64,000 bases of DNA, from assembly GCA_028714855.1 (NCBI GenBank), contig JAQTLP010000001.1, positions 312,572 to 376,571 of the forward strand. Reading direction: 5' to 3'. Source of the stretch: Phycisphaerae bacterium (GTDB lineage: Bacteria; Planctomycetota; Phycisphaerae; Sedimentisphaerales; Anaerobacaceae). The notes under the pieces are model-generated. The model had not been told where the DNA came from and searched no databases. It saw nothing but the letters and a program-made list of their open reading frames with translations. Below, piece by piece: positions 1-64,000 of the stretch (the stretch's first letter is position 1; each line of letters begins with the position of its first letter). The position numbers were made by a program, and so were the translations under genes.

Positions 1-1017
1 AATCGGCAATCTTGCCAAATAAATCAAAAACGGCCAGGCTGCCTGAGAGTAAGCTTGTGTGTACATTAAAACGATGAAATCGTAGCCGCAGACCAGAAAA
101 AAAGCAAAGGTCGGGAAAATCAGAAGACTGCTCTTGCGAGTAGCCTCATGCCAAAGATTAAGAGAATTCAGGAGCCGACCCTTTTCTGCTTCCACAACCA
201 TATTGGGCATAATCGCCGAGCTGAGACTGGCGGTAAACAGTGCAATAAGCGGCAGCTCTAATGCGCCTGTGGAATAAACCGCATAAACTTCTTTTGAGAA
301 ATAGTATGAAATCAATATACCGTCTAATTTAAGGTTCACAATCCCAATGGTCGTCGTAGCCATCAACGGCCAGCAATAGTTCAACTGTTCAAGCAATAGA
401 CTCTTATTGATATGCCACTGCCCGAACGGCGAAAAGTATATCATCATCAGGGTACCGATAACCGCAAATATTGCTCCAATCAGTATTTTACTCCAAAGAG
501 CTTCGGCTATCCCATACCCCAAAGCAAAAATCATAACGACAGTAAGAATCATTAAGATGGAGTTAAACATGCTGTAAAGACCGGAGAATAGCGCTTTATC
601 CAAACTAATAAGGAAGGAAGGTATCAACTGAACAATTCTATCGAAAAATGGAAAACAGGCAAAAATCTTTATCAGCGGCGCTATCTCAGGATTATTAAAC
701 TGTTTTGCAAATAGACCTGCTGAAAAGAACATTGCTAGTCCGGTCAACAAAGAAATGATACCTGTTATCAGAAGAGTCTGGGCTACAAGATTTCGCCGCT
801 TTTCTGGCCCATACTTTGGAAGAAAGTAGTAAAGGCTGCTTTCAATTTGTATGGTTAATATGCCCGTTAGCAGACCATACACAAGCAGTACCTGTCGGTA
901 ACTTCCGAGCGTTTCCTTGCTGATAAGACGGACAAGAACAATGCCTATTATCAACTGAGTGGCTTGGGTAAGACCCTGAAACAACATTATAAGAATACTG
1001 CGTGTTCTAATTCGCAC
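1..1017 (-). CDS. Polysaccharide flippase (Wzx/MATE-like), partial, runs off left edge
   Basis: Membrane transporter of the polysaccharide flippase type, expected to move undecaprenyl-linked repeat units across the inner membrane. The frame is open from a GTG at 1017 down to base 1, giving 339 codons without a stop, so the C-terminus is missing. The translation is a chain of hydrophobic helices with short polar loops. It starts VRIRTRSILIMLFQGLTQA and contains pairs such as FFSAGLFAKQF and YYFLPKYGPEKRR that resemble the first helices of Wzx proteins. A GAGG lies about 13 bases before the GTG, inside the end of the previous gene, whose stop is only 2 bases upstream, so translational coupling is likely. 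An internal ATG at codon 11 is an alternative start. The neighbours (pyruvyl transferase, epimerases) support a role in surface polysaccharide export. The family call rests on topology and context. Confidence 0.75.
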   Translation of the reverse strand, partial: MRIRTRSILIMLFQGLTQATQLIIGIVLVRLISKETLGSYRQVLLVYGLLTGILTIQIESSLYYFLPKYGPEKRRNLVAQTLLITGIISLLTGLAMFFSAGLFAKQFNNPEIAPLIKIFACFPFFDRIVQLIPSFLISLDKALFSGLYSMFNSILMILTVVMIFALGYGIAEALWSKILIGAIFAVIGTLMMIYFSPFGQWHINKSLLLEQLNYCWPLMATTTIGIVNLKLDGILISYYFSKEVYAVYSTGALELPLIALFTASLSSAIMPNMVVEAEKGRLLNSLNLWHEATRKSSLLIFPTFAFFLVCGYDFIVLMYTQAYSQAAWPFLIYLARLPI

Positions 1018-1019
1018 GT

Positions 1020-2363
1020 TTAATTCAAACCCTCATTTTGAAATTTCGAACAAATTTTTTTCCTTCCCCTCAGCATCCGGTATATCTTCCAAATAGCCCG
1101 TGGAAACAACCGGATAAAGTTACGAAAATGCGATATCCCAAGAGGCAGCCAGAGGGGGACTCTTGGGATTAGTTTGGAACCAAGAGGTTTATCGGTAAAT
1201 AAGGTAAAAGCAAATAAAAAACGGACTTTGAGAGATCTATGATTCTTAAAGGACCGAAATTCTTTGAGCTTGAAATAATTTGGCAAAATAAAGTTACGAC
1301 GTTGCATTTCATTGGCGAAAGAAAATGCTTGGCTTGTGTTCAAATCTAGTCGCTGGCCCCGTATTATTAAATCAGCATCGGCCTTTTCAATGTGAATTTT
1401 ACCAGCTTTCTCTGCTTGCAACAATATTTCATGAGCGGTTTGCGAGCGAACAATAACCGCACTTGGCACAGTTTTGTCGGCAACAAGTCCATAAGGGTCA
1501 CCTACAGACATATCGCTGAGAGCATTTAGTTTATCAAGGCACAAACGGCAATGGATAGGTGTAAAAAATTCTCTTGCACTAGTTCGTCTGTTTCTTGGAA
1601 CATTGAAGATATGACCGGTATTATCTTCTATACGAATATCGCCGGGCCATCCTTTCCATTGCTTGTTTCGATAGTCAAAGGTTTTAACATTTTCGCTGCG
1701 GATTCTTGCGGCTCGAACTAAATAATCGGCGGCCGCATACGTCAAAACACGATCACAAAACAAACCTATTTTCAAAATAATTTTACGGCCAAGCGGTTTG
1801 ATTACTTCTGTCGCGAGTTCGAGTCCCTGCATATGGCAGCCAAGACCTACAAAAACAATAGGGCCTTCAGTTTCGCGGACTTGAGCGATGAGTTGATTTA
1901 CTGGAACAGGACAGTATTTACTTTGCGAGACGTTCATTGCCATCTGAGGTGTTGTAATTATTTGAGCCATCGGCCTCAATGGCTTTTCGGGGTTATCCAA
2001 CACACACAAGGCAGCTTTGGCAAAACCCGTTTCAAGGCAATAAACAAGCATGCTCCTGACAAATCCGCCGGTTTGCCCTTTGGAAATAAACGTCTGGTCT
2101 TGACTCTTAGCCAGACAGGCATAGTTAAATTGACCAACATAGGGACATCCGATGTTTTCACGCATTTTATTGAGAGTATGAAGTTGCGGACATACCTTGC
2201 TGCAAAGACCACACTCATTACAAAGCTCTTTTGTTATTTGCGGAACCAGCGAACCCTGTGGAGTTTCTACCATACGAAGAGCAACATTACTACACACCCC
2301 TACACAAGTTCCACAACCAGTGCAAATATGATTATTTACAACTGTTAAGATATTTTTTGACAC
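1020..2363 (-). CDS. FrhB-like iron-sulfur protein (coenzyme F420 hydrogenase/dehydrogenase beta-subunit family)
   Basis: 447-residue cytoplasmic protein. Two 4Fe-4S clusters are visible at the N-terminus: cysteines 14, 17, 20, 24 (CTGCGTCVGVC) and 48, 51, 54, 58 (CNECGLCSKVC). An FrhB-type body follows, with the conserved GLGCHMQGLE region and a later pair of cysteines in PIHCRLCLDK. Family members use flavin and iron-sulfur clusters for redox chemistry, but many in exopolysaccharide loci are not tied to F420 and have unknown substrates. The gene lies 7 bases after the pyruvyl transferase gene and immediately before the flippase. FrhB-like genes commonly sit beside CsaB-type pyruvyl transferases in such loci, so a role in modifying or reducing a glycan precursor is inferred. 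The basic C-terminal tail of about 70 residues may contact the membrane. Confidence 0.85.
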   Translation of the reverse strand: MSKNILTVVNNHICTGCGTCVGVCSNVALRMVETPQGSLVPQITKELCNECGLCSKVCPQLHTLNKMRENIGCPYVGQFNYACLAKSQDQTFISKGQTGGFVRSMLVYCLETGFAKAALCVLDNPEKPLRPMAQIITTPQMAMNVSQSKYCPVPVNQLIAQVRETEGPIVFVGLGCHMQGLELATEVIKPLGRKIILKIGLFCDRVLTYAAADYLVRAARIRSENVKTFDYRNKQWKGWPGDIRIEDNTGHIFNVPRNRRTSAREFFTPIHCRLCLDKLNALSDMSVGDPYGLVADKTVPSAVIVRSQTAHEILLQAEKAGKIHIEKADADLIIRGQRLDLNTSQAFSFANEMQRRNFILPNYFKLKEFRSFKNHRSLKVRFLFAFTLFTDKPLGSKLIPRVPLWLPLGISHFRNFIRLFPRAIWKIYRMLRGRKKICSKFQNEGLN

Positions 2364-2370
2364 TGATAGC

Positions 2371-3624
2371 TTATTTCTGTTTTATGATATTAATGACTTT
2401 TTTAAAAGTATTTTGCATGCTGTTTTCTATCTCAGGAACTTTCTCTTGGAGCTTTTTTTGGATTTGTTCCCGCTGCTTCCAAGCTCTTATTATCATTTCA
2501 AGAGTTTTCCCGTCATCTTTTTTTCTGACTGGATCGGCTATAAAATCAGATAATTCAACCTGTTCCATCAACTCGTCATATTTGTGAGACCAGCCTATAA
2601 CAGCAACCGGCGTACGCATGGAGAGGGCAGCTACGAGACTGTGATACCGGCTTGCAATCAACAGTTCAGAATTTCCTATCACCGATTTGACCTGTCGTGC
2701 AGATTCACTGCCGGAAAACATTCCCAAACGGGTATTAGGTCCCATCAATTTCAGCAGTAATTCACATAACTGCGGATCATTGCGGCGATTATATGATGCC
2801 TCGTGGGGAATCAACACGACATTACAGTCGGTATTTTCCAGGAAATAATGAATGACTTCCAGGAGGATTCGCACATAGCGATTGTTTGCATCTTCCCCTT
2901 CGACTCTCTCATAAATTCGCATATTAGGTGTTATAGTAATTACCGGCAACTCGCTACTTCGCAGGCCTATCCCATTTAATAACTGACGACTAACAGCTTG
3001 GGTATTATCTACTTCAAAGAGAAAGGCAATATCATTGCAGTAATGAACATCCGATGCTTTTGCACATTGTGCATTGACAAGATAGTCGTAGCTAACCTTT
3101 TCTCTTGCACAGATAAAGCTTGCTTTTTTCAGAGTCCAGCGGGTAAACACCCTAACCCATATATTTCTAAACGGTCCCCAAGACTGTGGCATAAAAATAA
3201 CCTTATTGTCTGCATAATAAGCCCACATGTAATTTAACCATCGCTGGAAGGACGCACGCGGACCGAACTGGTCACTTGAGACGAAACCGGCAATATCGAT
3301 TACAAAATCGGTTGTCCGAAAGATATTATCGAGCTTATCTCGGGACTCGATAGTTCCATATTTCTTACGTTGTTTCATTCCGAGTACAGCTGCAGCCAAT
3401 TTCAACACCTTGTTCAAGCGGCTTCTGCGCTCTGGGTATATAAGATTGAACCCGTCTTTTTTTAGTTTTTCAGCTTCGGATTCATTAATTGGTGTCGTCC
3501 AAAACTTTACATTCGGAAATACCTTTTTTACCTGATCCCTGACAACAAGCATCATTGCCTCGGCACCTTTGCCGATATAATTACCGCCAACGATCATAAT
3601 ATTGATAATTTTATTTGTATCCAC
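2371..3624 (-). CDS. Polysaccharide pyruvyl transferase family protein
   Basis: 417-residue protein of the polysaccharide pyruvyl transferase (CsaB/WcaK) family, which adds ketal pyruvate from phosphoenolpyruvate to sugars of surface polymers. The N-terminus has the glycine-rich VGGNYIGKGAEAMM segment. A central stretch reads IDIAGFVSSDQFG, and the C-terminal half has LIASRYHSLVAALSMRTP followed by VIGWSHKYDEL. The SRYHS motif with its histidine is the most typical signature of this fold. The family can also include glycosyltransferase-like members, so the acceptor is unknown. It is followed at 7 bases by the FrhB-like gene, consistent with one operon. The start ATG is the first in the frame. 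The gap to the upstream epimerase gene is 46 bases, so co-transcription is likely. Confidence 0.85.
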   Translation of the reverse strand: MDTNKIINIMIVGGNYIGKGAEAMMLVVRDQVKKVFPNVKFWTTPINESEAEKLKKDGFNLIYPERRSRLNKVLKLAAAVLGMKQRKKYGTIESRDKLDNIFRTTDFVIDIAGFVSSDQFGPRASFQRWLNYMWAYYADNKVIFMPQSWGPFRNIWVRVFTRWTLKKASFICAREKVSYDYLVNAQCAKASDVHYCNDIAFLFEVDNTQAVSRQLLNGIGLRSSELPVITITPNMRIYERVEGEDANNRYVRILLEVIHYFLENTDCNVVLIPHEASYNRRNDPQLCELLLKLMGPNTRLGMFSGSESARQVKSVIGNSELLIASRYHSLVAALSMRTPVAVIGWSHKYDELMEQVELSDFIADPVRKKDDGKTLEMIIRAWKQREQIQKKLQEKVPEIENSMQNTFKKVINIIKQK

Positions 3625-3670
3625 AATTTCACCCCGAGATGCTTATGGGGCCAAAGACGATTTCAAAAAA

Positions 3671-4771
3671 TCAAAGGGAGAACCGCTGAAGTATATCCGC
3701 AATTCTTTCAGCTGCTTTGCCATCCCAGAATTTCGGAATTCTGCCTTTTGCTTCGAAGTTGTTAGCTTTTATTTCATTGTAATGTTTAAGTATGTCTTCA
3801 GTCTCGATATGTACAAGGCAATTTGTGCCTTCGGTTACAGTTACAGGCCGTTCCGTATTTTCACGCAGTGTCATGCACGGTATTTGGAGTATTGTGGTTT
3901 CTTCCTGAATGCCGCCGGAATCGGTTATGACCAAAGCAGCGTTGCTCATCAGATGCAGAAAATCCACGTAGCCAATCGGCTCAAGCAGAATAAGGTTTGT
4001 TATTGCTTCTATCCGCTTCTCAAGCTTACCACGTCTGATATTATTTCGTGTGCGAGGGTGCATCGGAAAAACCAGCTTTAAATCCTTCTGGATTTCTTCA
4101 AATGCGGCTATAATCTCAGCAAATTTATCGAAGTCATCGACGTTGCTTGGCCTGTGAAGCGTAATTGCTGCATAACCTTTTTTCATAAGCCCAAGCCTGC
4201 TCAGAATATCTGATTTCTTTGCCCTTTCACGATTTTCCATCAGGGTGTCGATCATAACATTGCCGACAAAGTGCACCTTGTTCGAATCAATTCCTTCTCT
4301 GGCGAGGTTATCAAGACCTGCCTGCTCGGTTACAAAGAGCAAATCACAGATGGAGTCAGTAAGGAGACGATTAATTTCCTCGGGCATCGTTCGGTCAAAA
4401 CTTCGCAATCCTGCCTCTACATGAATTAACTTGACTCCGAGCTTTACCGCAACAAGTCCGCACGCAATCGTGCTGTTTACATCACCGACCACCAACACAT
4501 AATCCGGCTTGAAATCCAGAACAACGGGCTCAAAATGCTTCATAATTTCGGCCGTCTGAATGGCGTGACTTGCTGAGCCTACCTCCAGATTTATATCCGG
4601 TTTGGGAATCCGGAGCTCATCAAAAAACAACCTGCTCATATTCTTATCGTAATGCTGGCCTGTATGTAACAGCAGTGTCTCAAAATTGCCTGCTGCCTCA
4701 AACGCCCGTATAATCGGCGCAATCTTCATGAAATTGGGTCTGGCGCCACATACGCAGATAATTTTTATCAT
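3671..4771 (-). CDS. wecB: UDP-N-acetylglucosamine 2-epimerase (non-hydrolysing)
   Basis: 366 residues, the usual family length. It interconverts UDP-GlcNAc and UDP-ManNAc in the cytoplasm, feeding ManNAc-type sugars into polysaccharide synthesis. Visible family motifs in order: CGARPNFMKIAPI at residues 6-18, LLLHTGQHYDKNMS near 35, VVGDVNSTIACGL near 95, HVEAGLRSFDRTMPEEINR near 117, LHRPSNVDD, FPMHPRTRNN, and TDSGGIQEE with the downstream RENTERPVTVTEGTN. These cover the glutamate, histidine and arginine positions typical of the hydrolysis-free epimerases. The RENTERP motif is the classical WecB form, in contrast to the next gene upstream, which has DETEWVE. The two genes are 43 bases apart and look like divergent paralogues with different substrates. 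Confidence 0.93.
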   Translation of the reverse strand: MIKIICVCGARPNFMKIAPIIRAFEAAGNFETLLLHTGQHYDKNMSRLFFDELRIPKPDINLEVGSASHAIQTAEIMKHFEPVVLDFKPDYVLVVGDVNSTIACGLVAVKLGVKLIHVEAGLRSFDRTMPEEINRLLTDSICDLLFVTEQAGLDNLAREGIDSNKVHFVGNVMIDTLMENRERAKKSDILSRLGLMKKGYAAITLHRPSNVDDFDKFAEIIAAFEEIQKDLKLVFPMHPRTRNNIRRGKLEKRIEAITNLILLEPIGYVDFLHLMSNAALVITDSGGIQEETTILQIPCMTLRENTERPVTVTEGTNCLVHIETEDILKHYNEIKANNFEAKGRIPKFWDGKAAERIADILQRFSL

Positions 4772-4814
4772 TTGGTCTTGTTTCTCAAGTGAGTGATTAA
4801 CGGCCCGGACGGCC

Positions 4815-5918
4815 TTAGATCTGATTTACCTGTGATTCAAGGAGAATCCTGCAGATTCGTTCTGCTGAGTGTCCATCTCCATAAAGCATACTGTTATAAG
4901 CGGTTGACTTGTTTTCATTTTGCTTGACCGCATCTACGATTCTTTGCCGCTCCGCCCCGGCTAAAATATTACAGCCGGCCTCGACAGTTTCAACCCATTC
5001 AGTCTCGTCACGCAAAGTAACGCAGGGAACGCTAAACCAGTAGGCTTCTTTCTGGATGCCTCCGGAATCGGTCAGTATCAGCCGAGAGTTCTTTTCGAGC
5101 ATCAGCATGTCAAAATATGCAACCGGATCAATGACACGGACGTTTTTACTGATATTGGTCAATTTTTTGCCCAATATCTTGCGGGTTCGGGGATGCATCG
5201 GCAGGACAACGGGGAAATCGATTTGACCGAATGCGGATAAGATGTCATCCATACGTTTGGTGTCATTGGTATTTTCTGCTCGGTGAATTGTGGCAACATA
5301 ATAACCTTTGGACGGCAGTTCAAGCCTCGACATTATTTGGCTGGACTGTTCCGCAAGATTGACATTGAACAGTACCGAGTCATACATAACATCACCTACT
5401 TGATGCACACCATCGGTGATGCCTTCTTTTTGCAGATTTTCAACCGCAGTATCTGTCGGGCAAAACAAAATACTCGACAAATGGTCTGCTACAAGACGAT
5501 TAATCTCTTCCGGCATTTTGCGGTTAAATGACCTTAAACCGGCTTCGACATGAGCAATCGGAATATGAAGCTTGGCTGCCGCCAAAGCGCCTGCCAGGGT
5601 CGAGTTCGTGTCGCCATAAACTAAAACAATATCAGGTTTTAACTCCAGAAGGACTTCTTCGACCTTTTCCAGCATAAGCCCCGTTTGCCTTCCGTGTAGC
5701 CCTGAGCCAACTTCAAGATTAACATATGGTCTGGGAATTTTTAATTCATCGAAAAATACTTTCGACATGTTCTCATCGTAATGTTGGCCGGTATGCACAA
5801 TCTTTTCGTCAATTATACAATTGGGATTTTCGGTATTATATTTGACGATAGCTCGGCTGACAGCCGCCGCCTTTACGAACTGAGGTCTGGCGCCACATAC
5901 ACAGATAATTTTCATCAT
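4815..5918 (-). CDS. wbpI: UDP-GlcNAc 2-epimerase family protein, WbpI-like
   Basis: 367-residue member of the non-hydrolysing NDP-sugar 2-epimerase family. Motifs: CGARPQFVKAAAV, HTGQHYDENMS, YGDTNSTLAGALAA, HVEAGLRSFNRKMPEEINR, IHRAENT, LPMHPRTRK and TDSGGIQKEAYW followed by DETEWVETVEAG. The last motif is typical of WbpI and related enzymes that epimerise UDP-2,3-diacetamido-2,3-dideoxyglucuronate at C2, rather than of WecB. The WbpE, WbpD and WbpB homologues that make that substrate lie just upstream (7492-10300), so a role as the final epimerase of a diacetamido-mannuronate pathway is the best inference. A plain WecB activity cannot be excluded from sequence alone. The symbol is assigned on motif plus context. 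Confidence 0.85.
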   Translation of the reverse strand: MMKIICVCGARPQFVKAAAVSRAIVKYNTENPNCIIDEKIVHTGQHYDENMSKVFFDELKIPRPYVNLEVGSGLHGRQTGLMLEKVEEVLLELKPDIVLVYGDTNSTLAGALAAAKLHIPIAHVEAGLRSFNRKMPEEINRLVADHLSSILFCPTDTAVENLQKEGITDGVHQVGDVMYDSVLFNVNLAEQSSQIMSRLELPSKGYYVATIHRAENTNDTKRMDDILSAFGQIDFPVVLPMHPRTRKILGKKLTNISKNVRVIDPVAYFDMLMLEKNSRLILTDSGGIQKEAYWFSVPCVTLRDETEWVETVEAGCNILAGAERQRIVDAVKQNENKSTAYNSMLYGDGHSAERICRILLESQVNQI

Positions 5919-5991
5919 TTAGTTAATCCGCCAAAATATTTTCTCGTTGCTACAATGACTTTTTCAAATATTGGTCGCAACTTGAAGCTAT

Positions 5992-7386
5992 TTACGGGAA
6001 TACTTCTGGTTTGCCCTGCGAAGAAATCAGTCTTGCGGCCCAGGCGATTAGGCAGATAGGTGCTTCTTTCATCCCTTTGTTCTGACCGATGACATTTAGG
6101 CCGCCATTGGCTAGGTCCTCCCCCAGTGAGATAAACAGTGCCTTTAAGCTTTCATCATAAGCAGCGAGCCGATGCCATCCAAACCACACATTACCTTGTC
6201 GGCCCGGCCCCATACTTAGTGTGGGGTCTGTTCCATCTATCATGTTGTTAAAGTAAAACAGGGGCTCTTTCTGGGCAACCCAGATGTTTTTCTTAAAGGA
6301 TACAATCAGATTATTTAAGGTTATTTTTTGGGGCAACAGCCCCTTTTCAAAGGCTTGGCAGGCTGCCCAGATGGTTCGATTGGCATGTGAGGTATCTAAA
6401 GTACCGTATTTTACTAAATCGCTTGCCCCCCATGACCATATAAGAGTACCATCTGCCTGATGATAAAGCCCCCAGTCGCTAGGCACTTTACTGCGGTAAA
6501 GAGCATCTGGGTAAGGTTCATCCAAACTGGTTTTTTCTGTAAGATAAATGTCAAACAATAACTTTGACCAGTTGCGGTAGGGGTATTTTTGATATCCCAG
6601 TTCACTCAAGTCAAGGCAGATGCCGGCGAACTGTTCTCGTACGTCGCGACTTCTCGCTATGTTCGCAAGCAGGTATATATTGGATTGGGAACCAGTGAGC
6701 TTTTCAAAAGTTAAATTTGGATTGTAGTACCACCATTTTTTGATGATTTTCTGTTCAACAAAATCAGCAATCTCCTGCCAGCCGCTCACATTTGCCTGTT
6801 TAAGTACAGAGGCAACCATCATAAAGCCGTGTGAACCTTGGAAATCGTTAAGTTGGTTGTGACCACCCATGCCAGCAACCTCCTTAACATAGAAGCAGGG
6901 CCAAGTTCCTCTCTCCTGGCCATACCATAGTAATGTACGCTGGTTTGATTTGGCATCTGCTATTGCTTTTAAAACCAGCCCTTTAGCGGTTTCAAGATAG
7001 TCGAGCTTGTTTGTTGCACGGTACATATCGAGAAGGGCTTGGAGTTCCCGGCGTAAACCATAAACTTTGTTGTCCTTCGCAAAGTTGCGTGATGAATCGA
7101 AGTTGTCCTGATAGTATTGGTCAAATGCCGTAGTTAAGCGGTAAAGCCGGGCGACCTTGTTCTGGTCATCCGGCGATAGATAGCCAGGATTCGGCGAAGG
7201 CAGGTTGGGGGGCGAGTTGGCCGTCTGCGAATCTGAAACTTTATCTGTGGAAGTCTTGTCCGCGACATCATTCACTGAAGAATCGGTGCTTGTCCCTGCG
7301 GCGGACTTCAAAAGAATAACAGAAATAAGCGTTATCGTTGCTGTAATTCTAACATCCCGCAAAATTTTTGCTGATTTCTTTGTCAT
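5992..7386 (-). CDS. Secreted or membrane-anchored protein of unknown function, toroid-like
   Basis: About 464 residues. A hydrophobic N-terminal segment (roughly residues 12-33) reads as a signal peptide or anchor. A Ser/Thr/Pro-rich linker to about residue 75 follows, then a helix-rich body dense in tryptophan and aromatic residues (GQERGTWPCFYVKEVAG, WGLYHQADGTLIWSWGASD, GNVWFGWHRLAAYDES). The regular pattern of aromatic-rich helices resembles an (alpha/alpha)-toroid as found in polysaccharide lyases and glycoside hydrolases, but no specific family is recognised. It sits inside the polysaccharide locus between the WbpI-like epimerase and the WbpE aminotransferase, so a periplasmic role on the exported polymer is plausible. 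The start chosen is the ATG at 7386, with GGTGGGG just upstream; the GTG two codons earlier is an alternative. Function not assigned. Confidence 0.7.
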   Translation of the reverse strand: MTKKSAKILRDVRITATITLISVILLKSAAGTSTDSSVNDVADKTSTDKVSDSQTANSPPNLPSPNPGYLSPDDQNKVARLYRLTTAFDQYYQDNFDSSRNFAKDNKVYGLRRELQALLDMYRATNKLDYLETAKGLVLKAIADAKSNQRTLLWYGQERGTWPCFYVKEVAGMGGHNQLNDFQGSHGFMMVASVLKQANVSGWQEIADFVEQKIIKKWWYYNPNLTFEKLTGSQSNIYLLANIARSRDVREQFAGICLDLSELGYQKYPYRNWSKLLFDIYLTEKTSLDEPYPDALYRSKVPSDWGLYHQADGTLIWSWGASDLVKYGTLDTSHANRTIWAACQAFEKGLLPQKITLNNLIVSFKKNIWVAQKEPLFYFNNMIDGTDPTLSMGPGRQGNVWFGWHRLAAYDESLKALFISLGEDLANGGLNVIGQNKGMKEAPICLIAWAARLISSQGKPEVFP

Positions 7387-7491
7387 AATCACCCCACCAT
7401 TTCCCAGCCGGTCAACATATTACTCTTACCGGCTCCTGGTCATCTGCGAAATTTATTCTTCGACAATCAATTTGCTTAAAATCTGCTGCTT

Positions 7492-8592
7492 CTATCCCAG
7501 AAATGCCAGTATTGTCTCTGCCACAAAATCCTTCATTTCATCCGTAAGCTCGGGATATATCGGAATAGCCATAATCTCATTGGCTGCCTTTTCAGATTCC
7601 GGCAGGTCTCCCTTTTTGTAACCAAGGTGCTTGAAGCACTCCTGAACATGCATTGGCACGGGATAATAGACTTCGCGGCCGATTTTATTATTTTGAAGAT
7701 GCGCCAGCAGCTCATCGCGTTTCGGTACCCGGATGCAGTATTGGTTATAAATGGTCACGCAGTCAGGACTGATATAAGGAGTCTTTACAACGGTTCCTTT
7801 GAATTTTTTATCGTAATAGGCTGCATTGCGCCGTCGGGCCTCAGACCAGTCGTCCAGATGCGGCAACTTGACCAAAAGCACCGCCGCCTGTACTGGGTCA
7901 AGGCGGAAATTACCGCCGATGTATTTATGGTAATACTTCGGCTTGCTGCCGTGATTACGCATAATAACCAGGCGGTTATAAAGCTGCTCGTCATTGGTAA
8001 CTATCATACCGCCGTCCCCGACGCCGCCGAGGTTCTTGCTCGGGAAAAAACTAAAGCACCCCACGGTCCCAATACTGCCTGCCTTTTTACCTTTATAGAC
8101 GCTCGTGATCGACTGGGCGGCGTCCTCTATCACTGCAAGATTATGTTTCCTGGCAACTTCCATAATAGGATCCATATCCGCCATCTGCCCGTACAGATGG
8201 ACGGGCATAATCGCCTTGGTTTTCTCTGTAACAGCCGAAGCGATGAGCTCGGCATCGATATTGTAAGTCTGCGGGTCGATATCTACGAACACCGGCGTTG
8301 CGCCAGTGCGGGAGATACAGCCGATGGTCGCGAAAAAAGTAAACGGTGTGGTTATAACCTCATCACCGGGGCCGATATCCAGGCTCATTAAGCTGTTCAA
8401 AATAGCATCGGTGCCGCTGGAGGCTCCTACTGCGAATTTACATCCGCTTATTTCTGCTACTTGCTTTTCCAGTTCAGCAACTTTCGGACCGCCTATACAT
8501 ATTTGAGTTTCCAGCACTTCCGAAACAGCTGCTAAAACTTCGTCTTTAATTGTTGCATACTGTGCCTTTAAATCCAAAAGTGGTACGTTCAT
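7492..8592 (-). CDS. wbpE: DegT/DnrJ/EryC1/StrS aminotransferase, WbpE-like
   Basis: 366-residue PLP-dependent sugar aminotransferase. The family signature is clear: SSGTDAILNSL near residue 59, EVITTPFTFFATIG, AIMPVHLYGQMADMDPI, VIEDAAQS, and the Schiff-base lysine in FFPSKNLGGVGDGGMI at about residue 185. The YHKYIGGNFRLDPVQAAVL stretch is typical of WbpE/WlbC enzymes that transaminate UDP-3-keto-GlcNAcA with glutamate. It lies 14 bases after the WbpD-like acetyltransferase gene, which overlaps the WbpB-like dehydrogenase gene, so the three form one operon in the same arrangement as in 2,3-diamino-uronic acid pathways. The start ATG at 8592 follows a GGAGACAAT Shine-Dalgarno-like segment. 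Confidence 0.9.
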   Translation of the reverse strand: MNVPLLDLKAQYATIKDEVLAAVSEVLETQICIGGPKVAELEKQVAEISGCKFAVGASSGTDAILNSLMSLDIGPGDEVITTPFTFFATIGCISRTGATPVFVDIDPQTYNIDAELIASAVTEKTKAIMPVHLYGQMADMDPIMEVARKHNLAVIEDAAQSITSVYKGKKAGSIGTVGCFSFFPSKNLGGVGDGGMIVTNDEQLYNRLVIMRNHGSKPKYYHKYIGGNFRLDPVQAAVLLVKLPHLDDWSEARRRNAAYYDKKFKGTVVKTPYISPDCVTIYNQYCIRVPKRDELLAHLQNNKIGREVYYPVPMHVQECFKHLGYKKGDLPESEKAANEIMAIPIYPELTDEMKDFVAETILAFLG

Positions 8593-8606
8593 TGTATTGT
8601 CTCCTG

Positions 8607-9272
8607 CTAATTAGGTTTTTTAAAATCATCATACGGTATTTTGCCGATTGCTTTTTCTGGTGGCAGGGGTGCTTCCTCATCCAAATCGAGACACCTGACC
8701 ACCCCGGGGGTAACTTCTTTGTAATGATAGCCGCTCTCCGGACAGACCATAATGCCGTCCGAATCCGGCTTTGGCAGACGGATTCCATGTCGGCTCATCC
8801 ATCCCTTTTGCTTGGCTGGATTGCCCATCATCAGCGCATAATCCGGAACGTCCTTGGCCACCACGGCGCCGGCAGCTATAAAGCAGTAACGTCCGAGCTC
8901 GATTCCACAGACAATAGTTGCGTTCGCACCTACAGTTGCTCCGCGGCGAAAGATTGTCTTTTCATAAATGCTGTGCCGAATAACCTGCGAGCGGGGGTTC
9001 GTAACATTTGTCAGGACGCACGAAGGGCCGAGAAACACATCGTCTTCAATGATTGTGCCTGTATAAATTGAAATGTTGTTCTGGACCTTCACATTACTGC
9101 CGATTACAACTTCATTGGCCACATTGACATTCTGGCCGAATATACATCTTTCACCAATTTTGACGTCTTTCATTATGTGTGAAAAATGCCATATCTTTGT
9201 CCCTTTGCCTATCTCGCAAGGTTCATCAACATACGCTGACTCGTGAACGAAATAATCTTTTTCTTTGCTCAT
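8607..9272 (-). CDS. wbpD: Sugar O/N-acyltransferase with left-handed beta-helix, WbpD-like
   Basis: 221 residues of hexapeptide-repeat protein. Repeats such as IGKGTKIWHFSHI, IGERCIFGQNVNVAN and VIGSNVKVQNNISIYTG build a left-handed parallel beta-helix. WbpD/WlbB enzymes use acetyl-CoA to acetylate the 3-amino group of UDP-GlcNAc3NA; the segment GAVVAKDVPDYALMMGNPAK is the usual C-terminal end of the helix. A roughly 45-residue tail after the helix contains MVCPESGYHY and is less conserved. The start ATG shares bases with the stop of the WbpB-like gene (TAATG), so the two are translationally coupled. The position between wbpB and wbpE supports the pathway assignment. Confidence 0.9.
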   Translation of the reverse strand: MSKEKDYFVHESAYVDEPCEIGKGTKIWHFSHIMKDVKIGERCIFGQNVNVANEVVIGSNVKVQNNISIYTGTIIEDDVFLGPSCVLTNVTNPRSQVIRHSIYEKTIFRRGATVGANATIVCGIELGRYCFIAAGAVVAKDVPDYALMMGNPAKQKGWMSRHGIRLPKPDSDGIMVCPESGYHYKEVTPGVVRCLDLDEEAPLPPEKAIGKIPYDDFKKPN

Positions 9273-10300
9273 TAGAAATCCTCCGGATTAATGGGCTCGC
9301 CGTTATTCTTTAACGACTTCTGCCCGGCCTCTAATACCCTGACAACTCTTAAACCTTCGATGCCGTCACTTCGTATCGGTGTTCCGTCAAGTACACAATC
9401 TACGAAGTGCTTGCATTCCAGCGAGAGCGGTTCGCCGCCCGGCACCTTCGGCATCACTATGTCGCCGAACCGGAGCGATATTACTTCTGCGTATGATGTA
9501 GTTATATCATGCTTTATTGCCGCACCCTTATCATAAATTCGTATTTTTTCCGTCGCTTCCATATCGTCAAAGCTTACCATCTTTTCGGAGCCGACAACCG
9601 TCATCTTCCTGATTTTGTGAGGGTCGAGCCAGCTGCAGTGGACGTTTGCCACTTTGCCGTCTGCAAATTTAATCGTGGCAAATACCACGTCTTCAATGTC
9701 CTTCTGTAAATAGCACTGTCCGTGTGCTGTCACCGATACCGGCTCGGAGCCGAGCAAGTAGCAGATAATCGAAATATCATGTGGTGCCAGCGACCACCAG
9801 GCATTTTCATTTTTACGAACAATACCCAAATTAACCCGCTGAGTATACATATAATAAGGCTGACCCACCTGGCCTTTGTCTATCATATCTTTGAGGTAAT
9901 TGACCGCAGGATGATATTCCAGCAGGTGGCCAACCATCAATTTCAATTTCTTGTCTTTTGCAAGTTCAACCAGCACCTTCGCATCAGCAGCTTTTAACGT
10001 CATTGGCTTTTCAACATAAGTATGTTTGCCGGCCTCCAAAGACTTTCGCGCAATCTCAAAGTGCGTGGGCACTTCAGTAGCAATTATCACCGCATTAACT
10101 TCGGCATCGTTTAAAATCTCATCCAGCTCGGATGTGGTTGTAACGGCAGGAAAACTTTTCTTTTGGGAAGCCAGAACTTTCTTGTTGAGGTCGCAGACGT
10201 ACTTCAAATTGCATCTTTTGGCTGTGGCAAAATTGCGGACCAGGTTCTTGCCCCAATATCCGGCGCCGACAACTGCAACAGTTAAAACATTCTCACTCAT
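9272..10300 (-). CDS. wbpB: Gfo/Idh/MocA oxidoreductase, WbpB-like UDP-GlcNAcA 3-dehydrogenase
   Basis: 342-residue NAD-dependent dehydrogenase. The Rossmann motif VVGAGYWGKNLVRNF lies at residues 10-24, the catalytic EKP motif in HTYVEKPMTLKAADA near 95, and WWSLAPHDISIICYLLG near 167 is typical of the WbpB/WlbA group that oxidises C3 of UDP-GlcNAcA. It is the first gene of the wbpB-wbpD-wbpE operon, read from the short divergent region shared with the gene at 10411. A substrate-producing UDP-GlcNAc 6-dehydrogenase (WbpA) is not adjacent; the nucleotide-sugar dehydrogenase at 43099-44742 could supply it. The start has an AGAGGAGATAAT Shine-Dalgarno region. Confidence 0.9.
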   Translation of the reverse strand: MSENVLTVAVVGAGYWGKNLVRNFATAKRCNLKYVCDLNKKVLASQKKSFPAVTTTSELDEILNDAEVNAVIIATEVPTHFEIARKSLEAGKHTYVEKPMTLKAADAKVLVELAKDKKLKLMVGHLLEYHPAVNYLKDMIDKGQVGQPYYMYTQRVNLGIVRKNENAWWSLAPHDISIICYLLGSEPVSVTAHGQCYLQKDIEDVVFATIKFADGKVANVHCSWLDPHKIRKMTVVGSEKMVSFDDMEATEKIRIYDKGAAIKHDITTSYAEVISLRFGDIVMPKVPGGEPLSLECKHFVDCVLDGTPIRSDGIEGLRVVRVLEAGQKSLKNNGEPINPEDF

Positions 10301-10346
10301 ACTATTATCTCCTCTGAAACTAAAGAAAAAAATACGCCGGCAAAGC

Positions 10347-10374
10347 TTGACTGGTCGACAGCTTTACCTATAAT
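10347..10374 (+). promoter_or_regulatory. Sigma-70-like promoter for the thioredoxin-fold gene
   Basis: TTGACT at 10347-10352 and TATAAT at 10369-10374 with a 16-base spacer form a near-consensus promoter on the plus strand. It would start transcription near 10381, about 30 bases before the likely GTG start at 10411. It lies in the 98-base divergent region shared with wbpB. Confidence 0.6.
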
Positions 10375-10410
10375 AAACACTTATTCTAACAGTCTTATAT
10401 GGAGGTCTAT

Positions 10411-10932
10411 GTGGCACAGACACAGGCCGGTAATCACGATGACTCGACAGGCTTGACGCCGAACCAATCTTCGTCTCCCGTCGGCCAAAAACATTCTCGA
10501 TCTTTATGGATAATTATTCTGGTTTTTGCCATATTCGTAGTAGCTGTCTTTTTGACCGAAAACAAGGGAGACCCGACTAGTTGGTGGGAAAAAGATTATC
10601 ACACCGGCATCAAGCTGGCGAAACAACAAAACAAACCTGCTTTGATTTGCTTTTTTAGACAAGGTACGCGCTTTAGTTCAGATATGTGGCAGGGGGTCTA
10701 CAACAAACCCGACGTCCAAAAATATGTCGTGGCCAATTTTATTCCAATTCTTATTGACGTCGATAAACAGCCCGAACTTGCCAAACGCTACAACGTTACT
10801 TATTATCCTACTCATTATGTTGAAAACCCAAACACCAATCAAACAGATGGCCCTTTCATTGGTGCGCACCGCTTGGTCGAGTTCATCAAAAGACCTCGAA
10901 ATTTCACCTCCCAAAACAGTTCGCTACAGTGA
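10411..10932 (+). CDS. Membrane-anchored thioredoxin-fold protein without CXXC
   Basis: 173 residues from the GTG at 10411. A single transmembrane helix (SLWIIILVFAIFVVAVFL) near residues 28-45 is followed by a thioredoxin-like domain of the Thioredoxin_7/DUF255 type: DYHTGIKLAKQQNKPALICFF, then VVANFIPILIDVDKQPELAKRYNV and a cis-proline-like YYPTHYV. Where redox-active members have CXXC after the first strand, this one has FRQGTRFSSDMW, so disulfide exchange is not expected. The GTG is preferred because GGAGG lies 5 bases upstream; an in-frame ATG 4 codons earlier has no ribosome binding site. It is the only plus-strand gene within the polysaccharide locus, and its function there is unknown. 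Confidence 0.75.
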   Translation: MAQTQAGNHDDSTGLTPNQSSSPVGQKHSRSLWIIILVFAIFVVAVFLTENKGDPTSWWEKDYHTGIKLAKQQNKPALICFFRQGTRFSSDMWQGVYNKPDVQKYVVANFIPILIDVDKQPELAKRYNVTYYPTHYVENPNTNQTDGPFIGAHRLVEFIKRPRNFTSQNSSLQ

Positions 10933-10975
10933 AAGAAATAGTTCCCTTTTGTTTTTTCCAAACGCTTAGCCATCT

Positions 10976-12936
<1,961 letters not shown>

Positions 12937-12962
12937 GATATCTTGCCTCTCTGACAATTCTT

Positions 12963-13943
12963 CTATTTTGCCTGTTTAAAATTTTCTATAATCGCCCGCA
13001 GCCCCTCGTCCAGACTTGTTTTGGGCTCCCAGCCGGTCATATTTTTTATCCGCTCGAGGTTGGGTACGCGCCGCATCATGTCTTCGATGGGCCTGCCGTA
13101 GGCTTTTTCGTATGATACAAATTCCTTTTTGCTTTTGCTGTTCGTCATCTCGATGATTTTATCAGCAAGACTTTCGATGGTAATTTCTTCACTTGAGCCG
13201 ATGTTATACACTTGTCCCGCCGCCTCCTTGCAGTTCATCAAACCCGTGACAGCGTCGATAAGGTCTTCCACGTAACAAAAGCAGCGCCTTTGCTGGCCTG
13301 TGCCGTATATCGAAATTGGCTCGTTCTTTAATGCTCTTTGAACAAAACGGGGCACCACCATTCCATATTGACCTGTTTGTCTGGGCCCGATTGTGTTAAA
13401 GAACCTGCCGATTATCACGTCCAGTTTATACTGCTGGTGGAAAGCCAGACCCAGGAATTCATCTATCGCCTTGCTGCAGGCGTATGACCATCGTGACATT
13501 CGTGTGCTGCCCAGAACAATGTCGTCATCTTCGCTGAAGGGCACTGTTTCATTTTTTCCGTAAACTTCGCTGCTTGAGGCAATCAGAATTTTTTTGCCGA
13601 ACTTATTGGCTGTCTCTAACACCACCTCGGTGCCGCCGATATTGGTTTCTATCGTATGGACCGGTCTGTCAGCTATCAACTTGACGCCGACGGCCGCAGC
13701 TAAATGATAGACTACGTCGCATTGCTCTGTTAGTGGCTCCATCAATTCGGCATTGCGGATATCGCCTTCTACAAAATTAAAATTGCCCCCATTCTTGCCT
13801 TCGCAGGAAAGCAGGGGGGCAATATTTTTTAAACTGCCGGTACTGAGGTTATCAATAACCGCGACCTTGTGCCCGTCTTTTAGTAACCGTTCTGCCAGAT
13901 GGGAGCCTATAAATCCCGCCCCTCCTGTAATAAGTGCTTTCAT
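12963..13943 (-). CDS. NAD-dependent sugar-nucleotide epimerase/dehydratase
   Basis: 326-residue extended SDR. Motifs: [17 protein letters not shown] at residues 4-20, [33 protein letters not shown], the catalytic YACSKAIDE with Tyr and Lys near 154-158, and [20 protein letters not shown] near 182. The last motif is shared by UDP-glucuronate decarboxylases and UDP-glucose/galacturonate 4-epimerases, so the exact substrate is left open. It is the first gene of the epimerase-gmd-fcl operon. Its start has TGAGG 5 bases upstream, and a roughly 360-base leader with a strong promoter and folded segment precedes it. Confidence 0.85.
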
Positions 13944-13980
13944 ATAGGCCTCAATGGTATGTAATCAGCTTTTATAGACT

Positions 13981-14084
13981 CCGTCCCTGTCGGTTGCGCT
14001 GTAACAGCAAGTACTCCCTTAGTGCTGGGGCAACCTTCTTTGGGACGGCCTCTTATGGAAGGCAGAGCATGCAACTTTGCACGC
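13981..14084 (-). ncRNA. Candidate structured leader RNA
   Basis: A run of nested helices can be drawn here. Outer stem: 13981-13987 with 14042-14048 (7 bp). Middle stem: 13992-13997 with 14030-14035 (6 bp). Inner stem: 14005-14009 with 14023-14027 (5 bp). Two side hairpins flank it: 14048-14051 with 14060-14063, and 14067-14072 with 14079-14084 with a 6-base loop. The element lies between a promoter on the minus strand (14310-14337) and the start of the epimerase gene at 13943, so it would be in the 5' leader of the epimerase-gmd-fcl operon. It does not match a riboswitch class I recognise. The strand is taken from the promoter; the helices alone would also fold on the other strand. Confidence 0.45.
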
Positions 14085-14309
14085 CGGTCTTCTTATAACA
14101 TAAGTATCGGCAAATAAAGGAGATAGCTTTAGTAAGACACTCCTCCAACAAGTATTATCAGCCGAGTTTTGCGGCAAAAATTATACGTGTTTAACATCAT
14201 ATGGGTTCACATCTATTTCCCTTGGGCAAAGTGCCGCTGCGACCCCTCTTTGTAATGCTAAAAAGGCCGTTTTTATAGGTCTTTACTTAGAAATCACCTT
14301 TGCTATTGA

Positions 14310-14337
14310 ATTATACCGGCCACCGTGTTCCATGCAA
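14310..14337 (-). promoter_or_regulatory. Sigma-70-like promoter for the epimerase-gmd-fcl operon
   Basis: On the minus strand TTGCAT (14337-14332) and a perfect TATAAT (14315-14310) are separated by 16 bases. The predicted transcript begins near 14303, giving a leader of about 360 bases before the start codon at 13943. No credible reading frame fills the 495-base gap 13944-14438, which otherwise holds only this promoter, the folded element and AT-rich DNA. Confidence 0.6.
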
Positions 14338-14438
14338 CAAAAACGCACGCAAAATGGACGATATTAGGAGAATGTTTTTCGGGAGGAGCTGTGGCCAAAA
14401 GCCGTTTAGCTGGTTTACATGGACATAATTGATGAGCT

Positions 14439-15347
14439 TTATTTCAAGCCGAAGTGTTCCGGATACTCGTATCTTGCCAGGTACAACACTGTAAGCGCTA
14501 GAAGTGTATCGTGTTGGTTACTTGGTGGGATGCTAAAATCAAAGACAGACCTCCTCTCTGAAACAAAATAACACCACCTGTTGTTCCAGCCGCCGTCAGG
14601 CAGTTGGCTGGCGACTATCCTCTCAACCCATCGCCTGTTAATTTTCTCCGGGAAGCCCGCCCTTAGAACAAACGCAACCTGCCCAATATCTATCTTCAGC
14701 ACGTCAAAAAAAAGCTCGTTGCTTACCCTATTGGAGAGATGCTCAATGAGCTCATCCAGCTGTTTGGTCGCGCCCTTGGTTTTTCTCAAGGCAGTCAATG
14801 CGTCGAGTTGATGTGCAAGCTTCCGTCCCCTCCATCGCTCCGGCTCAAACAAGTGCATCTCTTCGGGGGTAATCTTTGCTTTATCTGGCGCCATCGCGTA
14901 CAAAACCCACTTATTATCTGTGTTCTCATTCTTAATTGTTTGATTCAATTCCATCTCGTTCACAGGCCAGTTTGGGTCTATCAAACGCTTCCAGCATTCT
15001 GGTTGGCACCTTGCTGCCAAAAAGCTTTTGACTATTTCCTCGAATACCGGATTAGGTTTCATCGCATCGCATTCACGAAGCATTTTCAGCAGCCCTATAT
15101 TTCTCCTCTCCAGTATATCCATCTTGTTGCTGCTTACCCATTTCTCTGCCGATGCTATCGCTGTGTCCATCTGTTCAGCAAAGACCTCATCACTGGTGAA
15201 AGATACATTATTATGAATTAACGCCGCGACACCAATGATGGCTGTGAGAACAATCAGAACAAGAACAATTATGACCGTTTTACGAAGAACCGGACGTTTC
15301 TTTACAGCATCATTTTTTATATTGGATAGTTCGTGTGCTTTTGTCAT
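14439..15347 (-). CDS. Single-pass membrane protein of unknown function
   Basis: 302 residues. A basic cytoplasmic start is followed by one transmembrane helix (TVIIVLVLIVLTAIIGVAAL, near residues 24-43) and an extracytoplasmic helical domain. Toward the C-terminus, IVASQLPDGGWNNRW resembles the QxxDGGW repeats of terpenoid-cyclase/alpha-toroid proteins, and is followed by a histidine-containing HDTLLALTVLYLARYEYP helix. No enzyme family is assigned. It starts 9 bases after the stop of the GT39-type gene at 15357-16859, so it is probably translated with it and may act on the same exported glycan or lipid-linked sugar. Confidence 0.7.
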   Translation of the reverse strand: MTKAHELSNIKNDAVKKRPVLRKTVIIVLVLIVLTAIIGVAALIHNNVSFTSDEVFAEQMDTAIASAEKWVSSNKMDILERRNIGLLKMLRECDAMKPNPVFEEIVKSFLAARCQPECWKRLIDPNWPVNEMELNQTIKNENTDNKWVLYAMAPDKAKITPEEMHLFEPERWRGRKLAHQLDALTALRKTKGATKQLDELIEHLSNRVSNELFFDVLKIDIGQVAFVLRAGFPEKINRRWVERIVASQLPDGGWNNRWCYFVSERRSVFDFSIPPSNQHDTLLALTVLYLARYEYPEHFGLK

Positions 15348-15356
15348 TGCGTTATC

Positions 15357-16859
15357 TCAATGCGGTCCCTTTTCCCAATTAAGCTTATATATCTCGATCG
15401 GTCCGTAATAAGGGTCCTGAAATTCATCTATTTTGGTGCCAAATTTACGGCACACCCAGTCATCAATGGAATTATCTCTAAAGCCAGGCATTGCAAGAGG
15501 CGGTCGAGCAATCCCTACAGGTGGCGCCCCAAACCAGGCGGTTCTTACTGCATAATCAAAACGATGTTTGCTGACCATCTTAATAGCATCTTGTAAGAGA
15601 AGATCTTCGTGGGTTATTAGATAAGGACCATACTTATATTGGTCATGACCAAGCCAGAAAATCGGGTTGCCGTAAACACTACTCTTGGAACCAACAACTG
15701 ATGCAACGCGATTTATTACTCTGGTAAAATCAGCTCCTCGCAAACAATAAAACATTAATCCGATGAACGTAAGGCACGTTAACAAATAGATTGCCGCTAT
15801 ACCCGTGCTAATTGCATAACGTAATTTACACCAATTCTGTAAAAGTAAATTCCTGTCTGCTGTTAACCGCCAAATCAAACGGACTATCAAAGCACTAAAG
15901 AATGGAATTGTCGCAAAAAGATACCGTCCTATATAATTAACAGTAGCAAAAGGCAGTATTAAAACGAAAATAACAACGATAGCAGCAATAGCTTTATCCG
16001 CAGCAGTTGACCGGTAACACGCCATAATCCACGAAACTAACATAATAATTGCAAGGGGAATTCCCTCTGGCAATTGCAGAAAAATCTTCCAGCGAGTTAT
16101 TTCAGCTTGAACAAGAGATTTATGTAATGCGTTGATTAGCATCTGCCCTGTGAAACTAACTTGTGGGTCCTGTATAGCTCGAAGAACATAAATGACATAC
16201 GGCAAAACTGTTATCGCCAAGCCCATAATTGCCCAGGGAATTAGATGCAGTAACAGTTTGCCTCTCTGCCAAACAATTAAAACGCAGCTAATCGCAAAAA
16301 CAAGAATTAAACCGTTTGGATGCGATAAGCTGGACAAACCGGCAAAGACTCCTGCGAAGAAAGCGCTTCGTCGTGAACCGGAATCAAAAAAAACCACCAT
16401 TAGCCATAAGAACACTAATGCCAGCGCCGTGCAATAAATTTCAGGCCGGGAACACCTGTTAACTTCGAAAAACCACGGATGAATAATGAATGCCAATACA
16501 ATAAAGAACCCCTGCTTCTCGCCAAACCAACGACGCATAACTGCGTAAAAGCTTACCGTTGCTAATGTCCCGAATAGTACCGAGCCAATCCGACTGGCTG
16601 TAATACTGTAGCCGGTCACCTTAAAAATTGCAGCACAAACCACAGGCAAAACTACTCTAGGCGGAACATAGTGAATATCCGACCCGCCAAAACCTTCGAT
16701 AGAGGGGTGCCTTAACGACCCCTCATTTGCCAAACTATAACCCAGCGAGGAATCCCAAATTTCGTCTATATAAATACGCGGGATTCTTTCCAGATAGGCC
16801 AACCCCAACAAAAGTTGCAGTAGAACCAGAAAAATTATATTACGCTTCCAACCCAACAT
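15357..16859 (-). CDS. GT39/ArnT-type integral membrane glycosyltransferase (copy 2)
   Basis: 500 residues with about 10-12 hydrophobic helices, GT-C fold. The first periplasmic loop contains IPRIYIDEIWDSSLGY, whose acidic DE pair matches the catalytic site of PMT/ArnT-like enzymes, which transfer sugars from polyprenyl-phosphate donors. A conserved RRWFGEKQGFFIVLAFIIHPWFF segment and a soluble C-terminal tail (YYGPIEIYKLNWEKGP) follow. It is a tandem duplicate of the gene at 16998-18530: the two proteins share long identical stretches and even the same C-terminal DPYYGPIEIYKLNWE. The 138-base gap between them holds no gene. The acceptor is unknown. Confidence 0.85.
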   Translation of the reverse strand: MLGWKRNIIFLVLLQLLLGLAYLERIPRIYIDEIWDSSLGYSLANEGSLRHPSIEGFGGSDIHYVPPRVVLPVVCAAIFKVTGYSITASRIGSVLFGTLATVSFYAVMRRWFGEKQGFFIVLAFIIHPWFFEVNRCSRPEIYCTALALVFLWLMVVFFDSGSRRSAFFAGVFAGLSSLSHPNGLILVFAISCVLIVWQRGKLLLHLIPWAIMGLAITVLPYVIYVLRAIQDPQVSFTGQMLINALHKSLVQAEITRWKIFLQLPEGIPLAIIMLVSWIMACYRSTAADKAIAAIVVIFVLILPFATVNYIGRYLFATIPFFSALIVRLIWRLTADRNLLLQNWCKLRYAISTGIAAIYLLTCLTFIGLMFYCLRGADFTRVINRVASVVGSKSSVYGNPIFWLGHDQYKYGPYLITHEDLLLQDAIKMVSKHRFDYAVRTAWFGAPPVGIARPPLAMPGFRDNSIDDWVCRKFGTKIDEFQDPYYGPIEIYKLNWEKGPH

Positions 16860-16997
16860 TCTTTGTCCCTATATTTGCCTTTTGAGTATATCAGTTATCT
16901 GAATGTTACCCCTAATGGGAATAGAATGCTTCATCGGCTTTCAGAATAGTAACACAACATGTGGTTCCGGCTAAATTTACGAAAGGTCTTTCTGTCA

Positions 16998-18530
16998 TTA
17001 TTTCACTTTCAGAATTTTAGGAGAACTTTCCCAATTAAGCTTGTATATCTCAATCGGTCCGTAATAAGGGTCATAGAACTCATCTATTTTGGTGCCGAAT
17101 CTGCGGCAAATCCAGTCGCCGAGGCAATCGTCCCGGAACATTGGCATTACTTCAGATGGCCGACCAAACGCGTCAGGGGGGGCTACTAACCAGGCGGTTC
17201 TTACTGCATAATCAAAATGATGTTTGCGGGCCATCTTGAGACCATCTTTTAGTAGAAAGTCTTTATAGATTACTGGATAAGGACCATACTTGTATTTGTC
17301 ATGACCCACCCAGAAAATCGGGTTGCCGTAGATGCGGCTTTCCCGGCCGACTGCCGATGCCACATGATTTATTACCTTGTTAAAATCAGCTCCGTGCAGA
17401 CAATAAAACATTAGTCCAATGAACACAGCGCCTGTTGACAAATAGATAACCGCAGTACCAACACTAATCGCGAAACGCAATTTATACCAGTTCTGCAGAA
17501 TTACACCCTTATCTTCTATAACTCGCCATATCAGGCGAACTACCAGAGCGCAGAGCAAAGGAGTAATCACTACCAGATACCGTGCAGTAGGGCTGACAGT
17601 AGCAAAAGGTAGAATCAGTGCGAGTAAGACAATGATAGAAGCGAGAATTTTATCTGCAGCAGTTGACCGATACCACGCCAGGACCCATGAAGCTAACATA
17701 ATGATTGCAAGCGGAGCCCCCTCGGGCCACTGTAAAAAACTTTTCCAGCGATTGATTTCACCGCGTAAAAGCAATTTATGTAACATGCCAATCTGCATTT
17801 GTTCCGTGAAACTGACTTGCGGGTTTCGTATAGCCCAGAAAACATAGATGACATACGGCAGAATAGTTACAACAAACCCAACGGCTGCCCATGGAATCAG
17901 ACGCCCAATTAACTTGCCTCTTTGCCGGACGATAATAACGCAGCCAATTATGAAAACTATGATTAAACCGGTTGGATGTGCCAGACTGGATAAACCGGCG
18001 AAGACTCCTGCAAACAAAGCGCTTCGTCTTGAGCCGGAATCAAAAAAAACTACCATTAGCCATAAGAACACTAATGCCAAGGCAGTGTAATAAATTTCAG
18101 GTCGGGCACGCCGGCTGGCGTCAAAGAACCATGGATGAATAATGGTTGCCAGGCCAATCCAGAAAGCCTGCTTTTCTCCGAACCAGCGACGCGTAACCGC
18201 ATAGATACTAACAACAGCAAGTGCTCCAAATAGCACCGAACCTATGCGACTGGTTGCAATGCTGTAATCAACAATCTTAAAAATTGCGGCGTTAACCAGC
18301 GGCAGCACAACACGACTTTGGATAAAGTGTATATCCATCCCGCCGAAGCCTTCAATAAATGGATGTTTAAGGCTGCCTTGATGGGCCAAGTTATAGCCCA
18401 GTGATGAATCCCACACTTCATCTATGTGAGTACGGGGAACAGAGTTAAGATACACCAGCCCCAGAACAATTTGTAAAACAACAAGAATAGCTAAGTTTCG
18501 CTTACTACCGAACATAACTTGCCTCGGCAT
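16998..18530 (-). CDS. GT39/ArnT-type integral membrane glycosyltransferase (copy 1)
   Basis: 510 residues, polytopic GT-C glycosyltransferase. VPRTHIDEVWDSSLGYN in the first loop carries the catalytic acidic pair, followed by helices with RRWFGEKQAFWIGLATIIHPW and LSSLAHPTGLIIVF. The C-terminal soluble tail includes FYDPYYGPIEIYKLNWE. It is the upstream member of a tandem pair with 15357-16859; the shared sequence over the full length indicates a duplication inside this locus. It is separated from queD by only 33 bases but is functionally unrelated to it. Lipid-linked sugar donors are inferred from the family. Confidence 0.85.
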   Translation of the reverse strand: MPRQVMFGSKRNLAILVVLQIVLGLVYLNSVPRTHIDEVWDSSLGYNLAHQGSLKHPFIEGFGGMDIHFIQSRVVLPLVNAAIFKIVDYSIATSRIGSVLFGALAVVSIYAVTRRWFGEKQAFWIGLATIIHPWFFDASRRARPEIYYTALALVFLWLMVVFFDSGSRRSALFAGVFAGLSSLAHPTGLIIVFIIGCVIIVRQRGKLIGRLIPWAAVGFVVTILPYVIYVFWAIRNPQVSFTEQMQIGMLHKLLLRGEINRWKSFLQWPEGAPLAIIMLASWVLAWYRSTAADKILASIIVLLALILPFATVSPTARYLVVITPLLCALVVRLIWRVIEDKGVILQNWYKLRFAISVGTAVIYLSTGAVFIGLMFYCLHGADFNKVINHVASAVGRESRIYGNPIFWVGHDKYKYGPYPVIYKDFLLKDGLKMARKHHFDYAVRTAWLVAPPDAFGRPSEVMPMFRDDCLGDWICRRFGTKIDEFYDPYYGPIEIYKLNWESSPKILKVK

Positions 18531-18563
18531 CTCCTCTCTAAGCGTGGTTTTTCTTTATAATCG

Positions 18564-19361
18564 CTATCCGCAGTATGAGCAGGATGTCTTATCGGTTTCC
18601 CAGACTGTTACGCAATGCAGCGCCGCTTCGCCGAATTTGCCCGCCAGCTTCTCCCACGCAAAAGCTGCGATATTCTCTACGGTCGGAATCGCTTTGGCAA
18701 AATACGGCACATCTGCGTTCAGATTTTTGTGGTCAACCACTTTTATAAGCTCGTCATCCACTGCTTTTTCAAAATCACTGATACAAAAATCATTTTTTCC
18801 TGTCGGCCTCTTTATCGTAACCTCGACAACATAATTATGCCCGTGACCGGCCGGGTTTGCGCATTTGCCGAAGACCTTCCGGTTGCGTTCATCTGAAAAA
18901 TCGTAGTTCCAAAGCTTATGTGTCGCCGCAAATTCAAATTTCTCGCTAAAATAGCTCATCTTGCAGTCTTCGCAGTCAATCGCTGCCTTTCTGAAAGGAT
19001 TCATCGCCAGGCTCAATTCTTTCAATCTTGCCGTCCCGAATTTGTCGGCTAATTGTCCCCACGCCGAGTTTAAAAGTTTTGTTATTCCGGCAAACCCTAT
19101 ATGTCTGCCCTGCCGAAAGTCTTCTCTTATCTGCCGGGCAAAAATCGGCACAACGTATTCCTGCACTTTCTTGTCAACATCACTTACGTTGACGACAAAT
19201 CCCGTAGTCGGCTCGACCTCACCCGCCAGCGCAACAGTCAATTCGAAAAATATTGACAGCCCTTCGCCTGCCGGTTTTGATGCGAACGAGTTAAAACCGA
19301 TACTGTCCTCCGGCAGAAAAGGATTTATCGAAAACCGCACAAGTCTTGATAGATTATGCAT
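18564..19361 (-). CDS. queD: Two-domain 6-carboxytetrahydropterin synthase (QueD/PTPS family)
   Basis: 265 residues, about twice the usual QueD length. The C-terminal half (from about residue 135) is a complete PTPS domain: FEFAATHKLWNYDFSDE with the first zinc histidine, CANPAGHGHNYVVEVTI with cysteine and the two other histidines, and VVDHKNLNADVP. The N-terminal half has the same fold pattern (RFSINPF, FELTVALAGEVEPTTGFVVNVSDVD) but lacks the zinc histidines and the catalytic cysteine, so it is a degenerate second copy. QueD turns dihydroneopterin triphosphate into 6-carboxytetrahydropterin for queuosine. It follows folE by 13 bases, which makes the substrate, and queG lies at 55851, so the queuosine pathway is probably present. 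Confidence 0.88.
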   Translation of the reverse strand: MHNLSRLVRFSINPFLPEDSIGFNSFASKPAGEGLSIFFELTVALAGEVEPTTGFVVNVSDVDKKVQEYVVPIFARQIREDFRQGRHIGFAGITKLLNSAWGQLADKFGTARLKELSLAMNPFRKAAIDCEDCKMSYFSEKFEFAATHKLWNYDFSDERNRKVFGKCANPAGHGHNYVVEVTIKRPTGKNDFCISDFEKAVDDELIKVVDHKNLNADVPYFAKAIPTVENIAAFAWEKLAGKFGEAALHCVTVWETDKTSCSYCG

Positions 19362-19374
19362 AAATAAAAATCTT

Positions 19375-19962
19375 CTACTTATTACCCTGGTGCATCAGAC
19401 TCATAATCTCGCTTCTGCTCTTTGGGTCTCTTCTGAATATCCCGCGAAGCGCAGAAGTTACCATTACCGACCCGGGCTTTTTTATGCCGCGGATAGTCAT
19501 ACAGCTGTGTGACGCCTCCAGCACCACCGCAACACCCCGCGGCTTTAGCTCTTTCATTATAAAATCAGCTATTTGGCTCGTAAGCCGCTCTTGCACCTGC
19601 AGCCGGCGGGCAAAACAATCAACAATACGGGCTAGTTTGCTGACTCCAAGCACCGCGCCTGCAGGCAGGTATGCAACATGGGCCGAGCCTATAAACGGCA
19701 TTAAATGATGTTCGCAAACACTGTAAAAAGGTATGTCACGCAGCAGAACTATCTCGTCGTAATCTTCGCTAAAAACACTTTGGATATGCTGTTTGAGGTC
19801 CTCATTCATCCCGGCCAGCAGCTCGGCGTACATTTTTGCTACGCGCGTCGGCGTCTTCTTTAGTCCCTCACGCTCAACGTCTTCGCCTACAGCCAAGAGT
19901 ATTTCTTTGACCGCTTTCTCAATCCGTTCGATATCTACTTTCGTTTTATCTTTCGAGTTCAT
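19375..19962 (-). CDS. folE: GTP cyclohydrolase I
   Basis: 195-residue enzyme that converts GTP to dihydroneopterin triphosphate, the entry to folate and queuosine. Typical signatures: [22 protein letters not shown] with the zinc-binding cysteine and histidines, [31 protein letters not shown], and [15 protein letters not shown] with the second zinc cysteine. The length is normal. It sits 13 bases upstream of queD and 12 bases downstream of pepA in a tight run of minus-strand genes, so it is likely devoted at least in part to queuosine precursor supply. Confidence 0.96.
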
Positions 19963-19974
19963 ATTTTTACCTTG

Positions 19975-21507
19975 TTATTTGGCAATGTTCATAAGATAAG
20001 TAGTCAGCAGCCGCACGCCGAACCCGCTTGAGCCTTGCGTCGTATGCTCCGTGGCCGCCTCGAACATATCCATTCCTGCGATGTCCACATGGGCCCATTT
20101 CGCATCACCTGTAAACTGCCGCAGGAAAGCCGCCGCCGTGCATGCCCCGCCCCATTTGCTGCCGGTATTTTTCAGGTCGGCTATCTTGCTCTTCATTTCT
20201 TCCGCGTATTCATCGCCGCTCGGCATAAGCCAGACTTTTTCTCCGCTTTCTTCCGCCGCTGTTTGTAATTGTTTCATTAGTTTCTCGTCGTTTCCCATCA
20301 GCCCCGCCATATATTTTCCTAAAGCGACCACGCATGCCCCTGTTAACGTCGCTATGTCAATGATAACATCGCAGTCTTGTTTCACGGCGTATGCAAGGGC
20401 GTCGCAGAGTATCATTCTGCCCTCGGCGTCGGTGTTCAGCACCTCGACGGTTTTGCCGCTGAACGTGGTAATAATGTCCCCCGGCCGGTAGCTTGTCCCG
20501 CTGGGCATATTTTCCGCCGCCGGTATTATCCCGTAAATGTTAATCGGCAGCTTCAGTTCCGCCGCCGCCTTCATTGTTCCCAGCACTGCGATTCCGCCGC
20601 TTTTGTCGAATTTCATCTCATCCATATTGGCCGATGGTTTAATGCAAATCCCGCCGGAATCGAAAGTTATAGCTTTGCCGACAAGTGCGATTGTAGGCTT
20701 ATTTTTCGCCGCTTTACCTGCTGGGCTGTATTTCAAAACGATAAATCTCGGAGGATTCTTCGACCCCGAACCTACCGCGAGAATTCCGCCCATCCCCTTC
20801 GCGGCCATTTGCTTTTCATCTAAAATTGTGCACGTCAGTCCCGCCGTTACCTTTGCTGTTTTCTTTGCTTCCGCCGCAAGTGTCTCAGGATTTATTACAT
20901 TGGCCGGCCTATTCGCCAGCGTCCTCGCGTAACTTTGTGCCTTGCCGATGATGATACCCATCGAAAGGCCTTTCTTTAATTTCGCCTCCTTACCTGAATC
21001 CGAATCGATTACCTCAACGCTCAGCGATTTCAATCGTCCGTTTTCGCTACCAGTAACGAACTCATCATACCGGTAGCTGCCGAGATATGTCCCCTCAGCC
21101 ATCGCTCTGCCCACCGCTGCCAAATCAAATTTGCCGTCGAATGCCCGATGCAGTGCTAAGCTTAGATTTTCTGCTTTTAGTTCCACCGATTTCTTTGCCG
21201 CGTTGGCCGCCGCCTTGCGGACCGTATCAAGCGTCGCCTTCTTTTTCTCGCCTAAGCCGACCAGCAGTACCCTCTTGGCTCCTATATTGTCGTTTCCGTA
21301 AACGACGGCACTTGTCCCTGCTTTGCCTTTGAAATCCCCGAGTTTCATTACTTGCTCAATTGCGCCGCCGAGCTTTTCATCCAGTTCTGCGTTTAATTTG
21401 TCCAGCCCTTTAACGTCGCTGAATAGTCCTGTTGCGAGCAAATCTGTTTTACATTTGCTGAAATCAATCTTGCGTGTTTTTAGTTCGATCTCGATAATTT
21501 CCTTCAT
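19975..21507 (-). CDS. pepA: Leucyl aminopeptidase (M17)
   Basis: 510-residue cytosolic metallo-aminopeptidase with the N-terminal macro-like domain and the C-terminal catalytic domain. Metal and active-site motifs are intact: LVGKAITFDSGGICIKPS, MKFDKSGG, and NTDAEGRMILCDALAY near residue 360, the M17 signature. The C-terminus has GSKWGGACTAAAFLRQFT and WAHVDIAGM. It trims N-terminal residues during peptide turnover. It begins 5 bases after the stop of prfB, so the two are probably co-translated. Confidence 0.95.
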   Translation of the reverse strand: MKEIIEIELKTRKIDFSKCKTDLLATGLFSDVKGLDKLNAELDEKLGGAIEQVMKLGDFKGKAGTSAVVYGNDNIGAKRVLLVGLGEKKKATLDTVRKAAANAAKKSVELKAENLSLALHRAFDGKFDLAAVGRAMAEGTYLGSYRYDEFVTGSENGRLKSLSVEVIDSDSGKEAKLKKGLSMGIIIGKAQSYARTLANRPANVINPETLAAEAKKTAKVTAGLTCTILDEKQMAAKGMGGILAVGSGSKNPPRFIVLKYSPAGKAAKNKPTIALVGKAITFDSGGICIKPSANMDEMKFDKSGGIAVLGTMKAAAELKLPINIYGIIPAAENMPSGTSYRPGDIITTFSGKTVEVLNTDAEGRMILCDALAYAVKQDCDVIIDIATLTGACVVALGKYMAGLMGNDEKLMKQLQTAAEESGEKVWLMPSGDEYAEEMKSKIADLKNTGSKWGGACTAAAFLRQFTGDAKWAHVDIAGMDMFEAATEHTTQGSSGFGVRLLTTYLMNIAK

Positions 21508-21512
21508 TTTTG

Positions 21513-22626
21513 TTAATCCTTATTTTTGTTTTTGACCCTGTATCTTAAATAGCCCTCAACAAAGATGTCGATGTCTCCGTCCAGCACCGAATCCACATTG
21601 CCCGTCTGAATATCAGTTCGATGGTCCTTGACCATTTGGTAGGGCTGCAGCACATAGCTTCGTATCTGGTTTCCCCACGCTATTTCGCCTTTATTGCCGT
21701 ACACTTTCGCAAGCTCTGCGTCGCGTTTCTGCTGTTCAAGCATATACAGCTTGCTCTTCAGCATCTTCATTGCCTCCGCCTTGTTGCGGTGCTGGCTCCG
21801 ATCGTTCTGGCACTGCACCGCGACCCCTGTGGGTATATGCACAATTCTTACTGCCGAGCTTACCTTATTGACGTGCTGGCCGCCTGCCCCGCCCGCGCGA
21901 TAGAAATCTATTTTGAGGTCTTCTTCGTTTATGTCAATATCAATATCATCGGTTTCAGGCACGACATCGACCGCTGCGAAGCTCGTATGCCGTCTTTTGT
22001 TGGAGTCAAATGGGCTTATTCGCACCAGCCTGTGAACGCCCAGTTCGCATGAAAGATTGCCGAACGCGAACGGCCCGCTTACCTTTAGCGTCACCGACCG
22101 CAGCCCCGCCTCTTCGCCCGGCGAAATATCCAGCTCCTCGACCTTGTATTTTTTTGCTTCGAAATATCGCCCGTACATCCGCAGCAGCATACTGACCCAG
22201 TCGCAGCTTTCTGTCCCGCCCGCCCCAGCGTGAATGCTGAAAAAGCAGTTCTTCGCGTCATCAGGCCCGCATAATAGCCCCTGCAGCTCGATTTGTTCGC
22301 ATCGCTTTACCAGTGCCGCTAAATCATCTTCTACCTGTGCCAGCTCTTCTTTGTCCGACTCCGCCGCCGCCAGCTCGAACAGCTCCGCCAGATCTTTGAC
22401 CTCGCGGGCAAGCTCCTCCACCGGCTCGATGATTGATTTAAGTGCGCTTAATTGTGTGACTACCGATTGTGCCGAATCAGAATTGTCCCAAAACCCCGGC
22501 TTGCTCATCTTCTCTTCTAATTGCCCCCGTTGCGCCTTCTTGCCGGGCAAATCAAAGCCAGTCCCGGATTTTTGCCACCCGGGCCAACAATTCTGCTATC
22601 GTAGATTTTAATTCTGCGGTTTCCAC
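21513..22626 (-). CDS. prfB: Peptide chain release factor 2, with programmed +1 frameshift
   Basis: Release factor that terminates at UGA and UAA. The long frame (from the TTG at 22550) has the RF2 body including the GGQ loop in RAGGAGGQHVNKVSSAVRI, but starts inside the protein at PGKKAQRGQLEEK. Upstream in frame 0, from a GTG at 22626, the sequence encodes VETAELKSTIAELLARVAKI and then RDWL, and stops at TGA (22554-22552) directly after CTT. Skipping one base joins it to the main frame (GAT for Asp), giving join(22626..22555, 22553..21513), about 370 residues, the normal RF2 length. The exact N-terminal start is uncertain; an in-frame TTG 13 codons upstream is possible. Confidence 0.93.
22552..22557 (-). 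promoter_or_regulatory. prfB recoding site CTT TGA
   Basis: The slippery CTT codon (22557-22555) followed by an in-frame TGA (22554-22552) is the classical RF2 autoregulatory frameshift site. Low RF2 lets the ribosome slip forward one base. The following base is T rather than the common C, and the upstream Shine-Dalgarno-like stimulator is weak (CGGGA with TGG next to CTT). Confidence 0.9.
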
Positions 22627-22688
22627 GCACCCGTCTATACCACATTCCCTCGCGTTATGCAACCGATTGTTTGGCCGTCCGGACAAGT

Positions 22689-23912
22689 TTATTGAGTCAG
22701 AAGCTGACCGCCGAGAATCCGGTTCACGTCTCTTTTAATGTCCGCTTCCGTAACAGGCCATCCCGCCCCGGCAATGTCCGAATACTTCTCGCCCAAAACC
22801 TCGGCAATGACCTTCCGCGAGTGCGACCATTTATATATGACCTGGTCGAGCACGCGGGCGTCGCTGTGCTGCGGTATCATCGTCAGTCCCAGAGTTTCGA
22901 TGCGTTCGTACGTCATCTCTTTGATAATGCTCGGATTATTCAAATACCACCAGCACCCGAATATCATCAAGTTCTTAAACTTGCGGCCGACAATGCAAAG
23001 CTCGTGCTGGTTTTCACGAGACAGCATCGTCACCAGCAGTCTCACGTCCGGCCAGTCACGCGCAATCTTCTCTACCTGCTCGACGTCCGCCTTCGCTACG
23101 CCGTCGCCTGCGACCCTCAATGCCGGGTTTACCGACCTCTTGACCCCTATCATCATTGCAAATGGCAGCTTATGTTCACGCGCAATCGGAAGCACGCATT
23201 CGAGAATCAGTTTCGCCCTTGTCCCGCCGTCATCTATGCGGAAATCAGGCGGCAGCGAAACCGCCATATACATCGGATTCATCTTCTCAATCCACTTCTT
23301 GAGGAAATCTTTAACCAGGCTTACCGTTTTTGCGTCCGCCTTGTCGCCTGTTATTTGCCCGTTTATTTCTTTACCGTACTGTTTGAAATTATTGAGTATG
23401 TTGTCTATTCTCAACGCCGCCTTAAATCTGCTGTCCGGATTGCCGCCGTTGTTCCATACCTTCTGCTCTGTTTTATCGAACGGGTCGTTTGTCATAACGA
23501 CATACTTAAGATTGGCGAGTTCGAAAACTTTATCGACATATTCACCGGTCGGAATCCCTGCGAAATACTTGCGTATTTTGCTGAGGTTTTTATCTTTCAC
23601 GTCCAGCCCGAGCGAGTTCAGTACTGTCACCACCCCGCGTGCGGCTTCGCTTATCGGAGAATTTTTTATAAACATCTCTTCCCATATAAGCTCCGCCTGT
23701 TTCTGCTTCGGCATATTCCAGAATTCATTGTAATCCAGCTCCGGCTTATACCTGAACAGCTCCGCGATGAGGTAGTGATATGTTAGAAGTTCATCGATGC
23801 CCCATAAAAGTAAATCGCCGAAGGCCTCGCTGTATGTATGCGTATGAATGTCGGCTATCTGGGTTTCTTTGATGATTTTAGCTACCTGTTCTTTGACATT
23901 TTTTAGTTCCAT
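22689..23912 (-). CDS. Divergent uronate isomerase family (UxaC-like) amidohydrolase-fold protein
   Basis: 407 residues. The metal-binding HxH motif is in IADIHTHTYSEAFGDLLLWG near residue 22. LLTYHYLIAELF and the TNDPFDK segment align in order with the HYKWR-like and TDDP motifs of uronate isomerases. The C-terminus (HSDARVL and YKWSHSRKVIAEVLGE) matches the TDSR and RRILCNLLGE ends of UxaC. It is shorter than typical UxaC (about 450-470). UxaC interconverts D-glucuronate and D-fructuronate, or galacturonate and tagaturonate. The neighbours (6-phosphogluconate dehydrogenase, PfkB kinase, LarA-like, SDR) place it in a sugar-acid catabolic operon. Substrate not determined from sequence. Confidence 0.72.
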   Translation of the reverse strand: MELKNVKEQVAKIIKETQIADIHTHTYSEAFGDLLLWGIDELLTYHYLIAELFRYKPELDYNEFWNMPKQKQAELIWEEMFIKNSPISEAARGVVTVLNSLGLDVKDKNLSKIRKYFAGIPTGEYVDKVFELANLKYVVMTNDPFDKTEQKVWNNGGNPDSRFKAALRIDNILNNFKQYGKEINGQITGDKADAKTVSLVKDFLKKWIEKMNPMYMAVSLPPDFRIDDGGTRAKLILECVLPIAREHKLPFAMMIGVKRSVNPALRVAGDGVAKADVEQVEKIARDWPDVRLLVTMLSRENQHELCIVGRKFKNLMIFGCWWYLNNPSIIKEMTYERIETLGLTMIPQHSDARVLDQVIYKWSHSRKVIAEVLGEKYSDIAGAGWPVTEADIKRDVNRILGGQLLTQ

Positions 23913-23944
23913 TATCGTCTCCTCTGACTTTTTAATTGTTTCTT

Positions 23945-25396
23945 TTAAACCGTATAAGTTGACGCCGCTGTCTGGCCGCCTCGTCCGGTCCAGTTCGTGT
24001 GGAAGACCTGGCCCCTTGGCTTATCGACTCGTTCGTATGTGTGTGCGCCGAAATAATCCCGCTGTGCCTGCAGCAGATTTGCCGGCAGTCGCTCGTGGCG
24101 ATAACCGTCATAATATGCAAGGGCCGAGCTGATGGCCGGCATCGGGACGCCGAATTTGACCGCCGCGGAAACAACCCGTCGCCAGCTTGGCAGTGTCTTC
24201 GTTACCGCTCTCTTGAAGAACGGGTCAATCAGTAAATTGACGAGGTTTGGATTTTTGTCGAAGGCCTTCTTTATATCGCCGAGGAATACCGAGCGTATAA
24301 TGCACCCGCCTCGCCACATAAGCGCGATGCCGCCGTTATTTAAGTTCCACTTGTATTCCTTCGCCGCCGCACGCATCAGCTGATAGCCCTGTGCGTAACT
24401 TACAATCTTCGACGCGTAAAGGGCGCTTCGCAGGTCGTTGATGAATTTTTTCTTATCCCCTTTGAATTTCGCCTTCGGCCCTTTGAGAATTTTCGACGCT
24501 TCGACGCGCTCTTCCTTTATGGCCGAAAGACATCTCGCGAAAACCGCCTCGCCCACAAGCGTCAACGGCTGGCCTGCATCAAGGGCTGCGACAACCGTCC
24601 ACTTGCCCGTGCCTTTCTGGCCGGCTGTATCAAGAATAGTATCAATAACCTCGTTGCCCTGTTCATCCTTGTATGCGAGGATGTCCCTTGTAATCTCGAT
24701 AAGGTATGATTTCAGCTCGCCTTCGTTCCATTCTGCGAAAATCTGGTGCATTTCCTGATTAGATAGGCCCAATCCCTCTCTCATCATACTGTAGACTTCG
24801 CATATCATCTGCATATCGCCGTATTCTATGCCGTTATGCACCATTTTCACAAAATGTCCTGCCCCGTTTTCACCGACCCAGTCACAGCACGGGCTGCCGT
24901 CGTCTGTCTTGGCGCATATCGCCTGGAATATCGGCTTGACATGTGGCCACGCCGCCGGCGAACCGCCCGGCATAATCGATGGCCCTCGCAGCGCGCCTTC
25001 TTCTCCGCCGGAGACTCCCGTGCCGATATATAGCTTGCCTTTACTCTCGACATACTGTGTCCGCCGAATGGTATCGGGGAAATGACTGTTGCCGCCGTCG
25101 ATTATGATGTCCCCGTTTCCAAGATGAGGCAAGAGCAGTTCGATAAAGTCATCTACCGCCTGCCCGGCTTTGACCATCAGCATTATCTTGCGAGGCGTCT
25201 TTAACGATGCGACAAACTCTTCGATTGTCTTGCAGCCGATGATTTTTTTGCCCTTAGCACGGCCGTTTATAAAATCGTCAACTTTTGAAACGGTGCGATT
25301 GAAACACGCGACCGTAAATCCTTTGCTTTCCATATTAAGTATCAGGTTTTCACCCATCACCGCCAGACCCACCAGACCAATATCTGCTTGTGCCAT
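23945..25396 (-). CDS. gnd: 6-phosphogluconate dehydrogenase, decarboxylating
   Basis: 483-residue full-length enzyme converting 6-phosphogluconate to ribulose 5-phosphate, CO2 and NADPH. Motifs in order: [17 protein letters not shown], an FNRT loop with arginine and threonine that suits [23 protein letters not shown] near residue 130, the catalytic lysine in [17 protein letters not shown] near 185, and [17 protein letters not shown]-like residues ([22 protein letters not shown]) at the C-terminus. All catalytic positions look intact. It is in a sugar-acid operon, 41 bases after the kinase and 32 before the UxaC-like gene, which is unusual placement for gnd and central to the pathway proposal. 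Confidence 0.96.
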
Positions 25397-25437
25397 TGTG
25401 TTTTTCCTCGATTCTTAAATTGCCTTTGATTTTCTGA

Positions 25438-26520
25438 TTATCTCTGTATTCGCGCCGAACCGCCGCCGGCAAATGCCTTTACCTGGTCTAACGTAACCAT
25501 CGTAGTATCGCCGGGTGTGGTTGTTAAAAGCGCTCCGTGCGCCCAGCCCATTTTCACCGCTTCTTCCGGTTCGAGACCTGCCAGAAGGCCATAGAAGAAA
25601 CCGGAAGCGAAACCGTCCCCGCCGCCGACCCGGTCATATACGTCAAGCTCTGCCGTCGGCGCCTGATGTGTTTTCCCGTCTATCCACGCGACCGCGCTCC
25701 AGCTGTGCCGGTTGCTCGAATGGACCTGACGCAGCGTAGTCGCCAGAACTTTAATCTGCGGATGTTTCTTGATGACTTTGTCTATCATACTGATAAATGC
25801 GCTTGGGTCCAGTTTGGATTTAGCCGCTACTTCCGGCCCAGGCATACCCAGCCCCATTTGCAAATCTTCTTCGTTGCCGACGAGCACATCGACGTTTTTC
25901 ACGATGCGGTCGAGAACCGCGACTGCCCGCTCGTGACCGCCGGATATGTTCCACAGTTTCGCCCTGTAATTAAGGTCGAACGATACAATAGCGCCTGCTT
26001 TCTTCGCGGCCTGCATTCCTTCGATTATCACGTCGCTCGTCGTCGGCGAAAGCGCAGCAAAGATTCCGCCGCTGTGGAACCATCGCACGCCGCCGGCAAA
26101 AACGGCCTTCCAGTCGAAATCGCCGCTTTTAAGTTGTGCTGCCGCTTCGTTGCAGCGGTTATAAAATACCACCGGCGCCCGCACTCCGCCGCCGCGGTCG
26201 CTGTAAACAGTCGCCATATTAGGCCCCTGAACGCCGTCATGTTTGAAATGTTTATAAAAAGGCTTAACGCCCATCATTCGCACCCGCTGTGCAATCAAAT
26301 CGCCGAGTGGATAATCTACCATCGCTGTTGCTATACCGGTGCGCATCCCGAAGCAGTCCGACAGGTTCGCCGCGACATTAAATTCTCCGCCGCTGACGTG
26401 AATATCAAATCTCGTCGCTTTTCGAAATGGCACAATCCCTGGGTCGAGCCGGTTTACCATCGCGCCCAGCGATACGATATCCAGCTCGCCCTTCTGCGGA
26501 ATATTAAGTCCGTACTTCAT
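25438..26520 (-). CDS. PfkB-family sugar kinase, 2-keto-3-deoxygluconate kinase-like
   Basis: 360-residue ribokinase-type kinase. The N-terminal glycine motif VSGGEFNVAANLSDCFG and the C-terminal ATP/anion-hole motif DRVGGGDGFASGFFYGLLAG (with the catalytic Asp; usual form is GAGDAF) are clear. YRAKLWN and NVDVLVGNEEDL match KdgK-type kinases. Annotated relatives phosphorylate 2-keto-3-deoxygluconate, but neither a mannonate dehydratase nor a KDPG aldolase is nearby. The gene pair with gnd suggests the alternative that it phosphorylates gluconate or a related six-carbon acid to feed 6-phosphogluconate dehydrogenase. Specificity is unresolved, so no symbol is given. Confidence 0.85.
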   Translation of the reverse strand: MKYGLNIPQKGELDIVSLGAMVNRLDPGIVPFRKATRFDIHVSGGEFNVAANLSDCFGMRTGIATAMVDYPLGDLIAQRVRMMGVKPFYKHFKHDGVQGPNMATVYSDRGGGVRAPVVFYNRCNEAAAQLKSGDFDWKAVFAGGVRWFHSGGIFAALSPTTSDVIIEGMQAAKKAGAIVSFDLNYRAKLWNISGGHERAVAVLDRIVKNVDVLVGNEEDLQMGLGMPGPEVAAKSKLDPSAFISMIDKVIKKHPQIKVLATTLRQVHSSNRHSWSAVAWIDGKTHQAPTAELDVYDRVGGGDGFASGFFYGLLAGLEPEEAVKMGWAHGALLTTTPGDTTMVTLDQVKAFAGGGSARIQR

Positions 26521-26544
26521 TACATCTTCCTTTCTGCGTATAAA

Positions 26545-27819
26545 TTATGACTGTTTAAATTTTTCTCTCCACGACCATAATCCAAGGCCGGGATTGGAAA
26601 TAAAAAATATCTCTTCGCCGCCGACGGGATTAAACCCGTCTTTTAATTTTTGCAGGTTGTATTTTTCCATCATCTTTTTCATATCTGCGTATTTGAAATT
26701 AACAGATTCGATTTCCTGTTTTGAAACTTTGCCCGGACAATACGTGACCGAAAACCGTCCTTCCGACGAGCCGTGAATTAAGTGTGCCGCGGCGCTAAGA
26801 TTTTCTTTCAGGTCATCATTCTCCTTTGTAAGTTCAAGCACCCTCGGCGTTCCCACGTAGCCGTATTTTCTTATAAGCCTGTCAATTTGCGGGTCTTCTC
26901 CGAACTCGGCCAGCCCCGGCGCCAGAACAATCAGTTCGCCGCCGTCGGCTATCGCCATTCGTGTCCGGTATATACTTTTGTTTCCGAGCCACGTGCTTTT
27001 ATACTCTTTTGGGCTTAGATAGACCACAACTTTTTTAAGCGGCTTATCCAGCATCTGGAAATTAACTTCGAGAGACAGCTTCGCCGCCAAATTGAAGCAC
27101 TCGATATCATCTCCTACAAATAGCCCGCGTATCGCGAGCTGTCCGTTATCCGATGTGCCGACGACTGTGTGAACATAAACAACAGGTAAGTCCTTTGCGA
27201 AATGGTCGCAGGCATAATTTATAACTCTTCTCACAGGCGAATCAGCTCTGCCCATTATATTTTCCATCCCATATACCGCGCCTAAAAAATGGCTCTTGTT
27301 TATTCCCTCTGCTCCGCCTGCCCCGACAAAAATATTTTTGTTATAACTGGCCATCCCGATGACTTCGTGCGGGACTACCTGCCCTATGGATAGTATCAGG
27401 TCGAATCCGCCTTGCGCAATCAGCTTATTTGTCGCGGCGGGCCAGTCGTAATCTACCAATCCGCCGCTTACCTCTTTAACATAATCAGCCGGAACTCTGC
27501 CGAGTACCGTTAAATCGCCCCGGAAATTGTGATTTCTAAAAAGACCGTGTGGCGTATCTGAAAACATCACGTTGATTTCATCATCCGTCATCGGGTAATG
27601 TGTGCCCGTTGCAGGCAGAATGTCCGTAAGCTTATCTTTGTAGTATTTCCACGCCAGGTTTGTAATCTCCCCGGCCCGCGAATGAAATCGGGTAATATCA
27701 GGCGGGACCGCTAAGACCTTCTTTCTCGCCCCGAGCTTCTCAAAGGCGGCAAACAGCCCCTCCCGCAGGTCTTGCGCCGATAAACTGTCTCCTTTATGTC
27801 CTCGTTTGAAATACAGCAT
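26545..27819 (-). CDS. LarA-superfamily (DUF2088) nickel-pincer racemase/epimerase
   Basis: 424 residues. The N-terminal domain has VLAVPPDITRFHSRAGEI and the LarA-type DILPATGTHYPMTDDEI, whose histidine corresponds to a catalytic histidine of lactate racemase. GGAEGINKSHFLGAVYG near residue 175 carries the lysine and histidine positions used for the nickel-pincer nucleotide cofactor. Known LarA-superfamily members invert the alpha-carbon of 2-hydroxyacids, including sugar acids such as gluconate in some branches. Between a kinase and an SDR in a hexuronate operon, a D-mannonate/D-gluconate 2-epimerase activity is inferred. The cofactor genes larB, larC, larE are not in the window. Confidence 0.8.
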   Translation of the reverse strand: MLYFKRGHKGDSLSAQDLREGLFAAFEKLGARKKVLAVPPDITRFHSRAGEITNLAWKYYKDKLTDILPATGTHYPMTDDEINVMFSDTPHGLFRNHNFRGDLTVLGRVPADYVKEVSGGLVDYDWPAATNKLIAQGGFDLILSIGQVVPHEVIGMASYNKNIFVGAGGAEGINKSHFLGAVYGMENIMGRADSPVRRVINYACDHFAKDLPVVYVHTVVGTSDNGQLAIRGLFVGDDIECFNLAAKLSLEVNFQMLDKPLKKVVVYLSPKEYKSTWLGNKSIYRTRMAIADGGELIVLAPGLAEFGEDPQIDRLIRKYGYVGTPRVLELTKENDDLKENLSAAAHLIHGSSEGRFSVTYCPGKVSKQEIESVNFKYADMKKMMEKYNLQKLKDGFNPVGGEEIFFISNPGLGLWSWREKFKQS

Positions 27820-27866
27820 CTTTTTGTTTTTATCTTTTGACTTAAAAAACCTTGGTGTCTTTGTGG

Positions 27867-28685
27867 CTATACACCACTGAAGGCAGAGAACCCGCCATCG
27901 ACGGGGACAACTATGCCGGTAACGAATTTCGCCGCGTCACTTAACAGCCACAATGCCGTTCCAACCAATTCATCCGGCTGGCCGAACTTACCCATCGGCG
28001 TATGTTCGATTATTGTTTTGCCGCGGGCGGTCAGTTGGCCGCTTTTTTCCTCAGTCAATAGGAATCGGTTTTGCTCTGTCAGGAAAAACCCAGGCGCAAT
28101 CGCGTTGACACGGATGTCCTTCGAAAAGTTCTGGCACATATGCACCGCAAGCCATTGTGTAAAATTACTCACGGCCGCCTTTGCTGCTGAATACGCGGCT
28201 ATTTTAGTCAATGGCCGAAAAGCATTCATACTGGAGATATTCAATATGATGCCGTTGTTGTTCTCCGCCATTTCTTTGCCGAAGACTTGCGACGGCAGCA
28301 AAGTGCCGATGAAATTCAGCTCGAAAACAAACCGGATAGCCTCCGCCGGCAAATCAAAAAACGGCATCTCAGGCGAAGTCGTCGCTTCCTTCTTATTCCC
28401 GCCTGCGCCGTTGATCAAAAAATCTATTTTGCCGAATTTGTCATTCACTTCTTTTTTGGCGGCTTCCAGGTCGTCTTTCTTGAGCACATTGCATTTGATG
28501 GCAATTGCTTCACCTCCGCCGGCCTTGATTTCATTGACTACTTTCTCAGCTGCTTCTTTTCCCAAATCCAGCACGGCGATTTTTGCCCCGGCTTTGGCCA
28601 GCGCTTTTGCCATCGTTCCGCAAAGCACCCCGCCCGCACCTGTAATCGCCCCGATTTTTCCTGTCAAATCAAATAGCTCTTTCAT
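27867..28685 (-). CDS. Short-chain dehydrogenase, mannonate/fructuronate oxidoreductase-like
   Basis: 272-residue classical SDR. The glycine motif GAITGAGGVLCGTMAKALA at residues 12-30, NGAGGNKKEAT, catalytic ISSMNAF with Ser, and YSAAKAAVSNF with Tyr and Lys are present, and RVNAIAPGFFLTEQNRFLL is typical of the branch that includes SDR-type D-mannonate oxidoreductases (Bacillus UxuB) and gluconate 5-dehydrogenases. It is the first gene of the five-gene operon SDR-larA-like-kinase-gnd-uxaC-like, with gaps of 24-47 bases. Reduction of D-fructuronate to D-mannonate is the best guess. Confidence 0.82.
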   Translation of the reverse strand: MKELFDLTGKIGAITGAGGVLCGTMAKALAKAGAKIAVLDLGKEAAEKVVNEIKAGGGEAIAIKCNVLKKDDLEAAKKEVNDKFGKIDFLINGAGGNKKEATTSPEMPFFDLPAEAIRFVFELNFIGTLLPSQVFGKEMAENNNGIILNISSMNAFRPLTKIAAYSAAKAAVSNFTQWLAVHMCQNFSKDIRVNAIAPGFFLTEQNRFLLTEEKSGQLTARGKTIIEHTPMGKFGQPDELVGTALWLLSDAAKFVTGIVVPVDGGFSAFSGV

Positions 28686-28821
28686 ATTTCACCTTAATAA
28701 TCAGTTTAATATGCAATTAAAATACTTTGTCAATGCTCGTATGTCAAGTTGCCCTTTCCGGCAAATCATTGATTATTATAGCTAACTCAGTACTATTGTA
28801 AGCTTTATAATTCGGAGTCAT

Positions 28822-30180
28822 TTGATTAAAAAGAAAGTCAAAAAAATGGGTTTGCTTTCGTCTCTGCTGGCAGGCAGGGGGGCGAATGATATTTTTCGTT
28901 CGTTAAAACACAAAAATTACCGGCTGTTTTTTGGCGGCCAGAGCATCTCATTGATTGGCACATGGATGCAGAGAGTTGCCATAGGCTGGCTGGTGTATCG
29001 TCTGAGCAATTCTGTATTGGTCTTGGGTGTTGTCGCATTTGCAGGTCAAATCCCGGGTTTTCTTTTAACTCCGTTTGGCGGCGTGGCAGCTGACAGGTAT
29101 AACAGGCATAAACTGCTTATTATCACTCAAATTCTGTCGCTGATACAGGCCGCCATCTTGTCGCTGCTTGTTTTAACCGATAGTGTCGCTATTTGGCACC
29201 TGGTTTTCCTGAATATTTTTCTCGGTACGATAAATGCCTTTGATATGCCGGTACGTCAGGCCTTCGTTGTTGAAATGATTGAAAAAAGGGAGGATTTAGG
29301 CAATGCCATTGCCTTGAACTCGTCTATGGTAAATACTGCCAAGATGTTGGGTCCCTCGATAGCCGGAATCCTCATCGCCGCAGTCGGCGAAGGTATGTGC
29401 TTTCTTCTTAACGCCGTCAGTTACTTGGCGGTGATTGCCTCTCTGTTTTTAATGAAAGTGAACAAAGTTAAAACCCAATCAAGCTCTACCACCGCCTGGC
29501 AGCAATTGAAGGGCGGATTTGTTTATGCCTTTGGTTTTGCGCCTATCAAATACATTATAGCGCTTCTGGTGTTAGTCAGCTTGACTGGAATGTCTTACAT
29601 AGTTCTTATGCCCGTTTTCGCCAAAGATATTCTTCATGGAGGGCCTCGCACCATGGGGTTTCTTTTGGGTGCTTCGGGCATCGGTGCTTTAACAGGCGTC
29701 GTGTATCTTGCGGGAAGAAAAACCGTTTTAGGCCTGGAAAAAATAATAGCAATATCATCAGGGCTTTTTGGAATCGGGCTTATTTGCTTTTCCCTCTCCG
29801 CCTCGATATGGACTTCTATGTTTTTTATGCTGTTGGCAGGTCTTGGAATGATGGTGCAAATGGCGTCGTGCAACACTGTTTTGCAGACAATGGTGGATGA
29901 TGACGTCCGTGGTCGGGTTATGAGCTTTTATATAATGGCTTTTATAGGAGTAATGCCGTTTGGCAGCCTGTTGGCCGGCGGTTTGGCGCACAGGATAGGG
30001 GCCGCGAATACGTTGTTGGTAAACGGTGCTTTTTGCATGCTGGGTTCTGTCCTATTTGCGATAAAAATACCGGCATTAAGAAAAATGATACATCCGGTTT
30101 ATGCGAGAAAAGGTATTATTCCCGTGGTTACCAAAGGAATTCAGGCTGCGACAGAATTAAGTGTCCCTCCGGAAGACTAA
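28822..30180 (+). CDS. MFS transporter, EntS-like exporter
   Basis: 452-residue membrane protein with about 12 helices of the MFS_3 (EntS) type, usually drug or siderophore exporters. FRSLKHKNYRLFFGGQSISLIG at the N-terminus, GGVAADRYNRHKLLI between helices 2 and 3, and NAFDMPVRQAFVVEMI are typical. The TTG start at 28822 has GGAG 4 bases upstream; an ATG 8 codons later (28846) lacks a ribosome binding site but is a possible start. The gene is divergent from the sugar-acid operon and converges with comM, 11 bases away. No substrate can be named. Confidence 0.88.
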   Translation: MIKKKVKKMGLLSSLLAGRGANDIFRSLKHKNYRLFFGGQSISLIGTWMQRVAIGWLVYRLSNSVLVLGVVAFAGQIPGFLLTPFGGVAADRYNRHKLLIITQILSLIQAAILSLLVLTDSVAIWHLVFLNIFLGTINAFDMPVRQAFVVEMIEKREDLGNAIALNSSMVNTAKMLGPSIAGILIAAVGEGMCFLLNAVSYLAVIASLFLMKVNKVKTQSSSTTAWQQLKGGFVYAFGFAPIKYIIALLVLVSLTGMSYIVLMPVFAKDILHGGPRTMGFLLGASGIGALTGVVYLAGRKTVLGLEKIIAISSGLFGIGLICFSLSASIWTSMFFMLLAGLGMMVQMASCNTVLQTMVDDDVRGRVMSFYIMAFIGVMPFGSLLAGGLAHRIGAANTLLVNGAFCMLGSVLFAIKIPALRKMIHPVYARKGIIPVVTKGIQAATELSVPPED

Positions 30181-30191
30181 ATGAAGTGCGT

Positions 30192-31721
30192 TTATAATTT
30201 CCTGTCTAACTTCCGGTAGCTTATGGCCTCTGCAATGTGCTCACCCTGAATGTTTTCAGCTTGTGACAGGTCCGCTATCGTTCGGGCAACCTTGCAAATC
30301 TTATCGTGCGCGCGGGCGGACAGGCCTAACTCGGTCATCGCCTGCTTGAGCAGCATCTCGCAGGCCTGGTCAAGCTCGCAGAATGTGCGGACCTGTTTAT
30401 GGCTCATCCTTGCGTTTGTCATAGGCTTGTCACTGCCGAACCGCTTCCCCTGGATAGCTCTTGCTTGGATAACGTCCTCTCTCATCGTGGCCGAATCAAG
30501 CTGGCCTGATTTACTGCGCAGCTTGCTGAAACTTATCGCGGGCACATCGATGTGAATATCGATTCTGTCCACCAAAGGCCCGGATATTTTTGACAGGTAC
30601 CGTTCGATTTGCCTGGGTGTGCATTTGCATCTTCGCGCATCTGTGCCGAAATAACCGCAGGGACATGGATTCATCGCCGCGACTAACATAAACTTGGCGG
30701 GAAAGCGTATCGTGCCTTTGGCGCGTGAGACCGCAACGAATCCGTCCTCCAGCGGCTGGCGAATCATTTCGAGAATGTGTCTGGGAAATTCCGCAAACTC
30801 ATCGAGAAACAATATCCCGAAATGTGCCAATGACAATTCGCCTGGCCGTGGGTTTGTCCCGCCGCCCACTAATGCCGGCCCGCTGGCCGTATGATGAGGT
30901 GCCCGGATAGGCCGGGTCGCCAGCAGCGCATTGCCTTTACCCAAAAGGCCCACGGACGAATATATACGGGTCGTTTCGAGTGATTCCTCCAGGCTCAGTC
31001 CGGGCAGGATTGTTGCTAATCTTTGCGACAGCATTGTCTTGCCTGCCCCCGGCGGACCTATCATCATTATATTATGCCCGCCTGCCGCCGCTATTGTCAG
31101 CGCTCGCTTGACGCTTTCCTGTCCCTTAACATCCGCAAAATCAACTTCATAATTCGATGCTGCGTCAAAAAGCTTGTCTATATCGACCGTAGTTGTCTCA
31201 AGTGCAAGCTGCCCCGAAAGAAAACTCGCCGCCTGCGTCAGCGAGCCGACGCCGTAAACTTCTACGTCGCTGACAACCGCCGCCTCTTCAGCATTCTCCA
31301 TCGGAACAATCATTCGTTTAAAACCGTTTGCAGCAGCGGTCATCGCCATACTCAATACACCGTTGACTTCTCGAACGCGCCCGTCCAGGGCTAATTCACC
31401 GACGATAACAAAATCCTTTAATACAGTGCTGACCAAAGCGCCCGCGCCCGTAAGCATACCTAATGCGATGGGTAAATCGAATGCAGGTCCCACCTTTTTG
31501 ACATCAGCCGGTGCCAGATTTATTAACGATTGGGTTTTGGGATATTTGTAGCCGCAATTGATAATCGCGCTCTTTACCCGTTCGGTGCTTTCTTTTACTG
31601 CGGCATCCGGCAGCCCCACGATTAGTGACTTCTCGAATCCGCCCCGTGCGACGTCGACCTCAACCTCGCAAATAACGCCGTCAATCCCAACCAGTGCTAC
31701 GCTGTATAATCTGGCCAACAT
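30192..31721 (-). CDS. comM: ComM/YifB-family Mg-chelatase-like AAA+ ATPase
   Basis: 509 residues. An N-terminal Lon-substrate-like fold (RLYSVALVGIDGVICEVEVDV) is followed by the AAA+ domain: Walker A GPPGAGKTMLSQRL near residue 217, Walker B ILFLDEFAEF, a zinc-type cluster CPCGYFGTDARRCKCTP, and the sensor region LSKISGPLVDRIDIHIDVP. ComM is a branch-migration helicase that extends heteroduplexes in natural transformation. Its presence is a hint, not proof, of competence. The length matches the family. The stop is 11 bases from the stop of the convergent MFS gene. Confidence 0.95.
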   Translation of the reverse strand: MLARLYSVALVGIDGVICEVEVDVARGGFEKSLIVGLPDAAVKESTERVKSAIINCGYKYPKTQSLINLAPADVKKVGPAFDLPIALGMLTGAGALVSTVLKDFVIVGELALDGRVREVNGVLSMAMTAAANGFKRMIVPMENAEEAAVVSDVEVYGVGSLTQAASFLSGQLALETTTVDIDKLFDAASNYEVDFADVKGQESVKRALTIAAAGGHNIMMIGPPGAGKTMLSQRLATILPGLSLEESLETTRIYSSVGLLGKGNALLATRPIRAPHHTASGPALVGGGTNPRPGELSLAHFGILFLDEFAEFPRHILEMIRQPLEDGFVAVSRAKGTIRFPAKFMLVAAMNPCPCGYFGTDARRCKCTPRQIERYLSKISGPLVDRIDIHIDVPAISFSKLRSKSGQLDSATMREDVIQARAIQGKRFGSDKPMTNARMSHKQVRTFCELDQACEMLLKQAMTELGLSARAHDKICKVARTIADLSQAENIQGEHIAEAISYRKLDRKL

Positions 31722-31914
31722 ATCTTTACCCTGAATTTGTTATTATCGCTTTTCCCTGTCATTACCGCTTACGCGGGAATCCAAAAAGCCGCATTTTAAG
31801 GTCAACTCGCCACCGCTGCAAGAAAATCCTTTGATTTACCTCCCGCAGGCATTACAATACGAAAAAATGCACTTGTGCTCTTATGCACTTATGCTCTTTT
31901 GTAAGGTTTTTCTT

Positions 31915-33033
31915 ATGCGTGTACATTTATCCCGGCCGGATATCACCGAAAAAGAAATCGAAGCGGTTTGTGAGGTGCTTCGCACCCCTAATCTTTCGCT
32001 CGGCCCCAAGGTCCCGGAATTTGAAGTTGCCTTCGCCAAATACATCGGCAGAAAACGCGCCGTTGCCGTCAATAGCGGCACAAGCGGCCTGTTTCTATGT
32101 GCCTCCGCTCTGGGAATCGGCCCCGGCGACGAGGTCATTGTCCCGCCCTTCACCTTCATCGCCTCCGCGAATACTATTATGATGACCGGCGCAAAACCTG
32201 TCTTTGTCGATATCGACCCGAAGACGCTTAATATCGACCCTACGAAAATCCAACCAGCAATCACCAAAAAGACCAAAGCTATTATGCCGGTCGAGGCATT
32301 CGGCAGCCCAGCCGACTTCGACAAAATCTGCCAAATCGCCAAAAAGAATAACCTAACTATCATCGAAGATAGCTGCGAAGCCCTTGGTTCCGAACTGAAC
32401 GGCAAAAAAGCCGGCACCTTCGGAAAAATGTCGGCCTTCGCATTTTATCCGAATAAGCAAATCACCACCGGCGAAGGCGGTATTATTCTGACCGACGACG
32501 ACGATTTGGCTGATATGTGCGTCTCCCTTCGCAATCAGGGTAGAGGAACAACGGGCGCCTGGCTCAGCCACGAACGATTGGGTTATAATTACCGCATCAG
32601 TGACATCAACTGTGCCCTCGGCATCGTCCAGCTTTCTCGAATCGACGAAATAAAAGCCAAACGCGCTGCCGTAGCGAAATGGTATCAGGAAATGCTCGCC
32701 GGCGACGACCGCTTGGTTGTCCCCACAGAACCGCCCGGCTGCGATATAAGCTGGTTCGTATTTGTTGTTCGGTTGGCCGGCAGCTTCTCCCAGAAACATC
32801 GCGATAAAGTTATCGAAGCGATGAAAGCCGGAGGCATTCAGGTCGCTGTCTATTTTACGCCCGTCCACCTCCAGCCGTTTATGGCCGAACAGTTCGGCTG
32901 CAAAAAAGGCGACTTTCCTGTTACCGAATCCGTTGCCGAAAGGACAATCGCCCTGCCTTTCTACAACAACCTGACAAAAGACGACATCGCCCTCGTCTGC
33001 GACGAGCTTCGCAAGGCAGTCAGCCATTTATAA
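31915..33033 (+). CDS. DegT/DnrJ/EryC1/StrS aminotransferase
   Basis: 373 residues from the ATG at 31915, preceded by AAGG 8 bases upstream. The frame extends to a TTG at 31831, but the extra residues are unlike the family. Motifs: NSGTSGLFLCASALGIGPGDEV near residue 60, PFTFIASANTIMMTGAKPVFV, EDSCEALGSELNGKKAGTFG, and the PLP lysine in FAFYPNKQITTGEGGII near 183. RNQGRGTTGAWLSHERLGYNYR is typical of the sugar aminotransferase group. The substrate is unknown and it is not next to a glycan gene, unlike the paralogue at 7492. A hairpin follows the stop. Confidence 0.92.
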   Translation: MRVHLSRPDITEKEIEAVCEVLRTPNLSLGPKVPEFEVAFAKYIGRKRAVAVNSGTSGLFLCASALGIGPGDEVIVPPFTFIASANTIMMTGAKPVFVDIDPKTLNIDPTKIQPAITKKTKAIMPVEAFGSPADFDKICQIAKKNNLTIIEDSCEALGSELNGKKAGTFGKMSAFAFYPNKQITTGEGGIILTDDDDLADMCVSLRNQGRGTTGAWLSHERLGYNYRISDINCALGIVQLSRIDEIKAKRAAVAKWYQEMLAGDDRLVVPTEPPGCDISWFVFVVRLAGSFSQKHRDKVIEAMKAGGIQVAVYFTPVHLQPFMAEQFGCKKGDFPVTESVAERTIALPFYNNLTKDDIALVCDELRKAVSHL

Positions 33034-33065
33034 AAAAAACGCCGCCGGGTAAATACCCGGCGGCG
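33032..33065 (-). terminator. Intrinsic terminator downstream of the 33083-34258 gene
   Basis: A perfect 11-bp stem (33040-33050 with 33055-33065, loop AAAT) is followed on the minus strand by a run of eight T from the A tract 33039-33032. It begins 18 bases after the stop of the minus-strand gene and touches the stop of the plus-strand aminotransferase, which it may also terminate weakly. Confidence 0.85.
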
Positions 33066-33082
33066 TATCTTAGTTGCGATGA

Positions 33083-34258
33083 TTACTTCGGCAGTTGGTC
33101 TGCTTTAACGTCTTCGACGTGCAAATCACCGTAAATAACGCGATAAGTCTCCGCTCCCTTAGGCTGATACCAGAATATCGCCTTTTCAGCGTCGCCGAGT
33201 TTCACGCCGCCACCGGCATAGTGCAGGTCGCAGTTGCTTCCTGCGATGACTTGGAAGAACATCAATCCTCTCCCAAAGGTCATACCGATGTGCGTCCCTT
33301 CTTCCGGGGATAGATTTAATTGATCGAGTTTTTCTGTGAAAAGAGAGGTAACTTTAAGGTAGCCTTCTGCGGTGAGGGTTTCGGGGAAACTACCATCGCG
33401 AAGAATCTCGGCCCATGTACGCAAGCTTTCAACGAAGTCCTCCTCGGTGAATTGGTTCATTTTATATTCCATATTGCCCAGCGTGTAACCGGCAGGCGGC
33501 TCCATACTGACAAGCGATTCATCGACCGGCACATCAAACTCGATGTTCTTGATTATGGCAGACAACTGGCCAAAAAGCACTTCGATGCGGACAGGCTTGG
33601 CCGTAACCGGGTCAGCCCATATCGTAAGCTCTTCATTTTTGCTGCGGACCATAAATCCGATGGCCTTTTGACCGTCAATCTCCCGCTGTCCGAGTTCCTC
33701 TATCGGCCAATCGGGATGTTTTTCTATGTCATTAACGATATTACGGACAAGCCCGATGATGTTTTTTGTCCCTTCCTGAATCATACCGCCAATGTCCATA
33801 TACATAGCGCCTTTGTGCTTTGGGTCTAATGTGAGCATCTTGGCGTTATCGAGGTCCATTACCATGATAGTATCGATGTTCGATAATGTTCTTCTGATTC
33901 TGTTGCCGACAACTATATCGTGAACGACAATCCCAGTTTCCTCTTTGCCCATAACGAAATCGAAAACCACCGTGCGGGCGTTAAGTATCGGCTTAATAAC
34001 ATCCGCAAATGTCACCGTCCCGCCGAAAAATTGACTAACGCCTGCTATTACAGCTATAACTATCACCGCAGCAGCGGCTAATTTTGTTGTTCTGTTCTTC
34101 ATAATGGTTCTCCATATATTCGGCTTCTCAATAGCCGGTTGTGTTTCTGTTTGCTCGTGTGCCTTCAATGCGTCGGCTAAAATTTGCTCCCGCAGTTCGG
34201 CGCCGGCTGTAAAATTCATCTTCTTAATCGTATTTTCTATGTTCTCTGACGGCCTCAT
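33083..34258 (-). CDS. Membrane-anchored, probable anti-sigma/LolA-like regulatory partner of the ECF gene
   Basis: 391 residues. A cytoplasmic N-terminus of about 55 residues (IENTIKKMNFTAGAELREQI, then KAHEQTET) precedes one transmembrane helix (LAAAAVIVIAVIAGVSQFFGG). The extracytoplasmic domain contains repeating beta-strand segments like IVVGNRIRRTLSNIDTIMVMD and ITVWADPVTAKPVRIEV-like (TIWADPVTAKPVRIEV), resembling the LolA/outer-membrane lipoprotein sorting fold. It begins 2 bases after the stop of the ECF sigma gene, so it is translated with it and likely regulates it. This type of gene is common after ECF sigma genes in Phycisphaerae. An exact family assignment would need a profile search. 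Confidence 0.75.
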   Translation of the reverse strand: MRPSENIENTIKKMNFTAGAELREQILADALKAHEQTETQPAIEKPNIWRTIMKNRTTKLAAAAVIVIAVIAGVSQFFGGTVTFADVIKPILNARTVVFDFVMGKEETGIVVHDIVVGNRIRRTLSNIDTIMVMDLDNAKMLTLDPKHKGAMYMDIGGMIQEGTKNIIGLVRNIVNDIEKHPDWPIEELGQREIDGQKAIGFMVRSKNEELTIWADPVTAKPVRIEVLFGQLSAIIKNIEFDVPVDESLVSMEPPAGYTLGNMEYKMNQFTEEDFVESLRTWAEILRDGSFPETLTAEGYLKVTSLFTEKLDQLNLSPEEGTHIGMTFGRGLMFFQVIAGSNCDLHYAGGGVKLGDAEKAIFWYQPKGAETYRVIYGDLHVEDVKADQLPK

Positions 34259-34260
34259 TT

Positions 34261-34797
34261 TTACACCTCATCATTTAACATTGACCGCAGTTTATCTAAT
34301 CCGTATCGATATCGGCCCTGAACGGTATTGATTGACTCGCCCTGCAATTTTGCTATCTCTCTGAATCTCATCCCGCCTTTCAAATGCAGGACCACCGTTT
34401 CGCGCTGCTCGTATGGCAGTTCGGATACCGCCTTGTTCAGCCGTTGCGATAACTCATCGCTTATTATCGCCTTTTCGGGATGGTCTCGTTCAGAGATAGC
34501 AATGGCGGCCTGATTCAGCCTGTCCCGTTGGCGCACGTCTCTGCGAATCTGGTCGCGCGCCTGATTCACAACACAGGTTGTCAAATAGCTTTTAAGGTTT
34601 CCTCGTTGCCTGAAATTTCCCCGCGAGGATGCGAGCCGAACAAAGACATCGTGCACAATGTCTTCGGCAGTATTGAAATCACTCGACAGGCCTATCGCCA
34701 GCGTCAGCAGATAATCCAGGTATTTCTCATAGATGCGGCAAAACGCCTCTTTACTGCCTTGTCTGAACCGCCATTTCAAAATTTCATCTTCTATCAT
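34261..34797 (-). CDS. ECF-type RNA polymerase sigma factor
   Basis: 178 residues with sigma-70 region 2 (FNTAEDIVHDVFVRLAS around 47-63, then NLKSYLTTCVVNQARDQIR) and region 4 (LPYEQRETVVLHLKGGMRF followed by EIAKLQGESINTVQGRYRYGL). Region 3 is absent, as expected for ECF factors. It directs transcription of a limited regulon in response to a signal sensed by its membrane partner, encoded 2 bases downstream. The group is not classifiable by eye. Confidence 0.93.
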   Translation of the reverse strand: MIEDEILKWRFRQGSKEAFCRIYEKYLDYLLTLAIGLSSDFNTAEDIVHDVFVRLASSRGNFRQRGNLKSYLTTCVVNQARDQIRRDVRQRDRLNQAAIAISERDHPEKAIISDELSQRLNKAVSELPYEQRETVVLHLKGGMRFREIAKLQGESINTVQGRYRYGLDKLRSMLNDEV

Positions 34798-34992
34798 CCG
34801 GCACCGGTTGAACTACTTGATAACAGCTGCTGTTTACCAATAACACGCTTATACTTCTTGTTTTAGTATAAATAAAGTTTGATTTTATTCACTAAAAAGT
34901 GCAGGGGAAAAACGCCGCCTCAAAAACCCATTTTTTCATTCATTTTCTATTTGGCATCTGTGGTTTTGTATCTTAAGTTTAGTAATGAGGGA

Positions 34993-35035
34993 TATAAGGA
35001 CGGTCGCTGGAGAAACGGCCGATAATTCCTTTATA
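34993..35035 (+). promoter_or_regulatory. Hairpin leader of the 85-residue membrane peptide gene
   Basis: The bases 34993-35000 pair with 35027-35035 (one bulged T), and 35001-35006 pair with 35016-35021 across a 9-base loop, with a 5-base bulge between the helices. The hairpin ends just before a run of seven G (35037-35043) that is the likely ribosome binding site of the gene at 35049. It may occlude or expose that site. Confidence 0.4.
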
Positions 35036-35048
35036 CGGGGGGGATTTT

Positions 35049-35306
35049 ATGTGGGGCTGGAGAGGTAAGCTCATATTCTTGCTGATAGTCTATTTCGCTG
35101 GTTTTGCAACCGCGATTTATTGCATTGTGCCCGTTTCCGATGAACACATCCGCCGGTCTTCCAACAGGGGCTTTGCACATTCAGCGGTAAAATCGGATGA
35201 GTTCGCAAAATCTTTTAACGTTAAAATGCACAAGTGCCTTGATTACAGCAAAGACGCTGCTAAGCGTATGAACACTTACCTGAAAGAAAAGTTTGATGAT
35301 GGATAA
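35049..35306 (+). CDS. Small single-pass membrane protein of unknown function
   Basis: 85 residues. A short basic N-terminus (MWGWRGK) leads into a hydrophobic helix (LIFLLIVYFAGFATAIYCIV, residues 8-27), then a polar, helix-prone tail rich in Lys and charged residues (MHKCLDYSKDAAKRMNTYL). One transmembrane segment or an uncleaved signal anchor is expected. The G-rich Shine-Dalgarno sequence 5 bases before the ATG and a hairpin in the leader support a real gene. The opposite strand has no competing gene. No function is recognised. Confidence 0.6.
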   Translation: MWGWRGKLIFLLIVYFAGFATAIYCIVPVSDEHIRRSSNRGFAHSAVKSDEFAKSFNVKMHKCLDYSKDAAKRMNTYLKEKFDDG

Positions 35307-35373
35307 CGGATAAAGGCTTCTGAAAAGTACCTGATACAAGTCGGAGACAGGAGGGGGGCTTGTATATAATATT

Positions 35374-35400
35374 GGCCGTGGGTATCGGATACCTACGGCC
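35374..35400. terminator. Strong convergent hairpin, possible bidirectional terminator
   Basis: A 12-bp stem with a 3-base loop and one G-U pair lies between the ends of the small membrane gene (35306) and the DUF434 gene (stop at 35425). No T run follows on either strand, so termination would depend on the stem alone or on another factor. Confidence 0.4.
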
Positions 35401-35424
35401 ACCCTTTGCGCAAATCTAACAAGG

Positions 35425-36141
35425 TTATGACAAATCTACCAGGCGGGCTTTGGGTACTTTCTCCTCGATAATCGCCCTCGCCAGATTGACCCATATCTTG
35501 CACCTATCGAGCACGACACTGTCACTGCTGGCTGCGATTAAGTCGGTCTTTATCAGTCTGGCGTCAGGGCTTGGCAAAAGTTCAATCTCCCAGTTCCAAT
35601 TGTTTTTCTGTGCCAGCTTGCCGATCAATGTTTTCAGTCGCCCGCTGTTCGAGACCGGGCTGTCCAGCAGCCACAGGCAATTGCCCGCATTGTGCTCTTC
35701 CAGAAATTCACCTATGAGTCGCACAGCCGGTATCGTTTCGGCAACCTTGCGGTAGGTCCCGTGTATGCTTGCCAAATCCCGGAAGCAGCCGTCACGGCCC
35801 TTAAAAACAAAGGCGCCGCTCATCGCTGCTTCAATGGTTATCAGGACATTGTATCCGTCGATGGCTATGGGCTTTCCGCCAAGCTCGGCCAACTTAACCT
35901 CCCGGCTCTTTCGGCTTATTAGCTGCTGGTCCGAGCAGGCGCTTCGCATAATCGCTGTTCTCTGTCTTTCTGTAAGCGAAAACTTGTCTCCGACTAATTT
36001 AAGGGCGCTTTTTGCTGCGTAATCTTTTGTCAATAAAAGTGAAAAATCGGCAAGGGCCGACCGCAAATCCGAAATTACAGCCTCGGCAAATAATTTGGCG
36101 TCTGCCGGATGCGGCCCTCTGTGAGTTCGTTTATCGGGCAT
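35425..36141 (-). CDS. DUF434 domain protein
   Basis: 238 residues. HRGPHPADAKLF at the start and the SACSDQQLISRKSREV segment with a nearby IAIDGYNVLITIEAAMSG stretch are typical of DUF434 with its C-terminal partner domain. The FKGRDGCFRDLASIHGTYRKV and WLLDSPVSNSGRLKTLI segments look like a PIN-like or DHH-like nucleotide-processing fold with conserved acidic residues. Family members are uncharacterised. The start ATG lacks a clear ribosome binding site. It is divergent from the metallo-beta-lactamase gene across a 98-base AT-rich repeat region. Confidence 0.75.
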   Translation of the reverse strand: MPDKRTHRGPHPADAKLFAEAVISDLRSALADFSLLLTKDYAAKSALKLVGDKFSLTERQRTAIMRSACSDQQLISRKSREVKLAELGGKPIAIDGYNVLITIEAAMSGAFVFKGRDGCFRDLASIHGTYRKVAETIPAVRLIGEFLEEHNAGNCLWLLDSPVSNSGRLKTLIGKLAQKNNWNWEIELLPSPDARLIKTDLIAASSDSVVLDRCKIWVNLARAIIEEKVPKARLVDLS

Positions 36142-36239
36142 ATTAAATTGACTATTTGCTACTAACTATTTACTATTGACGTCTGGTTTGTTTCTTAACG
36201 GTCGATTGTAAATCGTAAATTGTAAATAGTCAATCACTA

Positions 36240-37139
36240 ATGCCGAGCCATAACTTAGCGTATATCAAAATAGATGAGCTGGAAATCCTCGGCTATTCGG
36301 TCGCCGCCGAGGAGACCGTCGTCGCGATGCCGCAGTTGGACGTTTGCTTCGACATCGGCAAGGCCCCTGACCAGGTTATTCCCATAAACAATGTCTTGCT
36401 CACGCACGGGCATATGGACCACGCCGCCGGCATTGCGTATTATCTGTCCCACCGGAATTTTTGCGGCCAGTCGCCGGGAACGATTTTGGCCCCGGAGAAT
36501 CTGCTGGGCCCGATGAGAGAAGTTATAGATGCCTGGTCTCGCCTGGACGGTAATAAAATACCTGCTAACCTTGTTGGCGTGAAACCAGGCGATGAGTTCC
36601 AGATAAAGCCGAATCTCTTCACGAGGGTATTTCCAACAAAGCACAGCAGGGGTTCTGTCGGCTATTGCGTAATTGAAAAGCGAAAAAAAATTAAACCAGA
36701 ATACGCCGCCCTTACTGCCCCGCAAATCGTCGAGTTAAAAAAGCAGGGCGTTGAAATCGACTATCCCCTTGAGATTCCAATCGTTACTTACCTCGGGGAC
36801 ACCCAGTACGTCGATTTCTCCCAGCTCAATTACGTCGCCGACAGCAAAATACTTATCGCCGAGTGCACCTTCTATATCGACGAGCACGCCGACAGGGCGC
36901 TGGCGGGCCGCCATATGCATATCGCCGAGTTCGCCCAGTTAGTCAGCAAGCTCAACAATCAGCATATTATTATCACTCACACCACGCAGCGGACTCCTAT
37001 GAGCGAAATCCGCAGGATGCTTAAGGAGACTCTGCCCGCCGGCATATACCGGAAGATTATTCTGCTGATGGACAGAATGCCAAAACAGCCTCGCAGGCTT
37101 TTGTACAAACCTGATGTGCAACGCCAGAGCGGCAATTGA
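36240..37139 (+). CDS. RNase Z-like metallo-beta-lactamase fold hydrolase
   Basis: 299 residues. The MBL metal motif is LTHGHMDHAAGIAYYLSHR near residue 49 (HxHxDH), with downstream metal ligands in FPTKHSRGSVGYC, a conserved VTYLGDTQYVDF Asp, and the histidine of IIITHTTQRTPMSEIRRML. This pattern is that of RNase Z and related long-chain hydrolases; the classic RNase Z flexible arm is not obvious. A role in tRNA 3' processing is possible but not secure. No ribosome binding site is visible before the ATG, so translation may be weak or leaderless. Confidence 0.75.
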   Translation: MPSHNLAYIKIDELEILGYSVAAEETVVAMPQLDVCFDIGKAPDQVIPINNVLLTHGHMDHAAGIAYYLSHRNFCGQSPGTILAPENLLGPMREVIDAWSRLDGNKIPANLVGVKPGDEFQIKPNLFTRVFPTKHSRGSVGYCVIEKRKKIKPEYAALTAPQIVELKKQGVEIDYPLEIPIVTYLGDTQYVDFSQLNYVADSKILIAECTFYIDEHADRALAGRHMHIAEFAQLVSKLNNQHIIITHTTQRTPMSEIRRMLKETLPAGIYRKIILLMDRMPKQPRRLLYKPDVQRQSGN

Positions 37140-37564
37140 TAAAGTCCCTCAGGTTAACGCCGGAAAAAAGTTGAAAATACCCCGTAAACATGGGGTTGAC
37201 AGAAAAGCACAATCGCGTCTAATACTTACGTATTGGAAAGAATATGCCAGTGATGCTGTAAAATGGCATTTGCAGAGGATTTCTCTGCTGGAAAACCGGG
37301 GGCAAATTTTAGAATGTGCGGACAGAGAGGACACCAAACAGATGTGCCTGTTATTAGCAGGGCAATAAAGGCCGTCATTCGTAAAACGCGAACTGTCGAA
37401 GTGATACACGCTCATATCCTGAACGTTGGCGGCCAAGGTATCAGGAGTCCTTGTTACCTCGTAGTCTGTTAAAAGTTCGGGATATTATGACAACACATAA
37501 TCCGTACTAAGGTTACGTAAGAAGAGTAAAAATCAAAGTAAACTTTTTAATACAGGAGAATATT
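37140..37564. other. 425-base intergenic region upstream of the thiaminase gene
   Basis: No credible gene is present; the open frames here have no family resemblance. It holds a strong promoter (37196-37225), a 6-bp hairpin (37272-37277 with 37283-37288, loop GATTT), and an AT-rich stretch ending in an AGGAG ribosome binding site 6 bases before the ATG at 37565. No TPP riboswitch motifs were found. Confidence 0.6.
37196..37225 (+). promoter_or_regulatory. Near-consensus sigma-70 promoter with a long leader
   Basis: TTGACA (37196-37201) and TAATAC (37220-37225) are separated by 18 bases. The predicted start lies near 37232, which leaves a leader of about 330 bases before the thiaminase start at 37565, or a separate short transcript. 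Confidence 0.55.
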
Positions 37565-38902
37565 ATGTTCCGGAAACGTTTTCTGCTATGTGTTTTTGTC
37601 GCGGTCTTAACGCAGTGGGTATCCATAGCCATAGCTGCCAGTCTGAATGTGGCGTTGTATCCCTATGTACCGCGCATTAAACAGTTCAGAACTGTTATAG
37701 AAGATGCTTGGAAGCAGGTTGAGCCCGATGTGCCAATCGTCTGGGTCGACGGTTGGGATGGCGGCTATAACAATAACCCGCAGGACAGTTACGACCTGTT
37801 TGTTTTCGATGCTACCTACCTTACCTATTTCAAAAATCAGGGCTGGCTTATGGGCCTGAATCAGGCTCAGGTTGACAATTTTGCCGATTTTCTGCCCTTT
37901 GCTAGGAACGGTGTACTTAAGGAGGATAAAGTCTGGGCCATTCCGCAGTTAGGCTGCACAGAGTACCTGATCTACAGAGGAAGCGACCAGTCTTTAACCA
38001 GCTCCGTTACTATGACCGAAGTCATTGCTGCCCTTACAAGATGTACCTACCACGCGGATACACCGCCGCCGACAGTTGGGTTGATGATTGACCTTTCCGG
38101 CGGTACGACAAATGCCATCAGTTATGTGAAGAGTCTGGAGGTGATAAACAATACCTTTCCGGTGCCACTGCCGGCCGGCACGGGTGATGTTAATATGACC
38201 GCTATGCGTAACCTGCGCACCATCTTGGCGACAGCCAGTCTGCGTAACGCCTGGTTCTCCGGCGGCGATGACTATCAGCGTGGACTTTGGTACGGCCAGA
38301 ATCACGGCCGTGCCTATGTAGGTTTTTCCGAATCTTTGACGCGAATCCCTTCAGGGCAATTGCCCGCCCTGGCGATGAAGGTTATGCCCTGGGCCGACAA
38401 CATAGCAGGTTTGCAGCACCCTCTCTTTTACTGCGATGCCATTGCTGTGAATCCGAAGACCTCACAGCGAGGAACCACTGACCTTGCCGTCAAGCTGGCA
38501 AATCTTATGGCCTCTGCCCCGGTCATTGTAAATTGCTTCAAGGCCCAGGGATCCGATGGGCCCCAGTATCTCACCCCGGTTCGCGCCACCGCTATGATGC
38601 AGCTTGCCTCTATGTATCCTATGTATGTCTCCATAAAGGCCGCCGTGGAAGCTGCAGGAGAACCAATCCTGCTTGATTTGGGCCCGAATGCAAAAACTTG
38701 GCTTGCCAGCATGAAAGACCCCATTAAGCACATGGTTATCGACGAACTGCAATGCTACTGTGACAAAACGGCTGGCCCTCCTATGGATAATGCAAAGGCC
38801 CAGACCGTTTGCCCGGGAGTGTGCGGCAGTGATAATTGGAATGGTCAGTGGACTAACATAGGCGACCATTCTGTTTGCGGTTGTTTCTGCGGACTTCATT
38901 GA
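37565..38902 (+). CDS. Secreted thiaminase I with C-terminal MVL-like mannan-binding domain
   Basis: 445 residues with a signal peptide (LLCVFVAVLTQWVSIAIAA, cleaved near residue 25). The body has the periplasmic-binding-protein fold of thiaminase I, which displaces the thiazolium of thiamine with an external nucleophile. The catalytic cysteine is Cys131 in AIPQLGCTEYLIYRG, matching the known QILCTNLLFYR motif. The general base corresponds to Glu256 in YVGFSESLTR. LMIDLSGGTTNAISYV and PLFYCDAIAVN are further family segments. The last about 43 residues (AGPPMDNAKAQTVCPGVC and WNGQWTNIGDHSVCGC) match the MVL mannan-binding lectin repeat in its cysteine-rich bacterial form. This fusion suggests an enzyme held on mannan or another glycan outside the cell. 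Confidence 0.85.
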   Translation: MFRKRFLLCVFVAVLTQWVSIAIAASLNVALYPYVPRIKQFRTVIEDAWKQVEPDVPIVWVDGWDGGYNNNPQDSYDLFVFDATYLTYFKNQGWLMGLNQAQVDNFADFLPFARNGVLKEDKVWAIPQLGCTEYLIYRGSDQSLTSSVTMTEVIAALTRCTYHADTPPPTVGLMIDLSGGTTNAISYVKSLEVINNTFPVPLPAGTGDVNMTAMRNLRTILATASLRNAWFSGGDDYQRGLWYGQNHGRAYVGFSESLTRIPSGQLPALAMKVMPWADNIAGLQHPLFYCDAIAVNPKTSQRGTTDLAVKLANLMASAPVIVNCFKAQGSDGPQYLTPVRATAMMQLASMYPMYVSIKAAVEAAGEPILLDLGPNAKTWLASMKDPIKHMVIDELQCYCDKTAGPPMDNAKAQTVCPGVCGSDNWNGQWTNIGDHSVCGCFCGLH

Positions 38903-38940
38903 CCTTTTACGAATAACGCAGTATTAAAGATTGAACATAA

Positions 38941-38974
38941 TACCAGCAGCGCGGATATATCCGCGCTGCTGGTA
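38941..38974. terminator. Perfect 15-bp hairpin between convergent genes
   Basis: Bases 38941-38955 pair with 38960-38974 around a TATA loop. It lies between the stops of the thiaminase gene (38902) and the TPR glycosyltransferase gene (39035). No T run follows, so it is a probable but not certain bidirectional terminator. Confidence 0.6.
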
Positions 38975-39034
38975 AATGTGCATAATAGAATTATCCTATT
39001 TATGGAAAAGAAACAAATAATCAGATTTCAGCGG

Positions 39035-40828
39035 CTATTTTTTATTTCTTCCAGCAGCTTCAATATCGGCCTGCTTCTTCAGGGCTATTCCCAGATTGTT
39101 AATCGCCGCCGGATTGTCAGGTTTAAGCCTAAGTGACTCATTGTAGTTTCGAATCGCAGGCTCATATTTGCCAATTAGCAGATATGCCAGCGCCAAGTCG
39201 TTGTATGCATCAGGCCAGTTAGGTTTCAGACGCAGAGCAGCTTCGAATAGCGGGACAGACTTTTCATACTCACCCTTTCGGGCGTAGCTTACTCCCAGAA
39301 GATATTGTACATCGGGATAGTCAGGTACAGTCCTCACCATCTCGGTAAACCAGGTGATTGCTTCGTTAAATTTCCCTTGTTCGAGAAGAACTTTTCCCTT
39401 GTGGCTGAGGGCCTTTAAGTACTCCGGATTAATTTGCAGCGACTTGTCAAACTGCTTGGCTGCTTCGTCGAGTTGGCCTGCGTTAAGCAGTTCCACTCCA
39501 TAGTTGTCGTGCATTATGAAATTCTTTTCTGTCACCGCAAGGGTATGACCGAATAGCGTGCTGCTGTTCTGCCAGTAGCTTACTTGTTTGTGGGTACATA
39601 TCATTAATATAGCAAGCACTATCCCCGCTGCTGTTCCCATCGCGAGTTTCTGATATCGCCTTTTGGCCAAAAGTTCACCTGCGCCCCACGCAGCCATAAT
39701 AAAAATCCCTATCGACGGTAAATATGTATAACGGTCAGCCATTGCCTGTGCCCCCACTTGGACCAGCCCGATTACCGGCACTAAAGTTCCGAGATACCAC
39801 AGCCATCCCGTTGCCAGATATCGTTGCCGTCGGGCAAGATAAATTACTCCTGCTGTTATAGCTGCCAGTAACACAAAACAAACTATCGGCTCCCACTTCG
39901 GCAGGCTGTCGGTCGGATGGGGATACAAAACCGCCAATCGCTTCGGATAAACCGTCTTAACCATATAGCTGACATAAGAAACAAGGGCGTTTGATATGCG
40001 GACATTTAAAGGGGCGGTCGTTATGCGAATGCTCGCGGGGACTGCTGCCGATATTTCTGTCGGCTTTCCCTTTTGTTGAACAGCGAAGGTAATTACGCTC
40101 AGAATCACTGCAAGAGCAAACAGAGGAATCTTTTCTTTGATTAGACTCCCGAGAGATGCCTTTTGGTAGCCGGCTTTTGCTGACTTGGATTTTGGCGAAA
40201 TTCCCCCCTTGCTTTGGAACCTGTCCAGCGGCCACCAGTCAAGCAGAAGCAGTACAAAAGGCAGAGTCGCTGTCATTGGTTTCGACATTAGACCCAGACA
40301 AAGAAATAGAACTGCCAATAAATACTTTTTTATATCCGGTCGTTTTGCGTATCGCACGTAAGCGGCTATAGTCAGCATCCAGAAAAACCCGCTCAACACG
40401 TCCTTGCGTTCAGCTATCCATGCGACGGATTCAACATGCAGCGGATGCAAAGCGAAAACCGCTGCTACAAATGCGCTTTGCCAAATTCCCCCTGTCATCT
40501 TTTTCAAAATCCAGAATAACAGCAAGGTATTTGCTATATGAAAGAACAGATTGACTATGTGATGCCCCGCTGGCTTCAGCCCGAAAACCTGACAGTCCAG
40601 CATATGACTCAGCCACGTTAATGGGTGCCAGTTATTGCAGTAGCCGGTGGTAAATGCCCAGATAATTGAATTGCCACTTATGCCCTTATTAACATTTGGG
40701 TTCTCGGTAACATATAAATCATCATCATAGTTGACAAACCCGTTTAGGCGCACCTGCTCATACGCAATAAGCGTCGATGCAGCGAGTGCTAAGCTTATAA
40801 AAAACAAAACCTTTTTTTGCTTAATCAT
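39035..40828 (-). CDS. Polytopic GT-C-like protein with C-terminal TPR repeats (TMTC type)
   Basis: 597 residues. The first 400 residues are about 10 membrane helices, with the acidic motif VNYDDDLYVTENPNV in the first loop, HPLTWLSHMLDCQVFGL, and VFALHPLHVESVAWIAERKD, all matching TMTC-type O-mannosyltransferase-like proteins. From about residue 430, three to four TPR motifs (AAKQFDKSLQINPEYLKAL and EKSVPLFEAALRLKPNWPDAYN) follow. These proteins glycosylate exported proteins or polymers in eukaryotes; the bacterial substrates are unknown. It is the second of a tandem pair, 8 bases after 40837-43074. Confidence 0.85.
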   Translation of the reverse strand: MIKQKKVLFFISLALAASTLIAYEQVRLNGFVNYDDDLYVTENPNVNKGISGNSIIWAFTTGYCNNWHPLTWLSHMLDCQVFGLKPAGHHIVNLFFHIANTLLLFWILKKMTGGIWQSAFVAAVFALHPLHVESVAWIAERKDVLSGFFWMLTIAAYVRYAKRPDIKKYLLAVLFLCLGLMSKPMTATLPFVLLLLDWWPLDRFQSKGGISPKSKSAKAGYQKASLGSLIKEKIPLFALAVILSVITFAVQQKGKPTEISAAVPASIRITTAPLNVRISNALVSYVSYMVKTVYPKRLAVLYPHPTDSLPKWEPIVCFVLLAAITAGVIYLARRQRYLATGWLWYLGTLVPVIGLVQVGAQAMADRYTYLPSIGIFIMAAWGAGELLAKRRYQKLAMGTAAGIVLAILMICTHKQVSYWQNSSTLFGHTLAVTEKNFIMHDNYGVELLNAGQLDEAAKQFDKSLQINPEYLKALSHKGKVLLEQGKFNEAITWFTEMVRTVPDYPDVQYLLGVSYARKGEYEKSVPLFEAALRLKPNWPDAYNDLALAYLLIGKYEPAIRNYNESLRLKPDNPAAINNLGIALKKQADIEAAGRNKK

Positions 40829-40836
40829 TTTACCCT

Positions 40837-43074
40837 TTATTTTTGCTGATACGGCTGGCCTGCTTTATAAAGCTCCAGCCGCTTTTGAATCTCATCTGCC
40901 AGCTCTTTTTTACCGCCGGCCTCGGCCGACTTGACCGCTTTCTCTGCGGTTTCTGCTGCCTCGTTGAATTTCCCCGCCGAAGCATAAGCAGCGGCTAACG
41001 TGTCCAGCAATTCGGCTTGCTCATATTTGGTAAGCTCGCAGGCATGTTGAGCAAGTTTTATAGCTTCAGCCGAATTCGCGATGCTCGTATCTTTCGTGGT
41101 TGCCAAAAACCAGCCGAGATTATTAAGCGCATCAATATTGTCTGGTTCTAATTGCAGTATCTTGTAGTAGTGCCCGATGGCCGGCAAAACTTGGCCCGCT
41201 TCGAGCAGAATACGGGCAAGACTGACTCGTGCCTCAACGTAGTTGGGGTCTAACCTTAGCGCCTCGGCGAATTGCTCAGCCGCCTGCTTGCGTTTGCCTT
41301 GCCGGATATAAACACCGCCGAGCTCATAGTGTGCCTCGGCCCACCCCGGTCGTATCCGCAAAGCTTCCTTAAGATGATTAACAGCGTCATCGTATTTTCC
41401 CTGCTCGGCCATCGCCACGCCCAGATTGTAATGAGGGTTGGCGAAATCAGGCTGCAGTTGCAGCGCCCTTTCCCATTGTTTTATTGCTTCATCGATTTTG
41501 CCCTGCTTTTTCAGGGCCGAGCCGAGATTATTTATGGCCTTGACATAATCCGGCTGTAGTCTCAATGCCTCCTTGTAGTGTCCGATGGCCATGTCAAGAT
41601 TGCCTTTTTCAGCATAAGCCAAACCTAAATCGCTGTGCACCTTGTATACTTTATCGCTGGTTTTAAGTGACTCTGTAAAACACACAATAGCTTCGTCAAT
41701 CTTTCCCAGATTGAGAAACGCTAAGCCGAGATTATAGCGCGCTTCAAAGTCTTCCGGCCTCAGCTTCAGTGCTTCTTTAAGGTGTGTGATAGATTCCTCA
41801 AACTGCCCCTTTTCGAGCAGCGCGTTCCCGTAGTTAGTTTGCATAACCTGATTATCTTCCGTCACCTCAAGCGCGCGTCCGAATAGAGTTAGACTGTTTT
41901 GCCAGTAGTGCATCTGCGTTCGGGTACAAATCAGCATCGCAACGAGTATTACGCTTGCTGTTATTCCGAGCACTGCATTTCGATATCGCCATTTTGCGGT
42001 AAGCTCGGCTGCTCCCCAGCTCACCATAATAAAGATTCCAATCAGTGGCAGGTAAGTATAGCGGTCGGCCATCGCTTGTAAGCCGACCTGGACCAGGCCG
42101 ACGACAGGTACTAAAGTTCCGAGATACCATAGCCAGCCGACCGCGAGATAACGTCGTCGCCTGCCCATATAAATCACAATCGTCGATATGACCGTTAACA
42201 TCACGGCAGAAACTATCGGTTGCCAAATCTGTAGTTTAAGCGGATGGGGATAAAAAACCGCCAGCCCGCTTGGGTAAATCATCTTGCCTATGTAGTTGAT
42301 ATAAGAAACAAGGGCGTTGGTTGTGCGGATAGTTACAGGTAATAAATCTGCCCCGGCCATAGCTCCTGTCCGTTGTTGAACAATGTATGTAACTAAACTT
42401 GATACTGCCGCGAGTGCAAACAATGGTATTTTTTCCGCAATCAAACGGCCCCACTTGCCCCGGCCTAAAGGCCACCAGTCCAGCAGAAGCAGAACAAATG
42501 GTAATGTCACCACCATTGGCTTGGATAATAGTCCCAGACTAAATGCCAGAACTACCGGCAGGTATCTTTTTATGCTGGGCTGTTCCGCATACCGCACGTA
42601 AGCTATCATAGTGAGCATCCAGAAAAAACTGCTCAATACGTCTTTGCGTTCAGCCGCCCACGCGACAGATTCAACGTGCAGCGGATGCAAAGCAAAAACC
42701 GCGGCCACGAAGGCGCTTTGCCAAATCGCCCCCGTCATCCTTTTTAAAACCCAGAACAGCAGCAAAGTATTCGCGATGTGAAAAAGTAGATTAATTATGT
42801 GATGCCCTGTGGGATTCAGCCCGAAAAGCCGGCAGTCCAGCATATGGCTAAGCCACGTCAGCGGGTGCCAGTTGTAAGCGTAAGGTGTGGTAAATGCCCA
42901 GCGGATTGACTCACTGGTTATTCCCCCGGTAACATTCGGGTTTTCAGTAACGTATGAATAGTCGTCATAGCCGACGAAGTCATTGTATCGAACTTGCTCA
43001 TAAGCTATAACGGTGGTCAGGACTAATACCACGCAAATTAGAATGGCATAAAGTTTGTTGCGCTCTTGCTTCAT
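40837..43074 (-). CDS. Polytopic GT-C-like protein with TPR array, paralogue
   Basis: 745 residues. The membrane half has the same motifs as its neighbour (VGYDDYSYVTENPNV, HPLTWLSHMLDCRLFGL, FALHPLHVESVAWAAERKD), and the C-terminal 330 residues hold about eight TPR repeats (for example EAIVCFTESLKTSDKVYKV and DAVNHLKEALRIRPGWAEAH). The longer TPR array distinguishes it from 39035-40828. The membrane part is too similar to be independent, so the pair is a tandem duplication. It follows the nucleotide-sugar dehydrogenase gene by 24 bases, suggesting a shared operon and a glycan role. Confidence 0.85.
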   Translation of the reverse strand: MKQERNKLYAILICVVLVLTTVIAYEQVRYNDFVGYDDYSYVTENPNVTGGITSESIRWAFTTPYAYNWHPLTWLSHMLDCRLFGLNPTGHHIINLLFHIANTLLLFWVLKRMTGAIWQSAFVAAVFALHPLHVESVAWAAERKDVLSSFFWMLTMIAYVRYAEQPSIKRYLPVVLAFSLGLLSKPMVVTLPFVLLLLDWWPLGRGKWGRLIAEKIPLFALAAVSSLVTYIVQQRTGAMAGADLLPVTIRTTNALVSYINYIGKMIYPSGLAVFYPHPLKLQIWQPIVSAVMLTVISTIVIYMGRRRRYLAVGWLWYLGTLVPVVGLVQVGLQAMADRYTYLPLIGIFIMVSWGAAELTAKWRYRNAVLGITASVILVAMLICTRTQMHYWQNSLTLFGRALEVTEDNQVMQTNYGNALLEKGQFEESITHLKEALKLRPEDFEARYNLGLAFLNLGKIDEAIVCFTESLKTSDKVYKVHSDLGLAYAEKGNLDMAIGHYKEALRLQPDYVKAINNLGSALKKQGKIDEAIKQWERALQLQPDFANPHYNLGVAMAEQGKYDDAVNHLKEALRIRPGWAEAHYELGGVYIRQGKRKQAAEQFAEALRLDPNYVEARVSLARILLEAGQVLPAIGHYYKILQLEPDNIDALNNLGWFLATTKDTSIANSAEAIKLAQHACELTKYEQAELLDTLAAAYASAGKFNEAAETAEKAVKSAEAGGKKELADEIQKRLELYKAGQPYQQK

Positions 43075-43098
43075 CGGCAGAGGATTTGTTTTTTTTGT

Positions 43099-44742
43099 TT
43101 AGCCCACTGCTTTTCTTCTCACTTCTTTTTTGATTCGCTGGATATGTCCCCGGCCTAAGGCTTTTACTTCGCAGCCGAGTTCAAAATACCGCCGGATTTT
43201 CTCGTCGTCCAGTATGCCGAAACAGTCAATCACCGCTAAAGGTGCGCCTGCCCATTTAACTATCTTCTCCGGGTCGAGCTGCAAATATGGCTCGTGCCCG
43301 ACAGCAAGTATAATTGCTTGGGCGCCCTTAAGCGCAGATGCAAGGTCGTGCTGAACGCGGATATTAACCAGCTCGTCCTGATTGCGGAAGAATCTTGCCA
43401 GCGAGTGTCCTGCTGACGGATATGTCTCCTGACTTTCCAGCTCATACCAGTGTTCGAGATATGGGTCGTGCACTCGCATCTCTGCTCCCATCTCGGTCAG
43501 CTTACGAACGATTATTTCCGACCCGCTGTAGCGGGTGTCGGCAACGTCCTGCCGGTAGCTGGCCCCGCACAAAAGTATGCGCGCTCCCGCTACCTGCCGG
43601 CCTATATTCCGAAGCGCGTCTCTCGCCAATGTCGCTGCGCGAAGGCCGCGGGTGTCGTTGATATCGATTGCCATCGGTGTTATCTTGAATATATCGTCAT
43701 TGAAGCCGAGTATGTGTTTGTATGCCCAGTATCCTAAGCCGCCGTCTTTCGGCAGGCAGTACCCCCCGACGCCGGGCCCCGGAAATATCATGTTGCTGTG
43801 TGTTGGCCGGACCTTAATTGCATTTATGACCTTAATCAGGTCAACGCCGTTGCGCTCGGCAAACAAACTCCACTCGTCGAGAAATGCCAGTGTCGTCGCA
43901 CGATAGGAATTTTCGACAATCTTTGTGGTCTCTGATTCGATCGGCCGGTCCATAACTGTCAGCGGAAATTTCTCTGTGTTGAGTACTTCCCGCAGAAATT
44001 TTTCGACGCGTTTTCTCGCTTCCGCGTTGCAGCCGGAACAAACCCGCCAGAAATCCCGTATCGATGAAACGTAATTCCTGCCCGGCATCACCCTCTCGAA
44101 GCTGTGCGCCAGAAGCGGCTCCGACTTTATGCCGCGCGCCGCAAATGCCTTCTTCATAATCGGCCAGGCCACGAACTCCGTCGTCCCGGGCGCAACAGTC
44201 GTCTCAATCAGTGTCAGGCATTTTGCCGACACCTTTTCGCTGATGGTTTTTATTGTCGCCTCCAGCGCGGCCATTTCCGTCCTGCCGGTCCGCATGTTGC
44301 CGAGGTCGTTCTTTGTATAATCGCACTGAACGTCCACCACCACGCAGTCCGCAAGTGTCAGGCAGTCGTCGTTGTAGGTGGCTACGAGCGTCTTCTTCTC
44401 CAGCACGCAGCGCTTTATCATCGGCTCGACCTCAGGGTCTTCCGCTTTCACAGGTGACAGCCCTTTGTTAAGCATCGGAATCTTCCAGTAGCTTCGTGGA
44501 CTGGGACGCTGACAGCCGATGACAAACTTAGAGGCCTTGCCGCTTTTCTTATCGACGGTATCGGCGACAATTGCCGCCATCACCGCGCCGACAAAACCGA
44601 CGCCCATCACTACGACGACTTCTTTGCCTTCGTCGCGCGCCGCCTTTGCCATGGACTCTATGCGTTTAAACTCTTTGACGTATTCGCCCTTTTCAGGCAG
44701 GGCAAACTTTTTACCTTCCGGACTTACTGAATGGTCGCTCAT
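43099..44742 (-). CDS. UDP-sugar 6-dehydrogenase, long form (WbpA/WecC-like)
   Basis: 547 residues, about 110 longer than usual. The NAD-binding motif VVVVMGVGFVGAVMAA is at about residue 42. The catalytic cysteine is in FPGPGVGGYCLPKDGGLGYWA near residue 320, the UDP-glucose/GDP-mannose dehydrogenase signature. TLIETTVAPGTTE, ENSYRATTLAFLDEW and LLCGASYRQDVADTRYSGSEII complete the family. The fold favours the WbpA/WecC branch that oxidises UDP-HexNAc to the uronate, so it is a candidate supplier of UDP-GlcNAcA for the WbpB-WbpE pathway at 7492-10300. The extra residues are mainly at the N-terminus (about 35) and in loops. Confidence 0.85.
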   Translation of the reverse strand: MSDHSVSPEGKKFALPEKGEYVKEFKRIESMAKAARDEGKEVVVVMGVGFVGAVMAAIVADTVDKKSGKASKFVIGCQRPSPRSYWKIPMLNKGLSPVKAEDPEVEPMIKRCVLEKKTLVATYNDDCLTLADCVVVDVQCDYTKNDLGNMRTGRTEMAALEATIKTISEKVSAKCLTLIETTVAPGTTEFVAWPIMKKAFAARGIKSEPLLAHSFERVMPGRNYVSSIRDFWRVCSGCNAEARKRVEKFLREVLNTEKFPLTVMDRPIESETTKIVENSYRATTLAFLDEWSLFAERNGVDLIKVINAIKVRPTHSNMIFPGPGVGGYCLPKDGGLGYWAYKHILGFNDDIFKITPMAIDINDTRGLRAATLARDALRNIGRQVAGARILLCGASYRQDVADTRYSGSEIIVRKLTEMGAEMRVHDPYLEHWYELESQETYPSAGHSLARFFRNQDELVNIRVQHDLASALKGAQAIILAVGHEPYLQLDPEKIVKWAGAPLAVIDCFGILDDEKIRRYFELGCEVKALGRGHIQRIKKEVRRKAVG

Positions 44743-44915
44743 TGTTTAAACACCTCAAACTTATACTAAATCTTCTGCTCAAATTGGGCTTTATTAGCCC
44801 TCAAAAACGAATAGGACTTTATACTCTATTGACCGGAAAATTTCAATATAATTAAGTGCGTCCCCCGTCATTTAATCCTAATACCCCCATCCTGTTTGAT
44901 TCCCCTTCTTTTTTC

Positions 44916-44942
44916 TTGACATTTCCGCCTAAAGCATATAAC
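44916..44942 (+). promoter_or_regulatory. Probable promoter for the LamG/beta-helix gene
   Basis: TTGACA (44916-44921) and TATAAC (44937-44942) are separated by 15 bases, slightly short of optimal. It lies 31 bases before the ATG at 44974, which has AGGAGG 8 bases upstream. Confidence 0.45.
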
Positions 44943-44973
44943 CTGTTCCGTATATATTTAGGAGGTCGCAAAA

Positions 44974-47631
44974 ATGAGGAAGTTGGCATTTTCCGTGGTT
45001 TTCTTGGTAGGTTTGGGGGCGGCATTTCTAATTTCAGTTCCAATTGCATTTGCTGACCCGAATCTTATCGGCTGGTGGAACTTCGATGACGGCGGCGGCG
45101 ATATCGCCGGCGACTCAAGCGGCAACGGCTACGACGGCACACTTGTCGGCGGCCCGACTTGGATTGCCGAGGGCAGCGGATATGATGGAAGCGGGTTTCT
45201 TGATTTTGACGGGACGGACGACTACGTCGATGTCAATTATGTCTCTGAAGATGCCTTTTTACTTCCGCGATACACGGTATCGATGTGGTTTCGTCGGGAT
45301 ACGGACAATGATGAGCGAAGCGTCTTTTCGCTTTTTAGACCCAACGCGGAGGGAAACTGGGACGACGCATGGCATGGAATGCTGATATCGCTTAACCGCG
45401 ACGAGGCAGGCAGGATCCGTTATTCTCATCTGTTTCCTTTTGCGGCGGGTGGTGCCGCGGGCAGCACTTATAGTATTTATAGCACGCCCTACACATACGG
45501 CATCGGCCAGTGGCATCACATAGCAGCGGTAAGAGATTCAAATAACAGCAGATTGCTGTACGTTGACGGGGAAGAAGTGGGTTCAAATACACAGGACGTG
45601 GGTGCGTTTGATGAGCCGTTACGGCTATTCATTGGAGCAATAAGACCAGGTTACTTGAAAGCATGGGACGGTGCAATAGATGATGTCCGAATCTATAACC
45701 GCTCATTGTCACAGACCGAGATATTGCAGGTAATGAATAAGATTTTCATTATTGAAGGCACGCCGGTCACGGTGCCCGAAGGTTATATCGGATGGTTCCA
45801 TATATCTCTTGCTTGGGAACCGGATGAGCCGGTAGAAGTTTCTGTGGCTCCCCTTTCAGGTGATACTGATATTACTGTCCTCTATGGCTCGACTCTGCAT
45901 TTCGACTCAACCAATTACGCTGTGCCGCAATCGGTTATCCTTGTTGCAGCGGAAGATGATGATTATCTTAATGAGACAGCCGTTATCCGGGTAAGTGCAG
46001 TTGGTTATATTTCTGTTGATGTCGCCGCCATTGAAGCTGACAACGACCCAGTCCCGCCGGTTATTTATGTCGATGACGATGCCGATGGCGCCGATGATGG
46101 CTCAAGCTGGCATGATGCGTTCAATTATCTGCAGGATGCCTTGTATGCTGCGGCAAATACCGGCGGTGAAGCCAACAACATCAGGGTCGCTCAGGGTACA
46201 TACGAGCCCGACCGCGGACAACACCAAACACCCGGCGATAGAACCGCCTCATTTGATTTGCAGTCTGGCGTAACCTTATATGGCGGCTTTGCCGGCCTTG
46301 GAATGCCCGACCCTAATGTCCGAGAACCGAATTTATACCAGACAATCCTCAGTGGCGACCTCGACGCTAACGATGTTTATGTAAACGACCCACGTGATTT
46401 AATTACTGAGCCGACAAGAGCCGAAAATAGCTACCACGTTGTAGTCAGCAGTTACTCCGATGCAACGGCTGTCATCGACGGCTTTACCATAACTGGTGGA
46501 AACGCCATGACCTCGTGGCCCTATGGCCATGGCGGCGGAATGTTCTGCTATTATAATGCAAATTGCACGGTCAATAACTGTACTTTTCTTGAGAACACCT
46601 CAAGATTCGGTGGAGGACTGGCTGGCAATTCAGGGTGCGATTATTTGCGCGTAACTGACTGCACCTTCTTACGAAACGCAGCAAGCAATAACGGCGGCGG
46701 GATAGATTTATATCAATCGCACTATGTGGTGCTGGCCGATTGCTCATTCATCGGAAACGTTGGCATCAGCACCGGCGCAGGTGGGATGTCAATTATTAAT
46801 TCGAGTTCCCCGACACTAACCAACTGCATATTCGGCGAAAACTCGGCAGATGGCTACGCTGGTGGGATATTCAACAACGGCAGCAGCCCAACACTAACCA
46901 ACTGCATATTCAGCGACAACTCGGCTCTCAATGGTGGTGGAGGTGGGATGTACAACGGCTACTACAGCAGCCCCACGTTGACCAACTGCACTTTCAGCGG
47001 GAACTCGGCGAATACCGAAGGCGGCGGAATGGTCAACGACTACTACAGCAACCCGAATATAACCAACTGCATACTCTGGGGCAATACCGCTCCAGCCGGG
47101 GCGCAGATATATAATATTGAGACAAGCTTTTCAGCTGTTACTTTTTCCGATGTTCAGGGCGGCTTCCCCGGCCTTGGCAATATCGATGCCGACCCCTGCT
47201 TTGTTGACCCTGCCAATGGTGATTATCATCTAAAGAGCGAGGGCTGGAGTTGGGACGCCGAACGCGACCGCTGGACCTATGATGATGTCACTAGCCGCTG
47301 CATCGACGCCGGCAATCCCGGCTCACCGCTCGGCGATGAGTCCCTTTCTGTCCCCGATGACCCGAACAATATCTGGGGACAAAATCTTCGCATCGATATG
47401 GGCGCCTTCGGCGGAACAGCCGAAGCTTCCATCCCGCCCTATGATTGGGCGATGCTTGCTGACTTGACTAACGATGGCCTTGTTGACTTGATTGATTTCG
47501 CCTATCAGGCCGCCGACTGGCTCAATTCCGCCGACAGCCAGCCGGGTGACCTCAGTCGCGATAGCTTGATTGGTATGGATGACCTTGCTTTGCTTGTCGA
47601 GGACTGGCTCACCCAAACCTCCTGGCATTAA
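44974..47631 (+). CDS. Secreted LamG / beta-helix protein with dockerin-like C-terminal tail
   Basis: 885 residues with a signal peptide (LAFSVVFLVGLGAAFLISVP). A LamG/concanavalin-like domain (residues about 30-235; DPNLIGWWNFDDGGGDIAGD and then SQTEILQVMN) comes first, then a beta-sandwich region (about 250-350), and a right-handed beta-helix with repeats of the pattern SSPTLTNCIFSDNSALNGGGG typical of pectin-lyase-like folds. The C-terminus (LTNDGLVDLIDFAYQAADWL and LSRDSLIGMDDLALLVEDWL) is a pair of EF-hand-like calcium loops, a dockerin-type module typical of Phycisphaerae. An extracellular or cell-surface carbohydrate-related role is inferred. Confidence 0.85.
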   Translation: MRKLAFSVVFLVGLGAAFLISVPIAFADPNLIGWWNFDDGGGDIAGDSSGNGYDGTLVGGPTWIAEGSGYDGSGFLDFDGTDDYVDVNYVSEDAFLLPRYTVSMWFRRDTDNDERSVFSLFRPNAEGNWDDAWHGMLISLNRDEAGRIRYSHLFPFAAGGAAGSTYSIYSTPYTYGIGQWHHIAAVRDSNNSRLLYVDGEEVGSNTQDVGAFDEPLRLFIGAIRPGYLKAWDGAIDDVRIYNRSLSQTEILQVMNKIFIIEGTPVTVPEGYIGWFHISLAWEPDEPVEVSVAPLSGDTDITVLYGSTLHFDSTNYAVPQSVILVAAEDDDYLNETAVIRVSAVGYISVDVAAIEADNDPVPPVIYVDDDADGADDGSSWHDAFNYLQDALYAAANTGGEANNIRVAQGTYEPDRGQHQTPGDRTASFDLQSGVTLYGGFAGLGMPDPNVREPNLYQTILSGDLDANDVYVNDPRDLITEPTRAENSYHVVVSSYSDATAVIDGFTITGGNAMTSWPYGHGGGMFCYYNANCTVNNCTFLENTSRFGGGLAGNSGCDYLRVTDCTFLRNAASNNGGGIDLYQSHYVVLADCSFIGNVGISTGAGGMSIINSSSPTLTNCIFGENSADGYAGGIFNNGSSPTLTNCIFSDNSALNGGGGGMYNGYYSSPTLTNCTFSGNSANTEGGGMVNDYYSNPNITNCILWGNTAPAGAQIYNIETSFSAVTFSDVQGGFPGLGNIDADPCFVDPANGDYHLKSEGWSWDAERDRWTYDDVTSRCIDAGNPGSPLGDESLSVPDDPNNIWGQNLRIDMGAFGGTAEASIPPYDWAMLADLTNDGLVDLIDFAYQAADWLNSADSQPGDLSRDSLIGMDDLALLVEDWLTQTSWH

Positions 47632-47698
47632 TGACAAAAAATTTCAATAGCTTTTACCCTTATTTTTAAATTTTGTAATTTGCCCTGCTTTGCAGCAT

Positions 47699-47753
47699 TT
47701 TCCCGTACATTTGTACCAATTTCCCGTACATTTTTAGCAATTTGTACCACTTT
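47699..47753. repeat. Left arm of 55-bp inverted repeat around the ECF sigma operon
   Basis: The reverse complement of 47699-47753 matches 49600-49654 in 53 of 55 positions. Within each arm are two tandem units containing GTACA and TGTAC half-sites (one pair separated by AA, the other by 12 bases). It lies 102 bases before the sigma start. Confidence 0.9.
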
Positions 47754-47855
47754 TTCGACAACTCTTGTCCCCCATAGCCTAAAATAAAAGTTTAATTTAT
47801 TTCTAAATCATTTATAATAGAGGGTTTAGCCCTAAATTGTTTAAGAGCTTCGATT

Positions 47856-48479
47856 ATGACGCCTTTTTCGAAAAACCAGACCGACGCCGAACTGTTCGCT
47901 CGCTTCTCTGCCGGCGAGGAAGCCGCGTTTCGTGAAATCGTAAATCGTTACAAAAACGGCCTTTATGCGTTTCTGCGCCATTTTATAAACCGCCAGGACC
48001 TCATCGAAGACGTCTTTCAGGAGACCTTCTTACAGCTATTCACCAGCCGGGAAAGTTTCGACTCCGACCGGCCTCTGCGCCCCTGGCTGTTCACTATCGC
48101 CGCGAATAAAGCGAAGGATGCCCTTCGCAAACAGCAGCGAACGCCCACCGCCACAATAGGGACCTTCGCCGATGCCCAGGAAATGTCGTTCGATGACGTC
48201 CTGGACAGCCTTACTTCCGACAGCACAAAGCCTTATGAAAAATTGGAGGATGGCGAAGTTGCCTCGCAGGTCAGACAGGTTATAGCGGATATGCCGGAAA
48301 ACCTGCGGGAAATTTTGATTTTAGCCTATTTTAACCAATTTTCTTACAAACAAATGGCTGACGTCTTAAGTATACCTATTGGAACAGTTAAAAGCAGGTT
48401 GCACACAGCCGTTGGACGGTTCTCTAAAGACTGGAAAACAGCTTTTAGGAGCAAAAAACCAGATGACCGAGCTAAATAA
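47856..48479 (+). CDS. ECF-type RNA polymerase sigma factor
   Basis: 207 residues. Region 2 is in AAFREIVNRYKNGLYAFLRHF and RQDLIEDVFQETFLQLFTSR, region 4 in LREILILAYFNQFSYKQMADV and SIPIGTVKSRLHTAVGR. No region 3 is present, as expected for an ECF factor. Its 3' end overlaps the start of the membrane-anchored partner gene at 48463 by 17 bases, so the partner is probably its anti-sigma regulator. The operon sits between the arms of an inverted repeat. Confidence 0.93.
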   Translation: MTPFSKNQTDAELFARFSAGEEAAFREIVNRYKNGLYAFLRHFINRQDLIEDVFQETFLQLFTSRESFDSDRPLRPWLFTIAANKAKDALRKQQRTPTATIGTFADAQEMSFDDVLDSLTSDSTKPYEKLEDGEVASQVRQVIADMPENLREILILAYFNQFSYKQMADVLSIPIGTVKSRLHTAVGRFSKDWKTAFRSKKPDDRAK

Positions 48480-49494
48480 CCAGCAGAAGCAATTATTATT
48501 TGACTACTGCTTGGGTTTGACCTCCGAGCAAGTATCCGCCGAAGCCGAGCAGCTAATCGCCTCGAACAAGCAGGCCGCCGAGATTCACTCGAAACTCAAA
48601 GCCGCGCTTTCACCGCTTAAAACCCTCGAATCTGAGTCCTGCCCTGATAGTTTGGCAGAGGGCACGATTTGGCGGCTAAAAAATGCCGCGCGTTCGAGCC
48701 AGCTTCGGCTGGAGCAATTGCTTTCCGACGAACAGGCCAAAGGCATTACCGATAAGAGCCGGTTCTGGAAGAACTTGGGCGAAATAGTGGCGACCGCGGC
48801 GGTGATACTGTTTGTCGCTGGGGTTTCAATTGGTCCTTTGAATATGGCACGTCAAAAATCCCGCCAGCAGGCCTGCCTGATGCAATTGCAGCGGATTGGG
48901 CAGGGCATAAATGCCTACAGTTCCGACCACGAAGGCAAACTGCCTGCTGTTGCGACCGCGATGGGCGCACCGTGGTGGAAGGTGGGCTATCAAGGCAAGG
49001 AAAATCAGTCTAATACCCGGCATATATGGCTTTTGGTAAAAGGCGATTACGTTCAACCCGCCGATTTTGTCTGTCCCGGCAGGAGCCAATGCCAAACGGC
49101 GCAGTTAACCCCTTCAGAAATGCAAAACTATAACGATTTCCCCTCCAAAAAATGCGTAGCCTACAGTTTCAGAATAAGAGCCAATAAAGCCGCGGACGCG
49201 GCTTCGCAGGGGCGAAAAGTGCTGGCGGCGGATGCGAATCCGCTTTTTGAAGGTTTGCCGAACGATTATTCCAAGCCGTTAAAGCTCCAGCCGGGCATAG
49301 ATTCATTGCTTACTAATAGCGTCAATCATAACAATCGCGGCCAAAATGTTTTGTTCTGCGACGGCAGCTCAGAGTTCTTAAAGTCCCGCCAGATAGATAC
49401 TTCCGGCGATGATATCTTCACACTGCAGGACACATCTACATACAAAGGCGTCGAGGTGCCGGCCCACGAAACAGACGATTTCCTCGCACCATAA
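48463..49494 (+). CDS. Membrane-anchored anti-sigma candidate with H-x(10)-DG motif
   Basis: 343 residues from the ATG at 48463, which overlaps the sigma stop; a frame extension to 48379 lies inside the sigma gene. The cytoplasmic N-terminus (about 100 residues: QLLFDYCLGLTSEQVSAEAE) resembles an anti-sigma domain. One transmembrane helix (EIVATAAVILFVAGVSIGPL) is followed by ARQKSRQQACLMQLQRIGQGINAY, a pseudopilin-like start, and near the end HNNRGQNVLFCDGSSEFL, a planctomycete H-x-DG type motif (H plus 10 residues plus DG). A role as the regulator of the sigma is inferred from overlap and topology. Confidence 0.75.
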   Translation: MTELNNQQKQLLFDYCLGLTSEQVSAEAEQLIASNKQAAEIHSKLKAALSPLKTLESESCPDSLAEGTIWRLKNAARSSQLRLEQLLSDEQAKGITDKSRFWKNLGEIVATAAVILFVAGVSIGPLNMARQKSRQQACLMQLQRIGQGINAYSSDHEGKLPAVATAMGAPWWKVGYQGKENQSNTRHIWLLVKGDYVQPADFVCPGRSQCQTAQLTPSEMQNYNDFPSKKCVAYSFRIRANKAADAASQGRKVLAADANPLFEGLPNDYSKPLKLQPGIDSLLTNSVNHNNRGQNVLFCDGSSEFLKSRQIDTSGDDIFTLQDTSTYKGVEVPAHETDDFLAP

Positions 49495-49568
49495 CTCAAT
49501 TTTTCTTCGGCGTTCATCAAATCTCAATTCGTTAATTTAGGCAATAAGGGTAATTTGGGGTAGCATCA

Positions 49569-49590
49569 AACGCGCAAGTTCGCGTTTTTT
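49569..49590 (+). terminator. Intrinsic terminator after the sigma operon
   Basis: A 6-bp stem (AACGCG at 49569-49574 with CGCGTT at 49581-49586) with a 6-base loop is followed by T residues to 49590. It lies 75 bases after the stop of the anti-sigma gene and just before the right inverted repeat. Confidence 0.7.
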
Positions 49591-49599
49591 GGCGGGTAG

Positions 49600-49654
49600 A
49601 AAGTGGTAGAAATTGCTAAAAATGTACGGGAAATTGGTACAAATGTACGTGAAA
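49600..49654. repeat. Right arm of 55-bp inverted repeat around the ECF sigma operon
   Basis: Matches the reverse complement of 47699-47753 with two differences. It lies 9 bases after the terminator, with the operon exactly centred: the gaps from each arm to the genes are 102 and 105 bases. Confidence 0.9.
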
Positions 49655-49997
49655 GTGAGACAATTTTGGACGCGCCAGCCATCATAAAAAAGATGTCGAG
49701 GTCTGCGCTGCACTCTGAAAAAAAATTGTCAGGTGAAGTGGAAACTACTGCTGATTATTCGGCCTTTCTCTTGGATGGGAATCCAGTTAAATCTCTTATA
49801 TGGATTACACGGCCATTATCGACCGTAAGCGCAACCCTATTATTGAGTTGCTCCACCTTTGTTATTCTTAATGCAGTCGTAGCATTATTAGAACATCCTT
49901 TTTTCTTTTGTTCGTTATTCTGTTCGTTCATCCCTTATCCTTTCAGTCCTTAACGACTACGATATTACCTATTAAGTAGTTCTAAATCAAGTTTACT
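49655..49997. other. 343-base intergenic region without a supported gene
   Basis: Contains the end of a 116-codon open frame that starts inside the repeat; it shows no family similarity, has an unlikely hydrophobic tail, and is considered spurious. No other signal was seen. Confidence 0.6.
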
Positions 49998-51017
49998 TTA
50001 TTGACTTTTTGTAGCGTCCACGCTTTTTATGGCTTGTTCAGCGGGATGACAATTTTTCAAATTATTTTCAAGCCATTTATCCATGAAGAGATATAGTAAA
50101 TCCGCTACGGCTGCACCGATTTCAGCATCGTATCTACTCGTCCATATATTTCTTGAGGCTGAATCTACACATAAAAAACCAAGTACATCATGTGTTTCAA
50201 TAAGAGTCTTTCTGTGGGGGGTACTTTCAGTAGGCTTTAAGAGTTTACGAATGGGCCATAGTATCGTTGAGCGATATGGTAATACCCATGACCTACTACC
50301 TTGTATCCCTTTTCCATACGTTGTAAAACTGGAATTCTCGTACGCGCGATAGCGATAAGCTCTCGGGATGTTATTCTCCAAATAAAAGTTGCAGTCTCCA
50401 CGGAAAAGAGAGCAAAATGCCGAATTACACGAAAGCCGGTCTTTATCATTGGGGTAAGTAGAATAATTCTTATTAGGCCAGTCTGAGTTGGAGTCGTGCA
50501 CAAAAAGTTCTGCATAAATTTTTTCTCTTCGGTGGTCGATGTCTAGTCCTTGCAGACCTGCGATTCCACCGTCGACTTTCAAGAGTTTGATGCAAGCCCT
50601 TACTTTTGTGCCCGTAACGATCTCGAATCCAGAGGTGAGAGCAGACAAAATATTCTTTAGAGTGATCCCGAATTCGGATTCATTCATTGTATTGATATGA
50701 TACATCGCGTCTCGCAAAATATGGGCAATAGGATGAAATATTCTAATTGCATCTGCATAACGAGCTTTGCGTGCATATCTAAGAGACTGAATGAAAGCAA
50801 AGATAATTGCCGCCGCCAAGTATACCAAAAGTATGATCACGTGCCAAAACTCGGGGTTCGTAGTTTTTGTGGTCGCAAGGAAAAAGAGGGATATAGTAAT
50901 AACGGAAGCGATAAGGTTTATGCTTTCCCAAGGATACCTCCAAAAACGACCGGTACTTATACTATCGAGAAGTCTGTTCCATTTCTCATTATGATAAGCA
51001 TAAGTGTCCCAAGCCAT
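49998..51017 (-). CDS. Two-TM protein with a possible GAF-like cytoplasmic domain, function unknown
   Basis: 339 residues. Two transmembrane helices near the N-terminus (SINLIASVITISLFFLATT and VIILLVYLAAAIIFAFIQSL, residues about 32-85) are followed by a soluble domain with mixed alpha/beta pattern that ends in GAAVADLLYLFMDKWLENN. Segments such as RACIKLLKVDGG and GFLCVDSASRNIWTSRYDAE are reminiscent of GAF-type sensing domains, but this is not certain. It is in AT-richer DNA next to the GmrSD-like gene and may be part of an accessory or defence locus. The two genes are separated by 223 bases and share direction. Confidence 0.6.
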   Translation of the reverse strand: MAWDTYAYHNEKWNRLLDSISTGRFWRYPWESINLIASVITISLFFLATTKTTNPEFWHVIILLVYLAAAIIFAFIQSLRYARKARYADAIRIFHPIAHILRDAMYHINTMNESEFGITLKNILSALTSGFEIVTGTKVRACIKLLKVDGGIAGLQGLDIDHRREKIYAELFVHDSNSDWPNKNYSTYPNDKDRLSCNSAFCSLFRGDCNFYLENNIPRAYRYRAYENSSFTTYGKGIQGSRSWVLPYRSTILWPIRKLLKPTESTPHRKTLIETHDVLGFLCVDSASRNIWTSRYDAEIGAAVADLLYLFMDKWLENNLKNCHPAEQAIKSVDATKSQ

Positions 51018-51240
51018 CTTCTGAGTCTCCCATCTACCTTTTATAGTATTTATCTTAGAAGTAATCTTAATTCAAGCATTTTTTGCATAATTTTTACGAT
51101 TTTAGTTTTAATACAATATTTATGGCTGTCTGGTGTATGGGCTTAACTATCAAGATTCCAACCCCTCGACTTTTCACTTTCGTTCAGGATAAGCCGAAAA
51201 AAGAAAGTCGGGGAAAGGGGGCGGAGAAAAAAGTTGTTTA

Positions 51241-52935
51241 TCAGGGACCAATCCAGATCTGTGTCATCTTTTTAACCAATTCCTCGCCACGAGCGATGAT
51301 TTCGCCTTCCGTCCATTGGGAATATTTTGTCAATTCACTAGTTATGGTAACCTCCGAGACAGAATAATAATTTCTGCACTTTTCAGCAAATCCTTTGTTT
51401 TTAGCATCATTGTTAAGTTTCGTACCTAAAATAGTTAAATTGCCAATTTTCCAAGCGAAGGGCGCAAGGTTTTTACGATTAGGCCAATCACCACCAGCAT
51501 TGAGCGGGAAAATATGCTCAAGATTTACTCTATCAAACCCTATCTCCTTTGTTTCACTTTGCATTGCCTTTGCGAGATTAGTCATAAGCCAAATAGCCTG
51601 CTTTCTATTTAGCTCTACATCTTTTGCATTTTCTTGGACTGTGGCATCTTGTGGATTTATTCTGGCCAATATATCTTTTGCAGCTGAAAGGCATTTTGCG
51701 CTTCTCTCTTTTGTCGACTTTTTTCCTCGTAATTCGCGTGCAGCTGCGTAAAGTGCTGTCTCAAGATCGGACGGATTCAAATTTGAGAGTACCGAGTGAC
51801 GGATGAAAAGGGCAATGATTGATTCTGACAATTTAACAAAATCGTTGTCGTTAAGACAAGCTAAACCGGCCAATAATAAAGGAAAGCTTGAAGTTGCGTT
51901 CAGGTTTTTCACTAAACCTTCTACAGACTCACGAGCATCTTTTGGGATATCGTTATCAATATCGAGAATGGAAATATAATTATCGCACTCTTGGGCGCAC
52001 ATTTCTGCAAAAGACAGACTTTCGATTCCTTGGCTGATTAGATGGTTTTTCATCTCAGCAAACAATCCTCTGGCCTTAAGATCTCCATACATGGAAAGCC
52101 ACATGTGCCGCAGGAAACGAGAAATATCTCTGCGACCCATTTGTTGCAACATATAGTTCCATCTTTCCCTAACTCGGTCACGATTGCCTTGGTTACCAGC
52201 CTTTTGCATAAGTAAATTTAGCAATAAATCAGGGACGGATAATCGTAAACCACGATCGTTCAGTGTTTCAAAAATACTATAGGCATCTTCCTCTGACTGA
52301 ACAACGATGGCGACCATGTTCATTCCTTTTGTCAAGCAGTCACGAAGACCTTTTAAAATCTGTATGGATTCTATAAGTGGCTTATCTTTTACTAAGTACG
52401 CAACCTTATCATATAAAAATTTGTATGCAGACTGAATTAAGTGGTGTGATCTAAGTGTAGGAGTAAGATTTATGGGGGAATCCAGTTTAACCGTCTGCAT
52501 AAAAAATGTCTCGTCTAGTTCTCCAAGATTAAGCGAGTATTGCACTGGTAAGGTATCTTCCTTCTCGACAAACTCCCGTTGTATATCTCTCGCCAAGTCT
52601 GCTCCTGTGTGGTTGGAACTATCGTCGAGTTGTCTTGCTATGTCACGTAGGCAAGACAGTAAAATGGTCGCAGTAGCAAGTCTTTGTTGGCCGTCTAGTA
52701 GGGTGATTGTCTGGTCTTCTTCTTGCAGTACGATGGGGCCTAGAAAGTAGGTTGCAGAGACACGATCTGCATCAAACAAACCTTTGAAGACAAGAAGATC
52801 ATCCCAAAAAGTTGCAATCTGGCTATTCTCCCAGCTAAATCCTCGCTGGAAACGTGGAAGGACGACACTCCGTCGTTCATTATTTCCTAATAACGAGCCG
52901 ATCGTTGCAGGACGAGGAACAAAACTGTTGCCCAT
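51241..52935 (-). CDS. GmrSD-like DUF262/DUF1524 protein (possible type IV restriction enzyme)
   Basis: 564 residues. The N-terminal DUF262 domain has LPRFQRGFSWENSQIATFWDD and the NTP-binding LLDGQQRLATATILL (DGQQR, near residue 80). The C-terminal DUF1524 HNH nuclease is marked by LEHIFPLNAGGDW (histidine at 474) and FAWKIGNLTILGTKLNND. Both are found in GmrSD-type enzymes that cut glucosylated or otherwise modified DNA, and in related anti-phage systems such as SspE and BrxU. Length and domain order fit a single-chain version. The start has GAGGTGAG 2 bases upstream. It is next to the 49998 gene in an AT-richer island and beside repeat-rich DNA, which suggests horizontal acquisition. Target unknown. 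Confidence 0.85.
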   Translation of the reverse strand: MGNSFVPRPATIGSLLGNNERRSVVLPRFQRGFSWENSQIATFWDDLLVFKGLFDADRVSATYFLGPIVLQEEDQTITLLDGQQRLATATILLSCLRDIARQLDDSSNHTGADLARDIQREFVEKEDTLPVQYSLNLGELDETFFMQTVKLDSPINLTPTLRSHHLIQSAYKFLYDKVAYLVKDKPLIESIQILKGLRDCLTKGMNMVAIVVQSEEDAYSIFETLNDRGLRLSVPDLLLNLLMQKAGNQGNRDRVRERWNYMLQQMGRRDISRFLRHMWLSMYGDLKARGLFAEMKNHLISQGIESLSFAEMCAQECDNYISILDIDNDIPKDARESVEGLVKNLNATSSFPLLLAGLACLNDNDFVKLSESIIALFIRHSVLSNLNPSDLETALYAAARELRGKKSTKERSAKCLSAAKDILARINPQDATVQENAKDVELNRKQAIWLMTNLAKAMQSETKEIGFDRVNLEHIFPLNAGGDWPNRKNLAPFAWKIGNLTILGTKLNNDAKNKGFAEKCRNYYSVSEVTITSELTKYSQWTEGEIIARGEELVKKMTQIWIGP

Positions 52936-53185
52936 AACTCACCTCAATTAACGAAATCATGCTTTTTCACTCGACATAAGAGATTGTCTCTGAAGTTGTT
53001 AAGACTATTAAAATGATAATTAACTGTCAAGATTCCATTTTGCGTCTTTTTGTGGTTAATTTTCGTTTGACTTTTCTTCAAAAATATGTTAAAATTCCCG
53101 CCAGTTTGTCAGTAGACGAACACATATCGCCCAGCAGGGCAAGTCTTCAGGGTTAGCAAACCCAATTTCCCTTAAATCGTAAATA

Positions 53186-53286
53186 GTAAATCATAAATAA
53201 TAAATGGGGTTACTAATGCCATCCGGCTAAAATCTTGTTCGCCTAAGGCGGTTCAAACAAACATTTGTAAATCATAAATAATAAAT
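53186..53286 (+). repeat. 20-base direct repeat pair in AT-rich spacer
   Basis: The same 20-base AT-rich unit, starting GTAAATCATAAA, occurs at 53186-53205 and 53267-53286. The 682-base gap 52936-53617 has no supported gene and holds several repeats. Confidence 0.75.
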
Positions 53287-53482
53287 TTTTCTTCGTAGCG
53301 TTAGCGAAGAAGAAAGCAGAGGTTGTCTGCCTTGAGTGGAAAAATCAATCAAAATGAAGTTAATTATGCAAAACGAACCCAATTTCCAAAACCCCCAAAA
53401 TGATTATAACTCTATTGGCAGCAATAACTAACAACTACAAACTACGAACTATGAACTCGCAAAAACAAACCCAAACAAAGCC

Positions 53483-53513
53483 AATTTTACCCGCCCCTTT
53501 GGTGGGTAAAATT
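53483..53513. repeat. REP-like palindrome
   Basis: AATTTTACCC (53483-53492) pairs with GGGTAAAATT (53504-53513); the stem extends to 13 bp with one G-U pair and a CCTTT loop. It precedes two copies of a GAGCGNAGTCGA motif. Confidence 0.65.
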
Positions 53514-53514
53514 G

Positions 53515-53572
53515 CCCTGAGCGAAGTCGAAGGGCCTGTAGCGACTAATTTGTCCCGAGCGCAGTCGAGGGA
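53515..53572. repeat. Two degenerate GAGCGNAGTCGA REP-like units
   Basis: CCCTGAGCGAAGTCGAAGGG at 53515-53534 and TCCCGAGCGCAGTCGAGGGA at 53553-53572 are near-palindromic units of a type often scattered in bacterial intergenic DNA. Confidence 0.6.
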
Positions 53573-53587
53573 TCTATCAAAACAACT

Positions 53588-53605
53588 GTCCGCCATCGGC
53601 GGGAC
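53588..53605 (-). terminator. Possible terminator downstream of the GT39-TPR gene
   Basis: GTCCGCC and GGCGGGAC form a 7-bp stem (one bulged G) around ATC, just beyond the stop of the minus-strand gene at 53618. A weakly T-rich AGTTGTTTTG follows on the minus strand. Confidence 0.4.
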
Positions 53606-53617
53606 AAAATGCCGTTT

Positions 53618-55780
53618 TCAAGGATTAGAAAGTTTTGGTGTGGATAATCTTTCGAGGGCTTGTTTGGCATGTATGTTTTGCGGGTCCAGGGAGAGGACTT
53701 TTCGATAGGTCGTGACAGCATCATCAGTTTTGCCTTGCTTTTCAAAACATACCGCCAGGTTGCAGTATATGCCGGCATCGTTGGGCGAGATTCGCAGGGC
53801 CTTGTTATAGCTAATGACAGCTTCCTGAAACTTTCCCAAGCCGGCAAGGGCATTAGCCAGATTGTTCAGCGTCTCGGCGTCCTCTTTTAAGCTAAGCGAT
53901 ATCTCGTAATGCTCAACAGCCTGGCTTAATTGGCCCTGCATGACAAAGGCGTTGCCGATGTTGTTTTGCGATGCGGAATCGTTCGGGTCAAGCTCGATGG
54001 ATTTGAGATAGTACTGCATCGCTTCCGGTATGCGTTTGAGGAAGAAGAAAGCGGTGCCGAGCTTATCATAAGCGGTTGCACTATCAGGGGCGATTTCGAT
54101 AGCTTTGCGGTAAAGCTCAATAGCATCGTTGCTCTTTCCCTGTTTGAAAAGGGCCTCGCCGAGGCCTTCGTATAGAGAGGCATTATTCGGGTCGAATTTG
54201 AGAGCGGTGCGGTAGTGCTCGACGGCGTCATTGAGACTGCCTGCCTTTACCAACAGTATGGCCAGATTCTGGTGAGCCTCGACGTAGTCGTTTCTTAGAG
54301 TAACGGCCCTGGAATAAGCGTCGACGGCTTCGGCGGTATGGCCGTGCTTATCGAGTGAGTCCGCCAGGCCATAATATAATTCCGGTTCGTAGTCGAGCTG
54401 CTCGGCGTAGAAGGGGCCGGCGAGGCTGGTTGATATCGCGACGGTCAAGACGATAGCCAGAGCGGCAGTTAATTTTGTCCAATTTCGGAACTGAAAGAGG
54501 CGCCATATAGCGGCGCAGCCCGCGGCGGCGAGGACTGCTATGAGGGGGATTGCCGGGGTGCGGTAGCGCGAGGTGACAAAGACTAATATTACAGAGGCTG
54601 GGTAAAGAATGAGGAACAGCCATACCGGCGCGGGGACTTTCCGCCAATTGAAAATCAATCCAATGACAGCGAGGGGCAAGAGGACGCCGAAGGGGAAACC
54701 AAATTTGCCCGATTTCCAGAGGCCGATATTCAGGAGCGGGGACCATTTTCTGAAAAGGTAGATATCGAAATTTCGGGGCGTCTCACGGGAGCTTAAGAAC
54801 TGGGCTGATTTGTAGAACAAGCCTTTGAGGAAACCTGCCGGCTGAGTGCGTATGTAGTTGAGAAGTTTATCGGAGAAGAATTTCTCGTCTTCGAACCTGT
54901 TTTTTGCGCCGTGTTCGGCGGGCAGTTTTGTAAGTTTTTCCCAGGCCAGTCCGGGCCTGATATTGATAGTTTCTTTATAGTCAGGATTATTGCCGATATA
55001 AAGATTGATACCGCCAGAAAAGGGGAGGAAGCTTGCCTTGCCAACGGTGCGGTAACTTAAGAAAGCCACCGGGGCGGCGATTGTAAAGAAACCGGCGAGC
55101 AGGAGCGAGAGACAGGGGACAATCTTTTTCGGATTTGTGCGGCGGCGAATCCAGACGAGCAGCAGCCAAATAAACGCTGCCGCAGAGAACGGGAGAAACT
55201 CGGGTCTTGTGATAATACTAAGGGCCGCGAATAATCCCAGAGCGAAACAGGAACGGAGAGTTGGTTTTTCGGCGGTTTTAATCAGGGCGAGCATCAGAGT
55301 CAGTACCCAGAACGCAGACCAGCCGGCCGCTAAAAGCTCACCATCGTAAAAGACGAGGGGCATATATAAGGCCACAAAAACGCCTGACAATACACCAACA
55401 GATTTATCGAAAAGCTTTTTGCCGAGGAAATACGCGAGGACGGATGTCAGTGAGCCAAGAAGCGCCTGAACAATCTTTACGGCGAGGATTGACGAATTTG
55501 TCAATTTGTAAATCAATGCGAGGAAGAGAGGATAAAACGGGGGCTGCCAGAAGAACTCCTGCGTCAGCGAACCGGTTTTAGTCAGGCCTGCGGCCATCTG
55601 GTCATACGTGAGCGAATCCACTATAGGCGCGGAGAAAGTCGGATTGTCGCTGCTGTCATAGAGGTAAACTGCCCTGACAAGAGCCGCCAAGAGGAATATC
55701 TTCAGAGCGACTTTAAATTCCCGCGACGATATGATTTTCCCGTGCGGTTTGCTTGTATGTTTTTTAGATATTTTGCTCAT
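53618..55780 (-). CDS. GT39-type glycosyltransferase fused to TPR repeats
   Basis: 720 residues. The N-terminal about 430 residues are membrane helices with the PMT-like first loop SAPIVDSLTYDQMAAGLT and an FWQPPFYPLFLALIYKL segment. The C-terminus holds about seven TPR repeats (for example EAVDAYSRAVTLRNDYVEAH and DAIELYRKAIEIAPDSATAY). It resembles the pair at 39035 and 40837 in architecture, but the membrane half is of the GT39/ArnT branch rather than the TMTC form. The transferred sugar and acceptor are unknown. The last residues (NPKLSTP-like) lie just before the REP-like region. Confidence 0.85.
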   Translation of the reverse strand: MSKISKKHTSKPHGKIISSREFKVALKIFLLAALVRAVYLYDSSDNPTFSAPIVDSLTYDQMAAGLTKTGSLTQEFFWQPPFYPLFLALIYKLTNSSILAVKIVQALLGSLTSVLAYFLGKKLFDKSVGVLSGVFVALYMPLVFYDGELLAAGWSAFWVLTLMLALIKTAEKPTLRSCFALGLFAALSIITRPEFLPFSAAAFIWLLLVWIRRRTNPKKIVPCLSLLLAGFFTIAAPVAFLSYRTVGKASFLPFSGGINLYIGNNPDYKETINIRPGLAWEKLTKLPAEHGAKNRFEDEKFFSDKLLNYIRTQPAGFLKGLFYKSAQFLSSRETPRNFDIYLFRKWSPLLNIGLWKSGKFGFPFGVLLPLAVIGLIFNWRKVPAPVWLFLILYPASVILVFVTSRYRTPAIPLIAVLAAAGCAAIWRLFQFRNWTKLTAALAIVLTVAISTSLAGPFYAEQLDYEPELYYGLADSLDKHGHTAEAVDAYSRAVTLRNDYVEAHQNLAILLVKAGSLNDAVEHYRTALKFDPNNASLYEGLGEALFKQGKSNDAIELYRKAIEIAPDSATAYDKLGTAFFFLKRIPEAMQYYLKSIELDPNDSASQNNIGNAFVMQGQLSQAVEHYEISLSLKEDAETLNNLANALAGLGKFQEAVISYNKALRISPNDAGIYCNLAVCFEKQGKTDDAVTTYRKVLSLDPQNIHAKQALERLSTPKLSNP

Positions 55781-55850
55781 ATTATTATGTTAGCATTCCA
55801 AACATTCGGGCACAAGATTTGTGAGGCGAAGAAATATACAGCAAATCCTT

Positions 55851-56798
55851 TCAGCCCGCTATGTTCGCAAGGCAAGTTTTCGCATTTCTTTTCAAGCAAT
55901 CGAGAGGCAAACGGTTAAGAGGTGAGCCGGCGAATTTAGTCTCAAAGTCATCTTCGCTCATATTCAAAATAACATTTAGATTAAGTTTGGCCCTGTCAGG
56001 ATAGAACTTGAATTGCTTATTTTTGCATACGGGTGCGCCGGCGTTGTAGGGACAGGCGAGGACACATTCATCACAGCCGAAGAGGCGAGCGCCGATTTTT
56101 GGTGCTAAATCGGCGGGGAACCGGTCTTTGTATTCGATTGTCAGGTAGCTGATACACTTATTGGCGTCAAAGCGGCCATCGGGGGTCAAAGCACCTGTCG
56201 GGCAGGCAGTCAGGCACTTGCTGCAGTTCGAGCAAGAGGATTTAACAGGCTTGTCGGCCGGCAGTTTGAGATTTGTCACTATTTCAGCGAGGAAAAGCTG
56301 GGGGCCGAGCCGCGGATTTATGAGCATACGATTTTTGCCGATGAAGCCGAGGCCTGCACGGGCAGCGAATGTTCTTTCAGCAAGCGGGGCTGAGTCGACA
56401 CAGATTTTAAAGCTGAAGCCGGCACCGGCAACAGAGCTTATAAAATCAGTTAGTTTTCGCAATTGCTTTTTTATAAAGGGGTGATAGTCTTCGTATCGAG
56501 CGTAGTTTGCTATTGTACCCATCGGGACTGACGGGTCTGTAATTTCATTTTGTGTTTTTGGCGCGTTGTAGTTTAAGCCGAGGCATATTATCGATTGAGC
56601 ATTTTTAAGCAGTTTGGCAGGGTTTGTGCGTTTGTCGAGGTTGTTCCGCATATAGTCCATTCGGCCTGCGCAGCCAGAGGCGAGCCAGTCGGTGAGGGAT
56701 TTGAACTGGTCGCTATCCAGAGGTGAGGCGTCGGTTATGCCGGCCAAGTCGAAACCCGATTGAAAAGCTTTTTGCTTTATGTCCTCTGCCAAACCCAT
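55851..56798 (-). CDS. queG: Epoxyqueuosine reductase
   Basis: 315 residues, shorter than QueG with a HEAT tail. It catalyses the last step of queuosine synthesis in tRNA, with cobalamin and two 4Fe-4S clusters. CSNCSKCLTACPTGALTPDGR and LFGCDECVLACPYNAGAPVC are the two cluster motifs, and the ADARA-like segment ICVDSAPLAERTFAARAGLGF with FIGKNRMLINPRLGPQLFLAEI is the family core. It is monocistronic, divergent from mtnP, and pairs functionally with queD and folE at 18.5-20 kb. Confidence 0.95.
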   Translation of the reverse strand: MGLAEDIKQKAFQSGFDLAGITDASPLDSDQFKSLTDWLASGCAGRMDYMRNNLDKRTNPAKLLKNAQSIICLGLNYNAPKTQNEITDPSVPMGTIANYARYEDYHPFIKKQLRKLTDFISSVAGAGFSFKICVDSAPLAERTFAARAGLGFIGKNRMLINPRLGPQLFLAEIVTNLKLPADKPVKSSCSNCSKCLTACPTGALTPDGRFDANKCISYLTIEYKDRFPADLAPKIGARLFGCDECVLACPYNAGAPVCKNKQFKFYPDRAKLNLNVILNMSEDDFETKFAGSPLNRLPLDCLKRNAKTCLANIAG

Positions 56799-56900
56799 AA
56801 CGTTTGATTATACCAAAACCGGCGGCGTAAATCACAAAACAATTGTAAACAAAGGGCAAAATCGTTATTATAGCAGCCGATAATTCAAGGAGGTACAAGA

Positions 56901-57776
56901 ATGGCAGAAGAATTAATCGGGATAATAGGCGGGTCTGGGCTTGGGGATGCGCTGGAGGCGGAAATAAGCGGTGCGGAGCTGCGCGAGGTCGAGACGCCGT
57001 TCGGCAAACCAAGCGCAGCAGTTATGGTCGGCAAGATAGGAGAAAGAAGGGTCGCATTTCTCAACCGGCACGGGAAGGGGCACAGACTTTCGCCGAGCGA
57101 GGTTCCATTTGCGGCGAATATATTCGCATTAAAAAAGTTAGGCGTTCATACGATAATCAGCAGCGGAGCGGTAGGGTCGCTCAACAAGGGGATTGCGCCG
57201 GGTGATTTGGTGATTGTCGACCAGTTCATCGACAAGACGTTCAGGCGGCAGAGCAGCTTTTTCGGCGGGTACGGCGCGGTGCACTGCGAGATGGCGGAGC
57301 CGGTCTGCGGGCGGGTGAGGGGGCTGCTTTGCGAGGCGGCTGAGACAATCGATATAAAGACACATTCGAGCGGCACATATATATGTATGGAGGGGCCGCA
57401 ATTTTCCACGCGGGCTGAATCGCTGATGCACCGGAAGTGGGGCGGAGATTTGATTGGCATGACGGGTATGCCGGAGGCGAAACTGGCCAGGGAGGCGCAA
57501 ATCTGCTATGCTTTGATTGCGCTGCCGAGCGATTATGACTGCTGGCGGCCGCACAGAAAAGAAATAGACAAACAGGCGCTTCTCAGAGAGATTATTGGAA
57601 ATCTGCAGACGGCAACAAAGAACTGCCTGAAACTTATCAAGGCAGTTTTGCATGCGGGTGGCGAACTTATTTGCGAAGACTGTTCGTGCAGGAAAAGTTT
57701 AGATTTGGCCGTGTGGACGGACCAGAGCCAAATCAAGCCGGCTGATAAGGAGAAATTGAAAGTACTTTTTGAATAG
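56901..57776 (+). CDS. mtnP: S-methyl-5'-thioadenosine phosphorylase
   Basis: 291-residue purine nucleoside phosphorylase-type enzyme that splits methylthioadenosine into adenine and methylthioribose 1-phosphate for methionine salvage. Motifs: IGIIGGSGLGDALE, FLNRHGKGHRLSPSEVPFAANIFALK, GAVGSLNKGIAPGDLVIVDQFID, and YICMEGPQFSTRAES followed by LIGMTGMPEAKLAREAQICYA, the MTAP signature. LPSDYDCWRPHRKEID gives the substrate aspartate. It follows an AAGGAGG ribosome binding site. A related purine phosphorylase role is less likely. Confidence 0.93.
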   Translation: MAEELIGIIGGSGLGDALEAEISGAELREVETPFGKPSAAVMVGKIGERRVAFLNRHGKGHRLSPSEVPFAANIFALKKLGVHTIISSGAVGSLNKGIAPGDLVIVDQFIDKTFRRQSSFFGGYGAVHCEMAEPVCGRVRGLLCEAAETIDIKTHSSGTYICMEGPQFSTRAESLMHRKWGGDLIGMTGMPEAKLAREAQICYALIALPSDYDCWRPHRKEIDKQALLREIIGNLQTATKNCLKLIKAVLHAGGELICEDCSCRKSLDLAVWTDQSQIKPADKEKLKVLFE

Positions 57777-57830
57777 GTGAAGGTCTTTATTATCTCTTTT
57801 AAAAGAAAAGTTGGATTCGAAAGGACAACA

Positions 57831-58496
57831 ATGAAAAGACAAATCCACAAAGCAGTTATTTTGGCAGTCGGCGTTGTTATTATGCTAATTGGGGGATGCG
57901 GGGGGCAGGAACAAGATATATCACAATCAGACACAGTAAAGAGGGAGAGATTGATGGCTGCTGAAAACAGGCAGCTGAGAAAAGAGGCAGAGCAACTCAA
58001 AAAAGAAAAAGAGGGGCTTATAAAACGTTTGCAGGAGGAAAGAGCTTCGGGCGAACGGCTACGAAGAAGCTGCGAAGCACGGTCGCAAAGCCGTTTAAAG
58101 GCTGCTGCGGAAGAAAAGTTGGAATTGAATCAGAAATATAAGGAAGTTAGAACCAAGGTAAAACAGCTTGAAATGGAGCTCAGAAAAGCAGAAGTGTCGA
58201 AAAAAAACGAATTAAGGGCTACATCGAAAGAAAACTCAGAACTGAACCAGACAATCAAGGTGCAGGTGAAACAGCTTGAAGAAGAACTCGAAATTCTGAA
58301 GAACGCGGAAAAATTCAAAAAATGGCAGGAAGAGACACAGGAGAACATTGATGGCTTGACGAATAGCATCATTAAAGACCTTGAAGAAATCGGGAGATTG
58401 AACGAGGAAAACGGGACGCTCAAAACAGAAATAGAGAAGCTCAAGAAAGAATTAGAAACGCGCGAAGCGTCTGCGTCTTCACCACATGCGGATTAA
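57831..58496 (+). CDS. Coiled-coil lipoprotein
   Basis: 221 residues from the ATG at 57831. The N-terminus is a lipoprotein signal with lipobox LIGGCGG (the frame extends to a GTG at 57777, but the ATG has AAGGA 6 bases upstream and starts the signal). The rest is a long charged coiled coil (EQLKKEKEGLIKRLQEERAS and QLEEELEILKNAEKFKKWQEE) with Glu/Lys-rich heptads. A structural or scaffold role in the envelope is likely. It ends 4 bases into the convergent pyrG stop, sharing a TTAA. Confidence 0.75.
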   Translation: MKRQIHKAVILAVGVVIMLIGGCGGQEQDISQSDTVKRERLMAAENRQLRKEAEQLKKEKEGLIKRLQEERASGERLRRSCEARSQSRLKAAAEEKLELNQKYKEVRTKVKQLEMELRKAEVSKKNELRATSKENSELNQTIKVQVKQLEEELEILKNAEKFKKWQEETQENIDGLTNSIIKDLEEIGRLNEENGTLKTEIEKLKKELETREASASSPHAD

Positions 58497-60268
58497 CTAT
58501 CCCGAACACATACGGTTTGTACGGCCTTTACGCAATCGGGCAGTTTTTCACTGGGGTTACGTTTTTGCATCGCTGCGGCGACAAGAGCTACAAACATTTG
58601 ATGCGGTCTTAACGGCCGCGAAGTGAGGCAGGGATGGGCCTGGGTAGCCATAAAGAAGGGGTGTGAGGGGATTTCGAGGATTTGCATAATCGGCTGACTG
58701 GGGGCCTTTCCGGAAAAGACCAGGCCGGCTTTTTCCAATTGCTCAATGTAACGCGGGTCAACTTCGTAACGATGTCTAAATCGCATTCTGACAGAGGGGG
58801 CCTGGCCGAAGAGCTTTGAGGCGGTGGTATTTGGTTTTAGTTCTATGTCCCTTCCGCCGAGTCGCATATTTCCGCCGAGCCCTTCTATTTTTTTCTGCTC
58901 TGGCAGGATATCGATTACCGGTTCCGGGCAATCGGGCTGAATTTCGGTGGAGTTGGCTTTTTCGAGCATGCAGACGTTTCGTGCAAATTCTATAACGGCC
59001 ATTTGGAAGCCGAAGCATAATCCGAGATAGGGCAAATTGTTTTCTCTGGCAAATTTTATACAGGCGATTTTTCCTTCTGCGCCTCGGGTGCCGAATCCGC
59101 CCGGGACGATGATGCCATCGACTTCGGCAAGGCGGGCGGCCACGTTGTCATCTGTAATGTCGGTTGTTTCAATCCATTTTATTTCCGGTTTGCAGCCGAG
59201 CGCAATGCCGGCGTGCTCGAGGGCATTGATGATGGAGGCGTAACTGTCGCGGACGGCGGTGTATTTTCCGGTAACGCCGATGACTACCTCGCGATTTATG
59301 GAGTCGATTTTGTCGGTGAAGTCGCACCATCTGGCCCAGGCCTTGCGTTCGTGGCGGAGATTGATTCTGTCCTCTATTTTGAGGAGGCGCAGGACCTGAA
59401 AATCAAGACCAGCGTCCCTGAGCATCGCCGGTATCGTGTAAATGCTGGCAGAATCGGAGAGACTGACTACCCTTTCGAGAGGGACGTTGCTATAGACGCT
59501 GATTTTTTGCCTGGCTTTTTCGGTGACGGGATGTGTGGCCCTGCAAGCGATGATGTCAGGCTGAACGCCAAGCTGCATTAATTGTTTTATGCCGAGCTGG
59601 GCGGCCTTTGATTTTTGTTCGCCGAGGGTTGGCGGCTCGAGGATATAAGTTAAAGCAACTGAGCAGGAACTGAATGGGCCTTCTTCATAGGCAAGCTCCC
59701 GCATCGCCTCGATATAGTAGGCGTTTTCCAAATCGCCGACGGTTCCGCCGATTTCTACAAAGACTATATCAGCGTCGGTTTTGGCAGCGAGGGTGCGAAG
59801 GCGGAGTTTTACTTCGCCGGTGACGTGGGGAATCATCTGGACGTCGCGGCCGAGGTAGTCGCCGTGGCGTTCCTTGTTGAGGACGTCATTGAAGATTTGG
59901 CCAGATGTGCAGAAGTTTGCCTTCGAGAGGTTCTGGTCGAGCATTCTTTCGTAGGTGCCTAAATCCATATCGGTTTCCATACCGTCGTCGAGGACGAAGA
60001 CTTCGCCGTGGCGGAATGGATTGAGCGTGCCGGAATCGATATTAAGATAGCCTTCGAGCTTGATGGGTGTAACTTTGAGGCCTTTATCCTGCATAAGTTT
60101 GGCGAGACAGGATGAAAATATGCCTTTGCCTAAGCCGCTCATCACGGTGCCCATAACGAAGACGTAACGGGTCTTTCCTTTTTTGTAGCCTGGCGGAAGG
60201 GGTGAGAAAAATTCACTGTCAACAGAAACATCGCCGACGGAAGCTAATAAATCCTTATCTTTTGACAT
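58493..60268 (-). CDS. pyrG: CTP synthase, with altered glutaminase triad
   Basis: 591-residue enzyme converting UTP to CTP with ammonia from glutamine. The synthetase domain (YVFVMGTVMSGLGKGIFSSCLA, KLEGYLNIDSGTLNPFRHGEV, VFVEIGGTVGDLENAYYIEAM) and the glutaminase domain (Cys418 in LGLCFGFQMAV) are recognisable, though divergent from standard forms (for example KLEGYLNIDSG in place of the usual K-DPYIN-D-G). The catalytic-triad motif reads QAHPCLTSRPLRP: His545 is present, but the usual Glu is Cys547. CTP synthase is essential, so either this variant works with another acid or it is ammonia-dependent. It is followed by kdsB in the same direction with an insertion between. Confidence 0.93.
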   Translation of the reverse strand: MSKDKDLLASVGDVSVDSEFFSPLPPGYKKGKTRYVFVMGTVMSGLGKGIFSSCLAKLMQDKGLKVTPIKLEGYLNIDSGTLNPFRHGEVFVLDDGMETDMDLGTYERMLDQNLSKANFCTSGQIFNDVLNKERHGDYLGRDVQMIPHVTGEVKLRLRTLAAKTDADIVFVEIGGTVGDLENAYYIEAMRELAYEEGPFSSCSVALTYILEPPTLGEQKSKAAQLGIKQLMQLGVQPDIIACRATHPVTEKARQKISVYSNVPLERVVSLSDSASIYTIPAMLRDAGLDFQVLRLLKIEDRINLRHERKAWARWCDFTDKIDSINREVVIGVTGKYTAVRDSYASIINALEHAGIALGCKPEIKWIETTDITDDNVAARLAEVDGIIVPGGFGTRGAEGKIACIKFARENNLPYLGLCFGFQMAVIEFARNVCMLEKANSTEIQPDCPEPVIDILPEQKKIEGLGGNMRLGGRDIELKPNTTASKLFGQAPSVRMRFRHRYEVDPRYIEQLEKAGLVFSGKAPSQPIMQILEIPSHPFFMATQAHPCLTSRPLRPHQMFVALVAAAMQKRNPSEKLPDCVKAVQTVCVRDS

Positions 60269-60306
60269 AAAATGCCTTACCTAAAGAAAATTACAAGTTC
60301 CAAATA

Positions 60307-60418
60307 ACAAATAGCAAATAAATTACAATTACCAAATTCCAATAATCGAAACAGTTAAGAAATAACAAATCACAAGAAAATTACAAATCACAAATTACAA
60401 ATAGCAAATAAATTACAA
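60307..60418 (+). repeat. 22-base AT-rich direct repeat pair
   Basis: The unit ACAAATAGCAAATAAATTAC plus two A occurs at 60307-60328 and 60397-60418, spaced 90 bases apart, in the short intergenic region downstream of the four-helix gene and before pyrG. Confidence 0.7.
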
Positions 60419-60442
60419 GCACCAATATCTAATTTTCAAAAC

Positions 60443-60808
60443 TCATTTGGTCTTAAGTAAAATAGCTGCGAAGATTTTAAGAAGCTCGTCGGCTTCTTTT
60501 TCCAGTTTTATTCGCTCTTTTTGAAGCTCCGAATCCTGCTGAGTATCCAAAAGTTTCAGCCAGTACCGGCTTTCCTTGGCTTCTTTGAGGCAGATTTTAA
60601 TTCTCATAGCAAAATCTTTTTTGCCGAGCGATTCATTGGCTTCTATGTAGTTGGCGCCGATAGAGCTGGAAGAACGGATAAGCTGCTTTCCATCTTCAAA
60701 ATTAGCCGAGTTTTTGCTCAATTTAGCCACAAAATTTCTGACATTTTTCGCGAATTCGAGCGTTCGCTGTTCCAAATCGTATTGTTTTAAGTTTTGGGTA
60801 CTGTTCAT
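60443..60808 (-). CDS. Four-helix bundle protein (S23/23S IVS family)
   Basis: 121 residues. RTLEFAKNVRNFVAKLSKN, QLIRSSSSIGANYIEANES and SRYWLKLLDTQ are the hallmark segments of the TIGR02436 four-helix bundle family, first found in 23S rRNA intervening sequences and widespread in accessory positions. The function is unknown. It lies between kdsB and pyrG with the cyclase-like ORF, where it was probably inserted. Confidence 0.88.
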   Translation of the reverse strand: MNSTQNLKQYDLEQRTLEFAKNVRNFVAKLSKNSANFEDGKQLIRSSSSIGANYIEANESLGKKDFAMRIKICLKEAKESRYWLKLLDTQQDSELQKERIKLEKEADELLKIFAAILLKTK

Positions 60809-60853
60809 TACGTTAAATTTTCAATTTTATTTTAAGCCACAGAGTTTTCATTG

Positions 60854-61615
60854 TTATTTTGCCACAGAGGGCACAGAGCACACAGAGCATTGACATGGTG
60901 TTTCATAAAGTTTTAAAGTGTTTTCGTATTTTCTTCGGTGCCTAATTGCTAATCCATTCTTTCTATTGCATGCCGATCTCATCATATCCATAATCATATC
61001 TCGTTTGCAATCGTTGGTTCTGTAATGAAATGCCCAGAGCTTCTCGCAATCTAACGATATTTGTTCCAATCCATTGTTATATTTCCTTCGCTTAATCGGA
61101 ACGTTGTATTCCCTAAAGCAACAGCCATCTACCCAAGTGAACGGTTTACCGCTCGCCACCAATTTCGTATATGCAGCAGGTGATAATATCATCCCTATCC
61201 AATCTTGCTTTTCTGTGAAGCTATACGCGTCAATGAGCGCTTCGCCAAGAAAGATGTTACTTTTCCTATCAGCGTAGAAGCCACCTGCTGTCAGAGCTCC
61301 TCGGACAGGCCATTTTTTGGTTACTATCATATATTCAAAGAAATGTTTCGCAGCTAAATAAATTATTCGATACGAGTTGATGGAATCATCCAAAGAATAG
61401 AAAAGGAAGCTATCGGAAAACCACAAGCAATCATACCATGGTGCTCCAATATTTGTTAGCTTTTCCCGTCTTTCGTTTATACGATTTACAATTTCGGTGT
61501 ACATATAGGTGAGAGCTGGCAACTGCCCCGCGTTCATAGGTGTTTCGTTCTTGAATCCAAGTATATCAAAATAAGCGACCCAGCAATTGCCGTTTATTAT
61601 CTTTTCTTCTTCCAT
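60854..61615 (-). CDS. Nucleotidyl-cyclase-like hypothetical protein in an inverted-repeat-bounded insert
   Basis: About 253 residues from the ATG at 61615 (a TTG 15 codons earlier lies inside the flanking repeat). NCWVAYFDILGFKN at the start, LWFSDSFLFYS, and VRGALTAGGFYADRKSNIFLGEALIDAY give the FxDILGF, SDS and RGxxxxG pattern of cyclase-fold proteins, but no confident family can be named. The last residues (CQCSVCSVPSVAK) are encoded by the right copy of the flanking repeat. No clear ribosome binding site is seen. Confidence 0.6.
   Translation of the reverse strand: MEEEKIINGNCWVAYFDILGFKNETPMNAGQLPALTYMYTEIVNRINERREKLTNIGAPWYDCLWFSDSFLFYSLDDSINSYRIIYLAAKHFFEYMIVTKKWPVRGALTAGGFYADRKSNIFLGEALIDAYSFTEKQDWIGMILSPAAYTKLVASGKPFTWVDGCCFREYNVPIKRRKYNNGLEQISLDCEKLWAFHYRTNDCKRDMIMDMMRSACNRKNGLAIRHRRKYENTLKLYETPCQCSVCSVPSVAK
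60862..60879. repeat. Left flank of the insert: GCCACAGAGGGCACAGAG
   Basis: An 18-base unit that recurs, inverted with one change, at 61628-61645. It sits inside the C-terminal codons of the cyclase-like ORF. The unit is of a kind often repeated in bacterial intergenic DNA. Confidence 0.7.
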
Positions 61616-61627
61616 TTTAATTCTATT

Positions 61628-61645
61628 CTCTGTGACCTCTGTGGC
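61628..61645. repeat. Right flank of the insert, inverted copy of the 60862 unit
   Basis: The reverse complement of 61628-61645 is GCCACAGAGGTCACAGAG, differing at one position from 60862-60879. It brackets the ORF at 60854-61615. Confidence 0.7.
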
Positions 61646-61652
61646 TAAGCAA

Positions 61653-61672
61653 CCCCGCAATAAATTGCGGGG
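61653..61672. other. Perfect 8-bp hairpin after the kdsB stop
   Basis: CCCCGCAA (61653-61660), loop TAAA, TTGCGGGG (61665-61672). On the minus strand it directly follows the kdsB stop, but no T run follows, so termination of kdsB is uncertain; on the plus strand CTAAATTTTT follows. Confidence 0.5.
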
Positions 61673-62413
61673 CTAAATTTTTCTTTTGTAACGTTTAACA
61701 AATTCTGCGTATTGTTCCGGGGTGTCGATGCCGTCGCAAGTGTGTTTGACTTTGGCGACTAATATACTAAAGCCATTTTCGAGTGCACGCAATTGCTCGA
61801 GTTTTTCGATTTTTTCTAGGAGGGTCTGCGGCAGCTTAGTAATTTCCAGCAGAAAATCTTTTCGATAAGCGTAAATGCCGAGATGACGCAGATAGTTTTT
61901 AAGTTTGCCTACGCCGGATTTGTTTCTGTCATAAGGGATTACCGAGCGGGAAAAATAAATCGCCTGGTTATTTTTACCTATTATGACTTTGACGATGTTA
62001 GGGTCGTAGATTTGGGCGGCGTTTTGGAAGTCGGCGGCGAGGGTAGCCATCGGACAATCGGGATTGTCGATTAAAAGCTGAGCGACCTTGTCGATATTGG
62101 CAGGGTCGATTTCAGGCTCATCGGCCTGTAAATTTACTATGATGTCGACATCGATATCAGCAACAGCCTCAGCGATGCGGTCGGTGCCGCTGGGGCAATC
62201 GGGGCTGGTCAGGATACACTCGGCACCGAAGGATTCTGTGGCGGCGACAATTCGCTCATCGTCGGCGGCGATAATTACCTTTTCGGGCAGTTTGGCTTCG
62301 CAGGCGCGGTCGTAAGCGTGCTGGATGAGGAATTTGCCTGTATCTTTGGCGAGAACTTTAGCGGGGAATCTGGTAGAACCGTAACGAGCAGGTATACAGG
62401 CTAAAACTTTCAC
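61673..62413 (-). CDS. kdsB: 3-deoxy-manno-octulosonate cytidylyltransferase
   Basis: 246-residue enzyme making CMP-Kdo for lipopolysaccharide. Motifs: IPARYGSTRFPAKVLAKDTG at residues 7-26, AADDERIVAATESFGAECILT, SGTDRIAEAV and LQADEPEIDP near 95-105, and ETTRSVIPYDR-like FSRSVIPYDR. The family is clear. Kdo implies a lipopolysaccharide-type outer membrane, in keeping with a planctomycete. The adjacent pyrG supplies CTP, a common pair. Confidence 0.95.
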   Translation of the reverse strand: MKVLACIPARYGSTRFPAKVLAKDTGKFLIQHAYDRACEAKLPEKVIIAADDERIVAATESFGAECILTSPDCPSGTDRIAEAVADIDVDIIVNLQADEPEIDPANIDKVAQLLIDNPDCPMATLAADFQNAAQIYDPNIVKVIIGKNNQAIYFSRSVIPYDRNKSGVGKLKNYLRHLGIYAYRKDFLLEITKLPQTLLEKIEKLEQLRALENGFSILVAKVKHTCDGIDTPEQYAEFVKRYKRKI

Positions 62414-62460
62414 AAATAACCTTCCCGGCAGCAGTATTTATAAAAAACCACTGCCAAAGT

Positions 62461-62489
62461 ATAATAAACCAAAAGAACTTCTTTGTCAA
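62461..62489 (-). promoter_or_regulatory. Sigma-70-like promoter for kdsB
   Basis: On the minus strand TTGACA (62489-62484) and TATTAT (62466-62461) are separated by 17 bases. The predicted start is near 62454, about 40 bases before the kdsB ATG at 62413. Confidence 0.65.
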
Positions 62490-62519
62490 CAGGCTAAAAT
62501 ATTTTGTTTGCGATTTTGC

Positions 62520-62548
62520 TTGACAGAAGCGGCTGAATTTGATTCAAT
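62520..62548 (+). promoter_or_regulatory. Possible promoter for the multidomain protein at 62609
   Basis: TTGACA (62520-62525) with a weak TTCAAT (62543-62548) at 17 bases spacing, divergent from the kdsB promoter. Confidence 0.35.
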
Positions 62549-62608
62549 CACAGTCCTTTCAGGGAGTCGGTTCAAAACTTTTATCGTTATAAGCGAGGAG
62601 GTTGGGCG

Positions 62609-64000
62609 ATGAAAAAGGTCATCATTATTATAGCTTTGGCAGCGATAGCGGCTGAGGCTGCAATCGCGGGAACAATTGTGGGGGTTGTAACAAACGATTC
62701 GAACGGTCTGCCGATACAAGGTCTGTGGGTTTATGCTCTGAAATATGACACGGGCGAATACTGCGACGGCGGCAGTACCAGTCCCGATGGTCTTTATTTT
62801 ATAAGCGGTCTTGCAGCGGGGGCTTACCGGGTTAGTATTTCAACGGAAGGCACGGGGTTTGTACGGGAATACTATGATAATGAGGTTGACTACTGGTCTG
62901 CCACAGCGGTGAATGTTCCGGCCAGCGGAGTGGTGGATGATATAGATTTTAGTCTGACGGTCGGGGGCAGTGTTACCGGCATAGTGAGAGATTCAGGCGG
63001 CCAGCCGATTGCGAACATACAGGTTTCCGCCAATAGATATGACGATGATTATGGTTTTGGCGACCGAACGGGCGCCGACGGCATATATGAAATAGAAGGG
63101 GTGATGCCCGGGCTATATAGAGTGATGGTTTGGGCGGATGAGACGATTTACGCATCGGAGTATTATAACGATGAAATCCGTTGGGAAAATGCTACGCCGG
63201 TAAGCGTTTCGGCGGGACAGCAGACAACGGGGATTGATTTTTCAATCGATTTAGGGGCGTCGATATCAGGAGTGGTGAAAAATTCCGGCGGAGTTGGACA
63301 AGCTAACTTACAGGTGAACTGCTGGGCTGACGACGGGTACGGGACCGGCACGCGGAGCGAGGCAAACGGTTTTTACAGGTGCGGAGGACTGCCGGTCGGC
63401 TACAATTATAATGTCATTGCATATCCGCTGGCCGAGAGCAGCTATATGATTACGAGGATTACCGTATATGCCGACCAGCCGGTTGAATACGCAAATCAAG
63501 ATATCATACTTGGTAATGGAGGGTTGAAAATATCGGGCAAGGTTACGGACAAGGCAACAACGCTGCCGCTGGCTGATGTCAGGGTTGGTCTATGGAACGA
63601 TGATGTCGAGATATGGACTGAGACAGATACAAACGCAAACGGAATGTATTTGCTGACCAATCTACCGCCCGGCGAGGAGGTCGGTGTAAGTATTGAGCCT
63701 GAATCTTATTATGCCTATATGGGGACTGGTGATTTCGAACTGGAGGGAGATATTAATAATCTCGATTTTGCGCTTCCGGAGGGAGCGATACTTTGCGGGA
63801 AGGTGCTGGATGCAAATACCGCTGAGCCACTGGCGGGTGTTGAGGTAGAGTATGACAGCGAAAGGTATAATGTCGAACGAAGCACCTTTACCGATGCTGA
63901 CGGGGTTTTCTGCCTGACGCAACTGCCGCCGGGAGCAGCAGAGATGAAAGCGATGCCGGACGTTGACAGCGGTTATGCGTGGAACCTGCCATGGGGAAGC
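62609..64000 (+). CDS. Secreted protein with repeated carboxypeptidase regulatory-like domains, partial, runs off right edge
   Basis: At least 464 residues from the ATG at 62609, open to the end of the window. A signal peptide (KVIIIIALAAIAAEAAIAG) is followed by five tandem beta-sandwich units of the CarboxypepD_reg/SpaA-like type, each near 80-90 residues: starts such as GTIVGVVTNDSNGLPIQGL, GGSVTGIVRDSGGQPIANI and GASISGVVKNSGG, with internal DGLYFISGLAAGAYRV-like turns (also ADGIYEIEGVMPGLYRV and ANGFYRCGGLPVGYNY). Surface adhesion or display is the usual role. GAGGAGG lies 7 bases before the ATG. Confidence 0.85.
   Translation, partial: MKKVIIIIALAAIAAEAAIAGTIVGVVTNDSNGLPIQGLWVYALKYDTGEYCDGGSTSPDGLYFISGLAAGAYRVSISTEGTGFVREYYDNEVDYWSATAVNVPASGVVDDIDFSLTVGGSVTGIVRDSGGQPIANIQVSANRYDDDYGFGDRTGADGIYEIEGVMPGLYRVMVWADETIYASEYYNDEIRWENATPVSVSAGQQTTGIDFSIDLGASISGVVKNSGGVGQANLQVNCWADDGYGTGTRSEANGFYRCGGLPVGYNYNVIAYPLAESSYMITRITVYADQPVEYANQDIILGNGGLKISGKVTDKATTLPLADVRVGLWNDDVEIWTETDTNANGMYLLTNLPPGEEVGVSIEPESYYAYMGTGDFELEGDINNLDFALPEGAILCGKVLDANTAEPLAGVEVEYDSERYNVERSTFTDADGVFCLTQLPPGAAEMKAMPDVDSGYAWNLPWGS

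Follow-up and report, generated by a model that had tools for sequence, protein, structure and literature searches.

A predicted exported thiaminase I carrying a cysteine-rich MVL-like module in a Phycisphaerae bacterium

Gene organization of the locus

The open reading frame at positions 37565-38902 of the window (the whole stretch of 64,000 nucleotides that was analysed) encodes a protein of 445 amino acids and has an AGGAG-like sequence 5' of its ATG start. The source genome consists of 2.31 Mb in 19 contigs and is 98% complete. The following features could be assigned to the gene and its neighbours, L004 being the corresponding locus of a second species of the genus:

37565..38902, + strand: whole gene, predicted exported thiaminase I that ends in an MVL-like module (ORF of 445 aa; family profiles; homologue L004:8001-9335)
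37565..37639, + strand: Sec-type signal peptide, about residues 1-25, without lipobox (read by eye)
37640..38722, + strand: thiaminase I catalytic body, residues 26-386 (TIGR04541 23-381; 2THI alignment 26-386)
37955..37957, + strand: codon of Cys131, predicted catalytic nucleophile, equivalent to Cys113 of 2THI (2THI alignment)
38330..38332, + strand: codon of Glu256, predicted catalytic base, equivalent to Glu241 of 2THI (2THI alignment)
38747..38899, + strand: cysteine-rich MVL-like module, about residues 395-445 (PF12151, 1ZHQ, shuffling control, dN/dS)
36240..37139, + strand: metallo-beta-lactamase-fold hydrolase, upstream neighbour, adjoining the fusion gene in L004 too; no functional part is claimed
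43099..44742, - strand: UDP-glucose/GDP-mannose dehydrogenase family gene, downstream; no functional part is claimed

The signal peptide proposed in the first-pass annotation was recognized by eye in both species as Sec-type, with RKR, a hydrophobic stretch and AIA-A. As the host is diderm, this predicted signal implies passage of the inner membrane only.

In L004 the dehydrogenase gene lies directly downstream of the fusion gene, while here two TPR/PMT_2 genes intervene (39035-40828 and 40837-43074, both on the - strand), which are not found at that place in L004. Together with 53618-55780 (- strand) they encode three related membrane proteins in which TPR repeats come after a PMT_2 mannosyltransferase-type domain. 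At 44974-47631 (+ strand) lies the gene of a large protein that combines beta-helix repeats with a concanavalin A-like (Laminin_G_3) domain; the gene of an ECF-type sigma factor comes next, at 47856-48479. A GmrSD-type restriction protein with both its N and C domains is encoded at 51241-52935 (- strand). No thiamine or bacimethrin genes were found among the scanned neighbours of the thiaminase gene. An Rfam scan of the window returned no element, and thus no TPP riboswitch could be assigned to this gene.

Thiaminase I body

Profile and structure-based searches confirmed the earlier identification of the protein body as thiaminase I. With TIGR04541 (NCBIfam, thiamine pyridinylase, EC 2.5.1.2) the protein scored 305.9 bits (3.8e-91; model positions 26-381 of 381), exceeding the curated equivalog cut-off of 175 over the full model, and Pfam PF22141 (Thiaminase-1) was matched with E=5.7e-31. 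Sequence matches in the PDB covered residues 25-386, with E-values of 6.6e-58 for 2THI, about 1e-57 for the group 2THI/3THI/4THI and 4e-48 for 4KYS. In the alignment with 2THI, Cys131 and Glu256 fall on Cys113 and Glu241. Asp82, Asp291, Tyr32, Tyr34, Tyr68 and Tyr237 of the active site are also kept and Phe254 replaces Tyr239; the aligned Asp and Tyr positions line the active site in the 2THI structure. Homology to the enzymes of Paenibacillus thiaminolyticus (2THI) and Clostridium botulinum (BcmE, 4KYS) is full-length, at 34% and 30% identity respectively, with the catalytic Cys and Glu and the active-site Tyr and Asp residues in common; unlike the 37565-38902 protein, neither chain was matched by an MVL module. 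Judged from these similarities, the product very probably has thiaminase activity, i.e. base-exchange cleavage.

Twenty-four weak, partial matches to the thiaminase model elsewhere in the phylum (20-36 bits) were set aside as apparently ordinary solute-binding proteins, by score and extent alone. On the Bradyrhizobium japonicum plasmid p1S06B (NZ_CP066352.1), the product of L053:3860-5158 is annotated as extracellular solute-binding protein and retains Cys, Glu and Asp at the thiaminase I positions. Its TIGR04541 score of 109.6 bits falls short of the cut-off of 175, and its Pfam Thiaminase-1 score is 30.6 bits against a cut-off of 27. The protein may be a divergent thiaminase I that goes by a different name.

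C-terminal MVL-like module

The last residues of the protein had been likened to the repeat of the Microcystis viridis lectin MVL, and this relationship held, at a borderline score in the whole protein. There PF12151 (MVL) matched residues 409-440 over its full model (1-36) with 23.1 bits (E=7.4e-5; cut-off 25). The isolated C-terminal 53 residues reached 26.5 bits and the genome scan 26.4, also borderline against the gathering cut-off of 25. The isolated tail further matched the MVL crystal sequence 1ZHQ at 8e-6, both MVL repeats being aligned through AGP..N..AQ and GQW. For control, both MVL repeats and a pair of modules from other planctomycete proteins were combined into an HMM that left out the 37565-38902 protein; the tail scored 25.0 bits with it, against a maximum of 11.1 in 5,000 shuffles. 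Based on the 1ZHQ match and the shuffling control, the kinship of the tail to MVL, although short, is judged to be real and not a product of chance. An origin of the tail by chance or read-through could be ruled out, as it lies in the same frame with no stop, is conserved in a second species and has a low dN/dS.

The AGP..N..AQ and GQW motifs and a core of about 36 residues are common to the tail and the lectin (PDB 1ZHQ/1ZHS). The lectin, however, is a homodimer of chains with two tandem 54-residue domains, whereas here one cysteine-rich repeat is attached to an enzyme; with a single repeat, the protein has the family module without the tandem two-domain arrangement that marks the lectin MVL, though not the Pfam family. 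Seven cysteines are located in the module (397, 399, 416, 420, 438, 440 and 442), compared to none in the aligned MVL repeats, and Met407 takes the place of a Trp present in both MVL repeats, the first Trp of the lectin. Ala410 stands at the position of Asp75 of the second MVL repeat (1ZHQ alignment), which we take to be the residue tied to chitotriose cleavage. Chitotriose-cleaving activity has been described for MVL (PMC8004682).

AlphaFold, run with a two-sequence alignment, gave a pLDDT of 36 for the whole protein, in which residues 396-441 formed strand-helix-strand-strand at a pLDDT of about 63-72, while the isolated module gave a helix only (pLDDT 57). A PDB fold search with the low-confidence whole-protein model (pLDDT 36) yielded no match.

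The tail is likely to bind a glycan containing mannose or GlcNAc. Specificity for mannan, as in the first-pass annotation, is something that we infer for a module with a single repeat and Trp replaced by Met. Met407 need not abolish binding, since the two planctomycete modules, putative binders themselves, also differ at this position, one having Trp and the other Arg.

These two modules are single, cysteine-bearing and located mid-protein, in proteins of about 410-440 aa with signal-peptide-like starts (L055:961-2196, - strand; L056:829-2157, + strand). They share the CP and SVC.C cysteines with the tail and score above the Pfam cut-off, but are embedded in unrelated proteins without other Pfam domain and not at the end of a thiaminase. 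Elsewhere in the phylum sample, MVL was found only as such single Cys-bearing modules, in two genomes of one genus. Matches in two further genomes (G463 and G587) were judged spurious, their frames overlapping or running antisense to other long ORFs. A plasmid search with the MVL tail gave chance-level matches only (best E=0.6), and no relative was found in the phage and viral collections.

Conservation and distribution of the fusion

The fusion of thiaminase and MVL-like module announced by the first-pass annotation is real: it is also present in Phycisphaerae bacterium STA_45 (G505, JAQTMR010000004.1), the nearest relative among the genomes compared and a second species of the genus, where the same gene precedes it. 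The homologous protein (L004:8001-9335) is 79% identical over the full length, tail included; the same STA_45 protein is present in both L004 and L030. All seven tail cysteines are kept in STA_45, and the AGP...N..AQ and W.GQW positions common to MVL are invariant between both fusion species, while the signal peptide is the least conserved part (52% identity). The dN/dS ratios between the two species (NG86, own script) were 0.157 for the enzyme and 0.089 for tail residues 387-445, the latter value resting on 58 codons and the gap between them not to be read as a significant difference. Both enzyme and tail are clearly under purifying selection.

The fusion gene is present in 2 of the 89 genomes of the family, this one and STA_45; the genome-contig scan, made with six short peptide patterns, reaches close relatives only, and the fusion may be more widely distributed. 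The gene is absent from the third genome of the genus, a fragmented assembly of 420 contigs with 89% completeness. One further thiaminase I was detected among 397 genomes of the class (G431, L031:1411-2649). It has no MVL module and carries a VAGC motif, and is a probable lipoprotein like the myxobacterial form. The simplest history would be that the MVL module was joined to the thiaminase in an ancestor of both species, the thiaminase itself being sporadic and perhaps horizontally acquired.

Thiamine metabolism of the host

The thiamine genes of the host were searched family by family. In the host genome, one TPP riboswitch is followed directly by ThiC and another precedes ThiG and ThiH, two genes identified from sequence; ThiE is present, while TenA was not found. 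With ThiC, ThiG/ThiH, ThiE and two TPP riboswitches, and no TenA, the organism probably makes its own thiamine.

In Paenibacillus, thiaminase I is encoded in a thiamine/bacimethrin operon under riboswitch control, and for the enzyme of P. thiaminolyticus salvage has been proposed as the role (PMC5627462). The genes of 2THI and 4KYS lie in thiamine or bacimethrin operons (PMC5627462), whereas 37565-38902 is outside any such operon and without riboswitch. Salvage has also been proposed for the thiaminase of Burkholderia thailandensis, according to passages of PMC10147936 and PMC10499793 that cite the proposal. A thiaminase I that myxobacteria export on outer-membrane vesicles holds back and starves the thiamine auxotroph Phytophthora sojae, most strongly on contact (PMC10499793). 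The myxobacterial proteins CcThi1 and MXAN_4523 are exported thiaminases I of a diderm that act outside the cell (PMC10499793), and the present protein likewise combines a diderm host with a predicted export signal. However, CcThi1 and MXAN_4523 are lipoproteins on outer-membrane vesicles, while the protein described here has an MVL module and a signal peptide not of lipoprotein type; the main text of PMC10499793 contains none of the words domain, mannan and lectin. The situation of the host is closer to that of the myxobacteria than to that of Paenibacillus.

Proposed mechanism and alternative explanations

The reading to which we give about an even chance is that of an exported thiaminase I held on a glycan by its MVL module and depleting thiamine locally. 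The Cys/Glu base-exchange mechanism is established for characterised thiaminases I. By the conserved residues, Cys131 activated by Glu256 would attack the pyrimidine of thiamine, forming a covalent Cys-pyrimidine intermediate with release of the thiazole, and the pyrimidine would be passed to an outside nucleophile. The protein would leave the cell, a step with less support than the catalytic ones. The single cysteine-rich MVL-type module added to this thiamine pyridinylase could anchor the protein to a glycan with mannose or GlcNAc, which would belong either to the cell's own envelope or extracellular polymer or to the surface of a neighbour such as a fungus, oomycete or alga. Free thiamine would be removed locally; starvation of thiamine-requiring neighbours is the most likely outcome, because the producer itself seems capable of thiamine synthesis.

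Three other explanations were weighed against this. That the protein is no enzyme and serves to bind thiamine or another ligand as a solute-binding protein is very improbable. Thiaminase I has the periplasmic-binding-protein fold, and the weak SBP_bac_1 match of the protein (25.7 bits, Pfam) reflects this shared binding-protein fold. The TIGR04541 score of 305.9 bits against a cut-off of 175 and the kept catalytic Cys and Glu speak against such a function, as does the comparison with the phylum's weak partial matches at only 20-36 bits. There is a smallish chance, somewhat above that given to salvage, that the tail is a disulphide-rich stabilising or protein-binding remnant of MVL descent without sugar binding, on an otherwise ordinary exported thiaminase I. 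The single repeat, the exchange of Trp for Met and the seven cysteines would fit this, and for MVL itself a protein-protein mode has been put forward (PMC11203576). Against it stand the invariance of the MVL-type positions in both species, the constraint on the module seen in its dN/dS, and the occurrence of single MVL modules with cysteines in further planctomycete proteins.

Salvage, suggested in the first-pass annotation as one of two roles, has lost ground and is rather unlikely. The exported enzyme would in that case split environmental thiamine or damaged analogues for uptake, the module merely keeping it on the producer's surface or polymer. The proposals for Paenibacillus thiaminolyticus (PMC5627462) and, in the citing passages of PMC10147936 and PMC10499793, for Burkholderia thailandensis speak for it, as does the presence of ThiE, and a self-bound enzyme would keep the products near the cell. 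Against this, ThiC and ThiG/ThiH supply both moieties de novo, no TenA was found in the genome, and the gene lacks the operon context and TPP riboswitch seen in Paenibacillus. The weights given to local depletion, salvage and a non-binding tail are rough judgements, and the last two could both hold. Between the two roles, competition by local depletion is the one that we would favour.

Significance of the fusion

The enzyme is of a known kind, while the combination of thiaminase I with MVL appears to be undescribed; among the open-licence papers searched, none contained 'thiaminase I' and 'mannan-binding' together. A conserved module of carbohydrate-binding type, in a host that apparently makes its own thiamine, hints at a particular surface as the place where the enzyme acts and favours local removal of thiamine over salvage. 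A more specific version, doubtful at present, is that the module delivers the enzyme to mannose or GlcNAc surfaces of thiamine-requiring eukaryotic microbes such as fungi, oomycetes and algae. If true, such a lectin-guided thiaminase, of which no description was found, would be an antagonistic device destroying thiamine at the surface of its target. The glycan bound by the module would give an indication of the partner or target of the enzyme.
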